Shown: positions 1 through 64,000 of the stretch, piece after piece
Position numbering within the stretch: position 1 is the first letter of the stretch
Layout of the letters: each line of letters opens with the position of its first letter
From: Stappia sp. WLB 29
GTDB lineage: Bacteria; Pseudomonadota; Alphaproteobacteria; Rhizobiales; Stappiaceae
Direction of reading: 5' to 3'
Length of the DNA stretch: 64,000 nucleotides
Assembly: GCF_023507705.1 (NCBI RefSeq)
Contig: NZ_JALBGD010000001.1
Location: 620,001 to 684,000, forward strand
Made by a program: the position numbers and the translations under genes
The notes under the pieces: generated by a model
Told to the model about the DNA's origin: nothing
The model's database searches: none
Seen by the model: only the letters and a program-made list of their open reading frames with translations

Positions 1-30
1 CACACAGACATTCCGCCTCGGAAACCTAAA

Positions 31-64
31 AGGAAGAAGGGCGCGGGAATGTCTCCCGCGCCCT
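31..64 (-). terminator. Rho-independent terminator of acdS
   Basis: Reading the minus strand, an 11-bp perfect GC-rich stem (arms at 38-48 and 54-64) with a 5-base loop is followed by a T-rich run (TTCTTCCTTTT). It lies about 40 bases past the acdS stop codon and is the natural end of that transcript. Confidence 0.75.
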
Positions 65-103
65 ATCGTTCACAGCCATTCGCTCATCGGCCGTTCCGGC
101 CGC

Positions 104-1117
104 TCAGCCGTTACGGAAAGTGTAACCGTAGCCGTTCAGCGCCGGCGCGCCGCCCAGATGCGCATAGAGCACCTTCGAGCCTTCCGGGAAGTAGCCCTTC
201 TTGACCAGGTCGATCATGCCCTGCATCGACTTGCCCTCGTAGACCGGGTCGGTGATCATGCCTTCCAGGCGGGCGCACAGGCGGATCGCCTCCTTGGTCT
301 CGTCCGACGGCACGCCGTAGACCGGATAGGCGTAGTCTTCCACCAGCACCACGTCGTCCTTCTCGATCGGCCGGCCGAGCTCGACCAGGTCCGCCGTGCG
401 CGAGGCGATCTCAAGCACCTGGTCGCGGGTCTGCTCCGGCGTTGCCGAGGCGTCGATGCCGATGACGTTGCGCGCGCGCCCGTCCTTGGCAAAGCCCACC
501 AGCATGCCGGCATGGGTGGAGCCGGTCACCGTGCACACGACGATGTAGTCGAACTTGTAGCCGAGCGCCTCTTCCTGCGCCCGCACTTCCTCGGCGAAGC
601 CGACATAGCCGAGGCCGCCATACTTGTGCACCGAGGCGCCGGCGGGAATCGGATAGGGCTTGCCGCCGGAGGCCTCGACCTCGGCAATCGCCTCTTCCCA
701 GCTTCGGCGGATGCCGATGTCGAAGCCGTCGTCGACCAGGCGCACGTCGGCGCCCATGATGCGGCTCAGCATGATGTTGCCGACGCGGTCGTAGACCGCG
801 TCTTCGTGCGGCACCCAGCTTTCCTGCACCAGGCGGCACTTGAAGCCGATCTTCGCTGCGACGGCGGCGATCATGCGCGTGTGGTTGGACTGCACGCCGC
901 CGATGGAGACGAGCGTGTCGGCGCCGCTGGCGATGGCGTCCGGCACGATATATTCCAGCTTGCGCAGCTTGTTGCCGCCGAAGGCGAGACCGGAGTTGCA
1001 GTCCTCGCGCTTGGCATGGATCTCGACCTTGCCGCCCAGATGCCGGCTCAGCCGCTCCAGCTTCTCGATGGGAGTGGGACCGAAGGTCAGCGGATAACGT
1101 TCGAATTTCTCAAGCAT
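104..1117 (-). CDS. acdS: 1-aminocyclopropane-1-carboxylate (ACC) deaminase
   Basis: PLP enzyme that cleaves ACC, the plant ethylene precursor, to 2-oxobutyrate and ammonia in the cytoplasm. The 337 residues match the usual family length. The PLP lysine is K50 in [10 protein letters not shown], and the GGVQSNHTR phosphate/carboxylate loop follows near residue 73. Two residues that separate true ACC deaminases from the very similar D-cysteine desulfhydrases are present: Glu294 (DPVYEGKSM) and Leu321 ([13 protein letters not shown]). The gene is divergent from an Lrp-type regulator, the usual acdS/acdR arrangement, so induction by ACC through that regulator is likely. A terminator follows directly. 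The function call is strong; plant association of the host is an inference. Confidence 0.95.
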
Positions 1118-1224
1118 GCCTGTCCTCGCCGATGGGGCCCTTGCGAGCCTTGTGGAACCGGCGAAAAAACTAGCAATCGACGAATGAAATGTGCTCTCTA
1201 ATTTTTGGCATGAAACTCCTGCTG

Positions 1225-1246
1225 CATATCATGCATACCCGATATG
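1225..1246. promoter_or_regulatory. Candidate AcdR operator (inverted repeat)
   Basis: CATATC (1225-1230) and GATATG (1241-1246) form a perfect inverted repeat with a 10-base spacer in the gap between acdS and the Lrp-type regulator. The surroundings are AT-rich compared with the flanking genes. Lrp/AsnC proteins bind degenerate palindromes of this size, so this is the best operator candidate for the pair. The match is by inspection only. Confidence 0.4.
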
Positions 1247-1262
1247 ATCTCAATAGCTTCCG

Positions 1263-1757
1263 ATGAAGGCTTCACAAATGAAAGAATCTTCCACGCCTGA
1301 TAGGCTCGACCGCACCGACCTGAAAATCCTCAAGCTGCTGCAGGAAGACGGCCGGCTGAGCAATGCGGAACTGGCGCAGCGGACCAACACTTCGCCGGCC
1401 ACCTGTCACCGGCGCACCCAGCGGCTTTTCGCGGAAGGTTATGTCAGCGGCGTGCGGGCCATGGTGGCGCCGGACAAGGTCGGGCGCGGCTCGCTGGTGA
1501 TGGTCGGCGTGGTGCTGGACCGCTCGACGCCGGAGAGCTTCAGCGAGTTCGAGGCGGCGGTGCGCAAGCTCGCCTTCGTCCTCGACTGCCATCTGGTCGC
1601 CGGCGACTTCGACTACATGCTGAAGATCCGCGTGCGCGACATGGCCGACTTCAACCGCCTGCACGGCGACAAGCTGATCGCCCTGCCCGGCACCCGCCAG
1701 ACCCGCACCTTCTTCGTCATCCGGGAAGTGATCGACAACGCCCTGCTGGAGTTTTGA
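1263..1757 (+). CDS. acdR: Lrp/AsnC-family regulator, probable activator of acdS
   Basis: DNA-binding regulator of 164 residues. The N-terminal winged helix-turn-helix covers about residues 16-60 (DLKILKLLQEDGRLSNAELA, then SPATCHRR), and the RAM/AsnC ligand-binding domain about 75-155. It faces away from acdS across a 145-base gap with an inverted repeat. This is the acdR position in rhizobia and Pseudomonas, where the Lrp-like protein turns on acdS when ACC is present. A second ATG at 1278 has the better-placed AAGG Shine-Dalgarno, so the protein may be five residues shorter. The family is certain; the specific AcdR role rests on position. Confidence 0.85.
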   Translation: MKASQMKESSTPDRLDRTDLKILKLLQEDGRLSNAELAQRTNTSPATCHRRTQRLFAEGYVSGVRAMVAPDKVGRGSLVMVGVVLDRSTPESFSEFEAAVRKLAFVLDCHLVAGDFDYMLKIRVRDMADFNRLHGDKLIALPGTRQTRTFFVIREVIDNALLEF

Positions 1758-1846
1758 CGCGCAAGGCGAACCGCAGGCCTTCGACGGGCCTCACGGCACG
1801 CGTTGGCGCGGGGCAATCCGACGCCGGCTTTCGAGTATCTGGAAAA

Positions 1847-1923
1847 TGGCGACCCCGGCAGGATTCGAACCTGCGACCATCGGCTTAGAAGGCCGGTGCT
1901 CTATCCGACTGAGCTACGGGGCC
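1847..1923 (-). tRNA. tRNA-Arg (anticodon TCT)
   Basis: Cloverleaf on the minus strand: acceptor GGCCCCG pairs with CGGGGTC (one G-T), the D arm is GCTC...GAGC, the anticodon loop is CTTCTAA, and the T arm is GCAGG-TTCGAAT-CCTGC. The discriminator base and CCA are encoded (77 nt in all). It reads AGA codons. It sits about 30 bases downstream of the NDUFS4-like gene and may share its transcript. Confidence 0.97.
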
Positions 1924-1954
1924 GTTCCGGCGCGCGCGGCGCGAGGATCGCAGG

Positions 1955-2260
1955 TCAATGCGTCCAGGGCATGAAGCGATCGTAGCGGAAATTGTCCGAA
2001 TAGGCGATCTTCGGCACGCGCCGCTCGCGCGGCTGCTCCACCCGATAGGCGATGCCGTTCTTGCGGGCGTAGGCTTCCGCCTCTTCCTGCGTCTCGAAGC
2101 GCAGGCGCAGCTGCTGCTTCATGTCGGCGGAGGACGTGTAGCCCATCAGCGGCTCGATCGTGCGCGCCTGCTCCGGCTCGAATTCCAGCACCCAGTCATG
2201 GGTCTTGCCGCGCCCCGACTGCGTTGCCGTCTTCGCCGGGGAATAGATGCGTGCGACCAT
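1955..2260 (-). CDS. NADH dehydrogenase (complex I) accessory subunit, NDUFS4-like
   Basis: Small soluble protein of the ETC complex I conserved-region family, the bacterial counterpart of mitochondrial NDUFS4 (18 kDa subunit), found in Alphaproteobacteria. The 101-residue form beginning MVARIYSPAK is chosen because that ATG has an upstream AAGAGGGG and the family starts there; the reading frame stays open about 45 codons further but that extension looks non-coding. Hallmarks are MGYTSSAD at about 40, FETQEEAEAYARKNG near 55, and the C-terminal YSDNFRYDRFMPWTH. It is expected to bind the peripheral arm of NADH:quinone oxidoreductase. The main nuo operon is not in this window. Confidence 0.9.
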   Translation of the reverse strand: MVARIYSPAKTATQSGRGKTHDWVLEFEPEQARTIEPLMGYTSSADMKQQLRLRFETQEEAEAYARKNGIAYRVEQPRERRVPKIAYSDNFRYDRFMPWTH

Positions 2261-2366
2261 CGTGCAGTGCCCCTCTTGCGGTTGCCTTGCGTCCTGTTGC
2301 GATTGTCGGATCGACGCCTCTGCAGCCTGGCCGCCGCACGTCCGCTCCGTTTCTCGCGTTCCGTGG

Positions 2367-2395
2367 TTATTCATTGGTTCGGCGCGCGAAGTCAA
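2367..2395 (-). promoter_or_regulatory. Candidate sigma-70 promoter for the NDUFS4-like gene
   Basis: On the minus strand TTGACT (2395-2390) and GAATAA (2372-2367) are separated by 17 bases. The predicted start lies about 100 bases before the chosen ATG. Confidence 0.4.
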
Positions 2396-2476
2396 CTCGG
2401 CAAAATGCCTGCCCGCCTGCCTTTTCCCGCCGTCATCGCCGCCGGGCGGTGCGGCACGGGCATCCGTGCTTCAGCC

Positions 2477-2505
2477 TTGACGCCCCACCGCAAGCCCGAT
2501 ACACC
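2477..2505 (+). promoter_or_regulatory. Candidate promoter of tRNA-Pro
   Basis: TTGACG (2477-2482) and TACACC (2500-2505) with a 17-base spacer, ending 17 bases before the tRNA. The -10 is a weak match. Confidence 0.45.
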
Positions 2506-2522
2506 GCAGAAATTCTCCAAGT

Positions 2523-2599
2523 CGGGGTATAGCGCAGCCTGGTAGCGCATCTGCTTTGGGAGCAGAGGGTCGCAGGTTCGAATCCTGCTGCCCCGACCA
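2523..2599 (+). tRNA. tRNA-Pro (anticodon TGG)
   Basis: 77-nt cloverleaf: acceptor CGGGGTA against TGCCCCG, anticodon arm TCTGC-TTTGGGA-GCAGA, T arm GCAGG-TTCGAAT-CCTGC, and encoded ACCA end. It reads CCA and probably all four CCN codons. Confidence 0.97.
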
Positions 2600-2733
2600 T
2601 TCTCTCCTTTTCGAGATTCGGATTTCGGCAACCGATCAGCCGCTTACGGGCCTTTCTTCAAGTCCTGTGCGAACCGAAGAATCAAGGCGTAACCCCACCC
2701 GGAAGGACGCGGCCGCATCAGCGCGGCGACTTG

Positions 2734-3702
2734 TCAGGCGCGGCGGCTCTGGCGCTTCATGCCGTACATGCCGGCCTCGGCATTGCGCAGCACGCTTTCG
2801 AACGACATGTCCGTCTCCTGCACGGTGAACACGCCGATCGAAGCGGATGTCGCCAGCAGGCAGCTGTGATCCTCCTCCGGCGGGTTCCAGTGCATCGGCT
2901 GTCGGATGCGGTCGGCAATTTCGCTCATCCTGTCGGCGATGTCTGCCGCCTGCGCATCGGCGAAGCCGATCATGAACTCGTCGCCGCCCATCCGCCCGAC
3001 GATGTCGCCGCTCCGCACCGCGCGCTTCAGGATACGGGCGATGGCGCGGATGACCATGTCGCCGGCCAGGTGGCCGAAGCGGTCGTTGACCTGCTTGAAA
3101 TTGTCGAGATCGAGATAGGCGAAGGTGACGCAGGACAGACCGACACCGATCTCCGCGATCATCCGCCCCGCCTGCAGGCGGAATTCCACCGGGTTGAGCA
3201 GCCCGGTCATGCGGTCCGTGACGGAGAGCTGGCGCAGGCGCTGCGCCTCCTCGTGCAGCCGGCGTTGCTGTTGCAGGCTGTCGGCCAGCCGCTCGCGATG
3301 GTCCGCCACCTCCTGCGACACGGCCAGGAACCGCGCCGCCAGCGACTTGGCCTGGTCGTATTGCAGCATCGCCAGCGCTTCTCCCTTGGCGCCGGGCACG
3401 CCGAGCCGCCAGCCGGAAAACGTCAGATTGGTGCCGTCCGCCCCCTGCAGGCCGATAAAGGCCGGCGTGGTCGAGCGGAACGCGCGTCCCACCCGCTCCA
3501 TCACCTCGTCGCGGGGAAGGTCTGTGAGGGCGCAGATGCCGTCCGCCTCCAGCCGTTCGAACTGGCGCAGCGCCTGCCGGTTGGCCAGCCGCACCCGGCC
3601 GCTTTCGTCGAGCACCAGCGTTGCGCGCGGCATGTTGTCCAGCGCGACGCGAATGCCCTCCATCAGCAGGGCGGTGTCAGGCAAAGAATTCATGACCGTC
3701 AT
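2734..3702 (-). CDS. Diguanylate cyclase (PAS-like domain + GGDEF)
   Basis: Makes cyclic di-GMP from two GTP. With the ATG at 3702 it has 322 residues: a PAS-like N-terminal sensor (about 15-115), a helical linker likely to form a coiled coil (about 125-165), and a GGDEF domain (about 165-310). The active-site motif is intact (GGDEF at 239-243), and RSGD at 230-233, five residues before it, fits the RxxD inhibitory site, so product inhibition is likely. No transmembrane segment is seen. Its start overlaps the end of the upstream metOD1 gene by 26 bases, so the two are co-translated and probably work together. ATG 3693 is an alternative start. Confidence 0.88.
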   Translation of the reverse strand: MTVMNSLPDTALLMEGIRVALDNMPRATLVLDESGRVRLANRQALRQFERLEADGICALTDLPRDEVMERVGRAFRSTTPAFIGLQGADGTNLTFSGWRLGVPGAKGEALAMLQYDQAKSLAARFLAVSQEVADHRERLADSLQQQRRLHEEAQRLRQLSVTDRMTGLLNPVEFRLQAGRMIAEIGVGLSCVTFAYLDLDNFKQVNDRFGHLAGDMVIRAIARILKRAVRSGDIVGRMGGDEFMIGFADAQAADIADRMSEIADRIRQPMHWNPPEEDHSCLLATSASIGVFTVQETDMSFESVLRNAEAGMYGMKRQSRRA

Positions 3703-4204
3703 CGCCGCCGCCCTCCCCTGGCCCCAAGGCCACCCGCACCCGGCAACTCCCGTGGCCGGTGGCGATCGCCTCCTCGACGCGAACCCGCGCATAGCCCTTG
3801 GCCTGCGACACGATCCGTCCGAACACCGTCGCGGTCATCATGCAGAGCGACGGCCTGCCGACCACCTTCTCGGCGAAGGGGCAATCGCCGTTCACCAGCA
3901 CGATCTCGTCGTCGCTGAGGCTGAAAATCTCGAAACTGGCGCCGATCCGCGTCTTCAGGTCGACAAGGACCGCCGCGACCGCCTCCAGTTCGCTCGCCTG
4001 ATTGCCGAGCGCGGCCCGGTATTGCCGGGCCAGATCGTCGCCGATCCGCGTTCCCACCACGCTAACGAAGGCGGAGGCATCCTCGCGGCCGATCACCTCC
4101 TCCATGGTGCCGGCCAGCGCCCCGATGACATTGCGGAAAAAGCCGGCCTGATCCAGGTCGACTTCGCAGTTCCCGACAGTGGCCGACACACAGCTCCCAG
4201 CCAT
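3677..4204 (-). CDS. metOD1-type (methanogen output domain 1) sensory protein
   Basis: 175-residue soluble protein beginning MAGSCVSATVG, preceded by AGGGGA. I recognise the alphaproteobacterial 'methanogen output domain 1' family by FFRNVIGALAGTMEEVIG near the N terminus, GDCPFAEKVVGRPSLCMMTA in the middle, and a final Cys (GHGSCRVRV). The conserved cysteines suggest metal or small-ligand binding, but the ligand is not established for this family. It overlaps the diguanylate cyclase start, pointing to a two-protein input/output unit for c-di-GMP signalling. The frame is open about 97 codons upstream of this ATG, but that stretch has no conserved look. Confidence 0.65.
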   Translation of the reverse strand: MAGSCVSATVGNCEVDLDQAGFFRNVIGALAGTMEEVIGREDASAFVSVVGTRIGDDLARQYRAALGNQASELEAVAAVLVDLKTRIGASFEIFSLSDDEIVLVNGDCPFAEKVVGRPSLCMMTATVFGRIVSQAKGYARVRVEEAIATGHGSCRVRVALGPGEGGGDDGHEFFA

Positions 4205-4427
4205 TCCCCTGCCCTCGACGCCGCGCCCGTTGCGCACTGGCACGAGCGCCCGCGCAGCGGGGTCATGCCGGAACGAATCATATTTCGATTCGCTCAAGGT
4301 GATTCGCACCATAAGCGCAAAAATGGCGAAAGCTCCCCCCAAGGCCGACCCGGATTGGCGGAAATCACGCTGCAATAACGGGCAGATGACGCAAGCGTGC
4401 CGGCCTTGACAGGCCGATCGCGGCCCC

Positions 4428-4982
4428 TCAGGGCGCTGCGGCGCGGATCGTCGGGCTGTCGACGCGGTCGCCCGGCGCGATGCCGAGCGCAGCACTGGTT
4501 CCGGCCGGCACTTCCAGCACGAAGCGCACCACCGCGTTGGACGGCACCAGCGCCTCGGACAGCGGCTCGGTATTTTCGGCGATGCTGGCGATGCGCCCGT
4601 CGCGGGCGATGAAGAGCATGTCGAGCGGGATCAGCGTGTTCTTCATCCAGAACACCACCTCCCGGTCGGCGTGATAGTCGAACAGCATGCCGGCGTCAGC
4701 GGCCAGGCTCTCGTAAAACATCAGACCCCGCGCCCGCGATTCCGCCGTATCGGCGATCTCCACCGTGAAATCGTGGACCTTGCCCGCGGCGGTGGTGATG
4801 CTCAGCGCCTCGCTCCTGAGCCCCGTCTGCGGCGCGCCGCGCTCCTGCGCCGCCGCCGGAAAGACCAGCAGCAGGATAGCCGCCAGCGACAGGCACAGCA
4901 CGGAAAAGACCGCAAGCGCGTAGAGGGGGCCGGAACGGGAGGGAGACCGGGAAGGACCTGGGGAGAGCATCATGCTGGGCAT
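4428..4982 (-). CDS. DUF192-domain protein, membrane-anchored or exported
   Basis: 184 residues. A hydrophobic segment at about 20-45 (ALAVFSVLCLSLAAILLLVF) ends in AAAQ, so it is a signal peptide or N-terminal anchor. The DUF192 domain follows (about 62-180), recognised by RARGLMFYESL, GMLFDY, VFWMKNTLIPLDMLFI and GIAPGDRV. The molecular function of DUF192 is unknown; in Alphaproteobacteria the gene is a common single-copy neighbour of cold-shock genes, as here. Alternative starts at 4973 and 4970 would only shorten the N terminus. Confidence 0.85.
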   Translation of the reverse strand: MPSMMLSPGPSRSPSRSGPLYALAVFSVLCLSLAAILLLVFPAAAQERGAPQTGLRSEALSITTAAGKVHDFTVEIADTAESRARGLMFYESLAADAGMLFDYHADREVVFWMKNTLIPLDMLFIARDGRIASIAENTEPLSEALVPSNAVVRFVLEVPAGTSAALGIAPGDRVDSPTIRAAAP

Positions 4983-5182
4983 CGGTCGGTCCTGCGCGAG
5001 CGACGGGTCGGAAAGACGGTGTCAGGCTAGGTCGTAGACGTCACGTTTCTGGTCGGTACAGTCACGTCGGGGCGACTTCGCCTCCGCGGGCCAGCCGGGG
5101 AGCGGGCTCCCGCCGAAGCAACACATCCTGCCGGCAAACGTGTCGGGGCGATGTCCGCAAGGCCCGTTCGGTGGAATATCCG

Positions 5183-5767
5183 TTAGTGGGAGGACGGAAT
5201 GTGGACGCCGTCGCCGTCGGGCCGGATCTCGGCCGCCATCCGCCCTTTCGGGCCCTGGCCGAAGCGCACCATCACGGTCTGGCCGGGGCGCAGTTCGGTG
5301 ATGCCGAAGCGGCGCAGCGTTTCCATGTGCACGAAGATGTCTTCCGTGCCCTCGCCCTGGGTCAGGAAGCCGAATCCCTTGACCCGGTTGAACCACTTCA
5401 CGACCGCCGGCTCGTAGCCGCCTTCCGGCGTCACCTGCACATGGGTGCGCGAGGGCGGCAGCTGGGACGGGTGAACGGCGGTGGATTCGTCCATCGACAG
5501 CACGCGGAAGGCCTGCAGCCCCCTTGCGCCCGGCGTCACCTCGCAGACGATGCGCGCGCCCTCGTAGGCGGTGCGGAAACCGTCGCGCCTCAGGCAGGTC
5601 ACATGCAGGAGAATGTCGGGCTGCCCGTCGTCGGGCACGATGAACCCGTAGCCCTTGGCCACGTCGAACCATTTGATCGAGCCCGCGACGACCGTCAGGT
5701 CGACCCCGGAATCCTCCGATCCCGCGTCGCGCGAGGCCACAACCGGCTTTGCCCCCAAGTCCTTCAT
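5183..5767 (-). CDS. Two-domain cold-shock protein (CspA-like, tandem CSD)
   Basis: Nucleic-acid binding protein of 194 residues with two cold-shock domains. The first (about 28-95) carries [19 protein letters not shown] and ILLHVTCL; the second (about 122-190) carries [19 protein letters not shown] and DIFVHMETL. Both RNP1-like (KGYGFI, KGFGFL) and RNP2-like (ILLHV, IFVHM) motifs are present, so both should bind single-stranded nucleic acid. Tandem-CSD proteins of about 190 residues are typical of Hyphomicrobiales, whereas CspA of E. coli has one domain of 70. The ATG at 5767 is preceded by GAGGCGGG. A long upstream region could be a regulated leader. Confidence 0.9.
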
Positions 5768-6136
5768 AGTCCCGCCTCTGATACGCCGTAAGCTGGATCC
5801 GTGAGTGCACAACCGGAAAACCACCGATTCCGCAGGGCCAAGGATAGCATCCCGCGTCCCCGGAACCAGTGCATTTTGCGAAAAAGTGCCATGGTTACCC
5901 TTGAGCAACAGTTTCCCCGGCTGACCGCGATTCGCAAGCCCCGGACGAAAGGCCCTTGCAAAAGGCGTTTGCGAAAGATTGCAGACTTCCGTTGAAGTCG
6001 CCGCGCCAGGCCATATTCTCTTGCGCGGAACCCGGCGCCGCGCGCGTCGTTTCTTTCTTTTCGCGGGCTCGTCCCGGCCGCTGCACTGCGCTGGAGCCGG
6101 CCGCCGCGAAGCACCGCACAGCACGAAGAGGTATTC
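5768..6136. other. Divergent intergenic region, csp / gloA
   Basis: 369 bases between two divergent genes, so it must hold both promoters. Lower GC than the genes, with several A/T runs. The cold-shock side is long enough for the structured 5' leader typical of csp genes. No clear -35/-10 pair, operator or RNA family was found. Confidence 0.5.
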
Positions 6137-6577
6137 ATGCGCTACCTGCACACCATGGTCCGCATCCGCGACATCGACGAGTCGCTCGATTTCTACTGCA
6201 ACAAGATGGGCATGCAGGAGGTGCGCCGCATCGAGAGCGAGGCCGGCCGCTTCACGCTGATCTTCCTCGCCGCGTCCGAGGACGTGGAAGCCGTGCGCAA
6301 TGGCCAGGCGCCGGCGCTGGAGCTCACCTACAACTGGGATCCGGAAGACTATCAGGGCGGCCGCAATTTCGGCCATCTCGCCTATGAGGTCGACGACATC
6401 TACGAGACCTGCGCCAGGCTGCAGGCCGCCGGCGTCACCATCAACCGTCCGCCGCGCGACGGCCGCATGGCCTTCGTCCGCTCGCCGGACAACATCTCCA
6501 TCGAGCTGCTGCAAAAGGGCGGCGCGCAGGAGCCGCAGGAGCCCTGGGCCTCCATGGGCAACACCGGCAGCTGGTAA
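6137..6577 (+). CDS. gloA: Lactoylglutathione lyase (glyoxalase I)
   Basis: Converts the hemithioacetal of methylglyoxal and glutathione to S-lactoylglutathione. VOC fold, 146 residues. Four metal ligands are visible at family positions: H5 (MRYLHTMV), E62 (ALELTYNW), H80 (NFGHLAYEV) and E123 (NISIELLQ). The sequence lacks the eukaryote-type insertion, which fits the Ni/Co-dependent bacterial class. It is monocistronic, divergent from the cold-shock gene, and is the last native gene before the lower-GC insert. The stop falls about 100 bases before a tRNA-like fragment. Confidence 0.95.
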
Positions 6578-6678
6578 CGTCCGGCCTTGCGGAGGGGCGC
6601 AACGCGCCTCTCCCCGGGGTACAAGAGTAACCGCAAAGACGGCAGAGCCTGATGTGTCAGACTCATGGCGTGCAGACC

Positions 6679-6706
6679 GCAGGTTCAAGTCCTGCTCCCG
6701 AAACCA
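6679..6706 (+). other. tRNA 3'-end-like fragment, possible attachment-site scar
   Basis: A perfect T arm (GCAGG-TTCAAGT-CCTGC), seven acceptor-like bases (TCCCGAA), a discriminator A and CCA, with no matching 5' acceptor or D arm upstream. It resembles the 3' end of alphaproteobacterial initiator tRNA-Met with a few changes. It marks the left edge of the lower-GC block with the restriction-modification genes, so it may be the remains of integration at a tRNA 3' end. No second copy was found near 8.8 kb. Confidence 0.45.
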
Positions 6707-6714
6707 AATATATC

Positions 6715-6747
6715 AGCCCTTAGCACTAACTCGCTAAAGGGCTTTTT
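6715..6747 (+). terminator. Rho-independent terminator
   Basis: Arms 6715-6724 and 6733-6743 pair around an 8-base loop (AGCCCTTAGC / GCTAAAGGGCT, one bulged base), followed by TTTTT. It follows the tRNA-like fragment directly, as a true tRNA terminator would. Confidence 0.75.
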
Positions 6748-6955
6748 GCTGTATAGACAAAAAATGGACACTCGCAGCCAACTCTCGTTCACAAGGCAGG
6801 GCTTGCAAGTTAGCTCTCCACAATCCTCGCCAAGCTGGGTACTGTTGGCGAAGCATGACGGAGCACGACATTTAGAGGGCACAAGCGGCGCGATCTCCGG
6901 CTCCGTCGGCGCGTAAGGGCGCAAGCCTTTGGCTAAAGAGGACGGGCGGGGCCAA

Positions 6956-7825
6956 ATGAAAAAACAAAAAATTATCAAGCCGGAAAAACTGGCCTTTTGC
7001 GATTCGATGATCTTTGAAGGGGACGCGCTGACGGTGCTGCGGCGGCTCCCAGACCGCTCGGTGCAGTCGGTAATTACCTCGCCACCCTATTGGGGCCTGC
7101 GTGATTACAGCATCCCTGATCAACTCGGCCTGGAAGGTACGTTGCCGCAATACGTCAACGCCTTGCGCTCGATCTTCTCCGAAGTGCGGCGCGTCCTCAA
7201 GGATGACGGCATATTCTGGTTTAACATTGGCGACGGCTACACAAGCGGCAACCGTGGCTGGCGCGCGCCCGACAAGAAAAATCCGGCACGGGCAATGTCC
7301 GTGCGCCCGGATACCCCCGACGGCCTCAAGCCAAAAGACCTGATCGGCATACCTTGGCGGCTGGCGTTCGCGCTGCAGGACGATGGTTGGTTTTTGCGGG
7401 CGGATATTATTTGGAACAAGCCGAACGCGATGCCCGAAAGCGTGAAAGATCGTCCTACACGCTCCCACGAATACTTGTTTATGTTCACCAAAGATGAACG
7501 GTACTACTATGACCGTGCGGCGATCATGGAACTGAATAGTACGGGCAAGCGCAACCGGCGCACGGTCTGGAATATTCACACTCAAGGCTTTCAAGGGGCG
7601 CACTTCGCAACCTTCCCGCCCGCTCTGGTCGAGCCGTGCGTACTGGCCGCGACTAAGCCCGGCGATTTCATCCTAGATCCCTTCTTCGGCTCCGGCACAG
7701 CGGGGCTTGTTGCCCAGCAATTGGGCCGGAAGTATGTGGGGATCGAACTTAATCCCGACTATGTGGCGCTTGCTGCCGAACGGCTGGAAGCCGACGAAAA
7801 ATCCATCGTTCGCGTGGCGGCCTGA
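6956..7825 (+). CDS. Type II DNA methyltransferase, N4-cytosine type, XcyI/Cfr9I-like
   Basis: 289 residues from the ATG at 6956; a TTG 27 bases earlier is less likely. Catalytic motif IV SPPY (42-45, TSPPYWGLRDY) comes before the AdoMet motif I DPFFGSG (241-247), the beta-class order. SPPY is typical of N4-cytosine enzymes, and SPPYWGLRDY is common in this group. The stop codon overlaps the start of an XcyI-type endonuclease (TGATG), so together they form a restriction-modification unit. It protects host DNA at the shared site, predicted CCCGGG. Codon use is visibly more AT-rich than in neighbours, indicating transfer. Confidence 0.9.
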   Translation: MKKQKIIKPEKLAFCDSMIFEGDALTVLRRLPDRSVQSVITSPPYWGLRDYSIPDQLGLEGTLPQYVNALRSIFSEVRRVLKDDGIFWFNIGDGYTSGNRGWRAPDKKNPARAMSVRPDTPDGLKPKDLIGIPWRLAFALQDDGWFLRADIIWNKPNAMPESVKDRPTRSHEYLFMFTKDERYYYDRAAIMELNSTGKRNRRTVWNIHTQGFQGAHFATFPPALVEPCVLAATKPGDFILDPFFGSGTAGLVAQQLGRKYVGIELNPDYVALAAERLEADEKSIVRVAA

Positions 7826-8790
7826 TGCTCAAAATCCCTGATCCTGAATTGCAGATTGATTTTTCAGGGGTACTCGCGGAGATACGCGGCGAATACCTGC
7901 AAGATGCCCTCGCGGCCACGGTCAAAAAGTTGGATGTGACCGAAATAGACAAGGCGCTTGCGGTTTTCGTCCCAAAGCCCAGTCTTGCCACGCTTGCAAG
8001 CCACGGCCTGCGCGGGGAACTGATGTTCCCGGTTCCACTGATCCTAACGGAGAACCCACGCTTACTAGGATATTATCGGCTTTTGTATGGATACAGCCAG
8101 AAAGAGTTTTACACAACGGAAACGGGGGTGTCCCGGTTTCAGTCGATGGAGAAGCGCGGGACGCTGACGGCGCCTAACGCTGCCGCTCTGGCTGATCTCT
8201 GCCAAGCGCTTTCAGGAGCTGCGGCTATGCTGCTCGATGGCATAGGTGCGAAGCGGATAAGCCAAGCCTTGCTTGATGATCTCACGCTACTGACGCTCGG
8301 GCCGCAATTACGGGGCGGGGCAAACGTCAAGAAAGGTGCGGCGGGTATCGTCAAGGTATTCGACGCGATCCACGACATTGTGAAGCCTGCTATTAAGGAA
8401 GCCACGGCCAACCGTATAGAAATTGAAAATGCGGCGGGGCGGCGGGTGTTGATAGAGTTTGCCCCTGACCCTGATATTATTATCAGAGAGGAAATGAGTA
8501 AGGACAATTTCCGGGAATTGATCGCAGTCGAAGTCAAGGGCGGCTCGGACTTTTCAAACATTCACAACCGGATCGGTGAAGCAGAGAAGAGCCACCAGAA
8601 AGCGAAGGCGGCGGGCTATGTGGAATGTTGGACGGTTGTAAACGTGGATCGGATCGACATGGATATGGCGAAGCGGGAAAGCCCCACGACGAACCGCTTT
8701 TATCGGATTTCCGATCTGGTCAACGGTGGCGGCGCTGAATATCAGGACTTCCGGTCGCGGGTGATCTCTCTGACGGGCATACGCTCGTAA
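7825..8790 (+). CDS. Type II restriction endonuclease, XcyI family (predicted CCCGGG)
   Basis: 321 residues, close to the family's usual length. I recognise the XcyI/Cfr9I family by LLGYYRLLYGYSQKEFY (80-96) and the C-terminal half with IGEAEKSHQKAKAAGY. A PD-(D/E)XK-type active site is visible: D215/D217 in FAPDPDIII, then E236 and K238 in VEVKGG. Known members cut C^CCGGG. Translation is coupled to the methyltransferase (the TGATG overlap), which keeps the methylase made first. No controller (C) protein gene is present. Lower GC than the flanks. Family assignment is good; the exact site is inferred from homology. Confidence 0.8.
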   Translation: MLKIPDPELQIDFSGVLAEIRGEYLQDALAATVKKLDVTEIDKALAVFVPKPSLATLASHGLRGELMFPVPLILTENPRLLGYYRLLYGYSQKEFYTTETGVSRFQSMEKRGTLTAPNAAALADLCQALSGAAAMLLDGIGAKRISQALLDDLTLLTLGPQLRGGANVKKGAAGIVKVFDAIHDIVKPAIKEATANRIEIENAAGRRVLIEFAPDPDIIIREEMSKDNFRELIAVEVKGGSDFSNIHNRIGEAEKSHQKAKAAGYVECWTVVNVDRIDMDMAKRESPTTNRFYRISDLVNGGGAEYQDFRSRVISLTGIRS

Positions 8791-9061
8791 TGAACACGAC
8801 CCGCATACCTGCGAACCGCTCCGGTTGAAGGGGCAACGGCGTTAGCGGTGGGTGTCGTCAACCGCATAGATCGCGCTACCGGGCTCGGCGCTCCGTACGA
8901 TCTGACAGGCGAACGACTGGCGGCTCCGCCGTTTTGAACGTGCCGACGCTGCGCGCTAGGGGCTGAGGATCGGCGGAAGAGGCCCCGCGCGTGCCGAGCC
9001 CGCCCCCTCCCAACTCGCAAGCCCCCTTCACGAGCCTGTGGACGATGCGTCACCTACCCCC
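8791..9061. other. Gap after the restriction gene; nothing recognised
   Basis: The stretch from the endonuclease stop to the tRNA-Glu promoter returns to high GC and includes a purine/pyrimidine-skewed C-rich run near 9000. It has no credible ORF and no terminator with a T tract. The right border of the insert must lie here, but no repeat of the 6.68 kb tRNA-like fragment is seen. Confidence 0.5.
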
Positions 9062-9090
9062 TTGCCCGGCGCGAGAAAGCTGCTTATAAC
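9062..9090 (+). promoter_or_regulatory. Sigma-70 promoter of tRNA-Glu
   Basis: TTGCCC (9062-9067), a 17-base spacer and TATAAC (9085-9090), placed so that transcription starts about 15 bases before the tRNA. Confidence 0.7.
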
Positions 9091-9111
9091 CCGCGCACAT
9101 CGACGGACCGG

Positions 9112-9187
9112 GCGCCCATCGTCTAGCGGTCTAGGACGCCGCCCTTTCACGGCGGAAACACGGGTTCGAGTCCCGTTGGGCGTGCCA
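9112..9187 (+). tRNA. tRNA-Glu (anticodon TTC)
   Basis: 76-nt cloverleaf: acceptor GCGCCCA against TGGGCGT, anticodon loop CTTTCAC with stem CCGCC/GGCGG, T arm ACGGG-TTCGAGT-CCCGT, and encoded CCA. It reads GAA and GAG. Confidence 0.97.
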
Positions 9188-9344
9188 CTCCGTCGCTGTT
9201 CCCCTCCCCGACATCGCTGCTGTACCTGATCGCCGCCTGCGGCGACACTGCGCCCTGGCAAGCCGGCGGCAACCGCCGTCACGGTTCCGCAACACCGCGC
9301 GGCTATATGGCGCCCTTCGCGACCACGAGGCAGGAGAGGACGAC

Positions 9345-10586
9345 GTGACGAGGAATTCCCCCGCCCCGCAGCCAGCGGCCCCCGCAATGCCGCCGCGCGG
9401 CAGCGCCGGGGAAGTCTTCGGCGCCTTCCTCAAGCTCGGCCTCACCTCCTTCGGCGGCCCGATCGCCCATCTCGGCTACTTCCGGGACGAGTTGGTGCTG
9501 CGCCGCAAGTGGCTGGACGAAGCCGCCTATGCCGATCTCGTCGCCCTGTGCCAGTTCCTGCCCGGCCCGGCCTCCAGCCAGGTCGGCTTCGCGCTCGGGC
9601 TGAGGCGCGCCGGCCCGCTCGGCGCCCTTGCCGCCTGGACCGCCTTCACCCTGCCGTCCGCCTTGCTGCTCGTCGCCTTCGCGCTCGGCGCGCCGCTGTT
9701 TTCCGGACCCGTCGGCCAGGGCCTCGTTACGGGGCTGAAGCTCGTCGCCGTCGCCATCGTCGCCCATGCGGTGCTCGGCATGGCCCGCGCCCTGTGCCCC
9801 GACCGGGAGCGCGCGACGCTGGCGCTTGCCGCCGCAGCGCTGGTGTTGCTGATCGGCGGAGCGCTGGCCCAGGTCGGCGCCATCGCGCTCGCCGCCCTCG
9901 CCGGGGTGACGCTGAGGCTCCCTGCCGCCGGCTCCGGCGGCCTGCCTGCACCCGCCTCCCGCGCGCCCGTGTCCCGCCGCATCGGCCTTGCCTGCCTTAC
10001 GCTCTTCGTCCTGCTGCTGGTCGGCCTGCCGCTCGCCCAGCTTGTCGCGCCCTCGCAGGCGCTGGCGGTGGTCGATGCCTTCTACCGCGCCGGCGCGCTG
10101 GTCTTCGGCGGCGGCCATGTGGTGCTGCCGCTGCTGGAGGCCGAAGTCGTGCGCGGCGGCTGGATGAGCGCCGAAAGCTTCCTTGCCGGCTATGGCGCGG
10201 CGCAGGCCGTCCCCGGCCCGCTCTTCACCTTCGCCGCCTATCTCGGCACGGTGCTCGCCCTGCCGCCGAACGGCATCGCCGGGGCGGGGCTGGCGCTCAT
10301 CGCCGTCTTCCTGCCGGGCCTGCTGCTGCTCGTCGGCGTCCTCCCGTTCTGGGAGGCGTTCCGCGCCCGCACGGGCGCGCGCGCCGCGATGGCCGGGGCC
10401 AATGCCGCCGTCGTCGGCATTCTGGGCGCGGCGCTCTACGACCCGGTCTTCACCAACGCGGTCGCGACGCCGGCGCAGTTCACCCTGACGCTCGCCTGCT
10501 TCGTGCTGCTGACCGCTTGGAAGGCGCCGCCCTGGGTGGCGGTGCTGGTCGCCGGGCTCGGCGGCATGGCAATCGCGGCCTCATGA
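9345..10586 (+). CDS. chrA: Chromate transporter, ChrA (two-domain CHR family)
   Basis: Inner-membrane protein of 413 residues that expels chromate. Two homologous CHR halves are visible: the first starts at about residue 27 with SFGGPIAHLGYF, the second near 250 with VFGGGHVVLPLLEAEVV and GYGAAQAVPGPLF. Each half has several hydrophobic helices, about ten in all. The GTG start at 9345 follows AGGAGAGGA. The stop overlaps the next membrane-protein gene by 4 bases (ATGA). There is no chrB regulator next door, so sulphur-linked or constitutive expression is possible. Long-chain ChrA proteins of about 400 residues are normal. Confidence 0.93.
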   Translation: MTRNSPAPQPAAPAMPPRGSAGEVFGAFLKLGLTSFGGPIAHLGYFRDELVLRRKWLDEAAYADLVALCQFLPGPASSQVGFALGLRRAGPLGALAAWTAFTLPSALLLVAFALGAPLFSGPVGQGLVTGLKLVAVAIVAHAVLGMARALCPDRERATLALAAAALVLLIGGALAQVGAIALAALAGVTLRLPAAGSGGLPAPASRAPVSRRIGLACLTLFVLLLVGLPLAQLVAPSQALAVVDAFYRAGALVFGGGHVVLPLLEAEVVRGGWMSAESFLAGYGAAQAVPGPLFTFAAYLGTVLALPPNGIAGAGLALIAVFLPGLLLLVGVLPFWEAFRARTGARAAMAGANAAVVGILGAALYDPVFTNAVATPAQFTLTLACFVLLTAWKAPPWVAVLVAGLGGMAIAAS

Positions 10587-11023
10587 TGGTGGAGATCGGG
10601 GTCTATGGCGGGTTGTTCCTCTCGGCCCTCGGCGCGGCGACGCTGCTGCCGATGCAGTCGGAGGCGGTGCTGGCCGGCCTGCTGCTCAGCGGCCGGCCCG
10701 TCTTGCTGCTGATCGCCGTCGCCAGCCTCGGCAACACGCTCGGCGGGATCATTAACTGGGCGCTGGGGCGCGGCATCGAGCGCTTCCGCCATCGCCGCTG
10801 GTTCCCGGTCGGAGAGGCCGCCCTCACCCGCGCGCAAGGCTGGTACGCCCGCTGGGGCAAGTGGTCGCTGCTTCTGTCCTGGATGCCGATCATCGGCGAT
10901 CCGCTGACGCTCGCCGCCGGCGTGATGCGCGAGAGATTCGTGACCGTCCTGGTGCTGGTGGCCATCGCCAAGACCGGTCGCTATGCGGTGCTGGCCGCCG
11001 TCACGCTCGGCTTTTTCGGTTGA
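10583..11023 (+). CDS. YqaA/DedA-type small membrane protein
   Basis: 146-residue inner-membrane protein of the SNARE-associated (DedA) superfamily, YqaA branch, with four or five hydrophobic segments. Family signs are ATLLPMQSEAVL, SLGNTLGGIINWALGRG (about 52-68) and the C-terminal SWMPIIGDPLTLAAGVMR with its conserved polar/Pro residues. DedA proteins are linked to lipid carrier translocation and membrane potential, but YqaA has no settled function. It is translationally coupled to chrA; the pairing of chromate transporter and YqaA is the only functional hint. Confidence 0.85.
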   Translation: MMVEIGVYGGLFLSALGAATLLPMQSEAVLAGLLLSGRPVLLLIAVASLGNTLGGIINWALGRGIERFRHRRWFPVGEAALTRAQGWYARWGKWSLLLSWMPIIGDPLTLAAGVMRERFVTVLVLVAIAKTGRYAVLAAVTLGFFG

Positions 11024-11029
11024 GCCTCT

Positions 11030-11809
11030 TCAGGCCAAGGCCACCACAGACGAAATCGTCCGCGACGCATCGGTGATCGCCGGCACCAGTTCGCGCTTGA
11101 CCCGTTCCTCGCTCCACTCGGGGATGTAGACGGGCATGCTGATCGCCGCGACCGCCTGGCGGTTGGCGCCGATCACCGGCGCGGCGATGACGATCTCCTG
11201 CAGCATGATCTGCTGGTTGGTGATGACATAGCCGTCGCGCTGCGCCTGCGCCACACGGTCCCGCACGATTCGCGGGTCCTGGCAGGTGAAGGGCGTCACC
11301 GGCTCCGGCAGGCCCGGCTCCATCATCCGCTCCAGCACCTCGGGCGGCGAGAAGGCGGCGATCACCTGCCCCACCGCCGTCACCGCCGCCGGTTGGCGTA
11401 CGCCGATCAGCGTCGTGTCGTAGGCAAGGCTGGTGTGCGGGATCCGCGCCTTGTAGACGACCTCGTGCCCGTCCAGCACGCCGAGATTGACGGTGGTGCG
11501 CAGCGTCCGGCTGACCTCGATCATCCGCGGCAGCGCGCGCTCCAGCAGCCGGTCGTGGATCAGGAACGCATAGGCGAGGTCGAGCATCCTCAGGCCCGGG
11601 CGATAGCGGCGGGTCTTGTCGTCGCGGTCCAGATAGCCGAGCGCATGCAGCGTGTAGGTCAGCCGCTGCGCCGCGCTCTTCTCCAGCCCGGCGGATTCGG
11701 CGATCTCGGTCAGGCTCAGCGCCACATGGTGGTCGCGAAACAGCGCCAGCACCCGCATGCCCCGCTCCAGCGTGCTTGCCAGCACCGGCGACCTGGTCTG
11801 TTCGCTCAT
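11030..11809 (-). CDS. IclR-family transcriptional regulator
   Basis: 259 residues from MSEQTRSPV. The N-terminal winged HTH covers about 10-70 (LASTLERGMRVLALF, SLTEIAESAGLEKSAAQRL) and the IclR ligand-binding domain about 80-250. It is divergent from the peptide ABC importer operon and convergent with the YqaA gene. The palindrome between it and the binding-protein gene is the likely operator. Probable inducer: the substrate of that importer or of its racemase-like enzyme. The frame is open further upstream, but the family begins near the chosen Met. Confidence 0.9.
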   Translation of the reverse strand: MSEQTRSPVLASTLERGMRVLALFRDHHVALSLTEIAESAGLEKSAAQRLTYTLHALGYLDRDDKTRRYRPGLRMLDLAYAFLIHDRLLERALPRMIEVSRTLRTTVNLGVLDGHEVVYKARIPHTSLAYDTTLIGVRQPAAVTAVGQVIAAFSPPEVLERMMEPGLPEPVTPFTCQDPRIVRDRVAQAQRDGYVITNQQIMLQEIVIAAPVIGANRQAVAAISMPVYIPEWSEERVKRELVPAITDASRTISSVVALA

Positions 11810-11985
11810 CTTCCAACCATCTCCCACTGGCGCCTTCCGCTTGCCGGCGATCCCGAGCACCAGAAAAATCCACCGCCCGTTTTCGCCGGCGAAAACCGGA
11901 GCACCATGAATGCCTTGGTCCATCCTGCGCGCCCGCTGCAGCCGCCCGGGACGCGTTTTCCCTAAGCCGCACGACCGGGCGCCGC

Positions 11986-12017
11986 TTGACAAGCATTATG
12001 TTGTCACATTTAAATAT
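11986..12017 (+). promoter_or_regulatory. Promoter with overlapping palindrome (IclR operator candidate)
   Basis: TTGACA (11986-11991) lies inside the inverted repeat TGACAA-N8-TTGTCA (11987-11992 and 12001-12006), and -10-like TTAAAT/TTTAAA follows at 12009-12015. An AT-rich leader to 12065 carries several ATCGAT-like words. A repressor bound to the palindrome would cover the -35. The -35 is strong; the -10 is moderate. Confidence 0.55.
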
Positions 12018-12108
12018 CGCTGTCGATAATCACTATTCGATAGCTACTACAAAATATCGATCACAAAAAGTGTCGATCAAAGGGCGATCCAGCGCCCAGG
12101 AGGTCCCC

Positions 12109-13662
12109 ATGTCCCGTAGTATGTCCCTGAAATCCCTCAAGCTCGGCACCGCGCTCGCCGCTGCCCTGGTGCTGTCGGCACCGTTCGGCACCGCGCTTGC
12201 TGGTCCGGACGACAACAGCCTGATCTGGTCCGCCCAGAAGGAGCTGACCGCTGCCGACACCTATTTCGACACCTCCCGCGAGGCGGTCGTCGTCGCCCAG
12301 CACGTCTATGACGGTCTCGTTTTCTGGGATCAGGACGCGCAGGAGTTCAAGCCGCTGCTGGCGACCGAATGGCGCCAGATCGACCCGCTGACGCTGGAAT
12401 TCGACCTGCGCGAGGGCGTCACCTTCCACGACGGCAGCAGCTTCGGCCCCGAGGACGTGGTCTACACGCTGAACTTCGTCATCGACGAGAAGAACGGCGT
12501 TCTCAACTACGGCGACATCAAGTGGATCAAGTCGGCGGAGGCCGTCGGCGAGCGCACCGTGCGTATCCAGCTGAACGAGCCCTTCCCGGCTGCCCTCTCC
12601 TATCTGGCGCTGGTCCTGCCGATTCTGCCGGACGGCCATTTCGACAAGGCCGAGACCGGCAGCGACGGCACCAAGCGCTTCGCCGCCGTGCCCCCGGTCG
12701 GCACCGGCCCGTACAAGGTCACCAGCTTCGGCAATGGCGACACGGTCGTCATGGAGGCGAACGAGGCCTATTTCGACGGTCCCAAGGGCAAGCCGCAGAT
12801 CGCGACGCTTACCTACCGCACCATCACCGATGCGGCGACGCAGATCGCCGAGCTGATGACCGGCGGCATCGACTGGGTCTGGGGCATCAGCAACGACCAG
12901 GCCGAGAACCTCGCCCAGGCGCCGCACCTGACCTCGGTCAACGCGCCGACCATGCGCATCAGCTACCTGACCTTCGACCTGAAGGGCACCAGCGGCACCG
13001 ACGTCTTCACCGACGCCAAGGTCCGCAAGGCCGTCGGCCATGCGATCGACCGTGCCCGCATCGCCAAGTACCTGATGGGCGAGAACAGCGAGGTGGTGAA
13101 CGCCGCCTGCCATCCGAGCCAGTTCGGCTGCACCGACGACGTCACGGCCTATGACTACGACCCGGAAAAGGCCAAGGCCCTGCTTGCCGAGGCCGGCAAG
13201 GCGGACGGCTTCTCCGTCGACCTCTACGGCTATCGCGACCGCGAGGTCACCGAGGCGATCATGGGCGATCTCGCCAAGGTGGGCATCAAGGCCGATCTGC
13301 GCTGGCTGCAGTATTCCGCCGCCCGCGACCTGATCCGCGAAGGCAAGGCGCCGGTCGCCAACATGACCTGGGGTTCGTCCTCGATCCCGGACGTGTCGGC
13401 CATCACCAGCTACTTCTTCGGCGGCGGTCCGGACGATCCGGCCAAGGACCCGGCCCTGCAGGAGGCCATCCGCCGCGCCGACCTCGCCAGCGACCGCGAC
13501 GTGCGCCTCGCCAGCTATGCCGAGGCCCTGCAGCTGATCGCCGACGAGGCCTACTGGCTGCCGCTGTTCAGCTACACCAAGAACTACAGCTACAACGCAC
13601 AGCTCGACTTCACCCCGTCGGCTGACGAATTGCCCCGCTTCTACGCAACCAGCTGGAAGTAA
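12109..13662 (+). CDS. Peptide ABC transporter substrate-binding protein (family 5, DppA/OppA-like)
   Basis: Periplasmic binding protein of 517 residues for peptides or similar amides. Signal peptide about 1-31 (SLKLGTALAAALVLSAPFGTALA). The family 5 domain shows FDLREGVTFHDGSSFGPEDVVYTLNFV and the TGPYKV motif. The start at 12109 has an ideal AGGAGGT ribosome site. It is the first gene of a six-gene operon, separated from the permeases by a strong hairpin that should keep its level above theirs. The substrate cannot be read from sequence; the terminal racemase-like gene suggests N-acyl amino acids or peptides with D-residues. Confidence 0.93.
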   Translation: MSRSMSLKSLKLGTALAAALVLSAPFGTALAGPDDNSLIWSAQKELTAADTYFDTSREAVVVAQHVYDGLVFWDQDAQEFKPLLATEWRQIDPLTLEFDLREGVTFHDGSSFGPEDVVYTLNFVIDEKNGVLNYGDIKWIKSAEAVGERTVRIQLNEPFPAALSYLALVLPILPDGHFDKAETGSDGTKRFAAVPPVGTGPYKVTSFGNGDTVVMEANEAYFDGPKGKPQIATLTYRTITDAATQIAELMTGGIDWVWGISNDQAENLAQAPHLTSVNAPTMRISYLTFDLKGTSGTDVFTDAKVRKAVGHAIDRARIAKYLMGENSEVVNAACHPSQFGCTDDVTAYDYDPEKAKALLAEAGKADGFSVDLYGYRDREVTEAIMGDLAKVGIKADLRWLQYSAARDLIREGKAPVANMTWGSSSIPDVSAITSYFFGGGPDDPAKDPALQEAIRRADLASDRDVRLASYAEALQLIADEAYWLPLFSYTKNYSYNAQLDFTPSADELPRFYATSWK

Positions 13663-13670
13663 CGGCAAGG

Positions 13671-13700
13671 ACCGGTGCCGCGCCCGGATGCGGCACCGGT
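13671..13700 (+). terminator. Strong hairpin after the binding-protein gene (attenuating or stabilising)
   Basis: A perfect 11-bp stem (arms 13671-13681 and 13690-13700, ACCGGTGCCGC and its complement) with an 8-base loop lies 9 bases past the stop. The following T run is delayed (TCGCTTCGCTTTT), so it probably terminates only partly and protects the upstream mRNA, as usual between binding protein and permeases. Confidence 0.6.
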
Positions 13701-13898
13701 TCGCTTCGCTTTTCTGTCTGCCAGAGTATCCTGACCGCCAGCCCGGCTGCTCCCGAACGCCGCCGGAACGGCCTTCGCTTGGCGCATGATACCTGCGCGG
13801 CAACGGCGCTGCCGGCGGCTCGCCGCACCCGGCCGCCGCCCTTACCGGCCCCAATCGAAGGCCTCTCGTCGAAGGTCCAGACCAGTCAAAGGCCCGGC

Positions 13899-14816
13899 AT
13901 GATCCGCTTCACCCTCAAACGCCTGGCGATTGCAGCGCTCGTTGCCCTCGTCGTCTCCGGCATCAGCTTCGGCCTGATGTTCGTGTCCGGCGATCCCGCC
14001 ATCGCCATCGCCGGCGAGGGCGCGACGGAAGACGACATCGCCGTCATCCGCGCCCGCTACGGTTTCGACCGGCCGATCCCGGTGCAATATGCCGAATGGA
14101 TCGGCCGCGCCGTGCAAGGGAATTTCGGCGACAGCATCTATTTCAGCAAGCCGGTGGTCGACCTTCTGGCCGAGCGCTTCCCGGCCACCGCCACGCTCGG
14201 CGTGTTGGCCATCGGCGTCGCCATTCTGCTGGCGATCCCGCTCGGCATCGTCGCCGCCATCCGCCAAAACCGCCTGCCCGACCGCGCCGCGCTCACCTTC
14301 GGCACCATCGGCCAGGCGACGCCTAGCTTCTGGCTCGGCCTGATGCTGATCTGGCTCTTCGCGGTCAAGCTTCGGGTGCTGCCGGTCTCGGGCTCGCAGA
14401 CGCTCGCCCATTTCGTGCTGCCCGCCCTGGTGCTCGGCTACTACGCCGCGCCCTCCATGCTGCGCCTGTGCCGCGCCGGCATGATCGACGCGCTCTCCTC
14501 CGACTATGTGCGCACCGCCCGCGCCAAGGGCCTGCTGCCGCGCCAGGTGATCTTCGGCCACGCGATCCGCAACGCCATCCTGCCGGTGATCAGCGTCGCG
14601 GCGGTCGAGTTCGGCTTCATCCTCGGCGGCTCGGTCGTGGTGGAAAGCGTCTTCGGCATCCGCGGCATCGGCCTGCTGGCCTGGGAGAGCATCGCCCGCA
14701 ACGACTTCCCCACCATTCAGGCGATCATTCTCGTCTACGCCATGATCTACGTCTGGCTGACCTTCCTCGCGGATGTGATCAATGCCTGGCTCGATCCCCG
14801 CATCCGCGTGAGCTGA
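13899..14816 (+). CDS. Peptide ABC transporter permease (DppB/OppB-like)
   Basis: 305-residue inner-membrane permease of the DppB type with six hydrophobic segments. The BPD_transp_1 domain includes the cytoplasmic coupling loop RTARAKGLLPRQVIFGHAIRN (about residues 202-222; EAA-like), followed by ILPVISVAAVEFGFILGGSVVVE. It starts at the Met of MIRFTLKRL. It lies 4 bases before the next permease and forms the membrane pore with it. Confidence 0.92.
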   Translation: MIRFTLKRLAIAALVALVVSGISFGLMFVSGDPAIAIAGEGATEDDIAVIRARYGFDRPIPVQYAEWIGRAVQGNFGDSIYFSKPVVDLLAERFPATATLGVLAIGVAILLAIPLGIVAAIRQNRLPDRAALTFGTIGQATPSFWLGLMLIWLFAVKLRVLPVSGSQTLAHFVLPALVLGYYAAPSMLRLCRAGMIDALSSDYVRTARAKGLLPRQVIFGHAIRNAILPVISVAAVEFGFILGGSVVVESVFGIRGIGLLAWESIARNDFPTIQAIILVYAMIYVWLTFLADVINAWLDPRIRVS

Positions 14817-14820
14817 TCCC

Positions 14821-15725
14821 ATGAGCACAAACACATCCTCGATCCCGGCGGCCCCGGCCCGCCTGCCCCATCCCTCGCCGCGTCGCATCCTGCTCAAGCG
14901 TGCGAGGGAACACCGCGGCCTCGTGATCGGCGGCGCCATCGTGCTGGCGGTCGTCCTGATCGCCCTCTTCGCCCCGCTGATCGCCCCGCACGACCCTTAC
15001 GCCCAGGACCTGTCGAAGCGGCTGCTGCCGCCGGTCTGGGCTGAAAAGGGCAGCTGGGAGCACATCTTCGGCACCGACGCCCTGGGGCGCGACTATCTCT
15101 CGCGTATCCTGTTCGGCGCCCGCATCTCGCTGCTGATCGGCATTTCCGCCGCCATCGGCTCCGGGCTGATCGGCACCACGCTCGGCCTGCTCGCCGGCTA
15201 TTTCGGCGGCCGCGTCGACAGCGTCGTCACCTTCATCGTTTCGGTGCGCCTGGCGCTGCCGGTGGTGCTGGTGGCGCTGGCCGTCGTCTCCCTGTTCGGC
15301 GGCGACCTGTGGATCGTCGTCACGGTGCTCAGCCTGTTGCTGTGGGACCGCTTCGCCGTCGTCGTGCGCTCGGCCACCCAGCAGCTGCGCAACCAGGAAT
15401 TCGTCACCGCCGCCCGCGCCATGGGCGCCTCCACCCCGCGCATTCTTGTCGTCGAGCTGTTGCCGAACCTCATCGGCCCGCTCGTCGTGATCGGCTCGCT
15501 GGAGGTCGCCCATGCCATCTTGCTGGAATCGGCGCTGTCCTTCCTCGGCCTCGGCGTCCAGCCGCCGACCCCGTCCTGGGGCCTGATGGTCTCGGAAGGC
15601 AAGGGCCTCGTCTTCTTCGACGCCCGCCTGATCGCCCTTCCCGGCGCCGCCATCGCCATCCTGGTGCTCGGCATCAACCTGATCGGCGACGGCCTTCGCG
15701 ACGTGCTGACCCCGGAGGGCCGGTC

Positions 15726-15729
<4 letters not shown>
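14821..15729 (+). CDS. Peptide ABC transporter permease (DppC/OppC-like)
   Basis: 302-residue partner permease. N-terminal OppC_N region (LLKRAREHRGLVIGGAIVLAV then FAPLIAPHDPY) and the family hallmark FGTDALGRDYLSRILFGARISLLIG. The EAA coupling loop is TAARAMGASTPRILVVELLPN near 200. ATGA overlap with the first ATPase gene. Confidence 0.92.
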
Positions 15730-16573
<844 letters not shown>

Positions 16574-16577
<4 letters not shown>

Positions 16578-17386
16578 GCGAAAAAGTCATGAGCGACATC
16601 GTCATGGAACTGCGCGACGTCCGCCGCACCTATCGCATCGGTGGCGGCATGTTCGGAAAGCCACGCGACCTGCATGCGCTGGACGGCGTCAGCCTGCAGT
16701 TGCGCCGCGGCGAGGTGCTGGCGCTGGTCGGCGAGTCCGGCTCCGGCAAGAGCACCCTGTCGCGCATCCTGCTCGGGCTCGAGGCGCCGAGCTCCGGCGA
16801 GGTGTTCCTCGACGGCGCGCCCGTCGCCTCGATCCGCCGCCGCGCCTTCGCCGCCCGCGTGCAGCCGGTGTTCCAGGATCCCTATTCCTCGCTCAACCCG
16901 CGCAAGACCGTGCGCCAGATCATCGAGGCGCCGCTGGTCATCGCCGGCGGGGTCGCTGCGTCCGAGCGGCTGCGCCGGGTGCGCGAGCTGCTCGACATCC
17001 TGCGCATGCCCGAGCGCATGCTGGAGGCCTATCCGAGCCAGATGTCCGGCGGCCAGCGCCAGCGCGTTGCCATCGCCCGCGCGCTGATCTCGCGGCCCGA
17101 AATCGTCGTCTGCGACGAGCCGACCTCGGCTCTCGACGTCTCCGTGCAGGCGGAGGTGCTGAACCTCCTGATGGAGCTGCGGGCCGAGTTCGGCCTCACC
17201 TATCTTTTCATCAGCCACGATCTGGCGGTGGTCGAATACATCGCCGACCGGGTCGCGGTCATGCAGTCCGGCCGCCTCGTCGAGGTCGCCGATGCCGAGG
17301 CGCTCTTCGCCGCCCCGCAGCACGACTACACCCGCCGCCTGCTCGCTTCCGCGCTCACCGTGCCGGCCGCCAGCCCTGACACCTGA
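16574..17386 (+). CDS. Peptide ABC transporter ATP-binding protein (DppF/OppF-like)
   Basis: 270-residue second ATPase. Walker A GESGSGKS, Q-loop FQDPYSSLNPRKTV (typical of the F subunit), signature MSGGQRQRV, Walker B IVVCDEPTSALD and ISHDLAVV. Pairs with the preceding D-type ATPase. Two in-frame Met codons lie at the start (MSEKVMSDIVM), and the first gives the usual 4-base overlap. Confidence 0.93.
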
Positions 17387-17452
17387 TCTTCTGCCGTTCC
17401 CGAAGCCGCCTCCTTGTCCGGCCGGCTTCCCACTACCCAAAAGGTCAATGAA

Positions 17453-18595
17453 ATGACACGCCCCATCGCCACCCGGCAGCTGCCCCTCACCATCGACAGC
17501 GCCGAACTGCACATCGTCCGCCTGCCGCTGATCTCGCCCTTCACCACCTCCACCGGCACCATGCACGAGAAGGTGTTTCCGCTGCTGGTGCTGAAGTCCG
17601 GCGCGCTGGAAGGCTATGCCGAAGGCGTGATGGACCCGCTGCCCGACTATCTCGACGATACCATCTCCGCCGCCACCTACTTCCTGCGCGAGGCGATCCT
17701 GCCCAACGTGGTCGGAAAGAGCTTCGAGAACCCGCAGGAGCTGGAAAAGGTGCTCGCCCCCTGGCGCGGCCACTGGATGGCCAAGGCCACCGTCGAGATG
17801 GCCTTCTGGGACCTGTGGGCCAAGGCGCTCGGACTGCCGCTCAAGACCCTGCTCGGCGGCACCGGCGACAAGGTCGCCGTCGGCGTGTCGCTCGGCCTGC
17901 AGGACATCGAGGCGACCGTCGAGGCGGCCAAGCGTCACCACGCGCAAGGCTACAAGCGCATCAAGCTGAAGATCGAGCCGGGCCACGATGTCGAGCTGGT
18001 CGCCAGGGTGCGTGCCGCCCTGCCGGACGCGCGGATCAGCGTCGATGCCAACACCGCCTACTCGCTCGCGGATCTGCGGATCCTCAAGGCGCTCGACGCC
18101 TACGATCTCGAATATATCGAGCAGCCGCTCGCCTATGACGACATCCACGACCACGCCGTGCTGCAGTCGCGCATCGCAACGGCCGTTTGTCTCGACGAGA
18201 GCATCCGCTCGGCCGCCGATGCCCGCAAGGCGCTGGCGAGCGATGCCGCCCGCGTCGTCAACATCAAGGTCGGGCGCGTCGGCGGCCATCTGGAGGCCCG
18301 GCGCATCCATGACATCGCGGAGGCCTGGAGCGTTCCGGTGTGGTGCGGCGGCATGCTGGAATCCGGCATCGGCCGCGCCCACAACATCCACATGTCGACC
18401 CTACCGAACTTCCGCAAGCCCGGCGACACGTCGAGCGCGCGGCGCTATTTCCGCAAGGACCTGACGGTGGAATGGCTGGAGACCGAGGACGGCATGATGC
18501 CCGTTCCGGAAGGCCCCGGCATCGGCGTGCGCCTCGACCGCGAGTTCCTGGACGGCATCTCCAGCGAGCGCGAGACCTTCGGCGCGGCGGCGTAA
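17453..18595 (+). CDS. Enolase-superfamily enzyme, o-succinylbenzoate synthase/N-acylamino acid racemase type
   Basis: 380-residue muconate lactonizing subgroup enzyme. The barrel carries the catalytic pair KLK (RIKLKIEPG, about 180) and K of NIKVGRVGG (about 275), with metal ligands D in SVDANTAY, E in EYIEQPL and D in CLDES. The C-terminal CGGMLESGIGRAHNIHMSTL and NFRKPGDTSSARRYF match OSBS/NSAR proteins. No menaquinone genes are nearby and it ends a peptide-importer operon, so racemisation of imported N-acyl (or N-succinyl) amino acids is likelier than menaquinone synthesis. Start at 17453 behind AAAGGT. Exact substrate unknown. Confidence 0.8.
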   Translation: MTRPIATRQLPLTIDSAELHIVRLPLISPFTTSTGTMHEKVFPLLVLKSGALEGYAEGVMDPLPDYLDDTISAATYFLREAILPNVVGKSFENPQELEKVLAPWRGHWMAKATVEMAFWDLWAKALGLPLKTLLGGTGDKVAVGVSLGLQDIEATVEAAKRHHAQGYKRIKLKIEPGHDVELVARVRAALPDARISVDANTAYSLADLRILKALDAYDLEYIEQPLAYDDIHDHAVLQSRIATAVCLDESIRSAADARKALASDAARVVNIKVGRVGGHLEARRIHDIAEAWSVPVWCGGMLESGIGRAHNIHMSTLPNFRKPGDTSSARRYFRKDLTVEWLETEDGMMPVPEGPGIGVRLDREFLDGISSERETFGAAA

Positions 18596-18605
18596 GCGGC
18601 CGCCC

Positions 18606-19637
18606 CTACCCGCCCTTGCGGCGGCCGACGAGGAACGGCATCGCGGCGAACAGCGCCAGGATGCGGAAGACGTGGTGCGTCGCCACATAAACCGGGTCGT
18701 AGCCGAGCGCCAGCGCCATCGACGACATCGCCTCGACGCCGCCCGGCGCGAAGGCCACCCACACCTGCCCGAACGGCAGCCCGGTCATCGCGGCGGTGAG
18801 CCAGCTCGCCGCCGCGGAGATCGCCAGCGCCACGCTGGCCGCGGCCAGGCCGGCAACGCCGAGCAGCCGCAATTCCTTGGCCGTCAACCCGCTGAACCTT
18901 GCGCCGATCACCGCGCCCGTCACTGTGAACCCCAGGAAGGTCAGCGGCAGCGGCAGCCGTCCCTCGACGAGGCCGGCCGCATGGGTCGCGGCGCTCAGGA
19001 TCAGGCCGGCGAGCAGATAGGCCGCCGGCACGCCGAGCCGGTCGCCGGCCAGCCCGGCCGCGAACCCGGCGATCAGGATCACCACCGCCGCGCCGTAGCC
19101 GATCTCGCCCATCGTCGTCAGCACCGCCCCGCTCGGCGCACTGTCGATCAGCGCGATCACCGGCGGCAGCAGCACCGTGATCACCAGCAACCGCAGGCTC
19201 TGCAGCACCATGACGGCGCGCAGGTCGCCGACGCCGGAGGCGGCCAGCGACAGGCAGTAGCTCAGCGCGCCGGGCGAGGTGGCGAGCCGCGCGGTCGCCG
19301 CATCGAGGCCGTAGCCGCGCTGCAGGATCGCGCCCGACACCGCCATCACCGCGGCGATGGTCGCCGCCAGCATGGCAAGGCTCACCGGCCATTTGGCGAT
19401 GTCGGAGAGAAAATGCGGCGTGACCCCGGCTCCCAGGGTCACGCCGATCACCAGGAAGGCGCAGTTGCGCAACAGGCCCGGCACGGCGGGCGCAAGGCCC
19501 AGCATCGCGGCGAGCGTCACCGCGACGGTGCTGCCGATCAGCGCGGCGGCGGGCAGCCCTGCCAGCGTCGCCGCTCCCGCACCGGCAAGCCCGGCCGCGA
19601 GGGCGACGGCAAGGCTGCGCCACCGCATGCCCGTCAC
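18606..19637 (-). CDS. AbrB-family membrane transporter
   Basis: 343-residue protein with about ten hydrophobic helices in two repeats (PF05145 'transition-state regulator AbrB' transporter family, formerly 'ammonia monooxygenase'). Signs are SPGALSYCLSLAASGVGDLRAVMVLQSLRLL and FAPGGVEAMSSMALALGYDPVYVATHHVFRIL. Function is poorly known; related proteins are proposed organic-acid or aromatic efflux/uptake permeases. The GTG start overlaps the tctA stop (GTGA), so it is the last gene of the tct operon and may serve the same substrate. ATG 19628 is an alternative start. Confidence 0.82.
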   Translation of the reverse strand: MTGMRWRSLAVALAAGLAGAGAATLAGLPAAALIGSTVAVTLAAMLGLAPAVPGLLRNCAFLVIGVTLGAGVTPHFLSDIAKWPVSLAMLAATIAAVMAVSGAILQRGYGLDAATARLATSPGALSYCLSLAASGVGDLRAVMVLQSLRLLVITVLLPPVIALIDSAPSGAVLTTMGEIGYGAAVVILIAGFAAGLAGDRLGVPAAYLLAGLILSAATHAAGLVEGRLPLPLTFLGFTVTGAVIGARFSGLTAKELRLLGVAGLAAASVALAISAAASWLTAAMTGLPFGQVWVAFAPGGVEAMSSMALALGYDPVYVATHHVFRILALFAAMPFLVGRRKGG

Positions 19638-21136
19638 GCCTCGGCCACCTTCTTCTTGCGACGGCCGAGCCAGATCGGCACGACCACCACGACGGCCGCC
19701 AGTACGTAGAGTACGATGGCATTGCCGGAGTCGAGGAGGATCGACCAGTCGCCGCCCGAGATCGACAGGGCGCGGCGCAGGTTGTTCTCGAACAGGCTGC
19801 CCAGCACGAAACCGAGGATCACCGGGGCCAGCGAGAAGTCCAGCTTGCGCAGGACCCAGCCGACCACGCCGAGCAGCGTGATCATATAGAGGTCATGCGG
19901 GTTGCTGACGACCGAGTAGACGCCGATGAAGGCCAGCACCGCGATCATCGGCGTCAGGTACTGCTGCGGCACCGTCAGCAACCGGGCGAACAGCCCGACC
20001 AGCGGCAGGTTGATGACCAGCAGCGCGACGTTGCCGATATACATCGACGCGATCAGGCCCCAGGCGATCTCGGGTCGCTGCTCGAACATCAGCGGCCCCG
20101 GCGTGACGTTGAACAGCAGCAGGGCGCCGAGCAGGATCGCCGTCGTTCCCGAGCCGGGAATGCCGAGCGTCAGCATCGGCACCATCGCGCCGCCCGCGGC
20201 CGCGTTGTTGGCCGATTCCGGTGCGGCGAGGCCCCGGATGTCGCCCTTGCCGAAGTTGTCCGAATCCTTGGCCAGGCGCTTCTCCGTGCCATAGGCGACC
20301 GCGGAGGCGACCGAGGCGCCGGTGCCCGGCAGGATGCCGATGAAGAAGCCGATCACCGCGGAGCGCAGGATCGTCCACCTGGTGAGCGCAAGGTCCTTCA
20401 TCGAGACGAAGCTCTTGTCGAGCGCCAGCGGCTTCAGCTTGCCGGTGACCTGCTGCTCGACGAGATGGATCAGCTCCGCCATGCCGAACAGGCCGATGAC
20501 CACCACGAGAAAGTCGATGCCGGCGAGGATGTCGGGAATGCCGAACGTGTAGCGGGCAACGCCCGTATTGGCGTCGATGCCGATCGAGGCCAGCATCAGC
20601 CCGAGCAACGCCGCCAGCAGCGTCTTCACCGCATTGGATCCGACCAGGGAAGCGAGGGTCGCGAAGGCGAAGACCATCAGCGCAACATAGTCGGACGGCG
20701 AGAAGGTCACCGCATAGGCGGCGAGCATGGGCCCGAACAGCGTCACCAGAATCACCGAGAAGGTCCCGCCGACGAAGGACGCCACCGCCGACAGCGACAG
20801 GGCACGTCCCGCCTCGCCGCGCTTGGCCATCGGGTTGCCGTCCAGCGTCGTCATCACCGCGCTGGCGTCGCCGGGCACGTTGAGCAGGATCGACGAGATG
20901 CGCCCTCCGTACTCGGCGCCGTAATAGATGCCCGCGAGCAGGATCAGCGCCGATTCCGGCGGAAAGCCGAGGCTGTAGGCGATGGGCAGCAGGATCGCCA
21001 CGCCGTTGATCGGACCGATGCCGGGAAGCGCGCCGATGAGCGTTCCGGCAAAGCAGCCGATCAGGACGAGAAACAGGTTGAACGGATCCAAGGCGACGGC
21101 GAAGCCCGCCGAAAGCCCGCTGAAGACGGCATCCAT
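19634..21136 (-). CDS. tctA: Tripartite tricarboxylate transporter, large membrane subunit TctA
   Basis: 500-residue permease with about twelve hydrophobic segments. Family landmarks are GCFAGTLIGALPGIGPINGVAIL near residue 35, YYGAEYGGRISSILLNVPGDA near 75, GILPGTGASVASAVAYG and the ESANNAAAGG motif that closes the transport core. It moves a carboxylate delivered by TctC across the inner membrane, driven by an ion gradient. Follows tctB by 7 bases and overlaps the AbrB-family gene. Confidence 0.95.
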   Translation of the reverse strand: MDAVFSGLSAGFAVALDPFNLFLVLIGCFAGTLIGALPGIGPINGVAILLPIAYSLGFPPESALILLAGIYYGAEYGGRISSILLNVPGDASAVMTTLDGNPMAKRGEAGRALSLSAVASFVGGTFSVILVTLFGPMLAAYAVTFSPSDYVALMVFAFATLASLVGSNAVKTLLAALLGLMLASIGIDANTGVARYTFGIPDILAGIDFLVVVIGLFGMAELIHLVEQQVTGKLKPLALDKSFVSMKDLALTRWTILRSAVIGFFIGILPGTGASVASAVAYGTEKRLAKDSDNFGKGDIRGLAAPESANNAAAGGAMVPMLTLGIPGSGTTAILLGALLLFNVTPGPLMFEQRPEIAWGLIASMYIGNVALLVINLPLVGLFARLLTVPQQYLTPMIAVLAFIGVYSVVSNPHDLYMITLLGVVGWVLRKLDFSLAPVILGFVLGSLFENNLRRALSISGGDWSILLDSGNAIVLYVLAAVVVVVPIWLGRRKKKVAEA

Positions 21137-21143
21137 GGGGACC

Positions 21144-21584
21144 TCACGTAAGGAATGCGGTCAGACCGACCGGCAGGTTGAGTTCCAGCAACGTCGTGCA
21201 GACGAAAAACCCGACGATGCCGGCCGCGGCACCGAACAGAACCGCGCGCAACGGCGCGGCGCCCAGCATCCAGGCAAGCGTGGCGCAGAACAGCCATGTC
21301 GACAGGATGAAGCCCAGCCGTTCGAACAGGTATCCGTAGGCGAAAAGCAGAACCACCACGACGGCGAGACGCCCAAGGGTTTTGGTCGAGGTGCCGAGTT
21401 GCGCGACATCCGGACGGATGACGAGGTAGAGGGCACACGCCATGGCGAAAATTCCCAGGATGCGTGGCCAGCTCTCGGGTCCCAGCGGGTCGTACTGGAA
21501 CGGCGCCTCGATGACTGTGAAGGCGATATAGGTATAGAGCAGCGCGATCACGAGGATCGCACCCGCAAAGACGCGGTCTGCCAT
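21144..21584 (-). CDS. tctB: Tripartite tricarboxylate transporter, small membrane subunit TctB
   Basis: 146 residues with four hydrophobic helices, the usual TctB size and topology, e.g. VFAGAILVIALLYTYIAF at the start and AVVVVLLFAYGYLFERLGF in the middle. PLGPESWPRILG is the typical loop. Forms the membrane complex with TctA. Confidence 0.92.
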   Translation of the reverse strand: MADRVFAGAILVIALLYTYIAFTVIEAPFQYDPLGPESWPRILGIFAMACALYLVIRPDVAQLGTSTKTLGRLAVVVVLLFAYGYLFERLGFILSTWLFCATLAWMLGAAPLRAVLFGAAAGIVGFFVCTTLLELNLPVGLTAFLT

Positions 21585-21626
21585 GTCGTCCTCCCTTCCC
21601 GTTTGGCATGGGGCCCGGTTGGCATT

Positions 21627-21659
21627 GGGCCGGCGGCGCCTGTCCCGCGCCGTCGGCCC
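21627..21659 (-). other. Stem-loop between tctC and tctB
   Basis: Arms 21627-21639 and 21647-21659 pair over 13 positions (one G-T) with a 7-base loop, with no T tract on the minus strand. It probably protects the tctC message and sets the binding protein above the permeases. Confidence 0.5.
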
Positions 21660-21699
21660 GTGCTGCCGGCCTCCCTGGCCGCCTTGCGGCCTTTTCGCG

Positions 21700-22668
21700 T
21701 TACTGGATCAGGCCGGCTTCGCGGGCGATCTCGCGCAGGCGCGCGATGCGCTGCTTGATCGACTCGTCGAGTTCCGCACCGGCGAGGTTCAGCGGCATAA
21801 GGCCCTTTTCCTTCTGCAGCTTGGCGAACTCCTCGCTGGCGAAGGCGTTCTGGAACTTCTCGACCCAGGCGTTGTAGGCCTCGTCCGAAACGTTCTTGCC
21901 CATGTAGTAGCCGCGCAGGATGGTCCACTCGGCATCGACACCCAGCTCCTTGGCGGTCGGGATGTCGGCGAAGGGCTCCTCCAGCCGCTCGTCGGACATC
22001 ACGGCCAGGATGCGCAGCTTGCCGGTGCCGATATGGGAGACCATCTCGCCGACGTCGCCCATATAGACCTGGATGCTGCCGCCCAGCAGGGCCGCGATGG
22101 ACTCGCCGCCGCCGTCGAAGGCGACATAGCGCATCTTCTTCGGATCCTGATCGATGGCCCGCAGCAGCAGCGCGCCCTTCATCCAGTCCTGCGAACCGAC
22201 CGAGCCGCCGGCGCCGAAGACGACGGACGAGACGTCGGCCTTCACCGCGTCCATCAGGTCGGACAGCTTCTCGAACGGGCTGTCGGCGCGCACCACGACC
22301 GCGCCGAAGTCGGCGCCGGCGGTGGCCAGGAACCGCACGTCGTTCTCCGTCCACTGGCCGTACTTGCCGGTGGCGATGTTGAGCAGCGAGCCGGACGAGA
22401 ACGCGACGATGGCGTTCGGGTCGTCGGTGCGGGTGGTGTTGAACAGGTTGATGGCCACCGCGCCGATGCCGCCCGGCATGAAGCTGACCTGCATCGGCGT
22501 GTCGAACTGGCCCTGCAGGCCGGTCTGGGCGACGCGGCAGGTCAGGTCGAAGCCGCCGCCCGGCTGCGCCGGTGCGATGCACTCGGGCCTGTTGATCTCG
22601 GCGGCGAATACAGGGGTGGCGAGGCCGGCGGCGATCAGCGCCGCGGCCGCGGTCTTGAAGAGTTTCAT
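21700..22668 (-). CDS. tctC: Tripartite tricarboxylate transporter, periplasmic binding protein TctC
   Basis: 322 residues starting MKLFKTAAAALIAAGLATPVFA (signal peptide about 1-22), with a GGGAGGA ribosome site. The Bug/TctC fold is shown by CIAPAQPGGGFDLTCR (the PGG loop that holds the carboxylate), FMPGGIGAVAINLF and GAGGSVGSQDWMKGALLL. It captures a di- or tricarboxylate for TctAB. It is divergent from the TctD/TctE-like system, which probably controls it. The exact ligand cannot be read from sequence. Confidence 0.93.
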   Translation of the reverse strand: MKLFKTAAAALIAAGLATPVFAAEINRPECIAPAQPGGGFDLTCRVAQTGLQGQFDTPMQVSFMPGGIGAVAINLFNTTRTDDPNAIVAFSSGSLLNIATGKYGQWTENDVRFLATAGADFGAVVVRADSPFEKLSDLMDAVKADVSSVVFGAGGSVGSQDWMKGALLLRAIDQDPKKMRYVAFDGGGESIAALLGGSIQVYMGDVGEMVSHIGTGKLRILAVMSDERLEEPFADIPTAKELGVDAEWTILRGYYMGKNVSDEAYNAWVEKFQNAFASEEFAKLQKEKGLMPLNLAGAELDESIKQRIARLREIAREAGLIQ

Positions 22669-22746
22669 GTAGTCCTCCCGGTTGTCGCACGGATCGGGCC
22701 GCAGCGGCGGCACCGTCCATGGATCGCACGACACTAGGCCGCGTGG

Positions 22747-22784
22747 CTGACCGGAGCTTGACCCGTCGCTGACGCGACGCTGAC
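22747..22784. promoter_or_regulatory. Four 11-bp-spaced YTGAC direct repeats (TctD-type operator candidate)
   Basis: CTGAC, TTGAC, CTGAC, CTGAC start at 22747, 22758, 22769 and 22780, exactly 11 bases apart, in the 177-base gap between tctC and the response-regulator gene. OmpR-family regulators bind head-to-tail to direct repeats one helical turn apart, so this array is a natural binding site controlling one or both divergent units. Confidence 0.6.
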
Positions 22785-22845
22785 AGGGAACCCTGCGGCA
22801 GCGGTTTTTCTTCCCGCCGCTCACGGCTTGCACTAATCAAGTGGG

Positions 22846-23517
22846 ATGCGGATCGTGCTTGTGGAGGACAACGACGAACTTGCAGAGGCGATCATCGATC
22901 GCTTCCGCGGGGAAGGTCATGCCATCGACCGGGAGGCCGACGGCGAGCAGGCGAGCGAGCTTCTGCGCTACAAGACCTTCGACCTCATCCTGCTGGACGT
23001 GAACCTGCCCGGCCGCAACGGCTTCGAGATTCTCCGCCAGCTCCGCCTCAGCGGCGACCACACGCCCGTCATGCTGCTCACCGCCCGCTCCGAGATCGAC
23101 GACCGCGTCGTCGGGCTGGACGCGGGAGCCGACGACTACATCGTCAAGCCGTTCGACCTGCGCGAGCTGGCCGCCCGCTGCCGGGCGCTGGCCCGCCGCC
23201 GCGCCGGCGAATCCAGCAACCTGTTCATCGCCGGCAACTTCACCTTCGACCGCGCCGCCAAGCGCGCCACCGTCGACGGCCAGGACGTCGACCTGCGCCA
23301 GCGCGAGGTGCAGCTGCTGGAGGTGATGATCGGCAATATCGGTCGCGTCCTGTCCAAGGAGGAGGTCGCCGACAAGCTCTACACCTTCGAGGAAGTGCCG
23401 ACGCTGAACGCCGTCGAGCAGATCATGACGCGGCTGCGGCGCAAGCTGGAGGGCGCGGCCTTCTCCATCCGCACCATCCGCGGCCTCGGCTATATCGCGA
23501 GCGTCCGCGACGAATGA
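22846..23517 (+). CDS. tctD: OmpR-family response regulator, TctD-like
   Basis: 223 residues. The receiver domain (1-115) has the acidic pocket E7/D8, phosphoacceptor D51 (LILLDVNLPG), T/S switch LLTARS and K104 (DYIVKPFD). The C-terminal winged helix (about 125-222) has LRQREVQLLEVMIGNIGRVLSKEEV and RRKLEGAAFSIRTIRGLGYI. Overlaps the kinase gene by 4 bases. The divergent tctC makes control of tricarboxylate uptake the obvious role. Only weak Shine-Dalgarno (GTGGG) precedes the ATG. Confidence 0.92.
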   Translation: MRIVLVEDNDELAEAIIDRFRGEGHAIDREADGEQASELLRYKTFDLILLDVNLPGRNGFEILRQLRLSGDHTPVMLLTARSEIDDRVVGLDAGADDYIVKPFDLRELAARCRALARRRAGESSNLFIAGNFTFDRAAKRATVDGQDVDLRQREVQLLEVMIGNIGRVLSKEEVADKLYTFEEVPTLNAVEQIMTRLRRKLEGAAFSIRTIRGLGYIASVRDE

Positions 23518-24947
23518 CGCTGCCGCCGCCCCTGCCGGAAGCACGCGCCGTGCCCTATTCGCTGCGCCGCCGGCTCACCGTCGGCATGGTCGCGGGCTTC
23601 CTGGCGCTCCTCGTCGTGCTCTCCATCGGCCTTTGGACCTATGCGCGCAATGCCGCCAACCAGACCTACGACCTGCTGCTCGCCGGCTCGGCCATCGCCA
23701 TCCTGGAGCGCATCTCGCCGACGCCCGACGGACTGATCGTCGACATTCCCTCCTCTGCGCTGGAGATCGTCGGCCTTGCCAAGGAAGACCGCGTCTTCTA
23801 CCGCGTCTTCCGCCTCAGCGGCCGCACCCTGACCGGCGAACCGGACCTGCCGCTGCCCCCCGGCGGCGTGCGCGCCGGCGACCAGCCCCGCTTCTTCGAT
23901 GCGCCCTACAGCCGCGAGACCTCCCGCTTCGTGCTGCAGGGCAAGCTGATCATCGAGCCGACCGGCCCGGACTGGATCATGCTGCAGCTCGGCCACACGC
24001 GGCTTGCCCGCGACACCATGCAGATGGACCTCTTTTCCAAGGGGCTGGCCGGCCTCGTCGCCATCGCCGTGCTCGGCCTCGTCTTCATGCGCCTCGGCAT
24101 CAACCGGGCGATGGCCCCGCTCGCCGGCATCGAGGCCGACATCCGCGGCCGCGAGCCCTCCGACATGACCCCGCTCGACGCCAAGCCGCCGCGCGAGGTG
24201 GAGGGGCTGATCGGCGCCATCAACGATTTCATGGGTCGCCTCGTCACCAGCAAGGAGCACGCCCAGTCCTTCATCGCCGATGTCGCCCACCAGATGCGCA
24301 CCTCGCTCGCCGCCCTGCAGGGGCAGTTGCAGCTCGCCGCCGAGCAGGACGAGCCCGAGCGCATGCGCCAGCGGCTGGAGCGGGCCTCCGAACAGGCGAC
24401 CCGCACCATCCGCCTCACCAACCAGCTGCTGTCGCATGCCATGGTCACCCATCGCGGCATCGACGAGCCGGTCGAAAAGATCGACCTGATGCCGCTGATC
24501 CGCACCTCGGTCGAGGAGTTCCTGCGCCATCCGGAGACCGAGGGCATCGACATCGCCGTACTGCACGACGACCTGCCCGCCGGCAGCGCGCTGCTCGTCG
24601 CCGATCCGGTGGCGCTGCGCGAGGCCCTGCGCAACCTGCTCGACAATGCCGCGCGGCACGGGCCGAAGGACATCCGCATCGACATTGGCCTGTCGCGCAC
24701 GCGCATCGACGAGCGCGAGGCCCTGTGCATCTCGCTCGACGACAGCGGCCCCGGTATTCCGGCGGCCGAGCGCGAGAAGGTGCTGGAGCGCTTCTATTCG
24801 CTGAACCGGGCCGGCGGCGGATCCGGCATCGGTCTCAGCATCGTCAACGCGGTGGCGCGCAGCCATGGCGGCCGGCTCGCCCTTGCCGACAGCCGGCTCG
24901 GCGGGCTGCGCGTCGAGCTGGACCTGCCGGTCGACGGACCGGCCTGA
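23514..24947 (+). CDS. tctE: Sensor histidine kinase, TctE-like
   Basis: 477 residues. First membrane segment about 24-44, a periplasmic 2CSK_N-type sensor to about 175, second membrane segment about 180-200, then HisKA and HATPase_c. Phosphoacceptor His is in ADVAHQMRTSLAAL; the usual Pro of the H-box (RTP) is Ser here. N box NLLDNAARHG, G1 DDSGPGIP and G2 GGGSGIGLSIV are intact, so it should be active. Partner of the TctD-like regulator. A periplasmic binding-protein gene follows 82 bases later and may supply the input signal. Confidence 0.92.
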   Translation: MTLPPPLPEARAVPYSLRRRLTVGMVAGFLALLVVLSIGLWTYARNAANQTYDLLLAGSAIAILERISPTPDGLIVDIPSSALEIVGLAKEDRVFYRVFRLSGRTLTGEPDLPLPPGGVRAGDQPRFFDAPYSRETSRFVLQGKLIIEPTGPDWIMLQLGHTRLARDTMQMDLFSKGLAGLVAIAVLGLVFMRLGINRAMAPLAGIEADIRGREPSDMTPLDAKPPREVEGLIGAINDFMGRLVTSKEHAQSFIADVAHQMRTSLAALQGQLQLAAEQDEPERMRQRLERASEQATRTIRLTNQLLSHAMVTHRGIDEPVEKIDLMPLIRTSVEEFLRHPETEGIDIAVLHDDLPAGSALLVADPVALREALRNLLDNAARHGPKDIRIDIGLSRTRIDEREALCISLDDSGPGIPAAEREKVLERFYSLNRAGGGSGIGLSIVNAVARSHGGRLALADSRLGGLRVELDLPVDGPA

Positions 24948-25029
24948 ACGATCGAGACGGGCGACCGGCGCGGCCAAATCAGCGCCGGCACCCATGGGGA
25001 ACGGAAACGAAATCGGGAGGACGACGGGC

Positions 25030-26112
25030 ATGACGCTTGCGACCCTTGCCAGGACACGCCTTGGCGCCCTGCGCCGGATCCGTGCCGCCGTGCTCGGCGC
25101 GGCGGCGCTTTCTCTGGCCGCCGTCGGCCACGCCCGGGCCGAGACGCGGCTCACCATCTACAGCGCCACCGACACGTCGGCCATGACGGAGGTGATCGCC
25201 CGCTTCGAGGCGACCCACCCGGCGGTCAAGGTCGAGTATGTCGAATACAACACCTCCGAACTCTACGAGGCCATCGCCTCGCACAGCCACCTGGTCGACG
25301 TGGTCATCAGCTCCTCGATGGACCTCCAGGCGAAGCTGGTGAACAGCGGCGATGCCTACGCCTTCCGCCCGCCCAATGCCGATGCCCTGCCCGAATGGGC
25401 GCGCTGGCGCGGCGAGCTCTACGGCTTCACCTGGGAGCCGGTGGTGATGGTCTACAACAAGGCGGCCTTCGCCGACCGGCCGCTGCCGCAGACCCGGTCC
25501 GAGCTCGCCGGCATGATCCGCGACGATCCCGATTTCTTTCGCGGCCGCGTCGGCACCTACGACATCCACCTGTCCGGCGTCGGCTACCTCTTCGCCACCC
25601 AGGACGCCCAGCGCGGCTACCAGTTCTCGCGCGTCGCCGAATCCTTCGGCCGCGCCCGCGCCCGCACCTTCTGCTGCACCCGCGAAGTGCTCGACCGGGT
25701 CGCGCGCGGCGAGCTGGTCTACGGTTACAACATGATCGGCTCCTACACGCTCGGCGTGGTCCGGGAGGACGAGCGCATCGGCTACTACCTGCTCGACGAC
25801 TACACGCTGGTGATGAGCCGCACGGCCTTTATCCCCGAAACCGCGCCGAACAAGCGGGCCGCCGTTTCCTTCGTCAATTTTCTCCTGTCGCCGGAGGGCC
25901 AGGCGGCCATTGCCACCTCGCCGGAACTTATCCCCCTTCTGCCCGAGGCGACCATCGCCTCCGGCCACAGCGGCGTTCCGGGTACCGAGGGGCGCTCGCT
26001 GCTGCCCATCCGCCTCGGCACCGGCCTGCTCACCTATCTCGACCGGTTGAAGAAGGAGGCCTTCCTTGCCGACTGGTCGGCGGCGATGCAGGTCGACAGC
26101 GCCTCGCAGTAG
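25030..26112 (+). CDS. Periplasmic substrate-binding protein next to TctDE (iron(III)/AfuA-like class)
   Basis: 360 residues with an N-terminal signal peptide (cleaved near AVGHARAE, about 38) and a type 2 periplasmic-binding fold similar to the Fe(III)/2-aminoethylphosphonate/phosphoglycerate group: ETRLTIYSATDTSAMTEVIARF, GFTWEPVVMVYNKAAF, VNFLLSPEGQAAIA. The ATG at 25030 follows GGGAGGA. No permease or ATPase gene is alongside. Its place directly after the kinase recalls systems such as PgtC, where a binding protein signals to a kinase, so a sensory rather than a transport role is possible. A bidirectional terminator follows. Confidence 0.8.
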   Translation: MTLATLARTRLGALRRIRAAVLGAAALSLAAVGHARAETRLTIYSATDTSAMTEVIARFEATHPAVKVEYVEYNTSELYEAIASHSHLVDVVISSSMDLQAKLVNSGDAYAFRPPNADALPEWARWRGELYGFTWEPVVMVYNKAAFADRPLPQTRSELAGMIRDDPDFFRGRVGTYDIHLSGVGYLFATQDAQRGYQFSRVAESFGRARARTFCCTREVLDRVARGELVYGYNMIGSYTLGVVREDERIGYYLLDDYTLVMSRTAFIPETAPNKRAAVSFVNFLLSPEGQAAIATSPELIPLLPEATIASGHSGVPGTEGRSLLPIRLGTGLLTYLDRLKKEAFLADWSAAMQVDSASQ

Positions 26113-26130
26113 AACGCGGGGATAAGTGGC

Positions 26131-26167
26131 AAAAGGCCGGCCCGGAGAAGCCCGAGGCCGGCCTTTT
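26131..26167. terminator. Bidirectional terminator
   Basis: Perfect 12-bp inverted repeat (AAAAGGCCGGCC at 26131-26142, complement at 26156-26167) between two convergent genes, with T runs on both strands. Confidence 0.85.
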
Positions 26168-26216
26168 CCTGATCTTGGGCGTCTTGGAACCCCGGACTCC
26201 AAAAAAACGCGATTTC

Positions 26217-26243
26217 GAGACGGGATTTTGCAAAACCCGTCTC
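26217..26243. other. Perfect inverted repeat past the UgpC-like gene
   Basis: GAGACGGG (26217-26224) and CCCGTCTC (26236-26243) flank a core that is itself palindromic (TTTTGCAAAA). No T tract on either side. It may be a second 3' end structure for the minus-strand gene or a protein site. Confidence 0.4.
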
Positions 26244-26289
26244 AATCCCGCTATCGCCCGCAAACCCTTGTCATAACAAGAGAAAACAC

Positions 26290-27366
26290 TCAGAGAGCCT
26301 CGATCCGGGCGCCATTTTCGCCGTCGAAGTAATGCAGGTCCGCAAGCTCGTAATCCAGACTTATCCTCTCGTTCGGACGCAGCGCCACGGTCGGCGCCAG
26401 CCGGGCCGTCAGCTCCTGGCCGCCGAGCCGGCAGATCGCCATCGTGTCCGAGCCGAGCGGCTCGAACACCTCGACCACCGGGGCGATGGCGCCCCCCTTG
26501 TCCCCGGCAAAGGCCAGATGCTCCGGTCGGATGCCGACATCGATCCGCGCCCCGTCGGCGGCCGCCACCTCGCCCAGCCGCAGGGCCGCATCGCCCACCC
26601 GCAGGACCGGCGAACCGCCTGATCTGTCTATGTTTCCGCTGAACACGTTCATCTGCGGCGAGCCGATGAACTCGCCGACGAACCGGCAGTTCGGCCGGCT
26701 GTAGAGCTCGATCGGATGGCCCTGCTGGACGATTTTGCCCCCGCGCAGCACCACCACCCGGTCGGCCAGGGTCATCGCTTCCGTCTGGTCGTGGGTGACA
26801 TAGACCGTCGTCGTCTTCAGCATCGCATGCAAGCGCTTGATTTGCGTACGCATTTCGACGCGCAGCTTGGCGTCGAGGTTCGACAGCGGCTCGTCGAACA
26901 GGAACACGGCGGGCTTCCTCACGATGGCCCGGCCCATGGCCACGCGCTGCCGCTGGCCGCCCGAAAGCTGCCCCGGCTTGCGGTCGAGATAGGCCTCGAT
27001 CTGGAGGATACGTGCCGCCTCGCGCACCTTCGGCTCGATCTCGGAAGCCTTCAAGCCCCTCATCTTCAAGCCGAATCCGATATTCTCGGCCACGCTCATA
27101 TGCGGGTATAGCGCATAGTCCTGGAACACCATGGCCACGTCCCGATCGCGCGGCTCCACGTCGTTGACGACCCGCTCGCCGATCTTCAGGACGCCGCCGG
27201 AGATCTCTTCCAGCCCGGCGATCATCCGCAGCATCGTCGACTTGCCGCATCCCGACGGCCCGACGAAGGCGACGAATTCCCCGTCCTCGATGGCGAGGCT
27301 CACGCCATGGATCGCCCGCACCGATCCGTAATCCTTGACGATCCCCTCCAACCGGATATCCGCCAT
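26290..27366 (-). CDS. Sugar ABC transporter ATP-binding protein (UgpC/MalK/MsmX type)
   Basis: 358 residues. Walker A GPSGCGKST (about 38-46), Q-loop FQDYALYPHMSV, signature LSGGQRQRV, Walker B VFLFDEPLSNLDAKLR, switch His YVTHDQTEAM. A C-terminal TOBE/OB region (about 240-355, with GIRPEHLAFAG) is typical of the MalK group. It drives a carbohydrate importer, almost certainly the binding protein and two permeases encoded in the divergent operon, which has no ATPase of its own. The shared control region has two ATCGAT palindromes. Confidence 0.93.
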   Translation of the reverse strand: MADIRLEGIVKDYGSVRAIHGVSLAIEDGEFVAFVGPSGCGKSTMLRMIAGLEEISGGVLKIGERVVNDVEPRDRDVAMVFQDYALYPHMSVAENIGFGLKMRGLKASEIEPKVREAARILQIEAYLDRKPGQLSGGQRQRVAMGRAIVRKPAVFLFDEPLSNLDAKLRVEMRTQIKRLHAMLKTTTVYVTHDQTEAMTLADRVVVLRGGKIVQQGHPIELYSRPNCRFVGEFIGSPQMNVFSGNIDRSGGSPVLRVGDAALRLGEVAAADGARIDVGIRPEHLAFAGDKGGAIAPVVEVFEPLGSDTMAICRLGGQELTARLAPTVALRPNERISLDYELADLHYFDGENGARIEAL

Positions 27367-27399
27367 GGCCCTCTCCCTTGACCGCCCGTTTTTGCGGGC

Positions 27400-27438
27400 T
27401 TGCATTATCGATAATTTGGATGTTATCGATATCGATAA
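27400..27438. promoter_or_regulatory. Divergent promoter region with twin ATCGAT palindromes (GntR operator candidate)
   Basis: ATTATCGATAAT (27404-27415) and TTATCGATATCGATAA (27423-27438) are perfect palindromes 7 bases apart, in an AT-rich island between the ATPase gene and the GntR gene. TTGCAT (27400-27405) and TATCGA (27424-27429) could be the rightward -35 and -10 with an 18-base spacer, so a bound repressor would cover the promoter. Strong operator candidate for the adjacent regulator. Confidence 0.65.
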
Positions 27439-27528
27439 TGAAGCGCAACCCCGACCGGACAGGCTGGCGGGGCCGGCGCGAGAGGGGCGGCCGACGACGT
27501 TCGGTGGCAAGCAGGGAGCCGGTATCAG

Positions 27529-28223
27529 ATGGCCGTTGAGAGCTTCTCGACCGCATCCGTGATGGATCTTGTCCCCCGGCAGTCGAGCCGGCGCAGCCAT
27601 GCCGTCTTCGTCGCCCTGCAGAAGGAAATCGTGCTCGGCGAGTTGCCGCCGGACTCCTCCCTGACCGAGATGGAACTGGCCCAGCGCTTCCAGTGCAGCC
27701 AGAGCACCGTGCGCGAAGCCTTGATGCAGCTGTCCGAGGAAGGGCTGGTCAAGCGCCTGCCCCATCGCGGCACGCTGGTCGCCCCCTGCCGTGCCGCCGA
27801 TGCCCGTGCGCTTATCAACATCCGCCGCGAGGTGGAGTGCACCTATCTGGAAGAAGTGCTGCGCAATTCCGGCCGCGGCCTCGTCGGCCAACTCCACGAC
27901 GAACTGAACGCCATGCGGAACGCCGCCCGCGACGGCGACGAGTACCGGCTCTCGGTGCATGACCGCGCCTTCCACACCACCTTGTTCGCGGCCGCCGACC
28001 TGCCCCTCGTGGTGCCGATCCTGACCCGCTGCCTCATCCACAATCACCGCTACAAGATCATGAATTCCCAGCCGAACCGGGCGCTGGAGGAAACGGCCGA
28101 GCGGCATGTCCCCATCATCGACGCGCTCAAGGACGGCGATCTGGAGCGGCTGCGCGCCGTGCTCGGCCACCACATCTCCACCATCGTCGACTTCGGCCCC
28201 GATCTCACCGAGGAGGCCGGAGC

Positions 28224-28227
<4 letters not shown>
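27529..28227 (+). CDS. GntR-family regulator (FadR subfamily, FCD domain)
   Basis: 232 residues: winged HTH at about 22-88 (IVLGELPPDSSLTEMELAQRF, QSTVREALMQLSEEGLVKRLPHRGT) and an all-helical FCD ligand domain about 95-220, with D and H residues (VHDRAFH, HRYK, ERHVPIIDALKDGD) able to bind a metal-carboxylate ligand. First gene of the sugar-uptake operon and divergent from its ATPase, so it likely represses both until an inducer, probably a sugar acid or derivative, is bound. GTGA junction with the hydrolase gene. Confidence 0.9.
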
Positions 28228-29141
<914 letters not shown>

Positions 29142-29176
29142 GGAGCGGCCTTAAAATCCAGGGAGGAACCAAGACA

Positions 29177-30394
29177 ATGAAAATGTTCAGGAAATTCGCC
29201 GTTGCCGCCAGCGCTCTGACGCTGATGGCCAGCCTTGCCCACGCCGACAGCACGGTGCGCTTCTGGTACCATTTCGACAATGCCGACAACCCGATGGACG
29301 AGCTCGTCGCCGAGTTCGAGAAGCAGAATCCGGGCATCAAGGTCGAAGCCGAAAACATTCCCTGGAACAGCTACTACGACAATCTCTACACCGCGATCAT
29401 CGGCGGCAATGCCCCCGACGCGGCGATGGTCAAGATGTTCGCCCAGCCGCGCCTCGTCGAGATGGGCGCGCTGGAGCCGATCGGCGCGCGCATCGATGCC
29501 TGGGACGGCAAGGACGGCCTCGAGGACAACCTGCTGAACCTCACGAAGGCCGCCGATGGCGAGACCTACTATCTCCCCGTCCAGTATGTCGTGCTCTACC
29601 TCTACTATCGCCAGGACATGCTGGACGAGCTCGGCCTCAAGGTGCCGACGACCTGCGACGAATTCCGCGATGTCGCCAAGGCCTTGACCCGGGACACCAA
29701 CGGCGACGGCTCGCCGGACGTCTACGGCTTCGGCTTCCGGGGCGGCAAGGGCGGCCACGACCACTGGGCGAGCTTTACCCTCTCCCACGAGGGCGTCAGC
29801 CTCGAGGAGGGGCTGACCTCCGATGCGGGGATTGCCGGCACCCAGTACGTGGTCGACCTGTTCCGACAGGACGGCGTCTTCCCGCCCTCCGCGCCCAATG
29901 ACGGCTTCCAGGAAATCCTCGGCGCCTTCAAGGCCGGCAAGACGGCGATGACCATCCACCACATCGGCTCGGCCAACGGCATCGTCGAGGTTCTGGGCGA
30001 CAAGGTCTCGGCCGCGCCGGTGCCCGAATGCGGCGGCGGCCGCTGGACCTCCTTCGGCGACGAGAGCACCGCGGTCCTCTCCTCGGCCTCCGACAAGGAT
30101 GCGGCCTGGAAGTGGATCTCCTTCCTCTCCTCGCCGGTCAACAACGCCAGGTTCAACGAGGCGACCGGCCAGCTGCCGGTGGTCAAGTCGGATGCCGAGA
30201 GCTGGTCGCTGCACCCGCAGCGCTTCGTCAAGGCGACGGTGGACTCCCTTCCCTATGCCCACCTGCTGCCGAACGTCTCGCAGACCTCCGACTTCGTGAA
30301 CACCGTCTGGCCGGTCAACATGCAGCGCGCGCTGACCGGCGAGATCACGGCGCAGGAGATGAACGAGAAGATCGCCGAGCTCTACGCACAGTAA
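29177..30394 (+). CDS. Sugar ABC transporter substrate-binding protein (family 1)
   Basis: 405-residue periplasmic protein, signal peptide about 1-23 (AASALTLMASLAHA). Family 1 (MalE/UgpB-like) fold: FWYHFDNADNPMDELVAEFEKQNPGIKVE, then GGNAPDAAMVKMFAQPRLVEMGALEPI, and the hinge-side SSPVNNARFNEATGQLPVV. The DTNGDGSPDVYGFGF segment is a common loop. GGGAGGA precedes the ATG. It delivers a carbohydrate to the two permeases that follow. Confidence 0.93.
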   Translation: MKMFRKFAVAASALTLMASLAHADSTVRFWYHFDNADNPMDELVAEFEKQNPGIKVEAENIPWNSYYDNLYTAIIGGNAPDAAMVKMFAQPRLVEMGALEPIGARIDAWDGKDGLEDNLLNLTKAADGETYYLPVQYVVLYLYYRQDMLDELGLKVPTTCDEFRDVAKALTRDTNGDGSPDVYGFGFRGGKGGHDHWASFTLSHEGVSLEEGLTSDAGIAGTQYVVDLFRQDGVFPPSAPNDGFQEILGAFKAGKTAMTIHHIGSANGIVEVLGDKVSAAPVPECGGGRWTSFGDESTAVLSSASDKDAAWKWISFLSSPVNNARFNEATGQLPVVKSDAESWSLHPQRFVKATVDSLPYAHLLPNVSQTSDFVNTVWPVNMQRALTGEITAQEMNEKIAELYAQ

Positions 30395-30570
30395 GCGACT
30401 ATCCCCTGACAGCGACGGGCGGGGCGCAGGCCGCCGCCGCCCGTCGCCCCCTGGAGCCGCCGGCGCCCTACCGGGTGCGGGCATCGGCTCCGGCATTCTG
30501 GAACCGATCAGTTTTTCAGGGCATGCGGCCGGGTTCGGCCGCCCCCGCTGATCCAGCCGACGGCCAGACC

Positions 30571-31488
30571 ATGACCGATACAACCGTTCCCGATGCCGGG
30601 CCGACCGGGCGCCCGCTCGGCCGGCGCGTGCTCCCTTACGCCATGTTGTCCCCGGCGGTGCTGGTGACGCTGGCCATCGTCTTCTTCCCGATGGTGCAGA
30701 CCGCATGGATGAGCCTGCACGACTACGTGCTGTTCCGGCCGAACCATTTCGAGTTCGTCGGGCTCGACAATTTCCGCAAGGCGCTGGCCGACGAGGTGTT
30801 CTGGATATCCCTGCGGCACACCGCGATCTGGATCGGCATCACGATCCCGGCGCAGGTGCTGCTCGGCCTCGCCACCGCCCTGCTGCTGAACCAGGACTTT
30901 CCCTGGCGCCCGCTCGCCCGCGCTCTGATCATTATCCCCTGGGCCCTGCCGTCGGTCGTCATCGCGCTGATGTGGGTGTGGATCTACGACAGCAACTACG
31001 GACTGATGAACGACTTCCTGCTGCGCCTCGGGCTGATCGAGCAGGCGGTGCCCTGGCTCGCCCGGCCGGACACCGCGCTCGGTGCCATCATCCTGACGCT
31101 GACCTGGCAGGGCTTCCCCTTCTTCGCGGTCATGATCCTGGCCGGCCTGCAGTCGATCCCGCGCAGCTATTACGAGGCCGCGGCCATCGACGGGGCCAGC
31201 ACCTGGCGCCAGTTCTGGCACATCACCCTGCCCGGCATCTCCGGCGTCCTGGTGACGGCAATCCTCCTGCGGATGATCTGGGTCGCCAATTCCTTCGATG
31301 TCATCTTCGTCATGACCGGCGGCGGCCCTGGCTACAGCACCTACACCCTGCCGCTCTACGCCTTCGTCAAGTCCCGCACCAATCTCGACTTCGGCTACGG
31401 CTCGGCGCTGGCCGTCCTGTTCACCCTGCTGCTGATGGTGGTCGTGCTCGTCTACCTGCGCCGCACCGGAAAGGCGGTGAGCCGATGA
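30571..31488 (+). CDS. Sugar ABC transporter permease (MalF/UgpA-like)
   Basis: 305 residues with six hydrophobic segments (first about 22-42, [19 protein letters not shown]). EAA loop [22 protein letters not shown] (about 206-227) contacts the ATPase. The 176-base gap after the binding protein holds no strong terminator. ATGA junction with the second permease. Confidence 0.92.
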
Positions 31489-32318
31489 GACTGCGCAAGC
31501 TCCCCCTGTGGCGGCGGATCCTGACCGTCGACCTGCCGATGCTGACGATCCTCGCCTTCACGCTCGGACCTTATGCCTGGATGTTCCTCACCTCGGTGAC
31601 GCCGGAGGCCAGGCTTTTCACGGAAGGTCCGTCGATCCTCGGCGCGACGTTCGAAAACTATGCCCGCCTGTTCCGCACCGTCGGTTTCGGCCGCAACCTG
31701 CTCGACAGCCTGATCGTGGCGGGCGGCACGGTCGTCGTTGGCCTCTCCCTGTCGATCACCGCCGCCTATTCGTTCTCGCGCTTCGAGTTCCGGGCCAAGC
31801 GCCTGTTGATGATGCAGTTCCTGCTCATCAACATGTTCCCGCTCGTGCTGCTGATCCTGCCGCTCTTCGTGCTGATGCGCGTGCTCGGCCTGCTCGACAC
31901 CCACGCAGCGCTCATCATCGCCAACTCGACCATCGCCATCCCCTTCTCGGTCTGGATGATGGTCAGCTACATGAACGGCATTCCGCGCTCGCTCGACGAG
32001 GCGGCGATGACCGACGGCTGCACGCGGCTCGGCGCCCTGCGCCGGGTGATCCTGCCGCTCTGCGCACCAGGCATCGTCGCGACCGGCATCTACATCTTCA
32101 TCACCGCCTGGAACGAGTACCTCTACGCGCTGACGCTCGGCGGCCGCAACGTGCGCACCATCACCGTCGCGGTGCAGACCCTGATCGGCGAATACGAGGT
32201 CCAGTGGGGCCTGCTCACCGCCGGCGGCATCATCGGCGCCATGCCCGCGACCGTTCTCTTCCTGCTCGTCCAGAAACGCCTCATCTCCGGCCTCACCCAG
32301 GGCGCGGTGAAGGGCTGA
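31485..32318 (+). CDS. Sugar ABC transporter permease (MalG/UgpE-like)
   Basis: 277 residues, six hydrophobic segments, with the EAA loop [22 protein letters not shown] (about 169-190) and the closing [19 protein letters not shown]-type helix. Partner of the preceding permease. Confidence 0.92.
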
Positions 32319-32338
32319 GCCTCGAAAGGACCCTCCTC

Positions 32339-33226
32339 TTGAAGAACCCGATTGGCATCATCTCCATGCAGTTCGCCCGCCCCTTCACGGGCGCTGACCT
32401 GCATCATTTCGCAAGGGCGGCAAAGCTCGGCTTCGACTTCGTCGAGCTGCTGGTGCCCGAGCCCGAGGACGGGCTCGACCTTGCCGAGACACGCCGCGCC
32501 GCCGAGGACGCCAGCCTCTTCCTGGTACTCGCCGCGCGCGTCTCGCCGACCCGTTCCATCGCCTCGGACGACCCCGCGAACCGCCAGGGCGGGCTCGACT
32601 ACCTCAAGCGCTGCGTCGAGGTCGCGGACGGGCTCGGCGCCCGGATGATCGGCGGCCCGCTCTACGGCGAGCCGATGGTCTTTGCGGGCCGCCCGCCCGT
32701 GCCGCGCAGCGATGCCGACATCGCGGCCCGCGCCGAGCGCACCGTCGACGGGCTGAAGCAGGCAGCGGCCGTCGCACGCTCCGCCGGCAAGGTGCTGGCG
32801 CTGGAAGCGCTGAACCGGTTCGAGACCGACGTGATCTCGACGACACGGCAGGCGATCGAGGTGGTGGACGCGGTCGGCGATGCCGGCCTCGGCCTGATGC
32901 TCGACACGTTCCACATGAACATGGAGGACCGCTCGATCCCCGACGCGATCCGCGCCGCCGGCAATCGCATCGTTCATTTCCAGGCCAACGAGAACCATCG
33001 CGGGCACCCCGGCACCGGCCATATCGACTGGCCGGCGGTGATGCGGGCGCTGCATCAGGTCGGCTACAAGGGGCCGATCTCGCTGGAGCCCTTCCGCCGC
33101 GCCGACGACCGCGTGGCGCTGCCCATCGCCCATTGGCGCGCGCCGCGCGAAGACGAGAGCGAGAAGCTGATGGCCGGCCTCGGGGTCATCCGCAACGCGC
33201 TGGCGCTGGCGGAGGTCGACCAATGA
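32339..33226 (+). CDS. Sugar phosphate isomerase/epimerase, D-tagatose 3-epimerase-like
   Basis: 295-residue TIM-barrel protein. Metal ligands and substrate motifs of the D-tagatose/D-psicose epimerase group are visible: E in [11 protein letters not shown] and H in [11 protein letters not shown] in [21 protein letters not shown], and E in ISLEPF. It probably isomerises or epimerises a ketose or inosose from the importer. I chose the TTG at 32339, since AAAGGA lies 8 bases upstream; the next in-frame ATG (32366) would cut into the first barrel strand. Overlaps the dehydrogenase gene (ATGA). Confidence 0.87.
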
Positions 33227-34215
33227 TCGATATCGGCTGGATCGGCTGCGGCCGCCACGCACGGCAGATGCTGCTGCCGCAGCTGGGCCGCAACGGCTTC
33301 CGCATCGCCGCGCTCTGCGACCGCGATGCGGAAGCCCTCGGCGAGGCGGCGGCAAATTACGGCGTCGCCGCCCTGCATCAGGACTATCGCGATCTGATCG
33401 CCCAGCCGGGGCTGGACGCCATCGGCATGGCCGTCGGGCCAGAGCTGCACCGGCTCGCCTCCATCGCGGCGCTGGAGAAGGGCCTGCCGGTCTTCATGGA
33501 AAAGCCGCCGGCAGCCGACGCGGCCGGCGCACGCGAGGTGGCGGCGGCCTCGCAGAAGGCCGGCAAGCCGGTCATCGTCGGCTTCATGAAGCGCTATTCG
33601 ACCGGCAACAGGATCGCCCGCAACGTGCTGGACGGTGGCAGTTTCGGCAAGGTGCTCGGCATCACCGGCAGCTACATGACCGCACCGACCTATTTCGTCG
33701 GCGAGCCGGACTATACCGGCTTCTTCCTGCATCACTGCGTCCACTACATGGACCTCATCCCCTGGTTCGCCGGCGAGGACTTCGGCGACATGCTGGTGCG
33801 ATCAGTAAGCCCAGCGCCGGGCAAGCTGCTGCTGCATGTCAACTTCACCACCAGGGGCGGCACGATCGGCAATGTGGTGATGGGCACGGTGCAGTCGCGC
33901 GGCACACCCATGGAAGAAATCCGCATCATGGGCGACCATGCGCGGCTGGAGATCGACAACATCATCGATGTGCGGCTCTACCGCGACCCGCCGTTCAAGG
34001 CGGACGATCCGGCCGCGACCTTAGACCCGGCCTGCGACACGCTCTCCTGGACGCCCAACTTCACCGCCGCGGCCAACGAGGACCACAAGGGCTATGCCGC
34101 CCTGCTGGCCGACACGGCACGGGCGCTGCGCGGCGAGCCGGCGAGTGCGCCGGACATCGAGGCCGGGGTGCTCGCGATGGAGCGGCTGGAACGCGTGATC
34201 GCGCAGATTTCCTGA
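33223..34215 (+). CDS. Gfo/Idh/MocA-family NAD(P)-dependent oxidoreductase
   Basis: 330 residues. Rossmann fold at the N terminus ([18 protein letters not shown]), the family motif EKPP (about 92-95), and the C-terminal alpha/beta domain with [14 protein letters not shown], where a His/Asp pair lies near the active site. Together with the epimerase-like protein it forms a short sugar-conversion pathway. Last gene of the operon; the terminator of the opposing tRNA-Val begins at its stop codon. Confidence 0.9.
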
Positions 34216-34248
34216 AAAAACAGCGCGTGAAGCGACGGCTCCACGCGC
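34215..34248 (-). terminator. Terminator of tRNA-Val transcript
   Basis: Minus strand: GCGCGTG / CACGCGC stem (34248-34242 and 34229-34223), 12-base loop, then TGTTTTTT. It is about 65 bases past the tRNA 3' end. Confidence 0.65.
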
Positions 34249-34311
34249 GGTCCGGACGCCCTGTCAAGCAGCGGGCACCGGACGGAAACAAGAACTCGGA
34301 TCAGAAAAACG

Positions 34312-34387
34312 TGGTGGGCGGTGAGAGACTCGAACTCCCGACATCCTCGGTGTAAACGAGGCGCTCTACCAACTGAGCTAACCGCCC
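34312..34387 (-). tRNA. tRNA-Val (anticodon TAC)
   Basis: 76-nt cloverleaf: acceptor GGGCGGT against ACCGCCC, D arm GCTC...GAGC, anticodon arm CCTCG-TTTACAC-CGAGG, T arm GGGAG-TTCGAGT-CTCTC, encoded ACCA. It reads GTA and probably other GTN codons. Confidence 0.97.
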
Positions 34388-34458
34388 GTCCGGCGCGGCC
34401 CGGAACGATCCGGAGCCACCGCGGAAGGAGCCTTGCGGACAGGCCGAAGGCTGGTGCC

Positions 34459-34486
34459 TTTTAAGCTGAGCCGCCGGCGAATTCAA
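34459..34486 (-). promoter_or_regulatory. Candidate promoter of tRNA-Val
   Basis: Minus strand TTGAAT (34486-34481), 16-base spacer, TTAAAA (34464-34459), about 70 bases before the tRNA 5' end. Confidence 0.5.
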
Positions 34487-34585
34487 CCAGTGTGATAACC
34501 GCTGGACGACAGAGCGTCCCGGCTCACACGCGCAGCCCAAGAGCCCCGGACGCAACGAGGCCGCTAGGCAAGCACGTCGCAGACG

Positions 34586-34620
34586 CAAAACGGCCCCGGC
34601 GGGCATCCCGCAGGGGCCGT
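34586..34620 (-). terminator. Rho-independent terminator of hupB
   Basis: Minus strand ACGGCCCC / GGGGCCGT arms (34620-34613, 34597-34590) with a partly paired GC-rich loop, then TTTTG. It begins about 30 bases past the hupB stop. Confidence 0.75.
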
Positions 34621-34648
34621 CAGCGGAGGGTTCGAACGGTCACGCCAA

Positions 34649-34924
34649 TCAGGCGTTGACGGCGTCCTTGAGGCCCTTGCCGGCCTTGAACTTCGGAGTC
34701 TTCGACGCCGGGATCTGGATCGTCTCGCCGGTGCGCGGGTTGCGGCCTTCAGAGGCAGCGCGCTCGGAGACGGAGAAGTTGCCGAAGCCGATGATGCGAA
34801 CTTCACCGCCGCTCTTCAGCGTACCGGTGATCGCGTCGAGCGCTGCGTCGACAGCCTCGCCGGCCTGCGCCTTGGTGAGGCCCGTCTTCTCTGCGACAGC
34901 GGCGATCAGGTCGTTTTTGTTCAT
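34649..34924 (-). CDS. hupB: DNA-binding protein HU
   Basis: 91 residues, the classic HU length. [20 protein letters not shown] start, [25 protein letters not shown]-binding arm region with the conserved RNPRTGE (intercalating Pro), and [14 protein letters not shown] end. It forms dimers that bend and compact DNA. It sits directly after lon, the usual order in Proteobacteria, but with its own terminator and a lon terminator between them, so it is likely transcribed separately. Confidence 0.97.
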
Positions 34925-35009
34925 GGCAGTCCCTTTCCTGGAAACAGCAAGCCCGACGATTCGTGACAGGCTTCGGGGAGGGACAGTCTTGCGAAATCCC
35001 GCCCGTGGC

Positions 35010-35089
35010 AAGCCGAAAAGCGCAGAAATCCGCGATTTTTCGGCTTTTTGCATGTCAAAGGGGCGCCCGCTGACGCCGGCGCCCCTTTT
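35010..35089 (-). terminator. Tandem 3' hairpins of lon
   Basis: The first stem (arms 35057-35067 and 35078-35088, AAAGGGGCGCC and complement, then TTT on the minus strand) starts about 20 bases past the lon stop. A second perfect 10-bp stem (35010-35019 with 35037-35046) follows; its T tract is on the plus strand, so it may guard against antisense reading of lon. Confidence 0.65.
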
Positions 35090-35108
35090 CCTGTGAATAA
35101 GCGGTGGA

Positions 35109-37532
35109 TCAATGGGCGACGAGCTTGGCCGCGTCATCCTCCTGCACCACCGCCTTGGCAGCCGCATCGGCCGCTGCCTCATCCCACTCGATGGGCTCGG
35201 GCGTGCGAACCAGCGCGGTTTTCAGCACATCTTCCATCCGCGAGACCGGGATGATCTCCAGCCCGTTCTTGACGTTGTCCGGGATGTCCGCGAGGTCCTT
35301 GGCGTTGTCCTCGGGGATCATCACCGTGGTGATGCCGCCCCGCAGCGCAGCCAGCAGCTTCTCCTTCAGACCGCCGATCGGCAGGATCCGCCCGCGCAGA
35401 GTGATCTCGCCCGTCATCGCCACATGGCGGCGCACCGGAATGCCCGTCATCACCGAGATGACGGCAGTGGCCATGGCGATGCCGGCCGACGGACCATCCT
35501 TCGGCGTCGCACCTTCCGGCACGTGCACGTGGATGTCGCGCTTGTCGAACAGCGGCGGCTCGATGCCGAAGTCCACGGCCCGCGAGCGGACATAGGACGC
35601 AGCAGCCGAGATGGACTCCTTCATCACGTCGCGCAGGTTGCCCGTGACCGTCATCTTGCCCTTGCCGGGCATCATGACGCCCTCGATGGTGAGCAGTTCG
35701 CCCCCCACTTCGGTCCAGGCAAGACCGGTGACGACACCGACCTGGTCCTCAAGCTCGGCTTCGCCGTAGCGATAGCGCGGCACGCCCAGGAACTCCTCGA
35801 CGACCGCCTCGTCGACCTTGATGGCCGGCTTTTCGGACATCAGGATCTCCTTGACCGCCTTACGGGCCAGCGTCGCCAGCTCGCGCTCGAGGTTACGCAC
35901 GCCCGCCTCGCGGGTGTAGCGCCGGATCACCTTGCGAAGAGCCTCGTCCGATACCTCGAACTCGCCCTTGCGCAGCCCGTGGTCCTTCTCCGCCTTGGGC
36001 AGCAGGTGACGACGGGCGATCTGCACCTTCTCGTCTTCGGTGTAGCCGGCGATGCGGATGATCTCCATCCGGTCCATCAGCGGCGCCGGGATGTTGAGGG
36101 TATTGGCCGTGGTCACGAACATCACGTCCGAGAGGTCGTACTCGATCTCCAGGTAGTGATCCATGAAGGACGAGTTCTGCTCCGGATCCAGCACCTCCAG
36201 CAGGGCCGAGGACGGGTCGCCGCGGAAGTCCATGCCCATCTTGTCGATCTCGTCGAGCAGGAAGAGCGGATTGGCCTTCTTCGCCTTCTTCATCGACTGG
36301 ATGACCTTGCCGGGCATCGAGCCGATATAGGTGCGCCGGTGACCGCGGATTTCCGCCTCGTCACGCACGCCGCCGAGCGACATGCGCACGAATTCGCGGC
36401 CCGTCGACTTGGCGATCGACTTGCCGAGCGAGGTCTTGCCGACACCCGGAGGACCGACAAGGCACAGGATCGGGCCCTTCAGCTTGTTGGCGCGCTTCTG
36501 CACGGCAAGATACTCGACGATGCGGTCCTTGACCTTCTCCAGGCCGTAGTGGTCCGCGTCCAGCACCTCCTGGGCATGCTTGAGGTCGTGCTTGACCTTG
36601 CCCTTCTTGCCCCACGGGATACCCAGCAGCCAGTCGAGATAGTTGCGCACGACCGTGGCTTCCGCCGACATCGGGCTCATCTGCTTGAGCTTGCGCAGCT
36701 CCGCATTGGCCTTCTCGCGCGCTTCCTTCGACAGCTTGGTCTTGGCAATGCGCTCTTCCAGTTCGGCCACCTCGTCGCGGCCTTCCTCGCCGTCACCGAG
36801 CTCCTTCTGGATCGCCTTCATCTGCTCGTTCAGATAGTACTCGCGCTGGGTCTTCTCCATCTGGCGCTTGACGCGCGAGCGGATGCGCTTTTCCACCTGC
36901 AGGACGGAGATCTCGCTCTCCATCAGGCCGAGGACGCGCTCAAGACGCCCGGCGACGGAGGTGATCGCAAGGATCTCCTGCTTCTCCGGGATCTTCACCG
37001 CCAGATGCGAGGCGATCGTGTCGGCGAGCTTGGAATTGTCGTCGATCTGGCCGATCGCGCCGAGGACTTCGGGCGAAACCTTCTTGTTGAGTTTCACGTA
37101 ATTGTCGAACTCGGCAACGACCGACCGCGACAGCGCCTCCACCTCGACCGTATCGGTGTCGGTGTCGGGCAGTGCCGCGGCATGCGCCTCGAACAGGTCA
37201 CTCCGGTCCGTGAAGGACGAGATGCGGGCGCGCGAAACGCCCTCGACCAGCACCTTCACCGTGTTGTCCGGCAGCTTGAGCAGCTGCAGCACGGTGGCGA
37301 GCGTGCCGACCTCGTAGATGTCGGAGGGCGAAGGCTCGTCGTCGGAAGCGTTGATCTGCGTCGCAAGCAGGATCTGCTTGTCGGCGCTCATCACCTCCTC
37401 GAGGGCACGGATCGACTTCTCGCGGCCGACGAACAGCGGCACGATCATGTGCGGGAACACGACGATATCGCGCAAGGGGAGGACGGCATGGAGGGTGCTT
37501 TCGCCCTCGGTCCGCGCATCGAAATCAGTCAT
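35109..37532 (-). CDS. lon: ATP-dependent protease La (Lon)
   Basis: 807-residue hexameric cytoplasmic protease that destroys misfolded and regulatory proteins. The N-terminal LON substrate domain runs about 15-210 ([23 protein letters not shown]), then a coiled region, then the AAA+ module with Walker [10 protein letters not shown] and Walker [11 protein letters not shown], then the protease domain with catalytic Ser in KDGPSAG and Lys in KEKLLAAL. The ATG at 37532 follows AAGGAA; an open frame of 16 more codons upstream is not conserved. In Caulobacter relatives Lon degrades CcrM, DnaA and SciP. Confidence 0.98.
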
Positions 37533-37724
37533 GGATCTTCCTTTCCTTGCGAACCCGCCGCCCCGGGGAGTGGCAGACACGACGGGCGCATTACGGAAGC
37601 GGTGCCAGGATCATCTTGCCCCCTGCCCGGCCGATGGCCGATGGGAGCTGGCGTCCAGACCGGCCGACCACCCTCGCCCCGTTTGCCGGGCACGGCGGCG
37701 GTCGCCCCGCTTGCCTGTTATGCC

Positions 37725-37756
37725 AATAGGTGGCGAGCCCCCCGCAACGTGTCAAG
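37725..37756 (-). promoter_or_regulatory. Candidate promoter of lon (sigma-70 or heat-shock type)
   Basis: Minus strand CTTGACA (37756-37750) followed about 18 bases later by ACCTATT (37731-37725). The CTTGAC/CYTAT words resemble the alphaproteobacterial RpoH pattern but the spacing is long. It is about 190 bases before the lon ATG, inside a 460-base gap (37533-37992) that otherwise holds only the clpX terminator. Confidence 0.35.
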
Positions 37757-37930
37757 GCACGCTGACCGCGCGGGCGCCCCGCGTTGACCTTGAGTCTAAG
37801 CCCAAACCGGCTTGATTCGCCGAAAATCTGCGCTTCCCCGCGAGGGAAAAGGCAGAAAGCCGGGGAAATCCGTTAAAACTCTGCCGCAGCGGAAACCTGA
37901 CAATTCGTCCGACCGGGATCCTGCGACGGC

Positions 37931-37963
37931 AAAGGCCCCGGACCGTTGCCAGACCGGGGCCTT
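37931..37963 (-). terminator. Rho-independent terminator of clpX
   Basis: Minus strand AAGGCCCCGG / CCGGGGCCTT (37963-37954, 37941-37932), 12-base loop, then TTT; 30 bases past the clpX stop. Confidence 0.75.
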
Positions 37964-37992
37964 CCAGGATCGATGAGACGCGGAAAGCCGCC

Positions 37993-39258
<1,266 letters not shown>

Positions 39259-39278
39259 CAGGTAAACCCCGCGTGCTT

Positions 39279-39333
39279 CGGAAGGACTTGTCCTTCCGCT
39301 GTATCTGGCGAGAAGAACGAACCCGTTCTTCTC
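39279..39333 (-). other. Two perfect hairpins in the clpX leader
   Basis: GAGAAGAACG/CGTTCTTCTC (39310-39319 with 39324-39333, 4-base loop) and CGGAAGGAC/GTCCTTCCG (39279-39287 with 39290-39298, 2-base loop), 11 bases apart, directly ahead of the clpX start. On the minus strand neither is followed by T's, so they look like leader or processing structures; the first is followed by TTTT on the plus strand. Confidence 0.55.
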
Positions 39334-39348
39334 TTTTCCGGAACCGGA

Positions 39349-39387
39349 CTAGAGACCCGCCCGCACTCGTCCCGTAAATGTCATCAT
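39349..39387 (-). CDS. Possible 12-residue leader peptide ahead of clpX
   Basis: Reading MMTFTGRVRAGL and a TAG stop, it is preceded by a near-perfect GAGGTGG ribosome site four bases upstream of the tandem ATG codons. It ends 15 bases before the first of two hairpins in the clpX leader. No homologue is known to me; the evidence is the ribosome site and position only. It could equally be a chance ORF. Confidence 0.35.
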   Translation of the reverse strand: MMTFTGRVRAGL

Positions 39388-39502
39388 GCTTCCACCTCAA
39401 AAATCAATATACGTTTAAGGCGAAGCCATGACGCCGGCCTTCACGGGCCGGACGGAACGCCGCACGCCACCCGAGGGCGGGTCCGGCCCTGGCACCGTTA
39501 CG

Positions 39503-40144
39503 TCACTTAGACTTGTCGTCGCCGCCGGCAAGACCGGCTCGGCTGGTGATGACGCCGTCGATCAGGCCGAACTCCTTGGCCATCTCCGGTGTCAGGAACT
39601 TGTCGCGCTCCAGCGCCTCCTCGACGGCGTCGAGAGACTGGCCGGTGTGCTTCACGTAGATCTCGTTGAGCCGCTTCTTGAGGCTCAGGATCTCCTGCGC
39701 ATGCAGCATGATGTCCGCGGCGGTGCCGCGGAAGCCGCCGGACGGCTGGTGCACCATCACCCGCGAGTTCGGCAGCGAGAAGCGGCTGCCCTTGGCACCC
39801 GCCGCCAGCAGCAGCGAGCCCATGGAGGCGGCCTGGCCGATGCACAGCGTGGACACTTCCGGGCGAACGAACTGCATCGTGTCGTAGATCGCCAGGCCCG
39901 ACGTCACGTAGCCGCCGGGCGAGTTGATATAGATGGCGATCTCCTTGGTCGGGTTCTCGGCCTCGAGATAGAGCAGCTGCGCACAGACGAGCGTCGCAAG
40001 GTGATCCTCGATCGGTCCGGTCAGGAAGATGATGCGCTCCTTGAGGAGTCGCGAATAGATATCGAACGCGCGCTCGCCCCGGTTCGTCTGCTCGACGACC
40101 ATCGGCACGAGTGAGTTCACGGCGAAATCGACTGGATCCTTCAT
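39503..40144 (-). CDS. clpP: ATP-dependent Clp protease proteolytic subunit ClpP
   Basis: 213-residue serine protease forming the 14-mer chamber used by ClpX. Catalytic Ser107 (GQAASMGS), His132 (MVHQPSGG), and an Asp in the C-terminal third. Start at [10 protein letters not shown], matching rhizobial ClpP1, rather than the GTG 13 codons earlier. The N-terminal axial loop [22 protein letters not shown] is intact. In Hyphomicrobiales this is the clpP copy next to clpX. Confidence 0.97.
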
Positions 40145-40263
40145 GCCTCGTCCATGCTTTGGAGGAACGTTCCCGGGCTGCACCGCTCGCGCGCAGCCGC
40201 CTCTTCAAATCGGTTTGCCGCTCATCAGCGGCCGGGAACGGTCTCGGTCTCGGTCTTGAGTCG

Positions 40264-40296
40264 AAAAAAGCGACACCCATTCATAAGGGATGTCGC
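40264..40296 (-). terminator. Rho-independent terminator between tig and clpP
   Basis: Minus strand GCGACA / TGTCGC (40296-40291, 40275-40270), extended by CCC/GGG pairs with one mismatch, then TTTTTT. It lies 137 bases past the tig stop, making tig and clpP separate transcripts. A second stem without T's (40376-40402) sits nearer tig. Confidence 0.75.
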
Positions 40297-40432
40297 CTCG
40301 TATCGGAAGATAGGTGCTGACGGGTCGGGAACAAGAGTTAAAAATGCAAGGATCAAGGCTGCCTTCCTCGCGAATCCGGCCTCGGAGATGATCCGAGGCC
40401 GGTCCGTCAAACCATCATGTGGGGAACGAGGA

Positions 40433-41773
40433 TCAGGCCTCGTCCTCGTCTTCCGCCATCAGCTCGTCCTTGGTGACCGTCTTGTCGGTGACCTTGGCAA
40501 GCTCGAGGATGTAGTCGACGACCTTTTCCTCGTAGATCGGCGCCTGCAGGCTGGCGAGCGCCGTCGGATTGCTGCGGTAGAAGTCGAAGACCTGCTTCTC
40601 CTGGCCCGGGAACTGGCGAACCTTGTCGTAGAGCGCGCGCTGCACCTCTTCGTCGGTCACCTTGACCTGGTTCTGCTCGCCGACCTCGGAGAGCACCAGG
40701 CCGAGACGGACACGGCGCTCGGCGATCTTGCGGTACTCGCCGCGAGCCTCTTCCTCGGTCGTCTCCTCGTCCTCAAAGGACTTGCCGGAACGCTGCATGT
40801 CCTGCTCGACCTGGCGCCACACGCCGTCGAACTCGGACTGCACCAGACGCTCGGGCAGATCGAACGTATAGACCTCGTCCAGCTTGTCGAGCAGCTGACG
40901 CTTCACCTTCTGGCGGGTCATCGCGCCGTACTGGCTCTCGATCTGGCCGCGGATGATCTCCTTCAGCTTGTCGAGGCCCTCCAGGCCCAGGCCCTTGGCG
41001 AAGTCGTCATCGATCTTCACCTCGCCCGGCGCCTGCACTTCCTTGACGACGATGTCGAAGGTCACGGCCTTGCCGGCCAGGTGCTTGGCCGGATAGTCCT
41101 CGGGGAAGGACACCTCGATGACCTTCTCGTCCCCGGCCTTGAGACCGACGAGCTGCTCCTCGAAGCCCGGGATGAACTGCTTGGAGCCGAGCACCAACTG
41201 GCCGTTCTCGTCGGCGCCGCCGTCGAACGGCGTGCCGTCCAGCTTACCGAGATAGCTCATGAGGACGCGGTCGCCCTCCTCGGCAGCACCGTCCTTGGTC
41301 TCGAACGGCTTGTTGTTGTCGGCGATCTGGGCGATCTGCTCGTCGATCTCGGCATCGGAGATCTCGACGACCGGACGCTCGATCTCGACCGTCTTGAAGT
41401 CGATCAGCTCGAATTCCGGCAGGATGTCGTAGCTCAACTTGAACGAGATGTCGGCAGACCCCGACAGGATCGCCTCGGCATCGCCGTCCGGCAGATCGAT
41501 CTCGGACTGCAGCGCCGGCTTCTCGTTGCGCTCCTCGACCGCCTTGCGGGTGGTCTCGTTCAGGAGTTCGTTGAGGATCTCGGCGGTCGCCTGGCGCCCG
41601 TAGAGGCGCTTCAGGTGCGCAGCCGGCACCTTGCCCGGCCGGAAGCCCTTGATCTTCACCTTGTCCTTGAGGTCATCAAGGTACGTATCGAGGCGGCTAG
41701 CAAGCTCAGACGCCGGAATGACGACTTTCAGTTCGCGTTTCAGCCCCTCGGCCAGCGTTTCGGTTACCTGCAT
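40433..41773 (-). CDS. tig: Trigger factor (ribosome-bound chaperone)
   Basis: 446 residues. The N-terminal ribosome-docking domain has the signature GFRPGKVP (about 43-50); the FKBP-type prolyl isomerase domain is at about 155-245 (EEGDRVLMSYLGKLDGTPFDGG, FIPGFEEQLVGLKAGDEK); the C-terminal helical substrate cradle extends to an acidic tail (AEDEDEA). Binds nascent chains at the exit tunnel. Downstream of tRNA-Leu and upstream of clpP, a widely conserved order. Confidence 0.97.
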   Translation of the reverse strand: MQVTETLAEGLKRELKVVIPASELASRLDTYLDDLKDKVKIKGFRPGKVPAAHLKRLYGRQATAEILNELLNETTRKAVEERNEKPALQSEIDLPDGDAEAILSGSADISFKLSYDILPEFELIDFKTVEIERPVVEISDAEIDEQIAQIADNNKPFETKDGAAEEGDRVLMSYLGKLDGTPFDGGADENGQLVLGSKQFIPGFEEQLVGLKAGDEKVIEVSFPEDYPAKHLAGKAVTFDIVVKEVQAPGEVKIDDDFAKGLGLEGLDKLKEIIRGQIESQYGAMTRQKVKRQLLDKLDEVYTFDLPERLVQSEFDGVWRQVEQDMQRSGKSFEDEETTEEEARGEYRKIAERRVRLGLVLSEVGEQNQVKVTDEEVQRALYDKVRQFPGQEKQVFDFYRSNPTALASLQAPIYEEKVVDYILELAKVTDKTVTKDELMAEDEDEA

Positions 41774-41895
41774 GGTCGTGTGCTTCGTCCTAGATCGAGA
41801 ACGTCTTTCCGACTGCTCTTGTGATTGTGTGCCCGGTTGGGCTTGCTTGACCGGATTCGCTGCCAAAACAGGAGCGCATCGCCCAAGGCCTGACG

Positions 41896-41980
41896 TGGTG
41901 CGGGCGGAGGGACTTGAACCCCCACGGCTTGCGCCACCAGAACCTAAATCTGGCGTGTCTACCAGTTCCACCACGCCCGC
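41896..41980 (-). tRNA. tRNA-Leu (anticodon TAG)
   Basis: 85-nt class II tRNA: acceptor GCGGGCG against CGCCCGC, anticodon arm CCAGA-TTTAGGT-TCTGG, long variable arm, T arm GGGGG-TTCAAGT-CCCTC, encoded ACCA. It reads CTA and probably other CTN codons. Confidence 0.96.
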
Positions 41981-42016
41981 GACGTGCCTTAAAGCGCCCG
42001 AAGTCAAGGCGCGGCC

Positions 42017-42044
42017 TCTATAGCACCCCGCCCGGCAGGGTCAA
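42017..42044 (-). promoter_or_regulatory. Sigma-70 promoter of tRNA-Leu
   Basis: Minus strand TTGACC (42044-42039), 16-base spacer, TATAGA (42022-42017), about 30 bases before the tRNA 5' end. Readthrough could help express tig. Confidence 0.65.
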
Positions 42045-42107
42045 AGAAAAAACGGGGATCCTCGACAGGCTGTGCAGCGCAATCTGGAGCGCGCGTCCCC
42101 GCTCCGC

Positions 42108-43637
42108 TCAGCCCTTGCCGGAAAAGAATTCCGCCAAGGCCTGCCGCAGAGCCGGCTCAAGATCCTCCGCCGTCAGCGCAGCCCCCGCCAGTGCGCCGGC
42201 GCGGCCATGCAGCCATACCCCGGCACAAGCCGCATGGAAGCCGTCCAGCCCCTGCGCCAGGAAGCCGGTGACGATGCCCGACAGCACGTCGCCGGAGCCG
42301 GCTGTGGCAAGCCAGGCCGGTGCATTGTCGTTGATCGCCGCGCGCCCATCCGGTGCGGCGACGACCGTGTCCGCCCCCTTCAGCACCACGACAGCCCCGC
42401 TCGCTCGTGCCCCGGCCCGTGCCCGGTCAAGCCGCGAGGTCATTCCAGCACTCTCGCTAAAAAGCCGCGCGAACTCCCCCTCATGCGGCGTCAGCACGAC
42501 ATCGGCCGCCCGTTCGCCCGTGCGGTGGGCAATCGCGGCCGCCAACACATCGGCCTGCCCGGAAAAGGATGTGATCGCGTCGGCGTCCAGAAGCACCGCC
42601 CGCTCGCCGGACAGGCAGACGAGCGCAAGCGAGCGGGTGGCCTCGCCGACACCGGCACCCGGCCCCAGCGCCACCGCATTCAGCCGCCGGTCGGCCAGCA
42701 TCTCGGAGAGCCCCTCGCTGCTTCGGAAGGTGCGCACCATCACCGCCGTCAGATGGCTGGCATTGACCAGCGCCGCGGAAGGCGGCGTCGCCACCGTGAC
42801 GAGCCCGGCCCCGGCCCGGAGCGCAGCGCTGGCGGCCAGCCGCGCCGCTCCGGTGGACAAGGCCGGCCCGGACACCACCACCGCATGACCGCGCGTATAT
42901 TTGTGCCCGTCGAGCGAGGGCGGGCAAAGCCCTGCGCCCCACAGCGCCGGATCGTTGCGCCAGGCCTTTCCCCGCTCGCTGCCATGCACCTCGCCGAGGA
43001 CGGAGGGGGAAATGCCGATATCGGCAAGCTCCACCCGCCCGGCGAGCAGCCGGCCCGGCAGCAGCAGGTGGCCCGGTTTCAGGCGGAAGAACGTTACTGT
43101 CCGGCTGGCGCGGATCGCCGGCCCCATGGCCTCCCCGCTCGCCCCGTTCACGCCGGATGGCAGGTCGACGGCCAGGACCGGCAGGTGAGAGGCGTTCACC
43201 CGCTCGACAGCCTCGGCCGCCACACCCTCGATGGGGCGCGCGAGCCCCGCTCCGAACAGCGCGTCGATCACCACAGACGCCTGTCCCGGCACCACACCCA
43301 GCGTTTCCTGCGAGAGCACGCCGGCGCGAAGGCCTGCCGCCGTCATTTCGGAAAAGGCTTGCGCCGCATCGCCCGTCAGCCGGCCGGGATCGCCGAGCAG
43401 CAGCACCTCGACGCGGTAGCCGCGCTGGCGGAGCACCTTCGCCGCGACGAATCCGTCGCCGCCATTGTTGCCGGGACCGGCCAGCACCAGAACCTGCCCC
43501 GAATGCCCGGCCATGCGGCTGCAGGCATCGGCCACCGCCAGCCCCGCCCGCCGCATCAGGTCAATGCCCGGCACGCCGCCGGCAATGGCGAGCGCATCCG
43601 CCCGCCCCATCTCGGCCGGAGTGAGAAGTTCGATCAA
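42108..43637 (-). CDS. nnrDE: Bifunctional NAD(P)H-hydrate epimerase / ADP-dependent dehydratase
   Basis: 509-residue repair enzyme for damaged NADH and NADPH. The N-terminal epimerase half (about 1-215) has the cofactor motif VLAGPGNNGGDGFVAAKVLRQRG-like stretch. The C-terminal ribokinase-like dehydratase half (about 225-505) has the motifs GPGAGVGEATRS, LTPHEGEFARLF and the catalytic TAGSGDVLSGIVTG. The fused form (YjeF/Nnr) is the standard bacterial arrangement. Overlaps the VOC gene by 4 bases; glnB and glnA lie on the other strand upstream. Confidence 0.95.
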   Translation of the reverse strand: MIELLTPAEMGRADALAIAGGVPGIDLMRRAGLAVADACSRMAGHSGQVLVLAGPGNNGGDGFVAAKVLRQRGYRVEVLLLGDPGRLTGDAAQAFSEMTAAGLRAGVLSQETLGVVPGQASVVIDALFGAGLARPIEGVAAEAVERVNASHLPVLAVDLPSGVNGASGEAMGPAIRASRTVTFFRLKPGHLLLPGRLLAGRVELADIGISPSVLGEVHGSERGKAWRNDPALWGAGLCPPSLDGHKYTRGHAVVVSGPALSTGAARLAASAALRAGAGLVTVATPPSAALVNASHLTAVMVRTFRSSEGLSEMLADRRLNAVALGPGAGVGEATRSLALVCLSGERAVLLDADAITSFSGQADVLAAAIAHRTGERAADVVLTPHEGEFARLFSESAGMTSRLDRARAGARASGAVVVLKGADTVVAAPDGRAAINDNAPAWLATAGSGDVLSGIVTGFLAQGLDGFHAACAGVWLHGRAGALAGAALTAEDLEPALRQALAEFFSGKG

Positions 43638-44068
43638 GCACCGCCCCCAGCGCCCGTGCTCCCGCCGGCAATCACCACCGCCTGCGGCTCGGACAGTTCG
43701 ATCAGATTGCCGTCGGGATCGCGAATATAAACGGAGCGCAGCGGCGATTGGGCGCCGGTGCGCGAGACGGGCCCCTCCTCGATCGGCACACCGGCCTCCT
43801 TCAGCCGTGCAATCGCCGCCTCAAGCGAGGCCACCAGAAAACACAAATCGCCCGATCCAGCCGTAGGCTTGCGCGCGGCAGGGGAAAACTCCGCCCCCGC
43901 CTTGTGCAGGTTGATCTTCTGCGCGCCGAAATGCAGCGCCCGCCGGCCGCCGCCGAACACCTCCTCCTCCATGCCCAGCACACCGCAATAGAAGCCGATG
44001 GTCTCGTCGATATCCGCAACCGTCAGGACCAGGTGGTCGAGCGCTTCGATCCGCATCCGTATCTCCAT
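43634..44068 (-). CDS. VOC-family (glyoxalase/dioxygenase fold) protein
   Basis: 144-residue protein with one vicinal-oxygen-chelate repeat pair: ALDHLVLTVADIDETIGFYCGVLGM, then GDLCFLVASLEAAIARLKEAGV and SVYIRDPDGNLIELSE. Potential metal ligands H (ALDHLVL), H (RALHFG) and E (NLIELSE) are present, so it is probably a metalloenzyme. Similar to uncharacterised virulence-protein/bleomycin-resistance-type VOC members; substrate unknown. Coupled to nnrDE by an ATGA overlap. ATG 44056 is an alternative start. Confidence 0.85.
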   Translation of the reverse strand: MEIRMRIEALDHLVLTVADIDETIGFYCGVLGMEEEVFGGGRRALHFGAQKINLHKAGAEFSPAARKPTAGSGDLCFLVASLEAAIARLKEAGVPIEEGPVSRTGAQSPLRSVYIRDPDGNLIELSEPQAVVIAGGSTGAGGGA

Positions 44069-44396
44069 GTCGTTTCCCTGTCTCGAATTATCGAGCACGC
44101 TCCCGCACGGAAGCGCCATGTGGCAAGCGAGTTTGGCCGAATGGCACAGGCACGCAAGCCGGTTTCGGACGGCCAGGAGCAGAAGACTGCCCATCGATTG
44201 GGCGAAAAGGTCGGGATCGAGGCACTCCCCGACGACCTCCACCCCCCGTTAAGGTCGATTTGGCGCGCTCAGATTCGCCTATTTATTGTTCAATACGCAC
44301 AGTATTTAATCATAGCTTCGACGCCGGACGCTGGACGGCCCGGAAAACCCTGCTGGAATTGCCCGATTTGCAGGCTCTTTTTTCGGCAAGCAAACT

Positions 44397-44412
44397 TGGC
44401 ACGGTGCATGCT
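44397..44412 (+). promoter_or_regulatory. Sigma-54 (RpoN) promoter of glnB-glnA
   Basis: TGGCACGGTGCATGCT matches TGGCACG-N4-TTGCW at all key positions except one T: GG at 44398-44399 and GC at 44410-44411 with exactly ten bases between. It is 70 bases before the glnB ATG. NtrC-dependent control of PII and glutamine synthetase through such promoters is well established. The rest of the 413-base gap (44069-44481) has an AT-rich island near 44280-44310 that may hold a second promoter. Confidence 0.85.
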
Positions 44413-44463
44413 AGTCAGGAGATGGCACAGGCCCGGAACGGCCGGCATTTCGAAACCGAATGA

Positions 44464-44820
<357 letters not shown>

Positions 44821-44946
44821 GGCTCTGGCCGAATTTACGGCCGAAACTTCCGGGCGGCCCGGCAGGTCCAGAAGCGGACTGCCAAGGCGGCCCATCTGCA
44901 AGAACCCCAACGGGACCGACCCCAAGGAAAACAGGGAAAATCTTAA

Positions 44947-46356
44947 ATGACGAGCGCCAGCGACATTCTCAAGCAGATCAAGGACAAGGACATCAAGTTC
45001 GTCGACCTGCGGTTCTCCGATCCGCGCGGCAAGCTGCAGCACGTGACCATGGACGCAGGCCTGGTCGATGAGGACATGTTCGCTGAAGGCGTCGCCTTCG
45101 ACGGCTCCTCCATCGCCGGCTGGAAGGCGATCAACGAGTCCGACATGACGCTCGTGCTCGATCCGGACACCGTCCACGTCGATCCGTTCTTCGCCCAGTC
45201 GACCATCTCGATCATCTGCGACATCATCGATCCGGTCTCCGGCGAGGCCTACAACCGCGACCCGCGCACCACGGCCAAGAAGGCCGAGGCCTATGTCAGC
45301 TCGCTCGGTATCGGCGACACCGTGTATGTTGGCCCGGAAGCCGAGTTCTTCATCTTCGACGACGTGCGTTTCTCGGCCGATCCGTACAACACCGGCTTCA
45401 AGATCGACAGCATGGAACTGCCGTCGAACATGGGCTCTGAATACGAGACGGGCAACCTCGGCCACCGTCCGCGCACCAAGGGCGGCTACTTCCCGGTCCC
45501 GCCGATCGACAGCTGCCAGGACATCCGCTCCGAGATGCTGACGGTCCTGACCGAGATGGGCGTCACCGTCGAGAAGCACCACCACGAGGTGGCTGCGGCC
45601 CAGCATGAGCTCGGCATCAAGTTCGACACGCTGACCCGCAACGCCGACAAGATGCAGATCTACAAGTACGTCGTGCACCAGGTCGCCCATGCCTACGGCA
45701 AGACCGCGACCTTCATGCCGAAGCCGGTCTTCGGCGACAACGGCACCGGCATGCACGTGCACCAGTCGATCTGGAAGGACGGCAAGCCCGTCTTCGCCGG
45801 CAACCAGTATGCGGACCTGTCGGAGAGCTGCCTGTACTACATCGGCGGCATCCTGAAGCATGCCAAGGCCCTGAACGCCTTCACCAACCCCTCGACCAAC
45901 TCCTACAAGCGTCTGGTCCCGGGCTACGAGGCTCCGGTGCTGCTGGCCTACTCCTCGCGCAACCGCTCGGCCTCCTGCCGCATCCCCTTCACCTCCTCCC
46001 CGAAGGCGAAGCGCATCGAGGTCCGCTTCCCGGATCCGTCGGCCAACCCGTATCTCGCTTTCGCGTCGATGCTGATGGCCGGTCTGGACGGCATCAAGAA
46101 CAAGATCCACCCGGGCGACGCGATGGACAAGAACCTCTACGACCTGCCGCCGGAGGAGCTGAAGGAAATTCCGACCGTCTGCGGTTCGCTTCGCGAGGCT
46201 CTGGAGTCGCTCGACGCCGACCGTGAGTTCCTGAAGGCCGGCGGCGTCATGGACGACGACCAGATCGACGCCTACATCGAGCTGAAGATGGAAGAGAACA
46301 TGCGGTACGAGATGACGCCGCATCCGGTCGAGTACGACATGTACTACTCGGTCTGA
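44947..46356 (+). CDS. glnA: Glutamine synthetase type I
   Basis: 469 residues; forms glutamine from glutamate, ammonia and ATP as a dodecamer. The beta-grasp N-terminal domain has [17 protein letters not shown], the catalytic domain [12 protein letters not shown], metal-binding [21 protein letters not shown] motif [20 protein letters not shown], and the adenylylation site Tyr near 397 in [11 protein letters not shown], so control by GlnE is expected. A good terminator follows. Confidence 0.98.
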
Positions 46357-46396
46357 TCCGCAGGGCTCCGGCCAAGCGATCTTCTGCAAAGACAGG

Positions 46397-46427
46397 AAAC
46401 CCCCGGCGTCATCCGCCGGGGGTTTTT
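46397..46427 (+). terminator. Rho-independent terminator of glnA
   Basis: AAACCCCCGGCG / CGCCGGGGGTTT with a 5-base loop, then TTT; 40 bases past the glnA stop. The A run at its start allows some use on the other strand too. Confidence 0.85.
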
Positions 46428-46451
46428 CGTTTCGCGGTCGGCAGGACCGGA

Positions 46452-47276
46452 TCAGACCAGCGCAAAGACCCGGCTCGGGCCGCCCGTCGCGCCCTTGATC
46501 TTCGGTGCGCCGACGACCAGCGTCGCGCCGGTTGCCGGCACTTCGTCCAAGCCGGCAAGGCACTCCAGCCCCCAACGCCCGGACGGCAGCCAGGTGTAGT
46601 GGGTGTCGAATGTCTTGGAGGCACCGTGGTCGAGAGACAGCGTGTCGACGGCAATGCCGACCACGCCCTTCTCCATCAGATAGAGGCACGCCTCCTTGGA
46701 AAAGCCGGGGAAGTGCATGGCCCCCTCGCCGTCTGCATTGCGATAGCGCTCGCTCGCCACATGCTGCGCCCAACCCGAATTCATCGCGACGCAGCCACCC
46801 GCCGGCACCGCGCCGTGCGCCGCCTCGAAGGTCTTGAGATCCTCGACCGAAAGCTGATGATCGGGATCGGCGGCCGCCTTCTCACGAATGTCGACGACCG
46901 CCAGCGGCACGATCAACTGGTCCATCGGGATCTCGTCCGCGCCCACCCCGTCGGCGGAAAAATGCAGCGGCGCATCGAGATGCGTGCCGGTGTGCTCGTC
47001 GAGATGCCACTGGTACATGTTGAAGCCGTCCTTGGAGAACTCCGCGGTCCGCTCCATCCGCAGCTGCGGTTTGCCGAAGAAGGTGGGGAAATCCTCGCCC
47101 ATCGCATGGGTCAGATCGACGGCACGGGTGAACGAGACATCCGCCGCGTGGGCCGCGCGCGGCGGCGGAAAGGCGGCGAAGACGGCTGCTCCCGCCGTCG
47201 TCCCGACGAGCCCCTTGAGCAGACCGCGGCGGCTCAGCCGGCGGGCAACGACTTCCTGGCATCCTGGAACGCACAT
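46452..47276 (-). CDS. Cyclase-family (kynurenine formamidase-like) hydrolase with Tat signal
   Basis: 274 residues of the PF04199 cyclase family. The metal-binding motif HTGTHLDAPLHF (about 95-106) is intact, as are LTHAMGEDFPTFFG and IAVDTLSLDHG. The N terminus has a twin-arginine signal (RRLSRRGLLKGLVG, about 12-25, cleavage near AHAAD at 45), so the folded metalloenzyme should reach the periplasm. Most family members are cytoplasmic. Substrate is unknown; relatives hydrolyse formylkynurenine, cyclic amides or isatin. Convergent with glnA. Confidence 0.87.
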   Translation of the reverse strand: MCVPGCQEVVARRLSRRGLLKGLVGTTAGAAVFAAFPPPRAAHAADVSFTRAVDLTHAMGEDFPTFFGKPQLRMERTAEFSKDGFNMYQWHLDEHTGTHLDAPLHFSADGVGADEIPMDQLIVPLAVVDIREKAAADPDHQLSVEDLKTFEAAHGAVPAGGCVAMNSGWAQHVASERYRNADGEGAMHFPGFSKEACLYLMEKGVVGIAVDTLSLDHGASKTFDTHYTWLPSGRWGLECLAGLDEVPATGATLVVGAPKIKGATGGPSRVFALV

Positions 47277-47417
47277 GTCTGTTTCCCCTCTTTTGGAACA
47301 GGTTGCGTTCCATCCTAGGCTGCGTTCGCGCCGGCCCGCAATCGGCCTTTCGCCGAGCCTGCGCGGCGGCTCCCCTCCCTCTTGCGCCGCCCCGCATTTC
47401 CGGCCATTGATCCGCCC

Positions 47418-49316
47418 ATGCTGCAGATCACCGACCTCACCTACAGGATTGCCGGACGCACGCTTCTCGAGCGAGCGAGCGTCCTGCTGCCCTCGGGCGC
47501 CAAGACCGGCTTCATCGGCCGCAACGGCGCCGGCAAGTCCACTCTCTTTCGCCTGATCACCGGGGATAGCGCGCCGGAAAGCGGCGAGATCCGCGTGCCC
47601 AAGGGCCTGCGCATCGGCCAGGTGGCGCAGGAGGCTCCGGGGACCGAACAGACGCTTGTGGAGGTGGTGCTGGCCGCCGACACCGAGCGTGCACGGCTGC
47701 TGGAGGAAGCGGAGACGGCGACGGACCCGCTGCGCATCGCCGAGATCCACACCCGCCTTGCCGATATCGACGCCCACACCGCGGAAGCGCGTGCGGCCCG
47801 CATCCTTGCCGGCCTCGGCTTCGATGCCGAGGCGCAGGCCCGCCCCTGCTCGTCCTTTTCCGGCGGTTGGCGCATGCGCGTTGCGCTGGCGGCCGTGCTG
47901 TTCTCCGAGCCGGACCTCCTGCTGCTCGACGAGCCGACCAACTATCTCGACCTGGAAGGCACGCTCTGGCTGGAAAGCTACATTGCCCGGTATCCGCATC
48001 AGGTGCTCCTGATCAGCCACGACCGCGACCTGCTCAACAAGGCGGTCGATTCCATCGTCCATCTCGACCAGCTCAAGCTGACCTTCTATCGCGGCGGCTA
48101 CGACAGTTTCGACCGCCAGCGCCGCGAGTCGCTGCTGCTGCAGGAGAAGAACCGCGAGAAGCAGGAAGCCCAGCGCAAGCACATGCAGGCCTTCGTCGAC
48201 CGCTTCCGCGCCAAGGCGACCAAGGCGCGTCAGGCGCAGTCCCGGCTGAAGATGCTGGAGAAGATGGAGCCCATCGCCGCGGTGGTGGAAACCGACGCAC
48301 TGCCGATCTCCTTTCCCGATCCGGACGGGCGCCTAGCCCCGCCGATTATCCGGCTGGAAAACGTCGCCGTCGGCTATGGCGACACGACCATCCTGTCGCG
48401 GCTGTCGCTCAACATCGACAATGACGACCGCATTGCCCTGCTCGGCTCCAACGGCAACGGCAAGTCGACTTTCGCCAAGCTGATCGCCGGGCGGCTCGAG
48501 CGGCAGTCCGGCGAGATCACCAAGGCCGCGAAGCTGAAGGTCGCCTTCTTCGCCCAGCACCAGCTCGACGAGTTGATGCCGGCGGAAAGCCCGGTTGCCC
48601 ATGTGCGCCGGCTGATGCCGGATGCGCCGGAGGCCAAGGTACGCGCCCGCGTTGCCCGCTTCGGCCTGCCGACGAGCCGCATGGAGACTCCGGCGCGCGA
48701 CCTGTCGGGCGGCGAGAAGGCGCGCCTGCTGCTCGGCCTTGCCACCTTCGAGGGGCCGCACCTGTTGATCCTCGACGAGCCGACGAACCATCTCGATATC
48801 GAGAGCCGCGAGGCGCTGATCCACGCGGTCAACGAGTTCGACGGCGCAGTGATCCTGATCTCGCACGACCGCCATCTGGTCGAGGCTTGCGCCGACCGGC
48901 TCTGGCTCGTCGCCGATGGCGGCGTGCGCAGCTTCGACGGCGACATGGAAGACTATCGCCGCCTGATCCTGCAAAAGGACAAGGGCGAGCGGAGCAACGG
49001 CAGAGAAGCGGCAAGGACCACCGCAGCGGCCGAGCTCGAGGACGATCGCACGGCCCAGGAAAAGCGCCGCTCGGCGGCCGAGCGGCGCGCCCGCCAGGCG
49101 CCGCTGCGCAAGGAAATCCAGGCGGCGGAAAAGGAAATGGCGCGCCTGCAGGAAAAGATCGGCAAGCTCGACGAGGCGCTCGCCGATCCGGATTTCTTCC
49201 GCAAGGATGCGGAGCGGGCGACGAAGTTCGCCAAGGAGCGAGCCTATCTGGAGAAGAAGCTGATCCGCACGGAGGAGCAGTGGCTGGAGCTTTCGGCGGA
49301 ACTGGAAGACGGCTGA
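47418..49316 (+). CDS. ABC-F family ATPase (YheS/Uup-like)
   Basis: 632-residue soluble protein with two ABC domains and no membrane segment. First domain: Walker A GRNGAGKST (about 35), signature FSGGWRMRVAL, Walker B LLLDEPTNYLDL. The linker (about 245-295) is the basic, helical P-site tRNA interaction motif (KQEAQRKHMQAFVDRFRAKATKARQ). Second domain: GSNGNGKST, LSGGEKARLLLGL, LILDEPTNHLDI. A charged coiled-coil tail follows from about 530. ABC-F proteins act on stalled ribosomes; the linker and FSGGWRMR are YheS-like. Confidence 0.92.
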   Translation: MLQITDLTYRIAGRTLLERASVLLPSGAKTGFIGRNGAGKSTLFRLITGDSAPESGEIRVPKGLRIGQVAQEAPGTEQTLVEVVLAADTERARLLEEAETATDPLRIAEIHTRLADIDAHTAEARAARILAGLGFDAEAQARPCSSFSGGWRMRVALAAVLFSEPDLLLLDEPTNYLDLEGTLWLESYIARYPHQVLLISHDRDLLNKAVDSIVHLDQLKLTFYRGGYDSFDRQRRESLLLQEKNREKQEAQRKHMQAFVDRFRAKATKARQAQSRLKMLEKMEPIAAVVETDALPISFPDPDGRLAPPIIRLENVAVGYGDTTILSRLSLNIDNDDRIALLGSNGNGKSTFAKLIAGRLERQSGEITKAAKLKVAFFAQHQLDELMPAESPVAHVRRLMPDAPEAKVRARVARFGLPTSRMETPARDLSGGEKARLLLGLATFEGPHLLILDEPTNHLDIESREALIHAVNEFDGAVILISHDRHLVEACADRLWLVADGGVRSFDGDMEDYRRLILQKDKGERSNGREAARTTAAAELEDDRTAQEKRRSAAERRARQAPLRKEIQAAEKEMARLQEKIGKLDEALADPDFFRKDAERATKFAKERAYLEKKLIRTEEQWLELSAELEDG

Positions 49317-49336
49317 GATCTGCGCGAGGAAAGTTC

Positions 49337-50035
49337 ATGGCAACGCTGACGACCATCGGTTTCGATGCCGACGACACGCTCTGGCACAACGAGCGCAATT
49401 TCCGCCTGACGGAGGAGCGCTTCACCGAGCTGCTCGCAGACTACAGCGACAGGGACAACTTGACGGAGCGCCTGCTCGCGGCGGAACGGCGCAACCTGCG
49501 TCTTTACGGCTATGGCGTGAAAGGCTTCACCCTGTCGATGATCGAGACGACCATCGAAGTCACGGGAGGGAAGGCACCTGCGTCCGTGATCGGACAGATC
49601 CTGGACGCGGGACGCGAGATGCTCTCCCACCCGGTCGAGCCGCTTCCCCACGTGGAAGAAACGCTGTCCGCCCTGTCGGGCAACTTCCGTCTGGTGCTGA
49701 TCACCAAGGGCGACCTGTTCGACCAGGAGCGCAAGGTGGCCGAATCCGGTCTTGCCGAGCATTTCGATGCGGTCGAGATCGTTCCGGAAAAGACGGCAGA
49801 GACCTACCGCACACTGTTCTCGCGCCATGGTGACGGCGCTGCCCGGGCGATGATGGTCGGCAACTCGCTCAAGTCGGACGTCGTGCCGGCGCTCGATGCC
49901 GGCAGCCATGGCGTCCATGTGCCGTACGAGATCACTTGGGCGCTGGAACACGCCGACATGCCGGCCGGCCGTGACCGCTTTCACCAGGTGGCACATCTGG
50001 GAGAGTTGCAGACGCTGCTTTCGCGTTTGGGGTGA
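49337..50035 (+). CDS. HAD-superfamily hydrolase
   Basis: 232 residues. HAD motif I FDADDTLW (residues 9-16; two catalytic Asp), motif II near LITKGD, motif III K in EIVPEKTAE, and motif IV GNSLKSDVVPALDAG. The helical cap lies between about 20 and 100. Probably a small-molecule phosphatase; substrate unknown. GAGGAAAG precedes the ATG, 20 bases after the ABC-F gene, so they likely share a transcript. Confidence 0.9.
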   Translation: MATLTTIGFDADDTLWHNERNFRLTEERFTELLADYSDRDNLTERLLAAERRNLRLYGYGVKGFTLSMIETTIEVTGGKAPASVIGQILDAGREMLSHPVEPLPHVEETLSALSGNFRLVLITKGDLFDQERKVAESGLAEHFDAVEIVPEKTAETYRTLFSRHGDGAARAMMVGNSLKSDVVPALDAGSHGVHVPYEITWALEHADMPAGRDRFHQVAHLGELQTLLSRLG

Positions 50036-50079
50036 CTGGCGGGCCGTAGCTGGCTGCCTGGCATGCCCGTCCCAGCCGG

Positions 50080-50217
50080 CTCCATCTGCGGCTGGTATTC
50101 CAGCGCCCGGAACTTGCCCTCGGCCCTGGCCCGGTACATCGCCATATCCGCCCGCATCAGTTCGGTCGGATCGACCGGCTCATGGGTCGAGGCATGCCCG
50201 ATACCTGCAGTAACCGC
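50080..50217 (-). pseudogene. Relic of a GGDEF domain (C-terminal tail only)
   Basis: The minus strand encodes AVTAGIGHAS, then VDPTELMRADMAMYRARAEG and ALEYQPQME, an unmistakable end of a GGDEF domain (VTxSxGVA ... LLxxADxAMYRAKxxG) running into the usual junction with a following domain. The GGDEF core and everything N-terminal are absent: upstream the frame turns into non-coding sequence and then the unrecognised gene on the other strand. No start codon context. This is the only recognisable content in the 329-base gap 50036-50364. Confidence 0.7.
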
Positions 50218-50364
50218 CTTGCGCTCGCATCCTTGAAGGAAGAAGCAATGGGCGCGGCAAACGCTCGGGCACGCCCGGCTTAACGCTTGGCAAAGAGCCT
50301 TCTCTGGACACAATCCCTGGATGTATCTACCGTTGTCCGAGCGAGAAAAGCGGGCGGATAGCTC

Positions 50365-51150
50365 ATGGAGGACCGGGAAAGGCCGTCGTTCGAGTTCGGC
50401 ACAACCAACAATCTGCTTTGGCTTTCGGGATCTTCCGGCGAGCGGGACGTCACGCCCGAACCGCCCAAGGATCGAGATTTTGCACGCTCGCTGCTCGACG
50501 CGTGTCTTGTCGCGGTTCCGCTGGCGCTCGGGTATTTCGCCGGAATTGCCTACCTCGATGCCTATCTGAGCGCCTTTTCGATCTCCATTCACGAGGTCGA
50601 TGCGCCCCTCGCCACGATCGTCGCCCACTCCTACACCGTCTTCACGCATGCGGGCTTTCTCTGGAAGCTGGCGGTTGTCCTATTGATGCTTTTCGGCGGC
50701 GCCGTTATCTTGTGGCAAGTCAGGCAGAGGCAGCTCGTTTCAAGCGGCTTCCCGATGCACTTCCTGGTCGCAGGAGCCGTGCTCGTTGCCAGCCTGACCG
50801 TGTTCATCGCGATCAAGATAAGCGCCGAAGAAACGGCAAGAACGGCCGCTCAACGCGTGTGGCACGAGGCCAACGCGATCGTCGTTCCTCGAAGTTCACT
50901 GGCGTTGCTGGAGAGCAGACTGAGCGTGCACCAGCAGCTGCGCCTTTCCCGGTGTCTGGATCAGGCCACCATCAAACACGTGCTTGCAACCCCCGAGCGG
51001 TCCTTCGCCCTTTGCGTCATCGCGAAAGAGGGCTTTCTGCTGTCCCATGTCGTGACCTCGGACCGCTATCTTCCCATAAGAAGCCTCAATCCCTGCAAAG
51101 ACACCGCCTGGCGCAACATGCCCTTCTGCAACAGCGAACCCAGAGGTTAG
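50365..51150 (+). CDS. Unrecognised three-helix membrane protein
   Basis: 261 residues; I do not recognise the family. Hydrophilic, acidic N-terminal 40 residues; predicted membrane segments about 43-65 (LLDACLVAVPLALGYFAGIA), 98-117 (KLAVVLLMLFGGAVILW) and 131-151 (HFLVAGAVLVASLTVFIAI); then a soluble C-terminal half of about 110 residues with Cys at about 206, 227, 252 and 258. Weak ribosome site. Followed three bases later by a secreted-protein gene with a GTG start, so the two are a unit. Located next to a GGDEF relic, suggesting a rearranged spot. Confidence 0.65.
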   Translation: MEDRERPSFEFGTTNNLLWLSGSSGERDVTPEPPKDRDFARSLLDACLVAVPLALGYFAGIAYLDAYLSAFSISIHEVDAPLATIVAHSYTVFTHAGFLWKLAVVLLMLFGGAVILWQVRQRQLVSSGFPMHFLVAGAVLVASLTVFIAIKISAEETARTAAQRVWHEANAIVVPRSSLALLESRLSVHQQLRLSRCLDQATIKHVLATPERSFALCVIAKEGFLLSHVVTSDRYLPIRSLNPCKDTAWRNMPFCNSEPRG

Positions 51151-51152
51151 CC

Positions 51153-51866
51153 GTGAAAGCCGTTACAGTCGCAGCCGCCATCGCCGTCTTGTCCACCTTG
51201 CCGACCGCCGGCGCCCAGGACATGGACACGGCGACACACCTTTCCTGGCAAGAATTGAAGGTCGCGATGGTGAAGTCCCCAACGGCTGACAACACCATCG
51301 TCTTCGCCACCGCCACCCCGGTGGGTCATGGAGTGCGAAAGGACGGCGACAATCCGCTTGGAGAGGTGACGCCCATCCAGGGCACCTCGGACATCTCGTT
51401 CCGTCAGTGTGGAGCGGAACATGCCGAGATCATCCCGGCAAGCAGCATCCTGCCCACGAACGAAGTCTGTGCATCGGTGCCTGGGATTTCACACCCCAGC
51501 CTCCAGGCACGGCACTGGGTCTACAGCCCCGATCTCGAAGGTTTCAAGGTCGCCGACCCGGACGATGCACAGCAACCGGGCGCAACGGCTTTCGTGAAAT
51601 GTCACGATCTGCCCAGCGCATTGCTTGTTGTCGCCGGTAAGACGCAAAACGGCGAGGAGGCCATTGCCGGCCCCTCCGAGGCTTTGGCAAGCCTGGACGT
51701 GCACGCCGACAAGCAGGCCGCGGTCCCGGAGGAGACCCTGTCGACACTTTCTCAATGCAGGGTAGCCCCGGAATTCTGGACCTTCGACGCATCTACCAAG
51801 CAACTCGCGAGCGATGCCATGATCCAGATCCTGGGTGTCTCGCGGAACCGCCCGCGCGTCATGTAG
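51153..51866 (+). CDS. Unrecognised secreted/periplasmic protein
   Basis: 237 residues from GTG, with CAGAGG upstream. Signal peptide about 1-22 (MKAVTVAAAIAVLSTLPTAGAQ). The mature part has four Cys (in FRQCGAE, NEVCAS, FVKCHD, LSQCRV), enough for two disulfides, and no domain I know. It follows the three-helix protein by 3 bases, so membrane and periplasmic partners are likely. Ends 14 bases from the opposing methyltransferase gene, with no terminator visible. Confidence 0.65.
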   Translation: MKAVTVAAAIAVLSTLPTAGAQDMDTATHLSWQELKVAMVKSPTADNTIVFATATPVGHGVRKDGDNPLGEVTPIQGTSDISFRQCGAEHAEIIPASSILPTNEVCASVPGISHPSLQARHWVYSPDLEGFKVADPDDAQQPGATAFVKCHDLPSALLVVAGKTQNGEEAIAGPSEALASLDVHADKQAAVPEETLSTLSQCRVAPEFWTFDASTKQLASDAMIQILGVSRNRPRVM

Positions 51867-51880
51867 CCGGGGACTGTGCC

Positions 51881-52588
51881 TCACCCCGCCCGCTGCCAGA
51901 CGTCGCGGACATGCGCGATGATGCGCTCCCCCTTGCGGATATTGTAGGGGTGGCGGTCGATGCGCTGCAGTCCGAACAATGAAAAGCGACCCAGTTCGGA
52001 CAGTGCAAGCGGCCAGGGCGGCCCGTCCGGCGTACTGCCTTCGGGCGCTGTGCGTGTCAGAACCAGGAGTCTGCCGCGAGGCGCCACGAGAGAGGCGACG
52101 GCGGCGAAGGCCCGCTCGCGCAGATCGCCGGAGAGCGCCTGCAGCGTGTAGCACTCGTGCACGAGATCGAAACGGCCGCCCCAGTCCGCCGGCAGGTCGA
52201 ACAGATCGGCCGCACGGTAGTCGACGGCGCTTTCCGGGAAACGCTGGCGCGCCCACTCCACCGCCTTCGGCGACAGGTCGAAACCGGTGGTGCGATAGCC
52301 GGCCTCGGCCAGTGCCTCCGCATTGTCGCCGAGCCCGCAGCCGACATCGACGGCCAACTGCCCCTCGCCCGGATGCGCCACCAGCCAGTCGACCAGTTCC
52401 GCCTTGGGCGCAAGGTCCGCCCAGGGCACGGCCGCCGCATCGCCCTCGGCCGTCTGGTAAACTGCATCGAACCAGGCGGAGCGGTCCTTCCGCTTGCCAC
52501 CCTTGGCGCCGAACAGCCCGTCCAGCCGCTCGCGCGCAGCATCTCGCCGGTCCATGAAGCCCGCCGTGTCGGGCTTGTCCCCGCTCAT
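51881..52588 (-). CDS. Class I SAM-dependent methyltransferase
   Basis: 235 residues. AdoMet motif I is AVDVGCGLGDNAEALAEAG (about 78-96); post-I acid in TTGFDLSPKAVEWAR; motif with DLVHECYTLQAL; later RGRLLVLTR. The layout resembles thiopurine/tellurite-type small-molecule methyltransferases. Substrate unknown. Its start overlaps the holC stop by 4 bases, so it is expressed with a replisome subunit, probably by chance of operon structure. Confidence 0.85.
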   Translation of the reverse strand: MSGDKPDTAGFMDRRDAARERLDGLFGAKGGKRKDRSAWFDAVYQTAEGDAAAVPWADLAPKAELVDWLVAHPGEGQLAVDVGCGLGDNAEALAEAGYRTTGFDLSPKAVEWARQRFPESAVDYRAADLFDLPADWGGRFDLVHECYTLQALSGDLRERAFAAVASLVAPRGRLLVLTRTAPEGSTPDGPPWPLALSELGRFSLFGLQRIDRHPYNIRKGERIIAHVRDVWQRAG

Positions 52589-53034
52589 GCCTTCTTCTCC
52601 CATCGGCCCGCTTCGTTCTGCTGCCAATAGGTGATGTCGTGCCCCGCCTCCTTCATCGCCTTCCAGTGCCGCCGAGCGTCGGCGACCGCGTCCGGATCCT
52701 GTCCGTCGAACAGGAAGACCCCGCGCTGATAGGGCGTGAGATCGGGCGGGCTCGCCCGGTCGACGAGAAAGCGCACCACTGCACCGTTCGGGTTCTCCTC
52801 GCCATCGGTGAGGTAGACCGGCTGCGCCTCCGCATGCCCGTCCGCGGCCGTCCCGTGCGGCAGGAAGGCATCGTCGCGATAGGTCCAGAGCCACGAATCG
52901 AGCGCCTCGCAGCGCTCGCGCGAGCCGGCCTGCACGACACAGCGCCAGCCTCTGCCAAGACAGGTTTCCAGCAGCCCGGGCAGCGCCTGCTCCAGCGGCT
53001 GGCGGGTCAGATGGTAGAAAAGAACCTCGCTCAT
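52585..53034 (-). CDS. holC: DNA polymerase III subunit chi
   Basis: 149 residues. HolC features: FYHLTRQPLEQALPGLLETCLGRGWR at the N terminus, LDSWLWTYRDDAFLPHG in the middle and FLFDGQDPDAVADARRHWKAMK near the end. Links the clamp-loader psi subunit to SSB. In Alphaproteobacteria holC is usually next to pepA, as here. Confidence 0.93.
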   Translation of the reverse strand: MSEVLFYHLTRQPLEQALPGLLETCLGRGWRCVVQAGSRERCEALDSWLWTYRDDAFLPHGTAADGHAEAQPVYLTDGEENPNGAVVRFLVDRASPPDLTPYQRGVFLFDGQDPDAVADARRHWKAMKEAGHDITYWQQNEAGRWEKKA

Positions 53035-53339
53035 TCCGCCCCCCGCTTGTGCAGTGCGGCAGTCCTGCAACAGCCACGATGCGAAGTGCCGTGGGCTGAG
53101 AAACGGGCTTTGATTTGCCAATGATTCACGATTAACGGTTTCCCAACTTCGGCCCGGCAAAGTGACGACCGGGCTGGACCCGGCCGATTCGGCAAATGCT
53201 TCGCGCCACGCGCTGATCCTTCAAACGTCCTGTGGTTGCCGTCACAACGGTCTCGGCAGGATCAGGAAGGCTTGAGCCAGGCGCAAGCGACTGCCGGACG
53301 GTAGAGCCGTCACCGCGCCGGGGCAACGGGAGACATTCG

Positions 53340-53462
53340 ATGGCTGTGCGGATTGCTTTGTTTTTCGGTCTCGTGCTCGGTCTCGCCGGCGTGACCACGG
53401 CAATGGGAACAGTGGTTGTGGAGCCGACGGGCACAAGCTGCGAATCCTACAAGACCTGCTGA
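53340..53462 (+). CDS. Small secreted or membrane peptide (40 residues)
   Basis: MAVRIALFFGLVLGLAGVTT and 20 more residues: a hydrophobic signal-like start, then TVVVEPTGTSCESYKTC with two Cys that could form a disulfide. GGGAGA lies upstream at a good distance, and a bidirectional terminator follows 60 bases later. No family recognised. It occupies the otherwise empty gap (53035-53521) between holC and the pepA terminator. Confidence 0.5.
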   Translation: MAVRIALFFGLVLGLAGVTTAMGTVVVEPTGTSCESYKTC

Positions 53463-53521
53463 TTGCCCTTTCGACCTCCGGCGGTACCCCCGAACCGGGC
53501 CCGTCGGACAACCGGAACGAA

Positions 53522-53547
53522 AAAACCCGCCGCAAGGCGGGTTTTTG
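53522..53547. terminator. Bidirectional terminator
   Basis: AAAAACCCGCC / GGCGGGTTTTT perfect 11-bp stem with a GCAA tetraloop. It serves pepA from one side and the small ORF from the other. Confidence 0.9.
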
Positions 53548-53612
53548 TTGTCTGCCGCTTGAAAGCCGGCTCGGCCGCGGGATCATCCCGCAGCCGAGCC
53601 GCTGGTCTTGCA

Positions 53613-55121
53613 TCAGCCTTCGTAATGGTCGCGTACCAGACGATCCAGCAGGCGCACGCCGAAGCCCGAGGCCCAGCCCTTGCTCACATCGGTCTTGGGG
53701 CTTCCCATCGCCGTGCCGGCAACGTCGATATGCACCCACGGCACATCGTTGACGAAACGCTGCAGGAACTGCGCCGCCGTGATCGAGCCCGCCGAGCGGC
53801 CGCCGGTGTTCTTCATGTCCGCGTTCGGAGTGTCGATCAGCTTGTCGTAATCCTTCGACAGCGGCAGGCGCCAGACCTTCTCGTCCGTGGCAAGGCCGGC
53901 CTCGGCAAGACGCGCGGCCAGTTCGTCGTTGTTGGAGAAGATGCCGGCATGGTGGCTGCCGAGCGCGATGATGATCGCACCGGTCAGCGTTGCCAGGTTG
54001 ATCATGAAGGCCGGCTTGAACCGGTCCTGCGTGTACCAGAGCGCATCCGCCAGAACGAGGCGGCCTTCCGCATCCGTGTTGATGATCTCGATGGTCGCGC
54101 CCGACATCGCCGTGACGATATCGCCCGGCCGCTGCGCCTTGCCGTCCGGCATGTTCTCCACGAGGCCGATGACACCGATGGCATTGACCTTGGCCTTGCG
54201 GGCCGCCAGCGCGTGCATCAGGCCGGTGACGGCCGCCGCGCCGCCCATGTCGCCCTTCATGTCCTCCATCGAGGCCGCCGGCTTGATCGAGATGCCGCCG
54301 GTGTCGAAGACGACGCCCTTGCCGATGAAGGCGAGCGGGGCAGCGTCCTTCTTGCCGCCATTCCAGCGCATGATCACCAGGCGCGGCGGGCTCTCCGAGC
54401 CCTGCGCCACGCCGAGCAGCGCATTCATCTTGAGCTTCTTCATCGCCTTCTCGTCGAGGATCTCGATCTCGACGCCGAGCTTGGAGAGTTCGCTGGCGCG
54501 GTTGGCGAATTCGACGGTGGTCAGCACATTGGCCGGTTCGTTGACGAGGTCCCGGGCCAGCAGCGTGCCGTCGCTCACCGCATCGGCGTCGGCCCAGGCC
54601 TTCTTCGCCGCCTTGGCGTCTTCCAGCAGCAGCGACACCTTGACCGAACCGGTCGTCTCCTCGTCGTCGCCCTTGCGGCTCTTATAGCGATCGAAGACAT
54701 AGGCGCGCAGCTTCATGCCCATCGCGAAGGCCGCTGCGTGGCCGGCATCCACCGCGCCTGCCGGTGTCTCCAGCAGCACCTCGGCCGACTTGGCCTTGCC
54801 GAGCTTGCCCATCACGGTGCCGCCGAGCGCCGCCCAGTCGTTGTCGCCGAGCCCGACAACCTCGTCGGCCTTGCCGAGGCCGACGACCAGCAGCCGGTCG
54901 ACGCCAAGGCCCGCCGGCGCGAGAAGATCGAGCACCGTCTTCGACTTGCCGGAAAAGCCGGCGGTCTCCGCCGCGCGACGGATCAGGTCCAGCGCCCCTT
55001 CGCCAAGGCCGGCCGCGGTAGCGCCGGTTGCCAGCTTGTCGTCGACGAGGATGACGGCGATGCCCTTGTGCGGAGCGTCGGGTTTTGCGAAGGAGATCTT
55101 GGGGAGCAAGGGGAACCTCAT
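53613..55121 (-). CDS. pepA: Leucyl aminopeptidase (M17)
   Basis: 502 residues, cytosolic hexameric metallo-aminopeptidase. The N-terminal regulatory domain runs about 1-165. The C-terminal catalytic domain has the two-metal motif [30 protein letters not shown] and [19 protein letters not shown]. Some PepA proteins also bind DNA. The start at 55121 has only a weak ribosome site. Divergent from the lpt operon across a gap with a CtrA-type box. Confidence 0.95.
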
Positions 55122-55292
55122 GTCTGGCAGGAATGGAGGAGATCCAGGGCGGTTTGCCGGACTTGCGACAGCCGCAGACTCGCTGCGCGCCGTGTCAGCC
55201 AGACGGGCGTGCCCGCCCGGAAAATCCTGATGCGTCTAGAATGGTGCCTGTTTTCCCGCTCGGCAAGCGCCCTTGCCGCCTTGCCGGTCCAG

Positions 55293-55307
55293 TTAATCTC
55301 CGGTTAA
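55293..55307. promoter_or_regulatory. CtrA binding box between pepA and lptF
   Basis: TTAATCTCCGGTTAA is a perfect TTAA-N7-TTAA, followed by CC as in the full alphaproteobacterial CtrA consensus. It lies about 170 bases from both divergent start codons in the 355-base gap 55122-55476. It suggests cell-cycle control of lptF-lptG-lptD or pepA. No other perfect box was noticed in the window. Confidence 0.6.
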
Positions 55308-55476
55308 CCCTTTTTCTTCTCGGAGTATTTACCTAAACTGCGGCCTAATCGAATACGACCGGCGCCCGGCCGGCCGACGACCACGTGGGCCGGACCTGCC
55401 GCCCGCCCCCCAAAGGCTCTCTGGCAGCCGACGATTTTCTGGCGCGAGCCCGGTGGGCTGACCGAACACGGACCTG

Positions 55477-56664
55477 ATGACGACCTTCGAGCGGTATGTT
55501 TTCCGGCGCCTTGCCGCCGTCTTCCTGGTGACGCTGACGGCACTGGCCGGCGTCGTCTGGGCGACGCAGGCCCTGCGTCAGCTCGACCTGGTCACCGCCA
55601 AGGGCCAGACCATCGTCCAGTTCATCGGCATGACCATGCTGGCCATGCCCTTTCTGGCGCTCGCCATCGCCCCCTTCGCGCTGCTGATTGCCATGCTGGT
55701 GGTGCTCAACACCCTGTCGAACGACAGCGAGCTCATCGTCATCAACGCATCTGGTGCCTCGCGTTCCGTGCTGCTGCGGCCGATTCTCGTCTTCGCCGCC
55801 GTCATCAGCCTGTTCTGCGCCTCGCTGTCGCTGCTCTTCGCCCCCGCCGGTCTCGCCTCGCTGCGCGACGAGATCACCCAGGTGCGCGTCGATCTGGTCG
55901 CCAACATCGTTCGCCCGGGCCGCTTCATCGGTATCGAGGACGGCCTGACCTTCCACATTCGCAACCGCGGCGGCGACGGCCAGCTCGAAGGCCTGTTGAT
56001 GCACGATGAGCGCGCCGAGGACATCGTCTTCACCTATGAGGCGGCACGCGGACAGATCGTCGAGGCCGCCGACCGCACCCTGCTGGTGATGCAGGACGGC
56101 ACGATCCAGCGCCGTACCCGCGCCACGGGCAGCATCTCCATCGTCCGCTTCCAATCCTATGCTTTCGACCTGTCGAGCATGGTTCCGACCGACACCGTCA
56201 CCACCTACAAGGCCAGCGAACGCTCCACATTGGACCTGCTCGCCCCCGATCCGAACGACGACTACGCGACAGAGAACCGCAACCGACTGACCGCAGAGCT
56301 GCATGACCGGCTGAGCCAGCCGCTCTATCCAATAGCCTTCGCGCTCATCGTCTTCCTGTTCGCCGGCGAGCCGAAGACGACCCGCCAGAACCGCCATGCC
56401 GCGACCCTGACCGCCCTCGTCCTTGCCATCCTGCTGCGCACGGCGGGCTTCGGCATCCTGACGCTGGTGCCGAGCCTGCCCGTCGCGCGCTTTGCGCTCT
56501 ATCTGCTGCCGCTGGCCACCATCATGCTGGTCGGCTGGATGGTCGCCATCGGCCGCAAGCCGCGCTGGATCAACGCTCTTGCCGCCCTCAGCGAGCGGAT
56601 CGGCGAGCGGATCGAGGGCATTGTCGCCCGGTTGCAGGGCCACCAGCAGGGTGGGCCCGCCTGA
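55477..56664 (+). CDS. lptF: LPS export ABC transporter permease LptF
   Basis: 395 residues: two membrane helices, a large periplasmic beta-jellyroll region (about 130-270), then four helices, the YjgP/YjgQ topology. Starts TTFERYVFRRLAAVFLVTL, the LptF hallmark (YxxRxxL near the N terminus). With LptG and LptB it pulls LPS out of the inner membrane. One-base overlap with lptG (TGATG). Confidence 0.95.
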   Translation: MTTFERYVFRRLAAVFLVTLTALAGVVWATQALRQLDLVTAKGQTIVQFIGMTMLAMPFLALAIAPFALLIAMLVVLNTLSNDSELIVINASGASRSVLLRPILVFAAVISLFCASLSLLFAPAGLASLRDEITQVRVDLVANIVRPGRFIGIEDGLTFHIRNRGGDGQLEGLLMHDERAEDIVFTYEAARGQIVEAADRTLLVMQDGTIQRRTRATGSISIVRFQSYAFDLSSMVPTDTVTTYKASERSTLDLLAPDPNDDYATENRNRLTAELHDRLSQPLYPIAFALIVFLFAGEPKTTRQNRHAATLTALVLAILLRTAGFGILTLVPSLPVARFALYLLPLATIMLVGWMVAIGRKPRWINALAALSERIGERIEGIVARLQGHQQGGPA

Positions 56665-57770
56665 TGCTCGCCTCGCTCCGCTCCGGCCACACGCTCGCCG
56701 TCTATTTCGCGCTGCGCTTCGTGGCCTCGATTCTCGGCCTTTTCCTGCTGGCCGCCGTGCTGATCTTCATCTTCGACGCGCTCGAGCTTCTGCGCCGGGC
56801 GAGCGATCAGGACGGGGCGAGCCTTGCCCGCATCGGTGCGATCTCGCTGCTGCGCGTACCGCAACTGATGGAACAGGTTCTGCCCTTCGCCGTGCTCTTC
56901 GGCGCCATTGCGGCGTTTCTCGGCCTCAGCCGCAAGCTGGAGCTCGTCGTGGCGCGCGCCGCCGGTGTCTCCGTCTGGCAGTTCACCGCCCCTGCGCTCA
57001 TCGTCGGCATTGCCATCGGCATCGGCGCGGTGCTGCTTTACAATCCGCTGGCCGTCACCCTTCGCACGCAATCGGACGAACTCGCCTCCGGCCTCTTCGG
57101 CCGCGAGCAGAACTTTCTGCTGCAGACGACGGGCGACATCTGGTTGCGCCAGGACGGCGAGGACGGAGAATCGGTGCTGCACGCCAAGCAGATCCTCAAC
57201 TCCGGAGAGCGGCTGCTCGGCGTGACGCTGTTCACCTTCGACCGGAAGGGCAGTTTCCAGGAACGGATCGAGGCGAGCGAGGCGACGCTCGGCGAGAGGA
57301 CCTGGCGCTTGTCCGATGCCACGGTCTACTCGACCGAAGGCGATCCGCAGACCTATGAGAGCTACAACGTCTCCACATATCTCACACCGACCGAGGTGCG
57401 CGAGAGCATTGCGGCGCCCGAATCCATAGGATTCTGGGACCTGCCGCGCGTGATCGAATTGTCACAGAGAGCAGGTTTGCCCGCGTATCGGTATTCGCTT
57501 CAATATCAGACACTTCTGGCAAGACCCGCACTTTTGGCCGCGATGGTGCTGATTGCCGCCTGTGTTTCCCTGAGGGTTTCGAGGATGGGGGGTATCGGCC
57601 GCCTGATTCTGGGTGGAATCCTCGCCGGGTTCGTGCTTTACGTTCTGTCGGAGCTCGGCAAGGACCTGGGCGGTGCGGGAATCGTGCCTCCTTTCATCGC
57701 CGCGTGGGCACCTGGAGTGTTTGGAGTCTTGATGGGGATCACGATCCTCCTGCACCTGGAGGACGGCTGA
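56664..57770 (+). CDS. lptG: LPS export ABC transporter permease LptG
   Basis: 368 residues with the same helix/jellyroll/helix layout as LptF: TLAVYFALRFVASILGLFLLAAVLIFIFD at the start, QLMEQVLPFAVLFGAIAAFLGLSRKLELVVARAAGVS in the second helix/coupling region, and a four-helix C-terminal half. One-base overlaps with both neighbours. Confidence 0.94.
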   Translation: MLASLRSGHTLAVYFALRFVASILGLFLLAAVLIFIFDALELLRRASDQDGASLARIGAISLLRVPQLMEQVLPFAVLFGAIAAFLGLSRKLELVVARAAGVSVWQFTAPALIVGIAIGIGAVLLYNPLAVTLRTQSDELASGLFGREQNFLLQTTGDIWLRQDGEDGESVLHAKQILNSGERLLGVTLFTFDRKGSFQERIEASEATLGERTWRLSDATVYSTEGDPQTYESYNVSTYLTPTEVRESIAAPESIGFWDLPRVIELSQRAGLPAYRYSLQYQTLLARPALLAAMVLIAACVSLRVSRMGGIGRLILGGILAGFVLYVLSELGKDLGGAGIVPPFIAAWAPGVFGVLMGITILLHLEDG

Positions 57771-60205
57771 TGGTTTCGGCCGTTTCATCAGGCATGGCCG
57801 ATCGGCAGAACCGCCCGTCCCGCGCCGATCGGGCGGGCGCATCCCCGCGTGCGCGTGCGATTCGCGCGTCCTTGCTCGCCGGCACGCTGCTGTCCGGTGC
57901 CGCGCTCGCGCTGCTGAGCGGCGTAACGCTCGCTCCCCAGACCGCCCTCGCCCAGGACAACGCCCTCGATTCGCTGGGATCGCAAGTCGACCCGACCGAG
58001 CCGCTGCTGCTCGAGGCGACGGAACTGCGCTACGATTTCGACCGGGACATCATCTCGGCCATCGGAAATGTGCAGATCTATTATGGCGGCAACACGGTGG
58101 AAGCGGACCGCGTCGATTTCGACCGTCGCAACAACCGTCTGCGCGCCGACGGCAATGTCCGCCTGACGGAGCCGAACGGCAATGTCCTGCGCGCTGCCTC
58201 GATGGAACTGTCGGACGACCTGCGCGACGGCTTCGCCACGGCGCTCCAGCTCGACACACCGCAGCGCACCCGCTTCATCGCCGACGGAGCGCGACGCGAA
58301 AACGGCAACCGTACGAGCTTCGACAACGGCCTCTACACGGTCTATACCAGCCCGAAGAACCCGCCGGACAAGCCGCCGCTCTGGCGCATCCGCGCGCAGA
58401 CCATCGTCCACAATCAGCAGGAAAAGACGATCGAGTTCGAGAAGGCCTCCTTCGAGTTCTTCGGCCGCTCGCTCGTCTACCTGCCGTATCTGTCGATGCC
58501 GGACCCGAGCGTCAAGCGGAAGTCGGGCCTGCTGATCCCCAATTTCGTCTATGGCGACCGGGTGGGTGCTGGCATGCGCATCCCCTACTATTTCGCCATC
58601 GACCCGTCGCGCGACCTGCTGATTTCCGCAACGCCGCTGAGCAAGCAGGGCGTGCTCGGCCAGTTCGACTGGCGCCAGCGGCTGATGGACGGTGCCTATT
58701 CGATCCACGCTGCCGGCATCTTCCAGGCGCGTCCGGGCGAGTACACCACATCGAGCGGCAACCGCGACTTCCGCGGCGTGATCGCGTCGGAGGGCGAGTT
58801 CGACATCAATCAGCGCTGGAAGTGGGGCTGGGATCTGTCCTGGCGCACCGACCGCTCGTTCCTGCGCGACTACAGGTTCGCCCCGCTCGGCAATGCCAGC
58901 GACGTATCGAAGATCTACCTGACGGGGCAGAGCGAGCGGAACAGGTTCGACCTGCGCGCCTATGCCTTCCGCATCTCGCAGGAAGACTATAAGGCTCTGG
59001 CCACGCTCGATGCTCCCGGCTTCATTCCCGTCGGCAGCCGCCTGCAGGACAAGCAGCCCTTCGTCCATCCGGTGCTCGACTGGAACTACATTTTCGAGAA
59101 CCCGATTGCCGGCGGCGAACTGGCCTTGACGGGCAATCTCACCAGCCTGACCCGCGACCAGACCGACGCGATCCAGATCGGCGGCCTCACCCGCTTCCGC
59201 GGCGTCGAAGGTACGTTCACCCGCGCCAGCCTGGAGGCCGATTGGCGCTCGACGCTGATCGATTCCTTCGGCCAGGTGTTCACGCCCTTCGCCTATGTTA
59301 AAGGCGATCTGTACTTCCTCGCCTCGCAGGACAAGAACGTCGCCTCGATGACCGACGAGAGCTTCGTCGGCCGCATCATGCCGGCCGTCGGCCTCGACTA
59401 TCGCTTCCCGTTCATCGGCACGTTCCAGGGCGGCCACCAGATCATCGAGCCGGTGGCCCAGGTCATCGTCCGTCCGAACGAGACGCGCATCGGCGAGCTG
59501 CCGAACGAGGACGCGCAGAGCATCGTCTTCGATTCCACAACGCTGTTCGAATACGACAAGTTCTCCGGATTCGACCGCAGCGAGGGTGGCACCCGAACCA
59601 ATGTCGGCCTGAAATACAGCCTGAACTTCGACCAGGGCTACCATGTCAGTGCCCTGTTCGGTCGCTCGTTCCATCTCGGCGGCACCAACTCGTTCAAGCA
59701 GGCCGACATCCTCGGCGCCACCACCAGTTCGGGTCTCGCCACCAATTACAGCGATTATGTCGGCAGCCTCTATTTCGACAGCCGGCAAGGCTTCCGGATG
59801 GGCGCGCAGGCCCGCTTCGATCACAAGAACTTCTCCGTCCGCCGCGCACAGGTCGAGGCGACAGGCATCTACGGTCCCGTCACCGGCAACCTTGCCTATG
59901 CCTATCTGTCGCCGCAGCCCAATCTCGGCATCGCCACGCCGCGCGAGGAGCTCATCGGCTCGGCCAGTCTGCGACTGGAGGAGAACTGGCGGCTGTTCGG
60001 CTCCGTACGCTTCGACCTCGAGCGCCGCAACATGGTTCGCGACAGCTTCGGTGTCGGCTATGACGATGAGGGCTTCTCGGTCTCCTTCGCCTATTCCGAA
60101 GATCGCAGCCGTAACAATGGCCAGACGACAGACCGGCTGTTCTTCTTCCGGTTCGGCCTGCGCACGCTCGGCGACACGCAGTTCTCGACCACCGGAAACA
60201 ACTAG
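57770..60205 (+). CDS. lptD: LPS assembly outer-membrane protein LptD
   Basis: 811 residues. Signal peptide within about 30-62 (RASLLAGTLLSGAALALLSGV, end near ALAQ). N-terminal OstA/LptA-like jellyroll about 75-190 (LRYDFDRDIISAIGNVQIYYGG, DRRNNRLRADGNVRL). Large C-terminal barrel about 230-811, ending in an aromatic-rich strand (RLFFFRFGLRTLGD). No Cys pairs like those of E. coli LptD are seen, which fits Alphaproteobacteria. With LptE it inserts LPS into the outer leaflet. Confidence 0.95.
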   Translation: MVSAVSSGMADRQNRPSRADRAGASPRARAIRASLLAGTLLSGAALALLSGVTLAPQTALAQDNALDSLGSQVDPTEPLLLEATELRYDFDRDIISAIGNVQIYYGGNTVEADRVDFDRRNNRLRADGNVRLTEPNGNVLRAASMELSDDLRDGFATALQLDTPQRTRFIADGARRENGNRTSFDNGLYTVYTSPKNPPDKPPLWRIRAQTIVHNQQEKTIEFEKASFEFFGRSLVYLPYLSMPDPSVKRKSGLLIPNFVYGDRVGAGMRIPYYFAIDPSRDLLISATPLSKQGVLGQFDWRQRLMDGAYSIHAAGIFQARPGEYTTSSGNRDFRGVIASEGEFDINQRWKWGWDLSWRTDRSFLRDYRFAPLGNASDVSKIYLTGQSERNRFDLRAYAFRISQEDYKALATLDAPGFIPVGSRLQDKQPFVHPVLDWNYIFENPIAGGELALTGNLTSLTRDQTDAIQIGGLTRFRGVEGTFTRASLEADWRSTLIDSFGQVFTPFAYVKGDLYFLASQDKNVASMTDESFVGRIMPAVGLDYRFPFIGTFQGGHQIIEPVAQVIVRPNETRIGELPNEDAQSIVFDSTTLFEYDKFSGFDRSEGGTRTNVGLKYSLNFDQGYHVSALFGRSFHLGGTNSFKQADILGATTSSGLATNYSDYVGSLYFDSRQGFRMGAQARFDHKNFSVRRAQVEATGIYGPVTGNLAYAYLSPQPNLGIATPREELIGSASLRLEENWRLFGSVRFDLERRNMVRDSFGVGYDDEGFSVSFAYSEDRSRNNGQTTDRLFFFRFGLRTLGDTQFSTTGNN

Positions 60206-60475
60206 GCCCGGAAGTCCGCGACGAGCATGCCGCACGGAGCGGACCGCACGCGATGACAGGCCCGTTTCCCTTGCGATCTCGCAAGACCCTGGTCGAGACA
60301 GCTGCTTCCGACGGATTTTGGCCGTTTTCTGGTGTCACAGCAGTTCGCAGGATAGCATCGCCAGGCAAATTGGCTGAAGGCAGGTGCACGCGCCTTCAGA
60401 GAAGACCGTTCTGCGACCGGAGCTGCCGACCGGGCCTTGGCCGCCCGGAACCGGCAAAACGGATAGCGGCGACAC

Positions 60476-60502
60476 TGGACGCGACGAAAATGGACGCGAC
60501 GA
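60476..60502 (+). repeat. Tandem 12-base repeat ahead of surA
   Basis: TGGACGCGACGA occurs at 60476-60487 and again at 60491-60502, 15 bases apart, immediately before the surA ribosome site. The 309-base gap after lptD (60206-60514) holds nothing else recognised: no terminator and no clear promoter. Confidence 0.6.
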
Positions 60503-60514
60503 CAGGGGGAATGA

Positions 60515-61432
60515 ATGACTGCAAAGCGCTGGATGCTCGCGGGCCTGGCGATTCTGATCGCCGCCACCGTTTCCGGCGGACCGCTCGCCGCGCAGACCGC
60601 CATCAAGGTGATCGTGAACAACAAGCCGATCACCACCTATGACATCAATCAGAGAACCCGCCTCCTGCGCCTGACTGGCAGCCGTGGCGGCGCCAAACAG
60701 GCGACGGAAGAGCTGATCGAAGAAGTCCTGAAAATGCAGGAAGCCGAACGAGCCGGCATACGCATCACCAAGGCGGATGTCGACGAAGCCTACGCGACGC
60801 TCGCCAGCCGCGTGAAGCTCACGCCGGCGCGCCTCACCCAGGCGCTCAACCAGTCGGGCGTGAAGGCCGATACCATGCGCCAGCGCATCCAGGCCGAGAT
60901 CGCCTGGGGTCAGCTGCTGCGCGCGCGCTTCCAATCCGAGGTGCGCATTTCCGAATCCGACGTGATCGCCGCCCTGCGCAAGCAGGAGGACAAGAGCAGC
61001 GACACCAGCATGGAATATCGGATCCAGCCGATCATCTTCGTCGTGCCGGCAAAGACCGCTGCCAGCGGCAAGAACCAGCGCCGCCGCGATGTCGACAACT
61101 TCCGCTCGCGCTTCTCGTCCTGCAATGAGGCCCAGACGCTCGCCAGCGAGTTCCGCGAAGTGGTGGTGATGCCGATGGTCACCCGCCTGGAGACCGAGGT
61201 TCCCGCCCCGCTCAAGGAAGCGCTGGACAAGACGGCCGTCGGCAAAGTGACCACCGCCCAGGACAGTTCCAAGGGCCTGGAAGTCTACGCGGTCTGCGAC
61301 AAGCGCGAGATCGCCAGCAACGCCGCCGCGCGGATGGAGGTCGAGGACGAGCTGCGCAACAAGGAAGGCGAGCAGATGAGCCGCCGCTACATGCGCGAGC
61401 TGCGCAGCCGCGCCATCATCGACTACCGCTGA
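60515..61432 (+). CDS. surA: SurA-like periplasmic chaperone
   Basis: 305 residues, signal peptide about 1-27 ([19 protein letters not shown]). The SurA N-terminal chaperone domain covers about 30-150 ([40 protein letters not shown]). The following part (about 165-270) corresponds to one parvulin domain but lacks a clear parvulin signature. E. coli SurA has 428 residues and two parvulin domains; short SurA proteins are usual here. Helps fold outer-membrane proteins including LptD, encoded just upstream. Confidence 0.85.
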
Positions 61433-61446
61433 GCCGATCGGTCCGC

Positions 61447-62466
61447 ATGCGCGCCAGTTTCAAGCCTCTCGCCGTCACCATGGGTGATCCCGGCGGCATC
61501 GGTCCCGATGTCGCCCTCCTTGCGTGGAAAGAACGGATCAAGCGCGAGCTGCCGCCGTTCTACCTGCTGGCCGATCCGGCCTTTCTCGCCTCCCGCGCGA
61601 CCCTGCTCGGGCTCGACGTGGCGATTGCCGAGATTGCCCCGGGCGAAGCGCTGGAGGCTTGGAACGAGCACCTGCCCGTCGTGCCGCTCGGCATGAGCGT
61701 GCCCGATCGTCCGGGCATTGCCGACCCGGCGACGGCAGCAGCCGTCATCGCCTCGATCGACCGAGCCGTTGCCGACACGCAGGCAGGTCTCGCCGCCGGC
61801 CTCGTCACCAACCCCATCCAGAAGAAGGCGCTCTACGACGCCGGCTTCACCCATCCCGGTCACACCGAATATCTCGGCGAGCTGGCGCGGCGCTCGGGTG
61901 CGCAGGACGCGACCCCGGTGATGCTGCTGGCTGGCCCCGATCTGCTGGTCGTGCCGGTCACGGTCCACATCCCGCTGCACAATGTGCCGAAGATGCTGAC
62001 CACCGGCCTGATCGTCGATGTCGGGCGGATCGTGCATCAGGAGCTGGTGCGCCGGTTCCGCATCAAGGTCCCGCGCATCGCCGTCGCCGGCCTCAACCCG
62101 CATGCGGGCGAAGGCGGGGCGCTCGGTTACGAAGACGACGAGATCATCGCCCCCGCCGTGGCGGAGCTGCGCTCCATGGGCATCGACGTCCAGGGCCCCT
62201 TGCCCGCCGACACGATGTTCCATGCCGAAGCCCGTGCCGGCTATGATTGTGCCCTGGCCATGTATCACGACCAGGCGCTGATCCCGGCCAAGACGCTGGC
62301 CTTCCACGATGCGGTCAATGCGACGCTCGGCCTGCCCTTCGTACGCACCTCGCCGGACCACGGCACGGCCCTCGGCATCGCCGGCACCGGCAGCGCCCGC
62401 CCGGACAGCTTCGCCGCTGCCGTCAGGCTCGCCGCCGTACTGGCGGATCCGGGCCTCATCGAATGA
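61447..62466 (+). CDS. pdxA: 4-hydroxythreonine-4-phosphate dehydrogenase
   Basis: 339 residues; vitamin B6 (PLP) synthesis, NAD-dependent oxidation of 4-phosphohydroxy-threonine. PdxA signatures: [17 protein letters not shown] at the start, [26 protein letters not shown] (about 118-143, metal-binding His), [14 protein letters not shown], and [13 protein letters not shown] with a second metal His. ATGA overlap with rsmA. Confidence 0.96.
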
Positions 62467-63305
62467 GCCAGATCGACGACCTGCCGCCGCTGCGCGACAT
62501 CATCCGCACCCATGAGCTGCTGGCCCGCAAATCGCTGGGGCAGAACTTCCTGCTCGACCTGAACCTGACGCTCAAAGTCGCCCGCACCGCCGGAGACCTG
62601 AGCGAATGCACGGTGCTCGAGGTCGGGCCGGGTCCCGGCGGCCTCACCCGCGCTCTGCTGGTTGCGGGCGCAAGGCGCGTGGTGGCTGTCGAGAAAGATG
62701 CCCGGTGCCTGCCGGCGCTCGCCGAGATCTCCGCCCGCTATCCCGGACGACTGGAGGTGCTGGAGGCAGACGCACTGACCATCGATCTGGAGCGCATCGC
62801 CGATGGCAGCCCGCTGAAGATCGTCGCCAACCTGCCCTATAATGTCGGAACCCAGCTGCTGGTCGACTGGATCACCAGTGCAAGCTGGCCACCGCTCTGG
62901 CAGTCGCTGACGCTGATGTTTCAAAAGGAAGTGGCCGAGCGCATCGTCGCCGAGCCCGGCAGCAAGGCCTATGGCCGCCTCGGCGTGCTGGCCGGCTGGC
63001 GCTGTCACGCAACGCTCGCCTTCGAGGTCGGGCCGAAGGCCTTTACACCGCCACCGAAAGTCACCTCGGCCATCGTCCACCTGACTCCGCGCAAGACGCC
63101 GCTCGACTGCGACCTGAAGGCGCTGGAGCGCCTCACCGCCGCAGCCTTCGGCCAGCGCCGCAAGATGCTGCGCGCCAGCCTCAAGCCGCTTGCCGCCGAC
63201 GCGGAGGCACGTATCGCTGCCACCGGAATCGAGCCGACCATGCGTGCCGAGCAGCTCGACATCGCCGACTTCGTCAAGCTGGCCAACGCCTTCGCTACCG
63301 GCTGA
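62463..63305 (+). CDS. rsmA: 16S rRNA (adenine(1518)-N6/adenine(1519)-N6) dimethyltransferase
   Basis: 280 residues (KsgA). N-terminal [13 protein letters not shown], AdoMet motif [14 protein letters not shown] (about 52-65), catalytic motif [13 protein letters not shown] (about 124-134), and the C-terminal all-helical RNA-binding domain with [17 protein letters not shown]. Last gene of the lpt-surA-pdxA run. Confidence 0.96.
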
Positions 63306-63336
63306 CGCTCTCTCCTATAAGGGCTGCCGATATGAA

Positions 63337-63360
63337 AAAGGCGCCCCAAAGGGCGCCTTT
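63337..63360. terminator. Bidirectional terminator between rsmA and gmk
   Basis: AAAGGCGCCC / GGGCGCCTTT perfect 10-bp stem with a 4-base loop, with A's before and T's after, between convergent genes. Confidence 0.85.
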
Positions 63361-63393
63361 CCTCCATGCGGTTCGTGTTCGGCGCGCCAGCCC

Positions 63394-64000
63394 TCAGGCC
63401 TCGCCGGTCTCGCGCCTCAGGTCCTCGACCATGCCCTCGATGAACGGGCCGATGGCCGGGCTGCGCTCGCGGCGCAACCGCTCGGCGCGCAGGATCGACA
63501 GCGCGCCGCCGAATGCGGTCTGCAGGTCGTCGTTGACGATCACATAGTCATAGTCCTGCCAGTGCTTCATCTCGCCGACCGCCGTCTTCAGGCGGCGCTG
63601 GATGACGTCCTCCTCATCCTCTGCCCGGCGGTGCAGGCGCGACTTCATCTCAGCGATGGACGGCGGCAGGATGAACACCGACACCACGTCGCCGCGCATC
63701 TTCTCGTAAAGTTGGAACGTGCCCTGGATATCGATGTCGAACAGGACGTCGCGACCGCCGGCCAGCGCCTGCTCCACCGGATCGCGCGGCGTGCCGTAAT
63801 AATTGCCGTGCACCTCGGCCCACTCCAGCAGTTCGCCGCGGTCGCGCATCTGCTCGAAGCGCTCGCGCGAGATGAAGTGGTAGTGCACCCCGTCGATCTC
63901 GCTCGACCGGCGCGGCCGCGTGGTGACGGATACGGAAAGCTCCAGGCTGTGCTTTTCCCGGTCGAGAAGCTGCCGCGCGATTGTCGACTTGCCCGCGCCC
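63394..64000 (-). CDS. gmk: Guanylate kinase (5' end outside the window)
   Basis: Phosphorylates GMP to GDP. The visible 202 codons run from the P-loop (GAGKSTIARQLL at the window edge) through the GMP-binding TTRPRR...DGVHYHFISRERF, ELLEWAEVHGNYYGTP, VLFDIDIQGTFQL and the closing lid SIAEMKSRLHRRAED. Only the first residues before the P-loop are missing. Convergent with rsmA. Confidence 0.97.
   Translation of the reverse strand, partial: GAGKSTIARQLLDREKHSLELSVSVTTRPRRSSEIDGVHYHFISRERFEQMRDRGELLEWAEVHGNYYGTPRDPVEQALAGGRDVLFDIDIQGTFQLYEKMRGDVVSVFILPPSIAEMKSRLHRRAEDEEDVIQRRLKTAVGEMKHWQDYDYVIVNDDLQTAFGGALSILRAERLRRERSPAIGPFIEGMVEDLRRETGEA

Follow-up and report, generated by a model that had tools for sequence, protein, structure and literature searches.

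Among the systems closest to the locus analysed here is the pho box of the E. coli pstS promoter, where the phosphate-responsive regulator PhoB recognizes the half-site CTGTCAT and where 11-bp direct repeats of the TGTCA type run toward the gene, the last of them (TGTCAC) lying 10 nt from the hexamer TATTTT. For Pseudomonas aeruginosa, the accessible text of PMC4513871 gives the pho half-site as (T)GTCAT. Longer arrays have been described for PhoP of Streptomyces, a different regulator from a different phylum, which binds four core 11-nt tandem units at pitH2 and glpQ1, with ancillary units at pitH2 and five units at glpQ2 (accessible text of PMC7866108).

In Salmonella and Pseudomonas, the two-component regulator TctD is linked to a tctCBA-type operon, as is the regulator described below. 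P. aeruginosa TctD activates opdH and has a motif before both opdHtctCBA and tctD according to the accessible text of PMC4513871, while that of PMC6403454, from another group, reports that TctDE derepresses opdH. In the accessible part of a review (PMC5812351), Salmonella tctCBA is described as repressed upon deletion of tctD, and BctDE-BctC of Bordetella as a two-component system with a tct-type operon and a periplasmic binding protein, in which BctDE activates the operon and the binding protein takes part in signalling; that text describes no array. We likewise found no array of the present kind described for a TctD-type regulator in the accessible parts of the open-licence literature.

The 64-kb stretch of Stappia sp. 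WLB 29 DNA analysed here (the window) carries four direct repeats between tctC and a divergently oriented gene for a TctD-like response regulator. Its spacing to the predicted −10 element is the same as at pstS, whereas its half-sites end in G (unit 2 in A) and those of pstS in T or C; what sets the locus apart from the known systems is the number of units and a switch of half-site. We consider it highly probable that the neighbouring regulator binds the array and that the array serves the tctCBA promoter as an activation site of the PhoB type, where we infer binding, phosphorylation, the number of dimers and activation itself.

Sequence and gene context of the four-unit array

The whole gap between the two genes, 22669-22845, measures 177 bp, and all four units lie within cgcgtggCTGACcggagcTTGACccgtcgCTGACgcgacgCTGACaggga, the letters of 22740-22789. 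The four YTGAC at an 11-base period that the earlier note had reported are correct to the base and without mismatch (see table for their starts); its claim that they stand exactly one helical turn apart holds for the period and not for the turn, since 11 bp is slightly above the approximately 10.5 bp of DNA. With at most one mismatch, YTGAC-N6-YTGAC-N6-YTGAC matches twice in the window against an expectation of 0.03, both matches being registers of one array. None of 5000 dinucleotide shuffles of the gap reproduced the array or held four evenly spaced copies (periods of 6 to 40) of any 4-mer with at least three different letters, and in the whole 64 kb TGAC is the sole such 4-mer with four copies at a period of 10 or 11. 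The four-unit array is confirmed as real and beyond chance.

On the minus strand, tctC (the predicted target of the array) is followed by tctB, tctA and a gene for an AbrB-family protein. As at OmpR/PhoB-type tandem sites, one half-site is directly repeated at 10-11 bp and a regulator with receiver and winged-helix domains, which we predict from sequence to bind the array, is encoded beside it. The earlier note had spoken of a TctD-like regulator and of the TctD regulon: the regulator is genetically linked to the divergent tctCBA operon and its best NCBIfam model is that of TctD (NF012023 equivalog), but the score is 181.4 bits against a cut-off of 337, for which reason we call it TctD-like and not TctD.

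The regulator is followed by a sensor kinase and a periplasmic solute-binding protein, and this cassette (22846-26112) is kept in all 14 further genomes examined at length, including those where tctCBA is distant or was not found nearby. Its binding protein may serve as a co-sensor for the kinase; in Bordetella (accessible text of PMC5812351), the binding protein that signals is BctC itself, whereas here the binding protein is encoded by a separate third gene.

Table. Coordinates of the array and of neighbouring features in the window
Feature	Position	Strand	Remarks
tctA	19634..21136	-	Pfam TctA PF01970, 1.9e-157
tctB	21144..21584	-	Pfam TctB PF07331, 3e-15
tctC, solute-binding protein of tripartite tricarboxylate transporter	21700..22668	-	Pfam TctC PF03401, 5.4e-18
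Predicted tctC −10, TAGTGT	22731..22736	-	TA at this offset in 9/11 clusters
Spacer from unit 1 to −10, 10 nt	22737..22746	-	Length fixed; sequence 28% mean pairwise identity
Unit 1 (promoter-proximal)	22747..22751	-	GTCAG on tctC strand
Unit 2	22758..22762	-	GTCAA on tctC strand
Unit 3	22769..22773	-	GTCAG on tctC strand
Unit 4 (distal)	22780..22784	-	GTCAG on tctC strand; register common to 11/11 clusters
Predicted regulator −10, TAATCA	22834..22839	+	6 nt before ATG
TctD-like response regulator, OmpR/PhoB type	22846..23517	+	Response_reg + Trans_reg_C
Sensor histidine kinase, TctE-like	23514..24947	+	2CSK_N domain
Periplasmic solute-binding protein, third gene of sensor cassette	25030..26112	+	Pfam SBP_bac_1/8/11

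Conservation of the array and its place in the predicted tctC promoter

Orthologues of the regulator (at least 60% identity, chosen by protein similarity alone) were sought in 87 genomes of the family, 397 of the order and 385 of the class, yielding 26 loci with a patchy distribution that includes 7 of the 87 family genomes and 4 of 14 in the own genus. An 11-bp array of three to six units adjoins the regulator gene in 15 of the 26, and its position is the same in six families (f1, f18, f24, f44, f67 and f156). Most of these arrays have four exact units; L089 has six, L133 six of which two are degenerate, and L088 and L113 three exact ones plus one degenerate. This comparison of orthologous tctC-tctD gaps, on which the proposal of a conserved site could have foundered, instead upheld it.

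The divergent neighbour is tctC in 13 of the 15 array-bearing loci. At L087, the nearest recognised gene on the tctC side of the array lies 0.86 kb away and is the TRAP transporter gene dctP. By eye, a short ORF between array and transporter in this genome (G019, L177:5329-5484) looks like a fragment of tctC, suggesting that the gene may have decayed at this locus. At L113, which lies on a short contig, no tct or TRAP gene was seen among the ORFs examined and the next gene on that side encodes a LysE-type exporter, 1.45 kb away; L131, for which no tctC was found, was left out of the counts. A scan of contigs gave a best match of 44% identity among the best 80 of 595 relatives. Upstream of 8 of those 80 loci (L003-L010, which entered no count), we found two YTGAC 11 bp apart at L006 and, by eye, CTGAC and CTGAA 11 bp apart at L008; the other six have no such 11-bp pair in their upstream DNA.

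To compare promoters, loci were read on the tctC strand as 11 diverged clusters anchored at the last unit, after removal of the same-genus loci L084-L086 (L083 was kept) and of L128, a near-copy of L127 over the promoter; the same alignment work included representatives of two further sets introduced below (12 of the 17 loci with 44-56% identical regulators and 6 of the 11 distal loci). Pairwise identity among the clusters is 94% in unit columns, 41% in the spacers within the array and 24-28% in the flanks. Units 1, 3 and 4 each read GTCAG in 10 of 11 clusters, the exceptions being CTCAG for unit 1 in L088 (where the analyst set the anchor on this degenerate fourth unit) and, in L133, GACAG for unit 3 and ATCAG for unit 4. 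Unit 2, second from the promoter, is GTCAA and not GTCAG in 7 of 11, hence the units may not be interchangeable.

Exactly 10 nt past the last unit, 9 of the 11 clusters (that of the window included) have TA, which occurs at any other offset in at most 2 of 11. The two clusters without it have AATGGT (L088) and CAAGGT (L113), so that the A is present in all 11. The predicted −10 hexamers match TATAAT poorly. A half-site that is oriented to the gene and lies some 10 nt ahead of a −10-like hexamer is the arrangement of PhoB-like activators. The distance from the array to the ATG of the regulator ranges from 36 to 290 nt over 12 loci, and because the spacing to the −10 is fixed at 10 nt, the array appears to be positioned for tctC. 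The earlier note had placed it before the regulator, a wording that we could not sustain given the GTCAG orientation and this fixed spacing; its interpretation as a tandem OmpR-type site stands insofar as the half-sites are tied to the regulator, both in orthologous gaps and at relocated tctC genes (see below). For the regulator, 9 of 11 clusters have a TA hexamer that starts 11-15 nt ahead of the ATG, as against 0-2 of 11 for the other bins; the gene would thus have its own promoter at the start codon, and its mRNA may be leaderless.

Relocation of tctC separates the two candidate targets. All 11 orthologue loci without an array beside the regulator belong to one genus (f44/g76), in whose genomes we found one relative of tctC, 41-43% identical and some 11 kb from the regulator. 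A box of two units, not four, precedes this gene in 11 of 11 genomes, one with a mismatch; by script, it reads GACAG-N6-GTCAG followed after 10 nt by TA in 10, and in the eleventh (L173) the first unit is AACAG. As these are related species of one genus, the 11 cases are not independent events. In G436, the sole such locus annotated between both genes, citrate lyase genes (CitF, CitE-type and CitG) intervene, suggesting that the substrate is citrate or a similar acid. We also observed that TTGACC lies 98-111 nt before the regulator ATG at all 11 of these loci (L116-L126), followed by what looks by eye like a −10 stretch and with no array beside the regulator.

An array in a shared divergent gap could serve the promoter of the regulator itself, and the TctD motif of P. 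aeruginosa indeed also stands before tctD (accessible text of PMC4513871). We regard this as the unlikely reading, with a small yet appreciable chance of being right, although the same DNA may mediate autoregulation in a secondary role: the distance to the regulator varies as given above while that to the −10 on the tctC side does not, and where the genes are apart, the box goes with tctC and not with the regulator (11 of 11, in one genus). For the same contrast in spacing, the array was rejected as the regulator's own −35 element in any main role.

As an activation site for tctCBA, the array would offer its four repeats as half-sites to the adjacent TctD-like regulator, which would contact them through its DNA-binding domain. 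Phosphorylated regulator would fill them head to tail along the tctC strand, most likely in the form of two tandem dimers. The gene-proximal dimer, 10 nt ahead of the tctC −10, would stand in for a −35 element. It would there recruit RNA polymerase to transcribe tctCBA, with the geometry of the E. coli pstS pho box, and the two extra units most likely make binding more cooperative and the response steeper or stronger.

Half-site letters among TctD-type regulators

More distant regulators (44-56% identity) with a divergent tctC have two units in all 17 loci, mostly TGACAG followed by TGTCAG or TGACAG, and TA at offset 10 in 6 of 17, confined to two close clusters; of loci L090-L112 (23 loci), the eight with no divergent tctC detected were left out of this box scan. 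Regulators matching the NCBIfam TctD model came with loci in 30 of 43 cases, 7 of the 30 scoring above the cut-off. These loci share 11-bp direct repeats with the array: 28 of the 30 have units of the TGAAAG type, beginning with T or C, at an 11-bp spacing, and TA comes 10 nt further on in 22 loci and 11 nt further on in 6 (next commonest offset 2, with 8); the two misses, L209 and L210, have no TGAAAG run. By eye, their boxes point to tctC in enterobacterial-looking cases and to other genes in some, and none is tied to a named TctD. They differ from the array here in having TGAAAG and two or three units, against GTCAG and three to six units across the orthologues.

In a tree, the TGWCAG regulators, including this one, lie opposite the best TctD-model matches across a branch with 100/100 support. 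All 26 TGWCAG regulators have Asn at regulator position 188, where all 28 TGAAAG regulators have Asp, Glu or Gln; at position 195, the former have Thr, Ala or Gly and the latter His, Tyr or once Ser. Since both classes split at one branch and thus represent one event, the two residues are candidates only. We lean, by a narrow preference, toward the view that TctD-type regulators of Proteobacteria share one grammar, with a half-site plus 5 nt repeated n times and 10-11 nt to the −10 of the target, in which the letters switched once between TGAAAG and TGWCAG together with the recognition helix and one branch grew to three to six units.

These letters also bear on whether the array is instead a phosphate box of PhoB, or one that combines PhoB and TctD sites as the quadripartite boxes of P. 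aeruginosa do. Its units resemble the pho half-site (TGTCA) with equal period and geometry, and four-part PhoB-TctD boxes have been published (accessible text of PMC4513871). Nevertheless, a PhoB box of either kind seems to us very improbable, as the extended pattern tracks the TctD-like gene across genomes and the box goes with tctC when that gene is relocated. Moreover, the units read GTCAG or GTCAA in the window and end in G or A throughout, the sole exception being a GTCAT in L113, and most sister TctD-type regulators have TGAAAG in this place, which is no pho-box half-site.

Specificity of the site

The earlier note had seen in the repeats a motif for a larger regulon, and the scans of the own genome do not bear this out: with at most one mismatch, the three-unit pattern occurs only at this array (reversed control 1), and a looser pattern of two units plus TA gives one further weak match (reversed control 1). 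A large regulon is therefore not supported in this genome, and with a single strong site we view the array as a local switch.

Across the 397 genomes of the order, exact three units followed by N10 and TA match in 10 (reversed control 1), in 9 of them at the gap between regulator and tctC. The tenth match, in G213, lies outside any such locus and by eye beside an integrase-like ORF, and with weak matches to the locus proteins at chance level (best E 0.01) it was treated as chance. The regulator is present in 25 of the 397 at E of at most 1e-70, and the exact pattern is found in 9 of these 25 versus 1 of the 372 other genomes (Fisher p = 3e-11, kinship ignored); the 16 regulator-bearing genomes missed comprise the 11 with relocated tctC, two with degenerate arrays (G037 and G447) and 3 distant ones. 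Among the family genomes, all 7 with the orthologue and 7 of the 80 others contain exact three-unit matches (reversed control 5 of 87), several of those in the others being plain minisatellites. When one mismatch was allowed in 24 genomes, 23 matched with the reversed control about as frequent, which leaves exact or extended patterns as the informative ones. G323 has a second four-unit 11-bp GTCAG array (C1:413835-413872; L176:3836-3873), 40 kb from its first, which lacks both a TA at offset 10 and any recognisable neighbouring or target gene and was not used.

That the array of the window is itself chance or a minisatellite has a negligible probability in our estimate, even if simple 11-bp tandem repeats containing GTCAG do exist in relatives (e.g., G007, G011 and G084), because its spacers vary between units and genomes while the unit letters are held, none of the 5000 shuffles yielded it and it keeps the same position in six families.

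With this analysis, what began as a curious repeat becomes an operator, open to testing, for a transporter of the tricarboxylate type. It also supplies a short rule that can be scanned for and that picks out the transporter operon probably under the control of a sensor of this kind, even at loci where operon and sensor are separated. A half-site switch with unchanged geometry allows letter choice by OmpR-type regulators to be tested in a compact way and, if the shared grammar proposed above is true, the two classes of regulators would be naturally suited to a paired comparison of half-site selection by an OmpR-type recognition helix.
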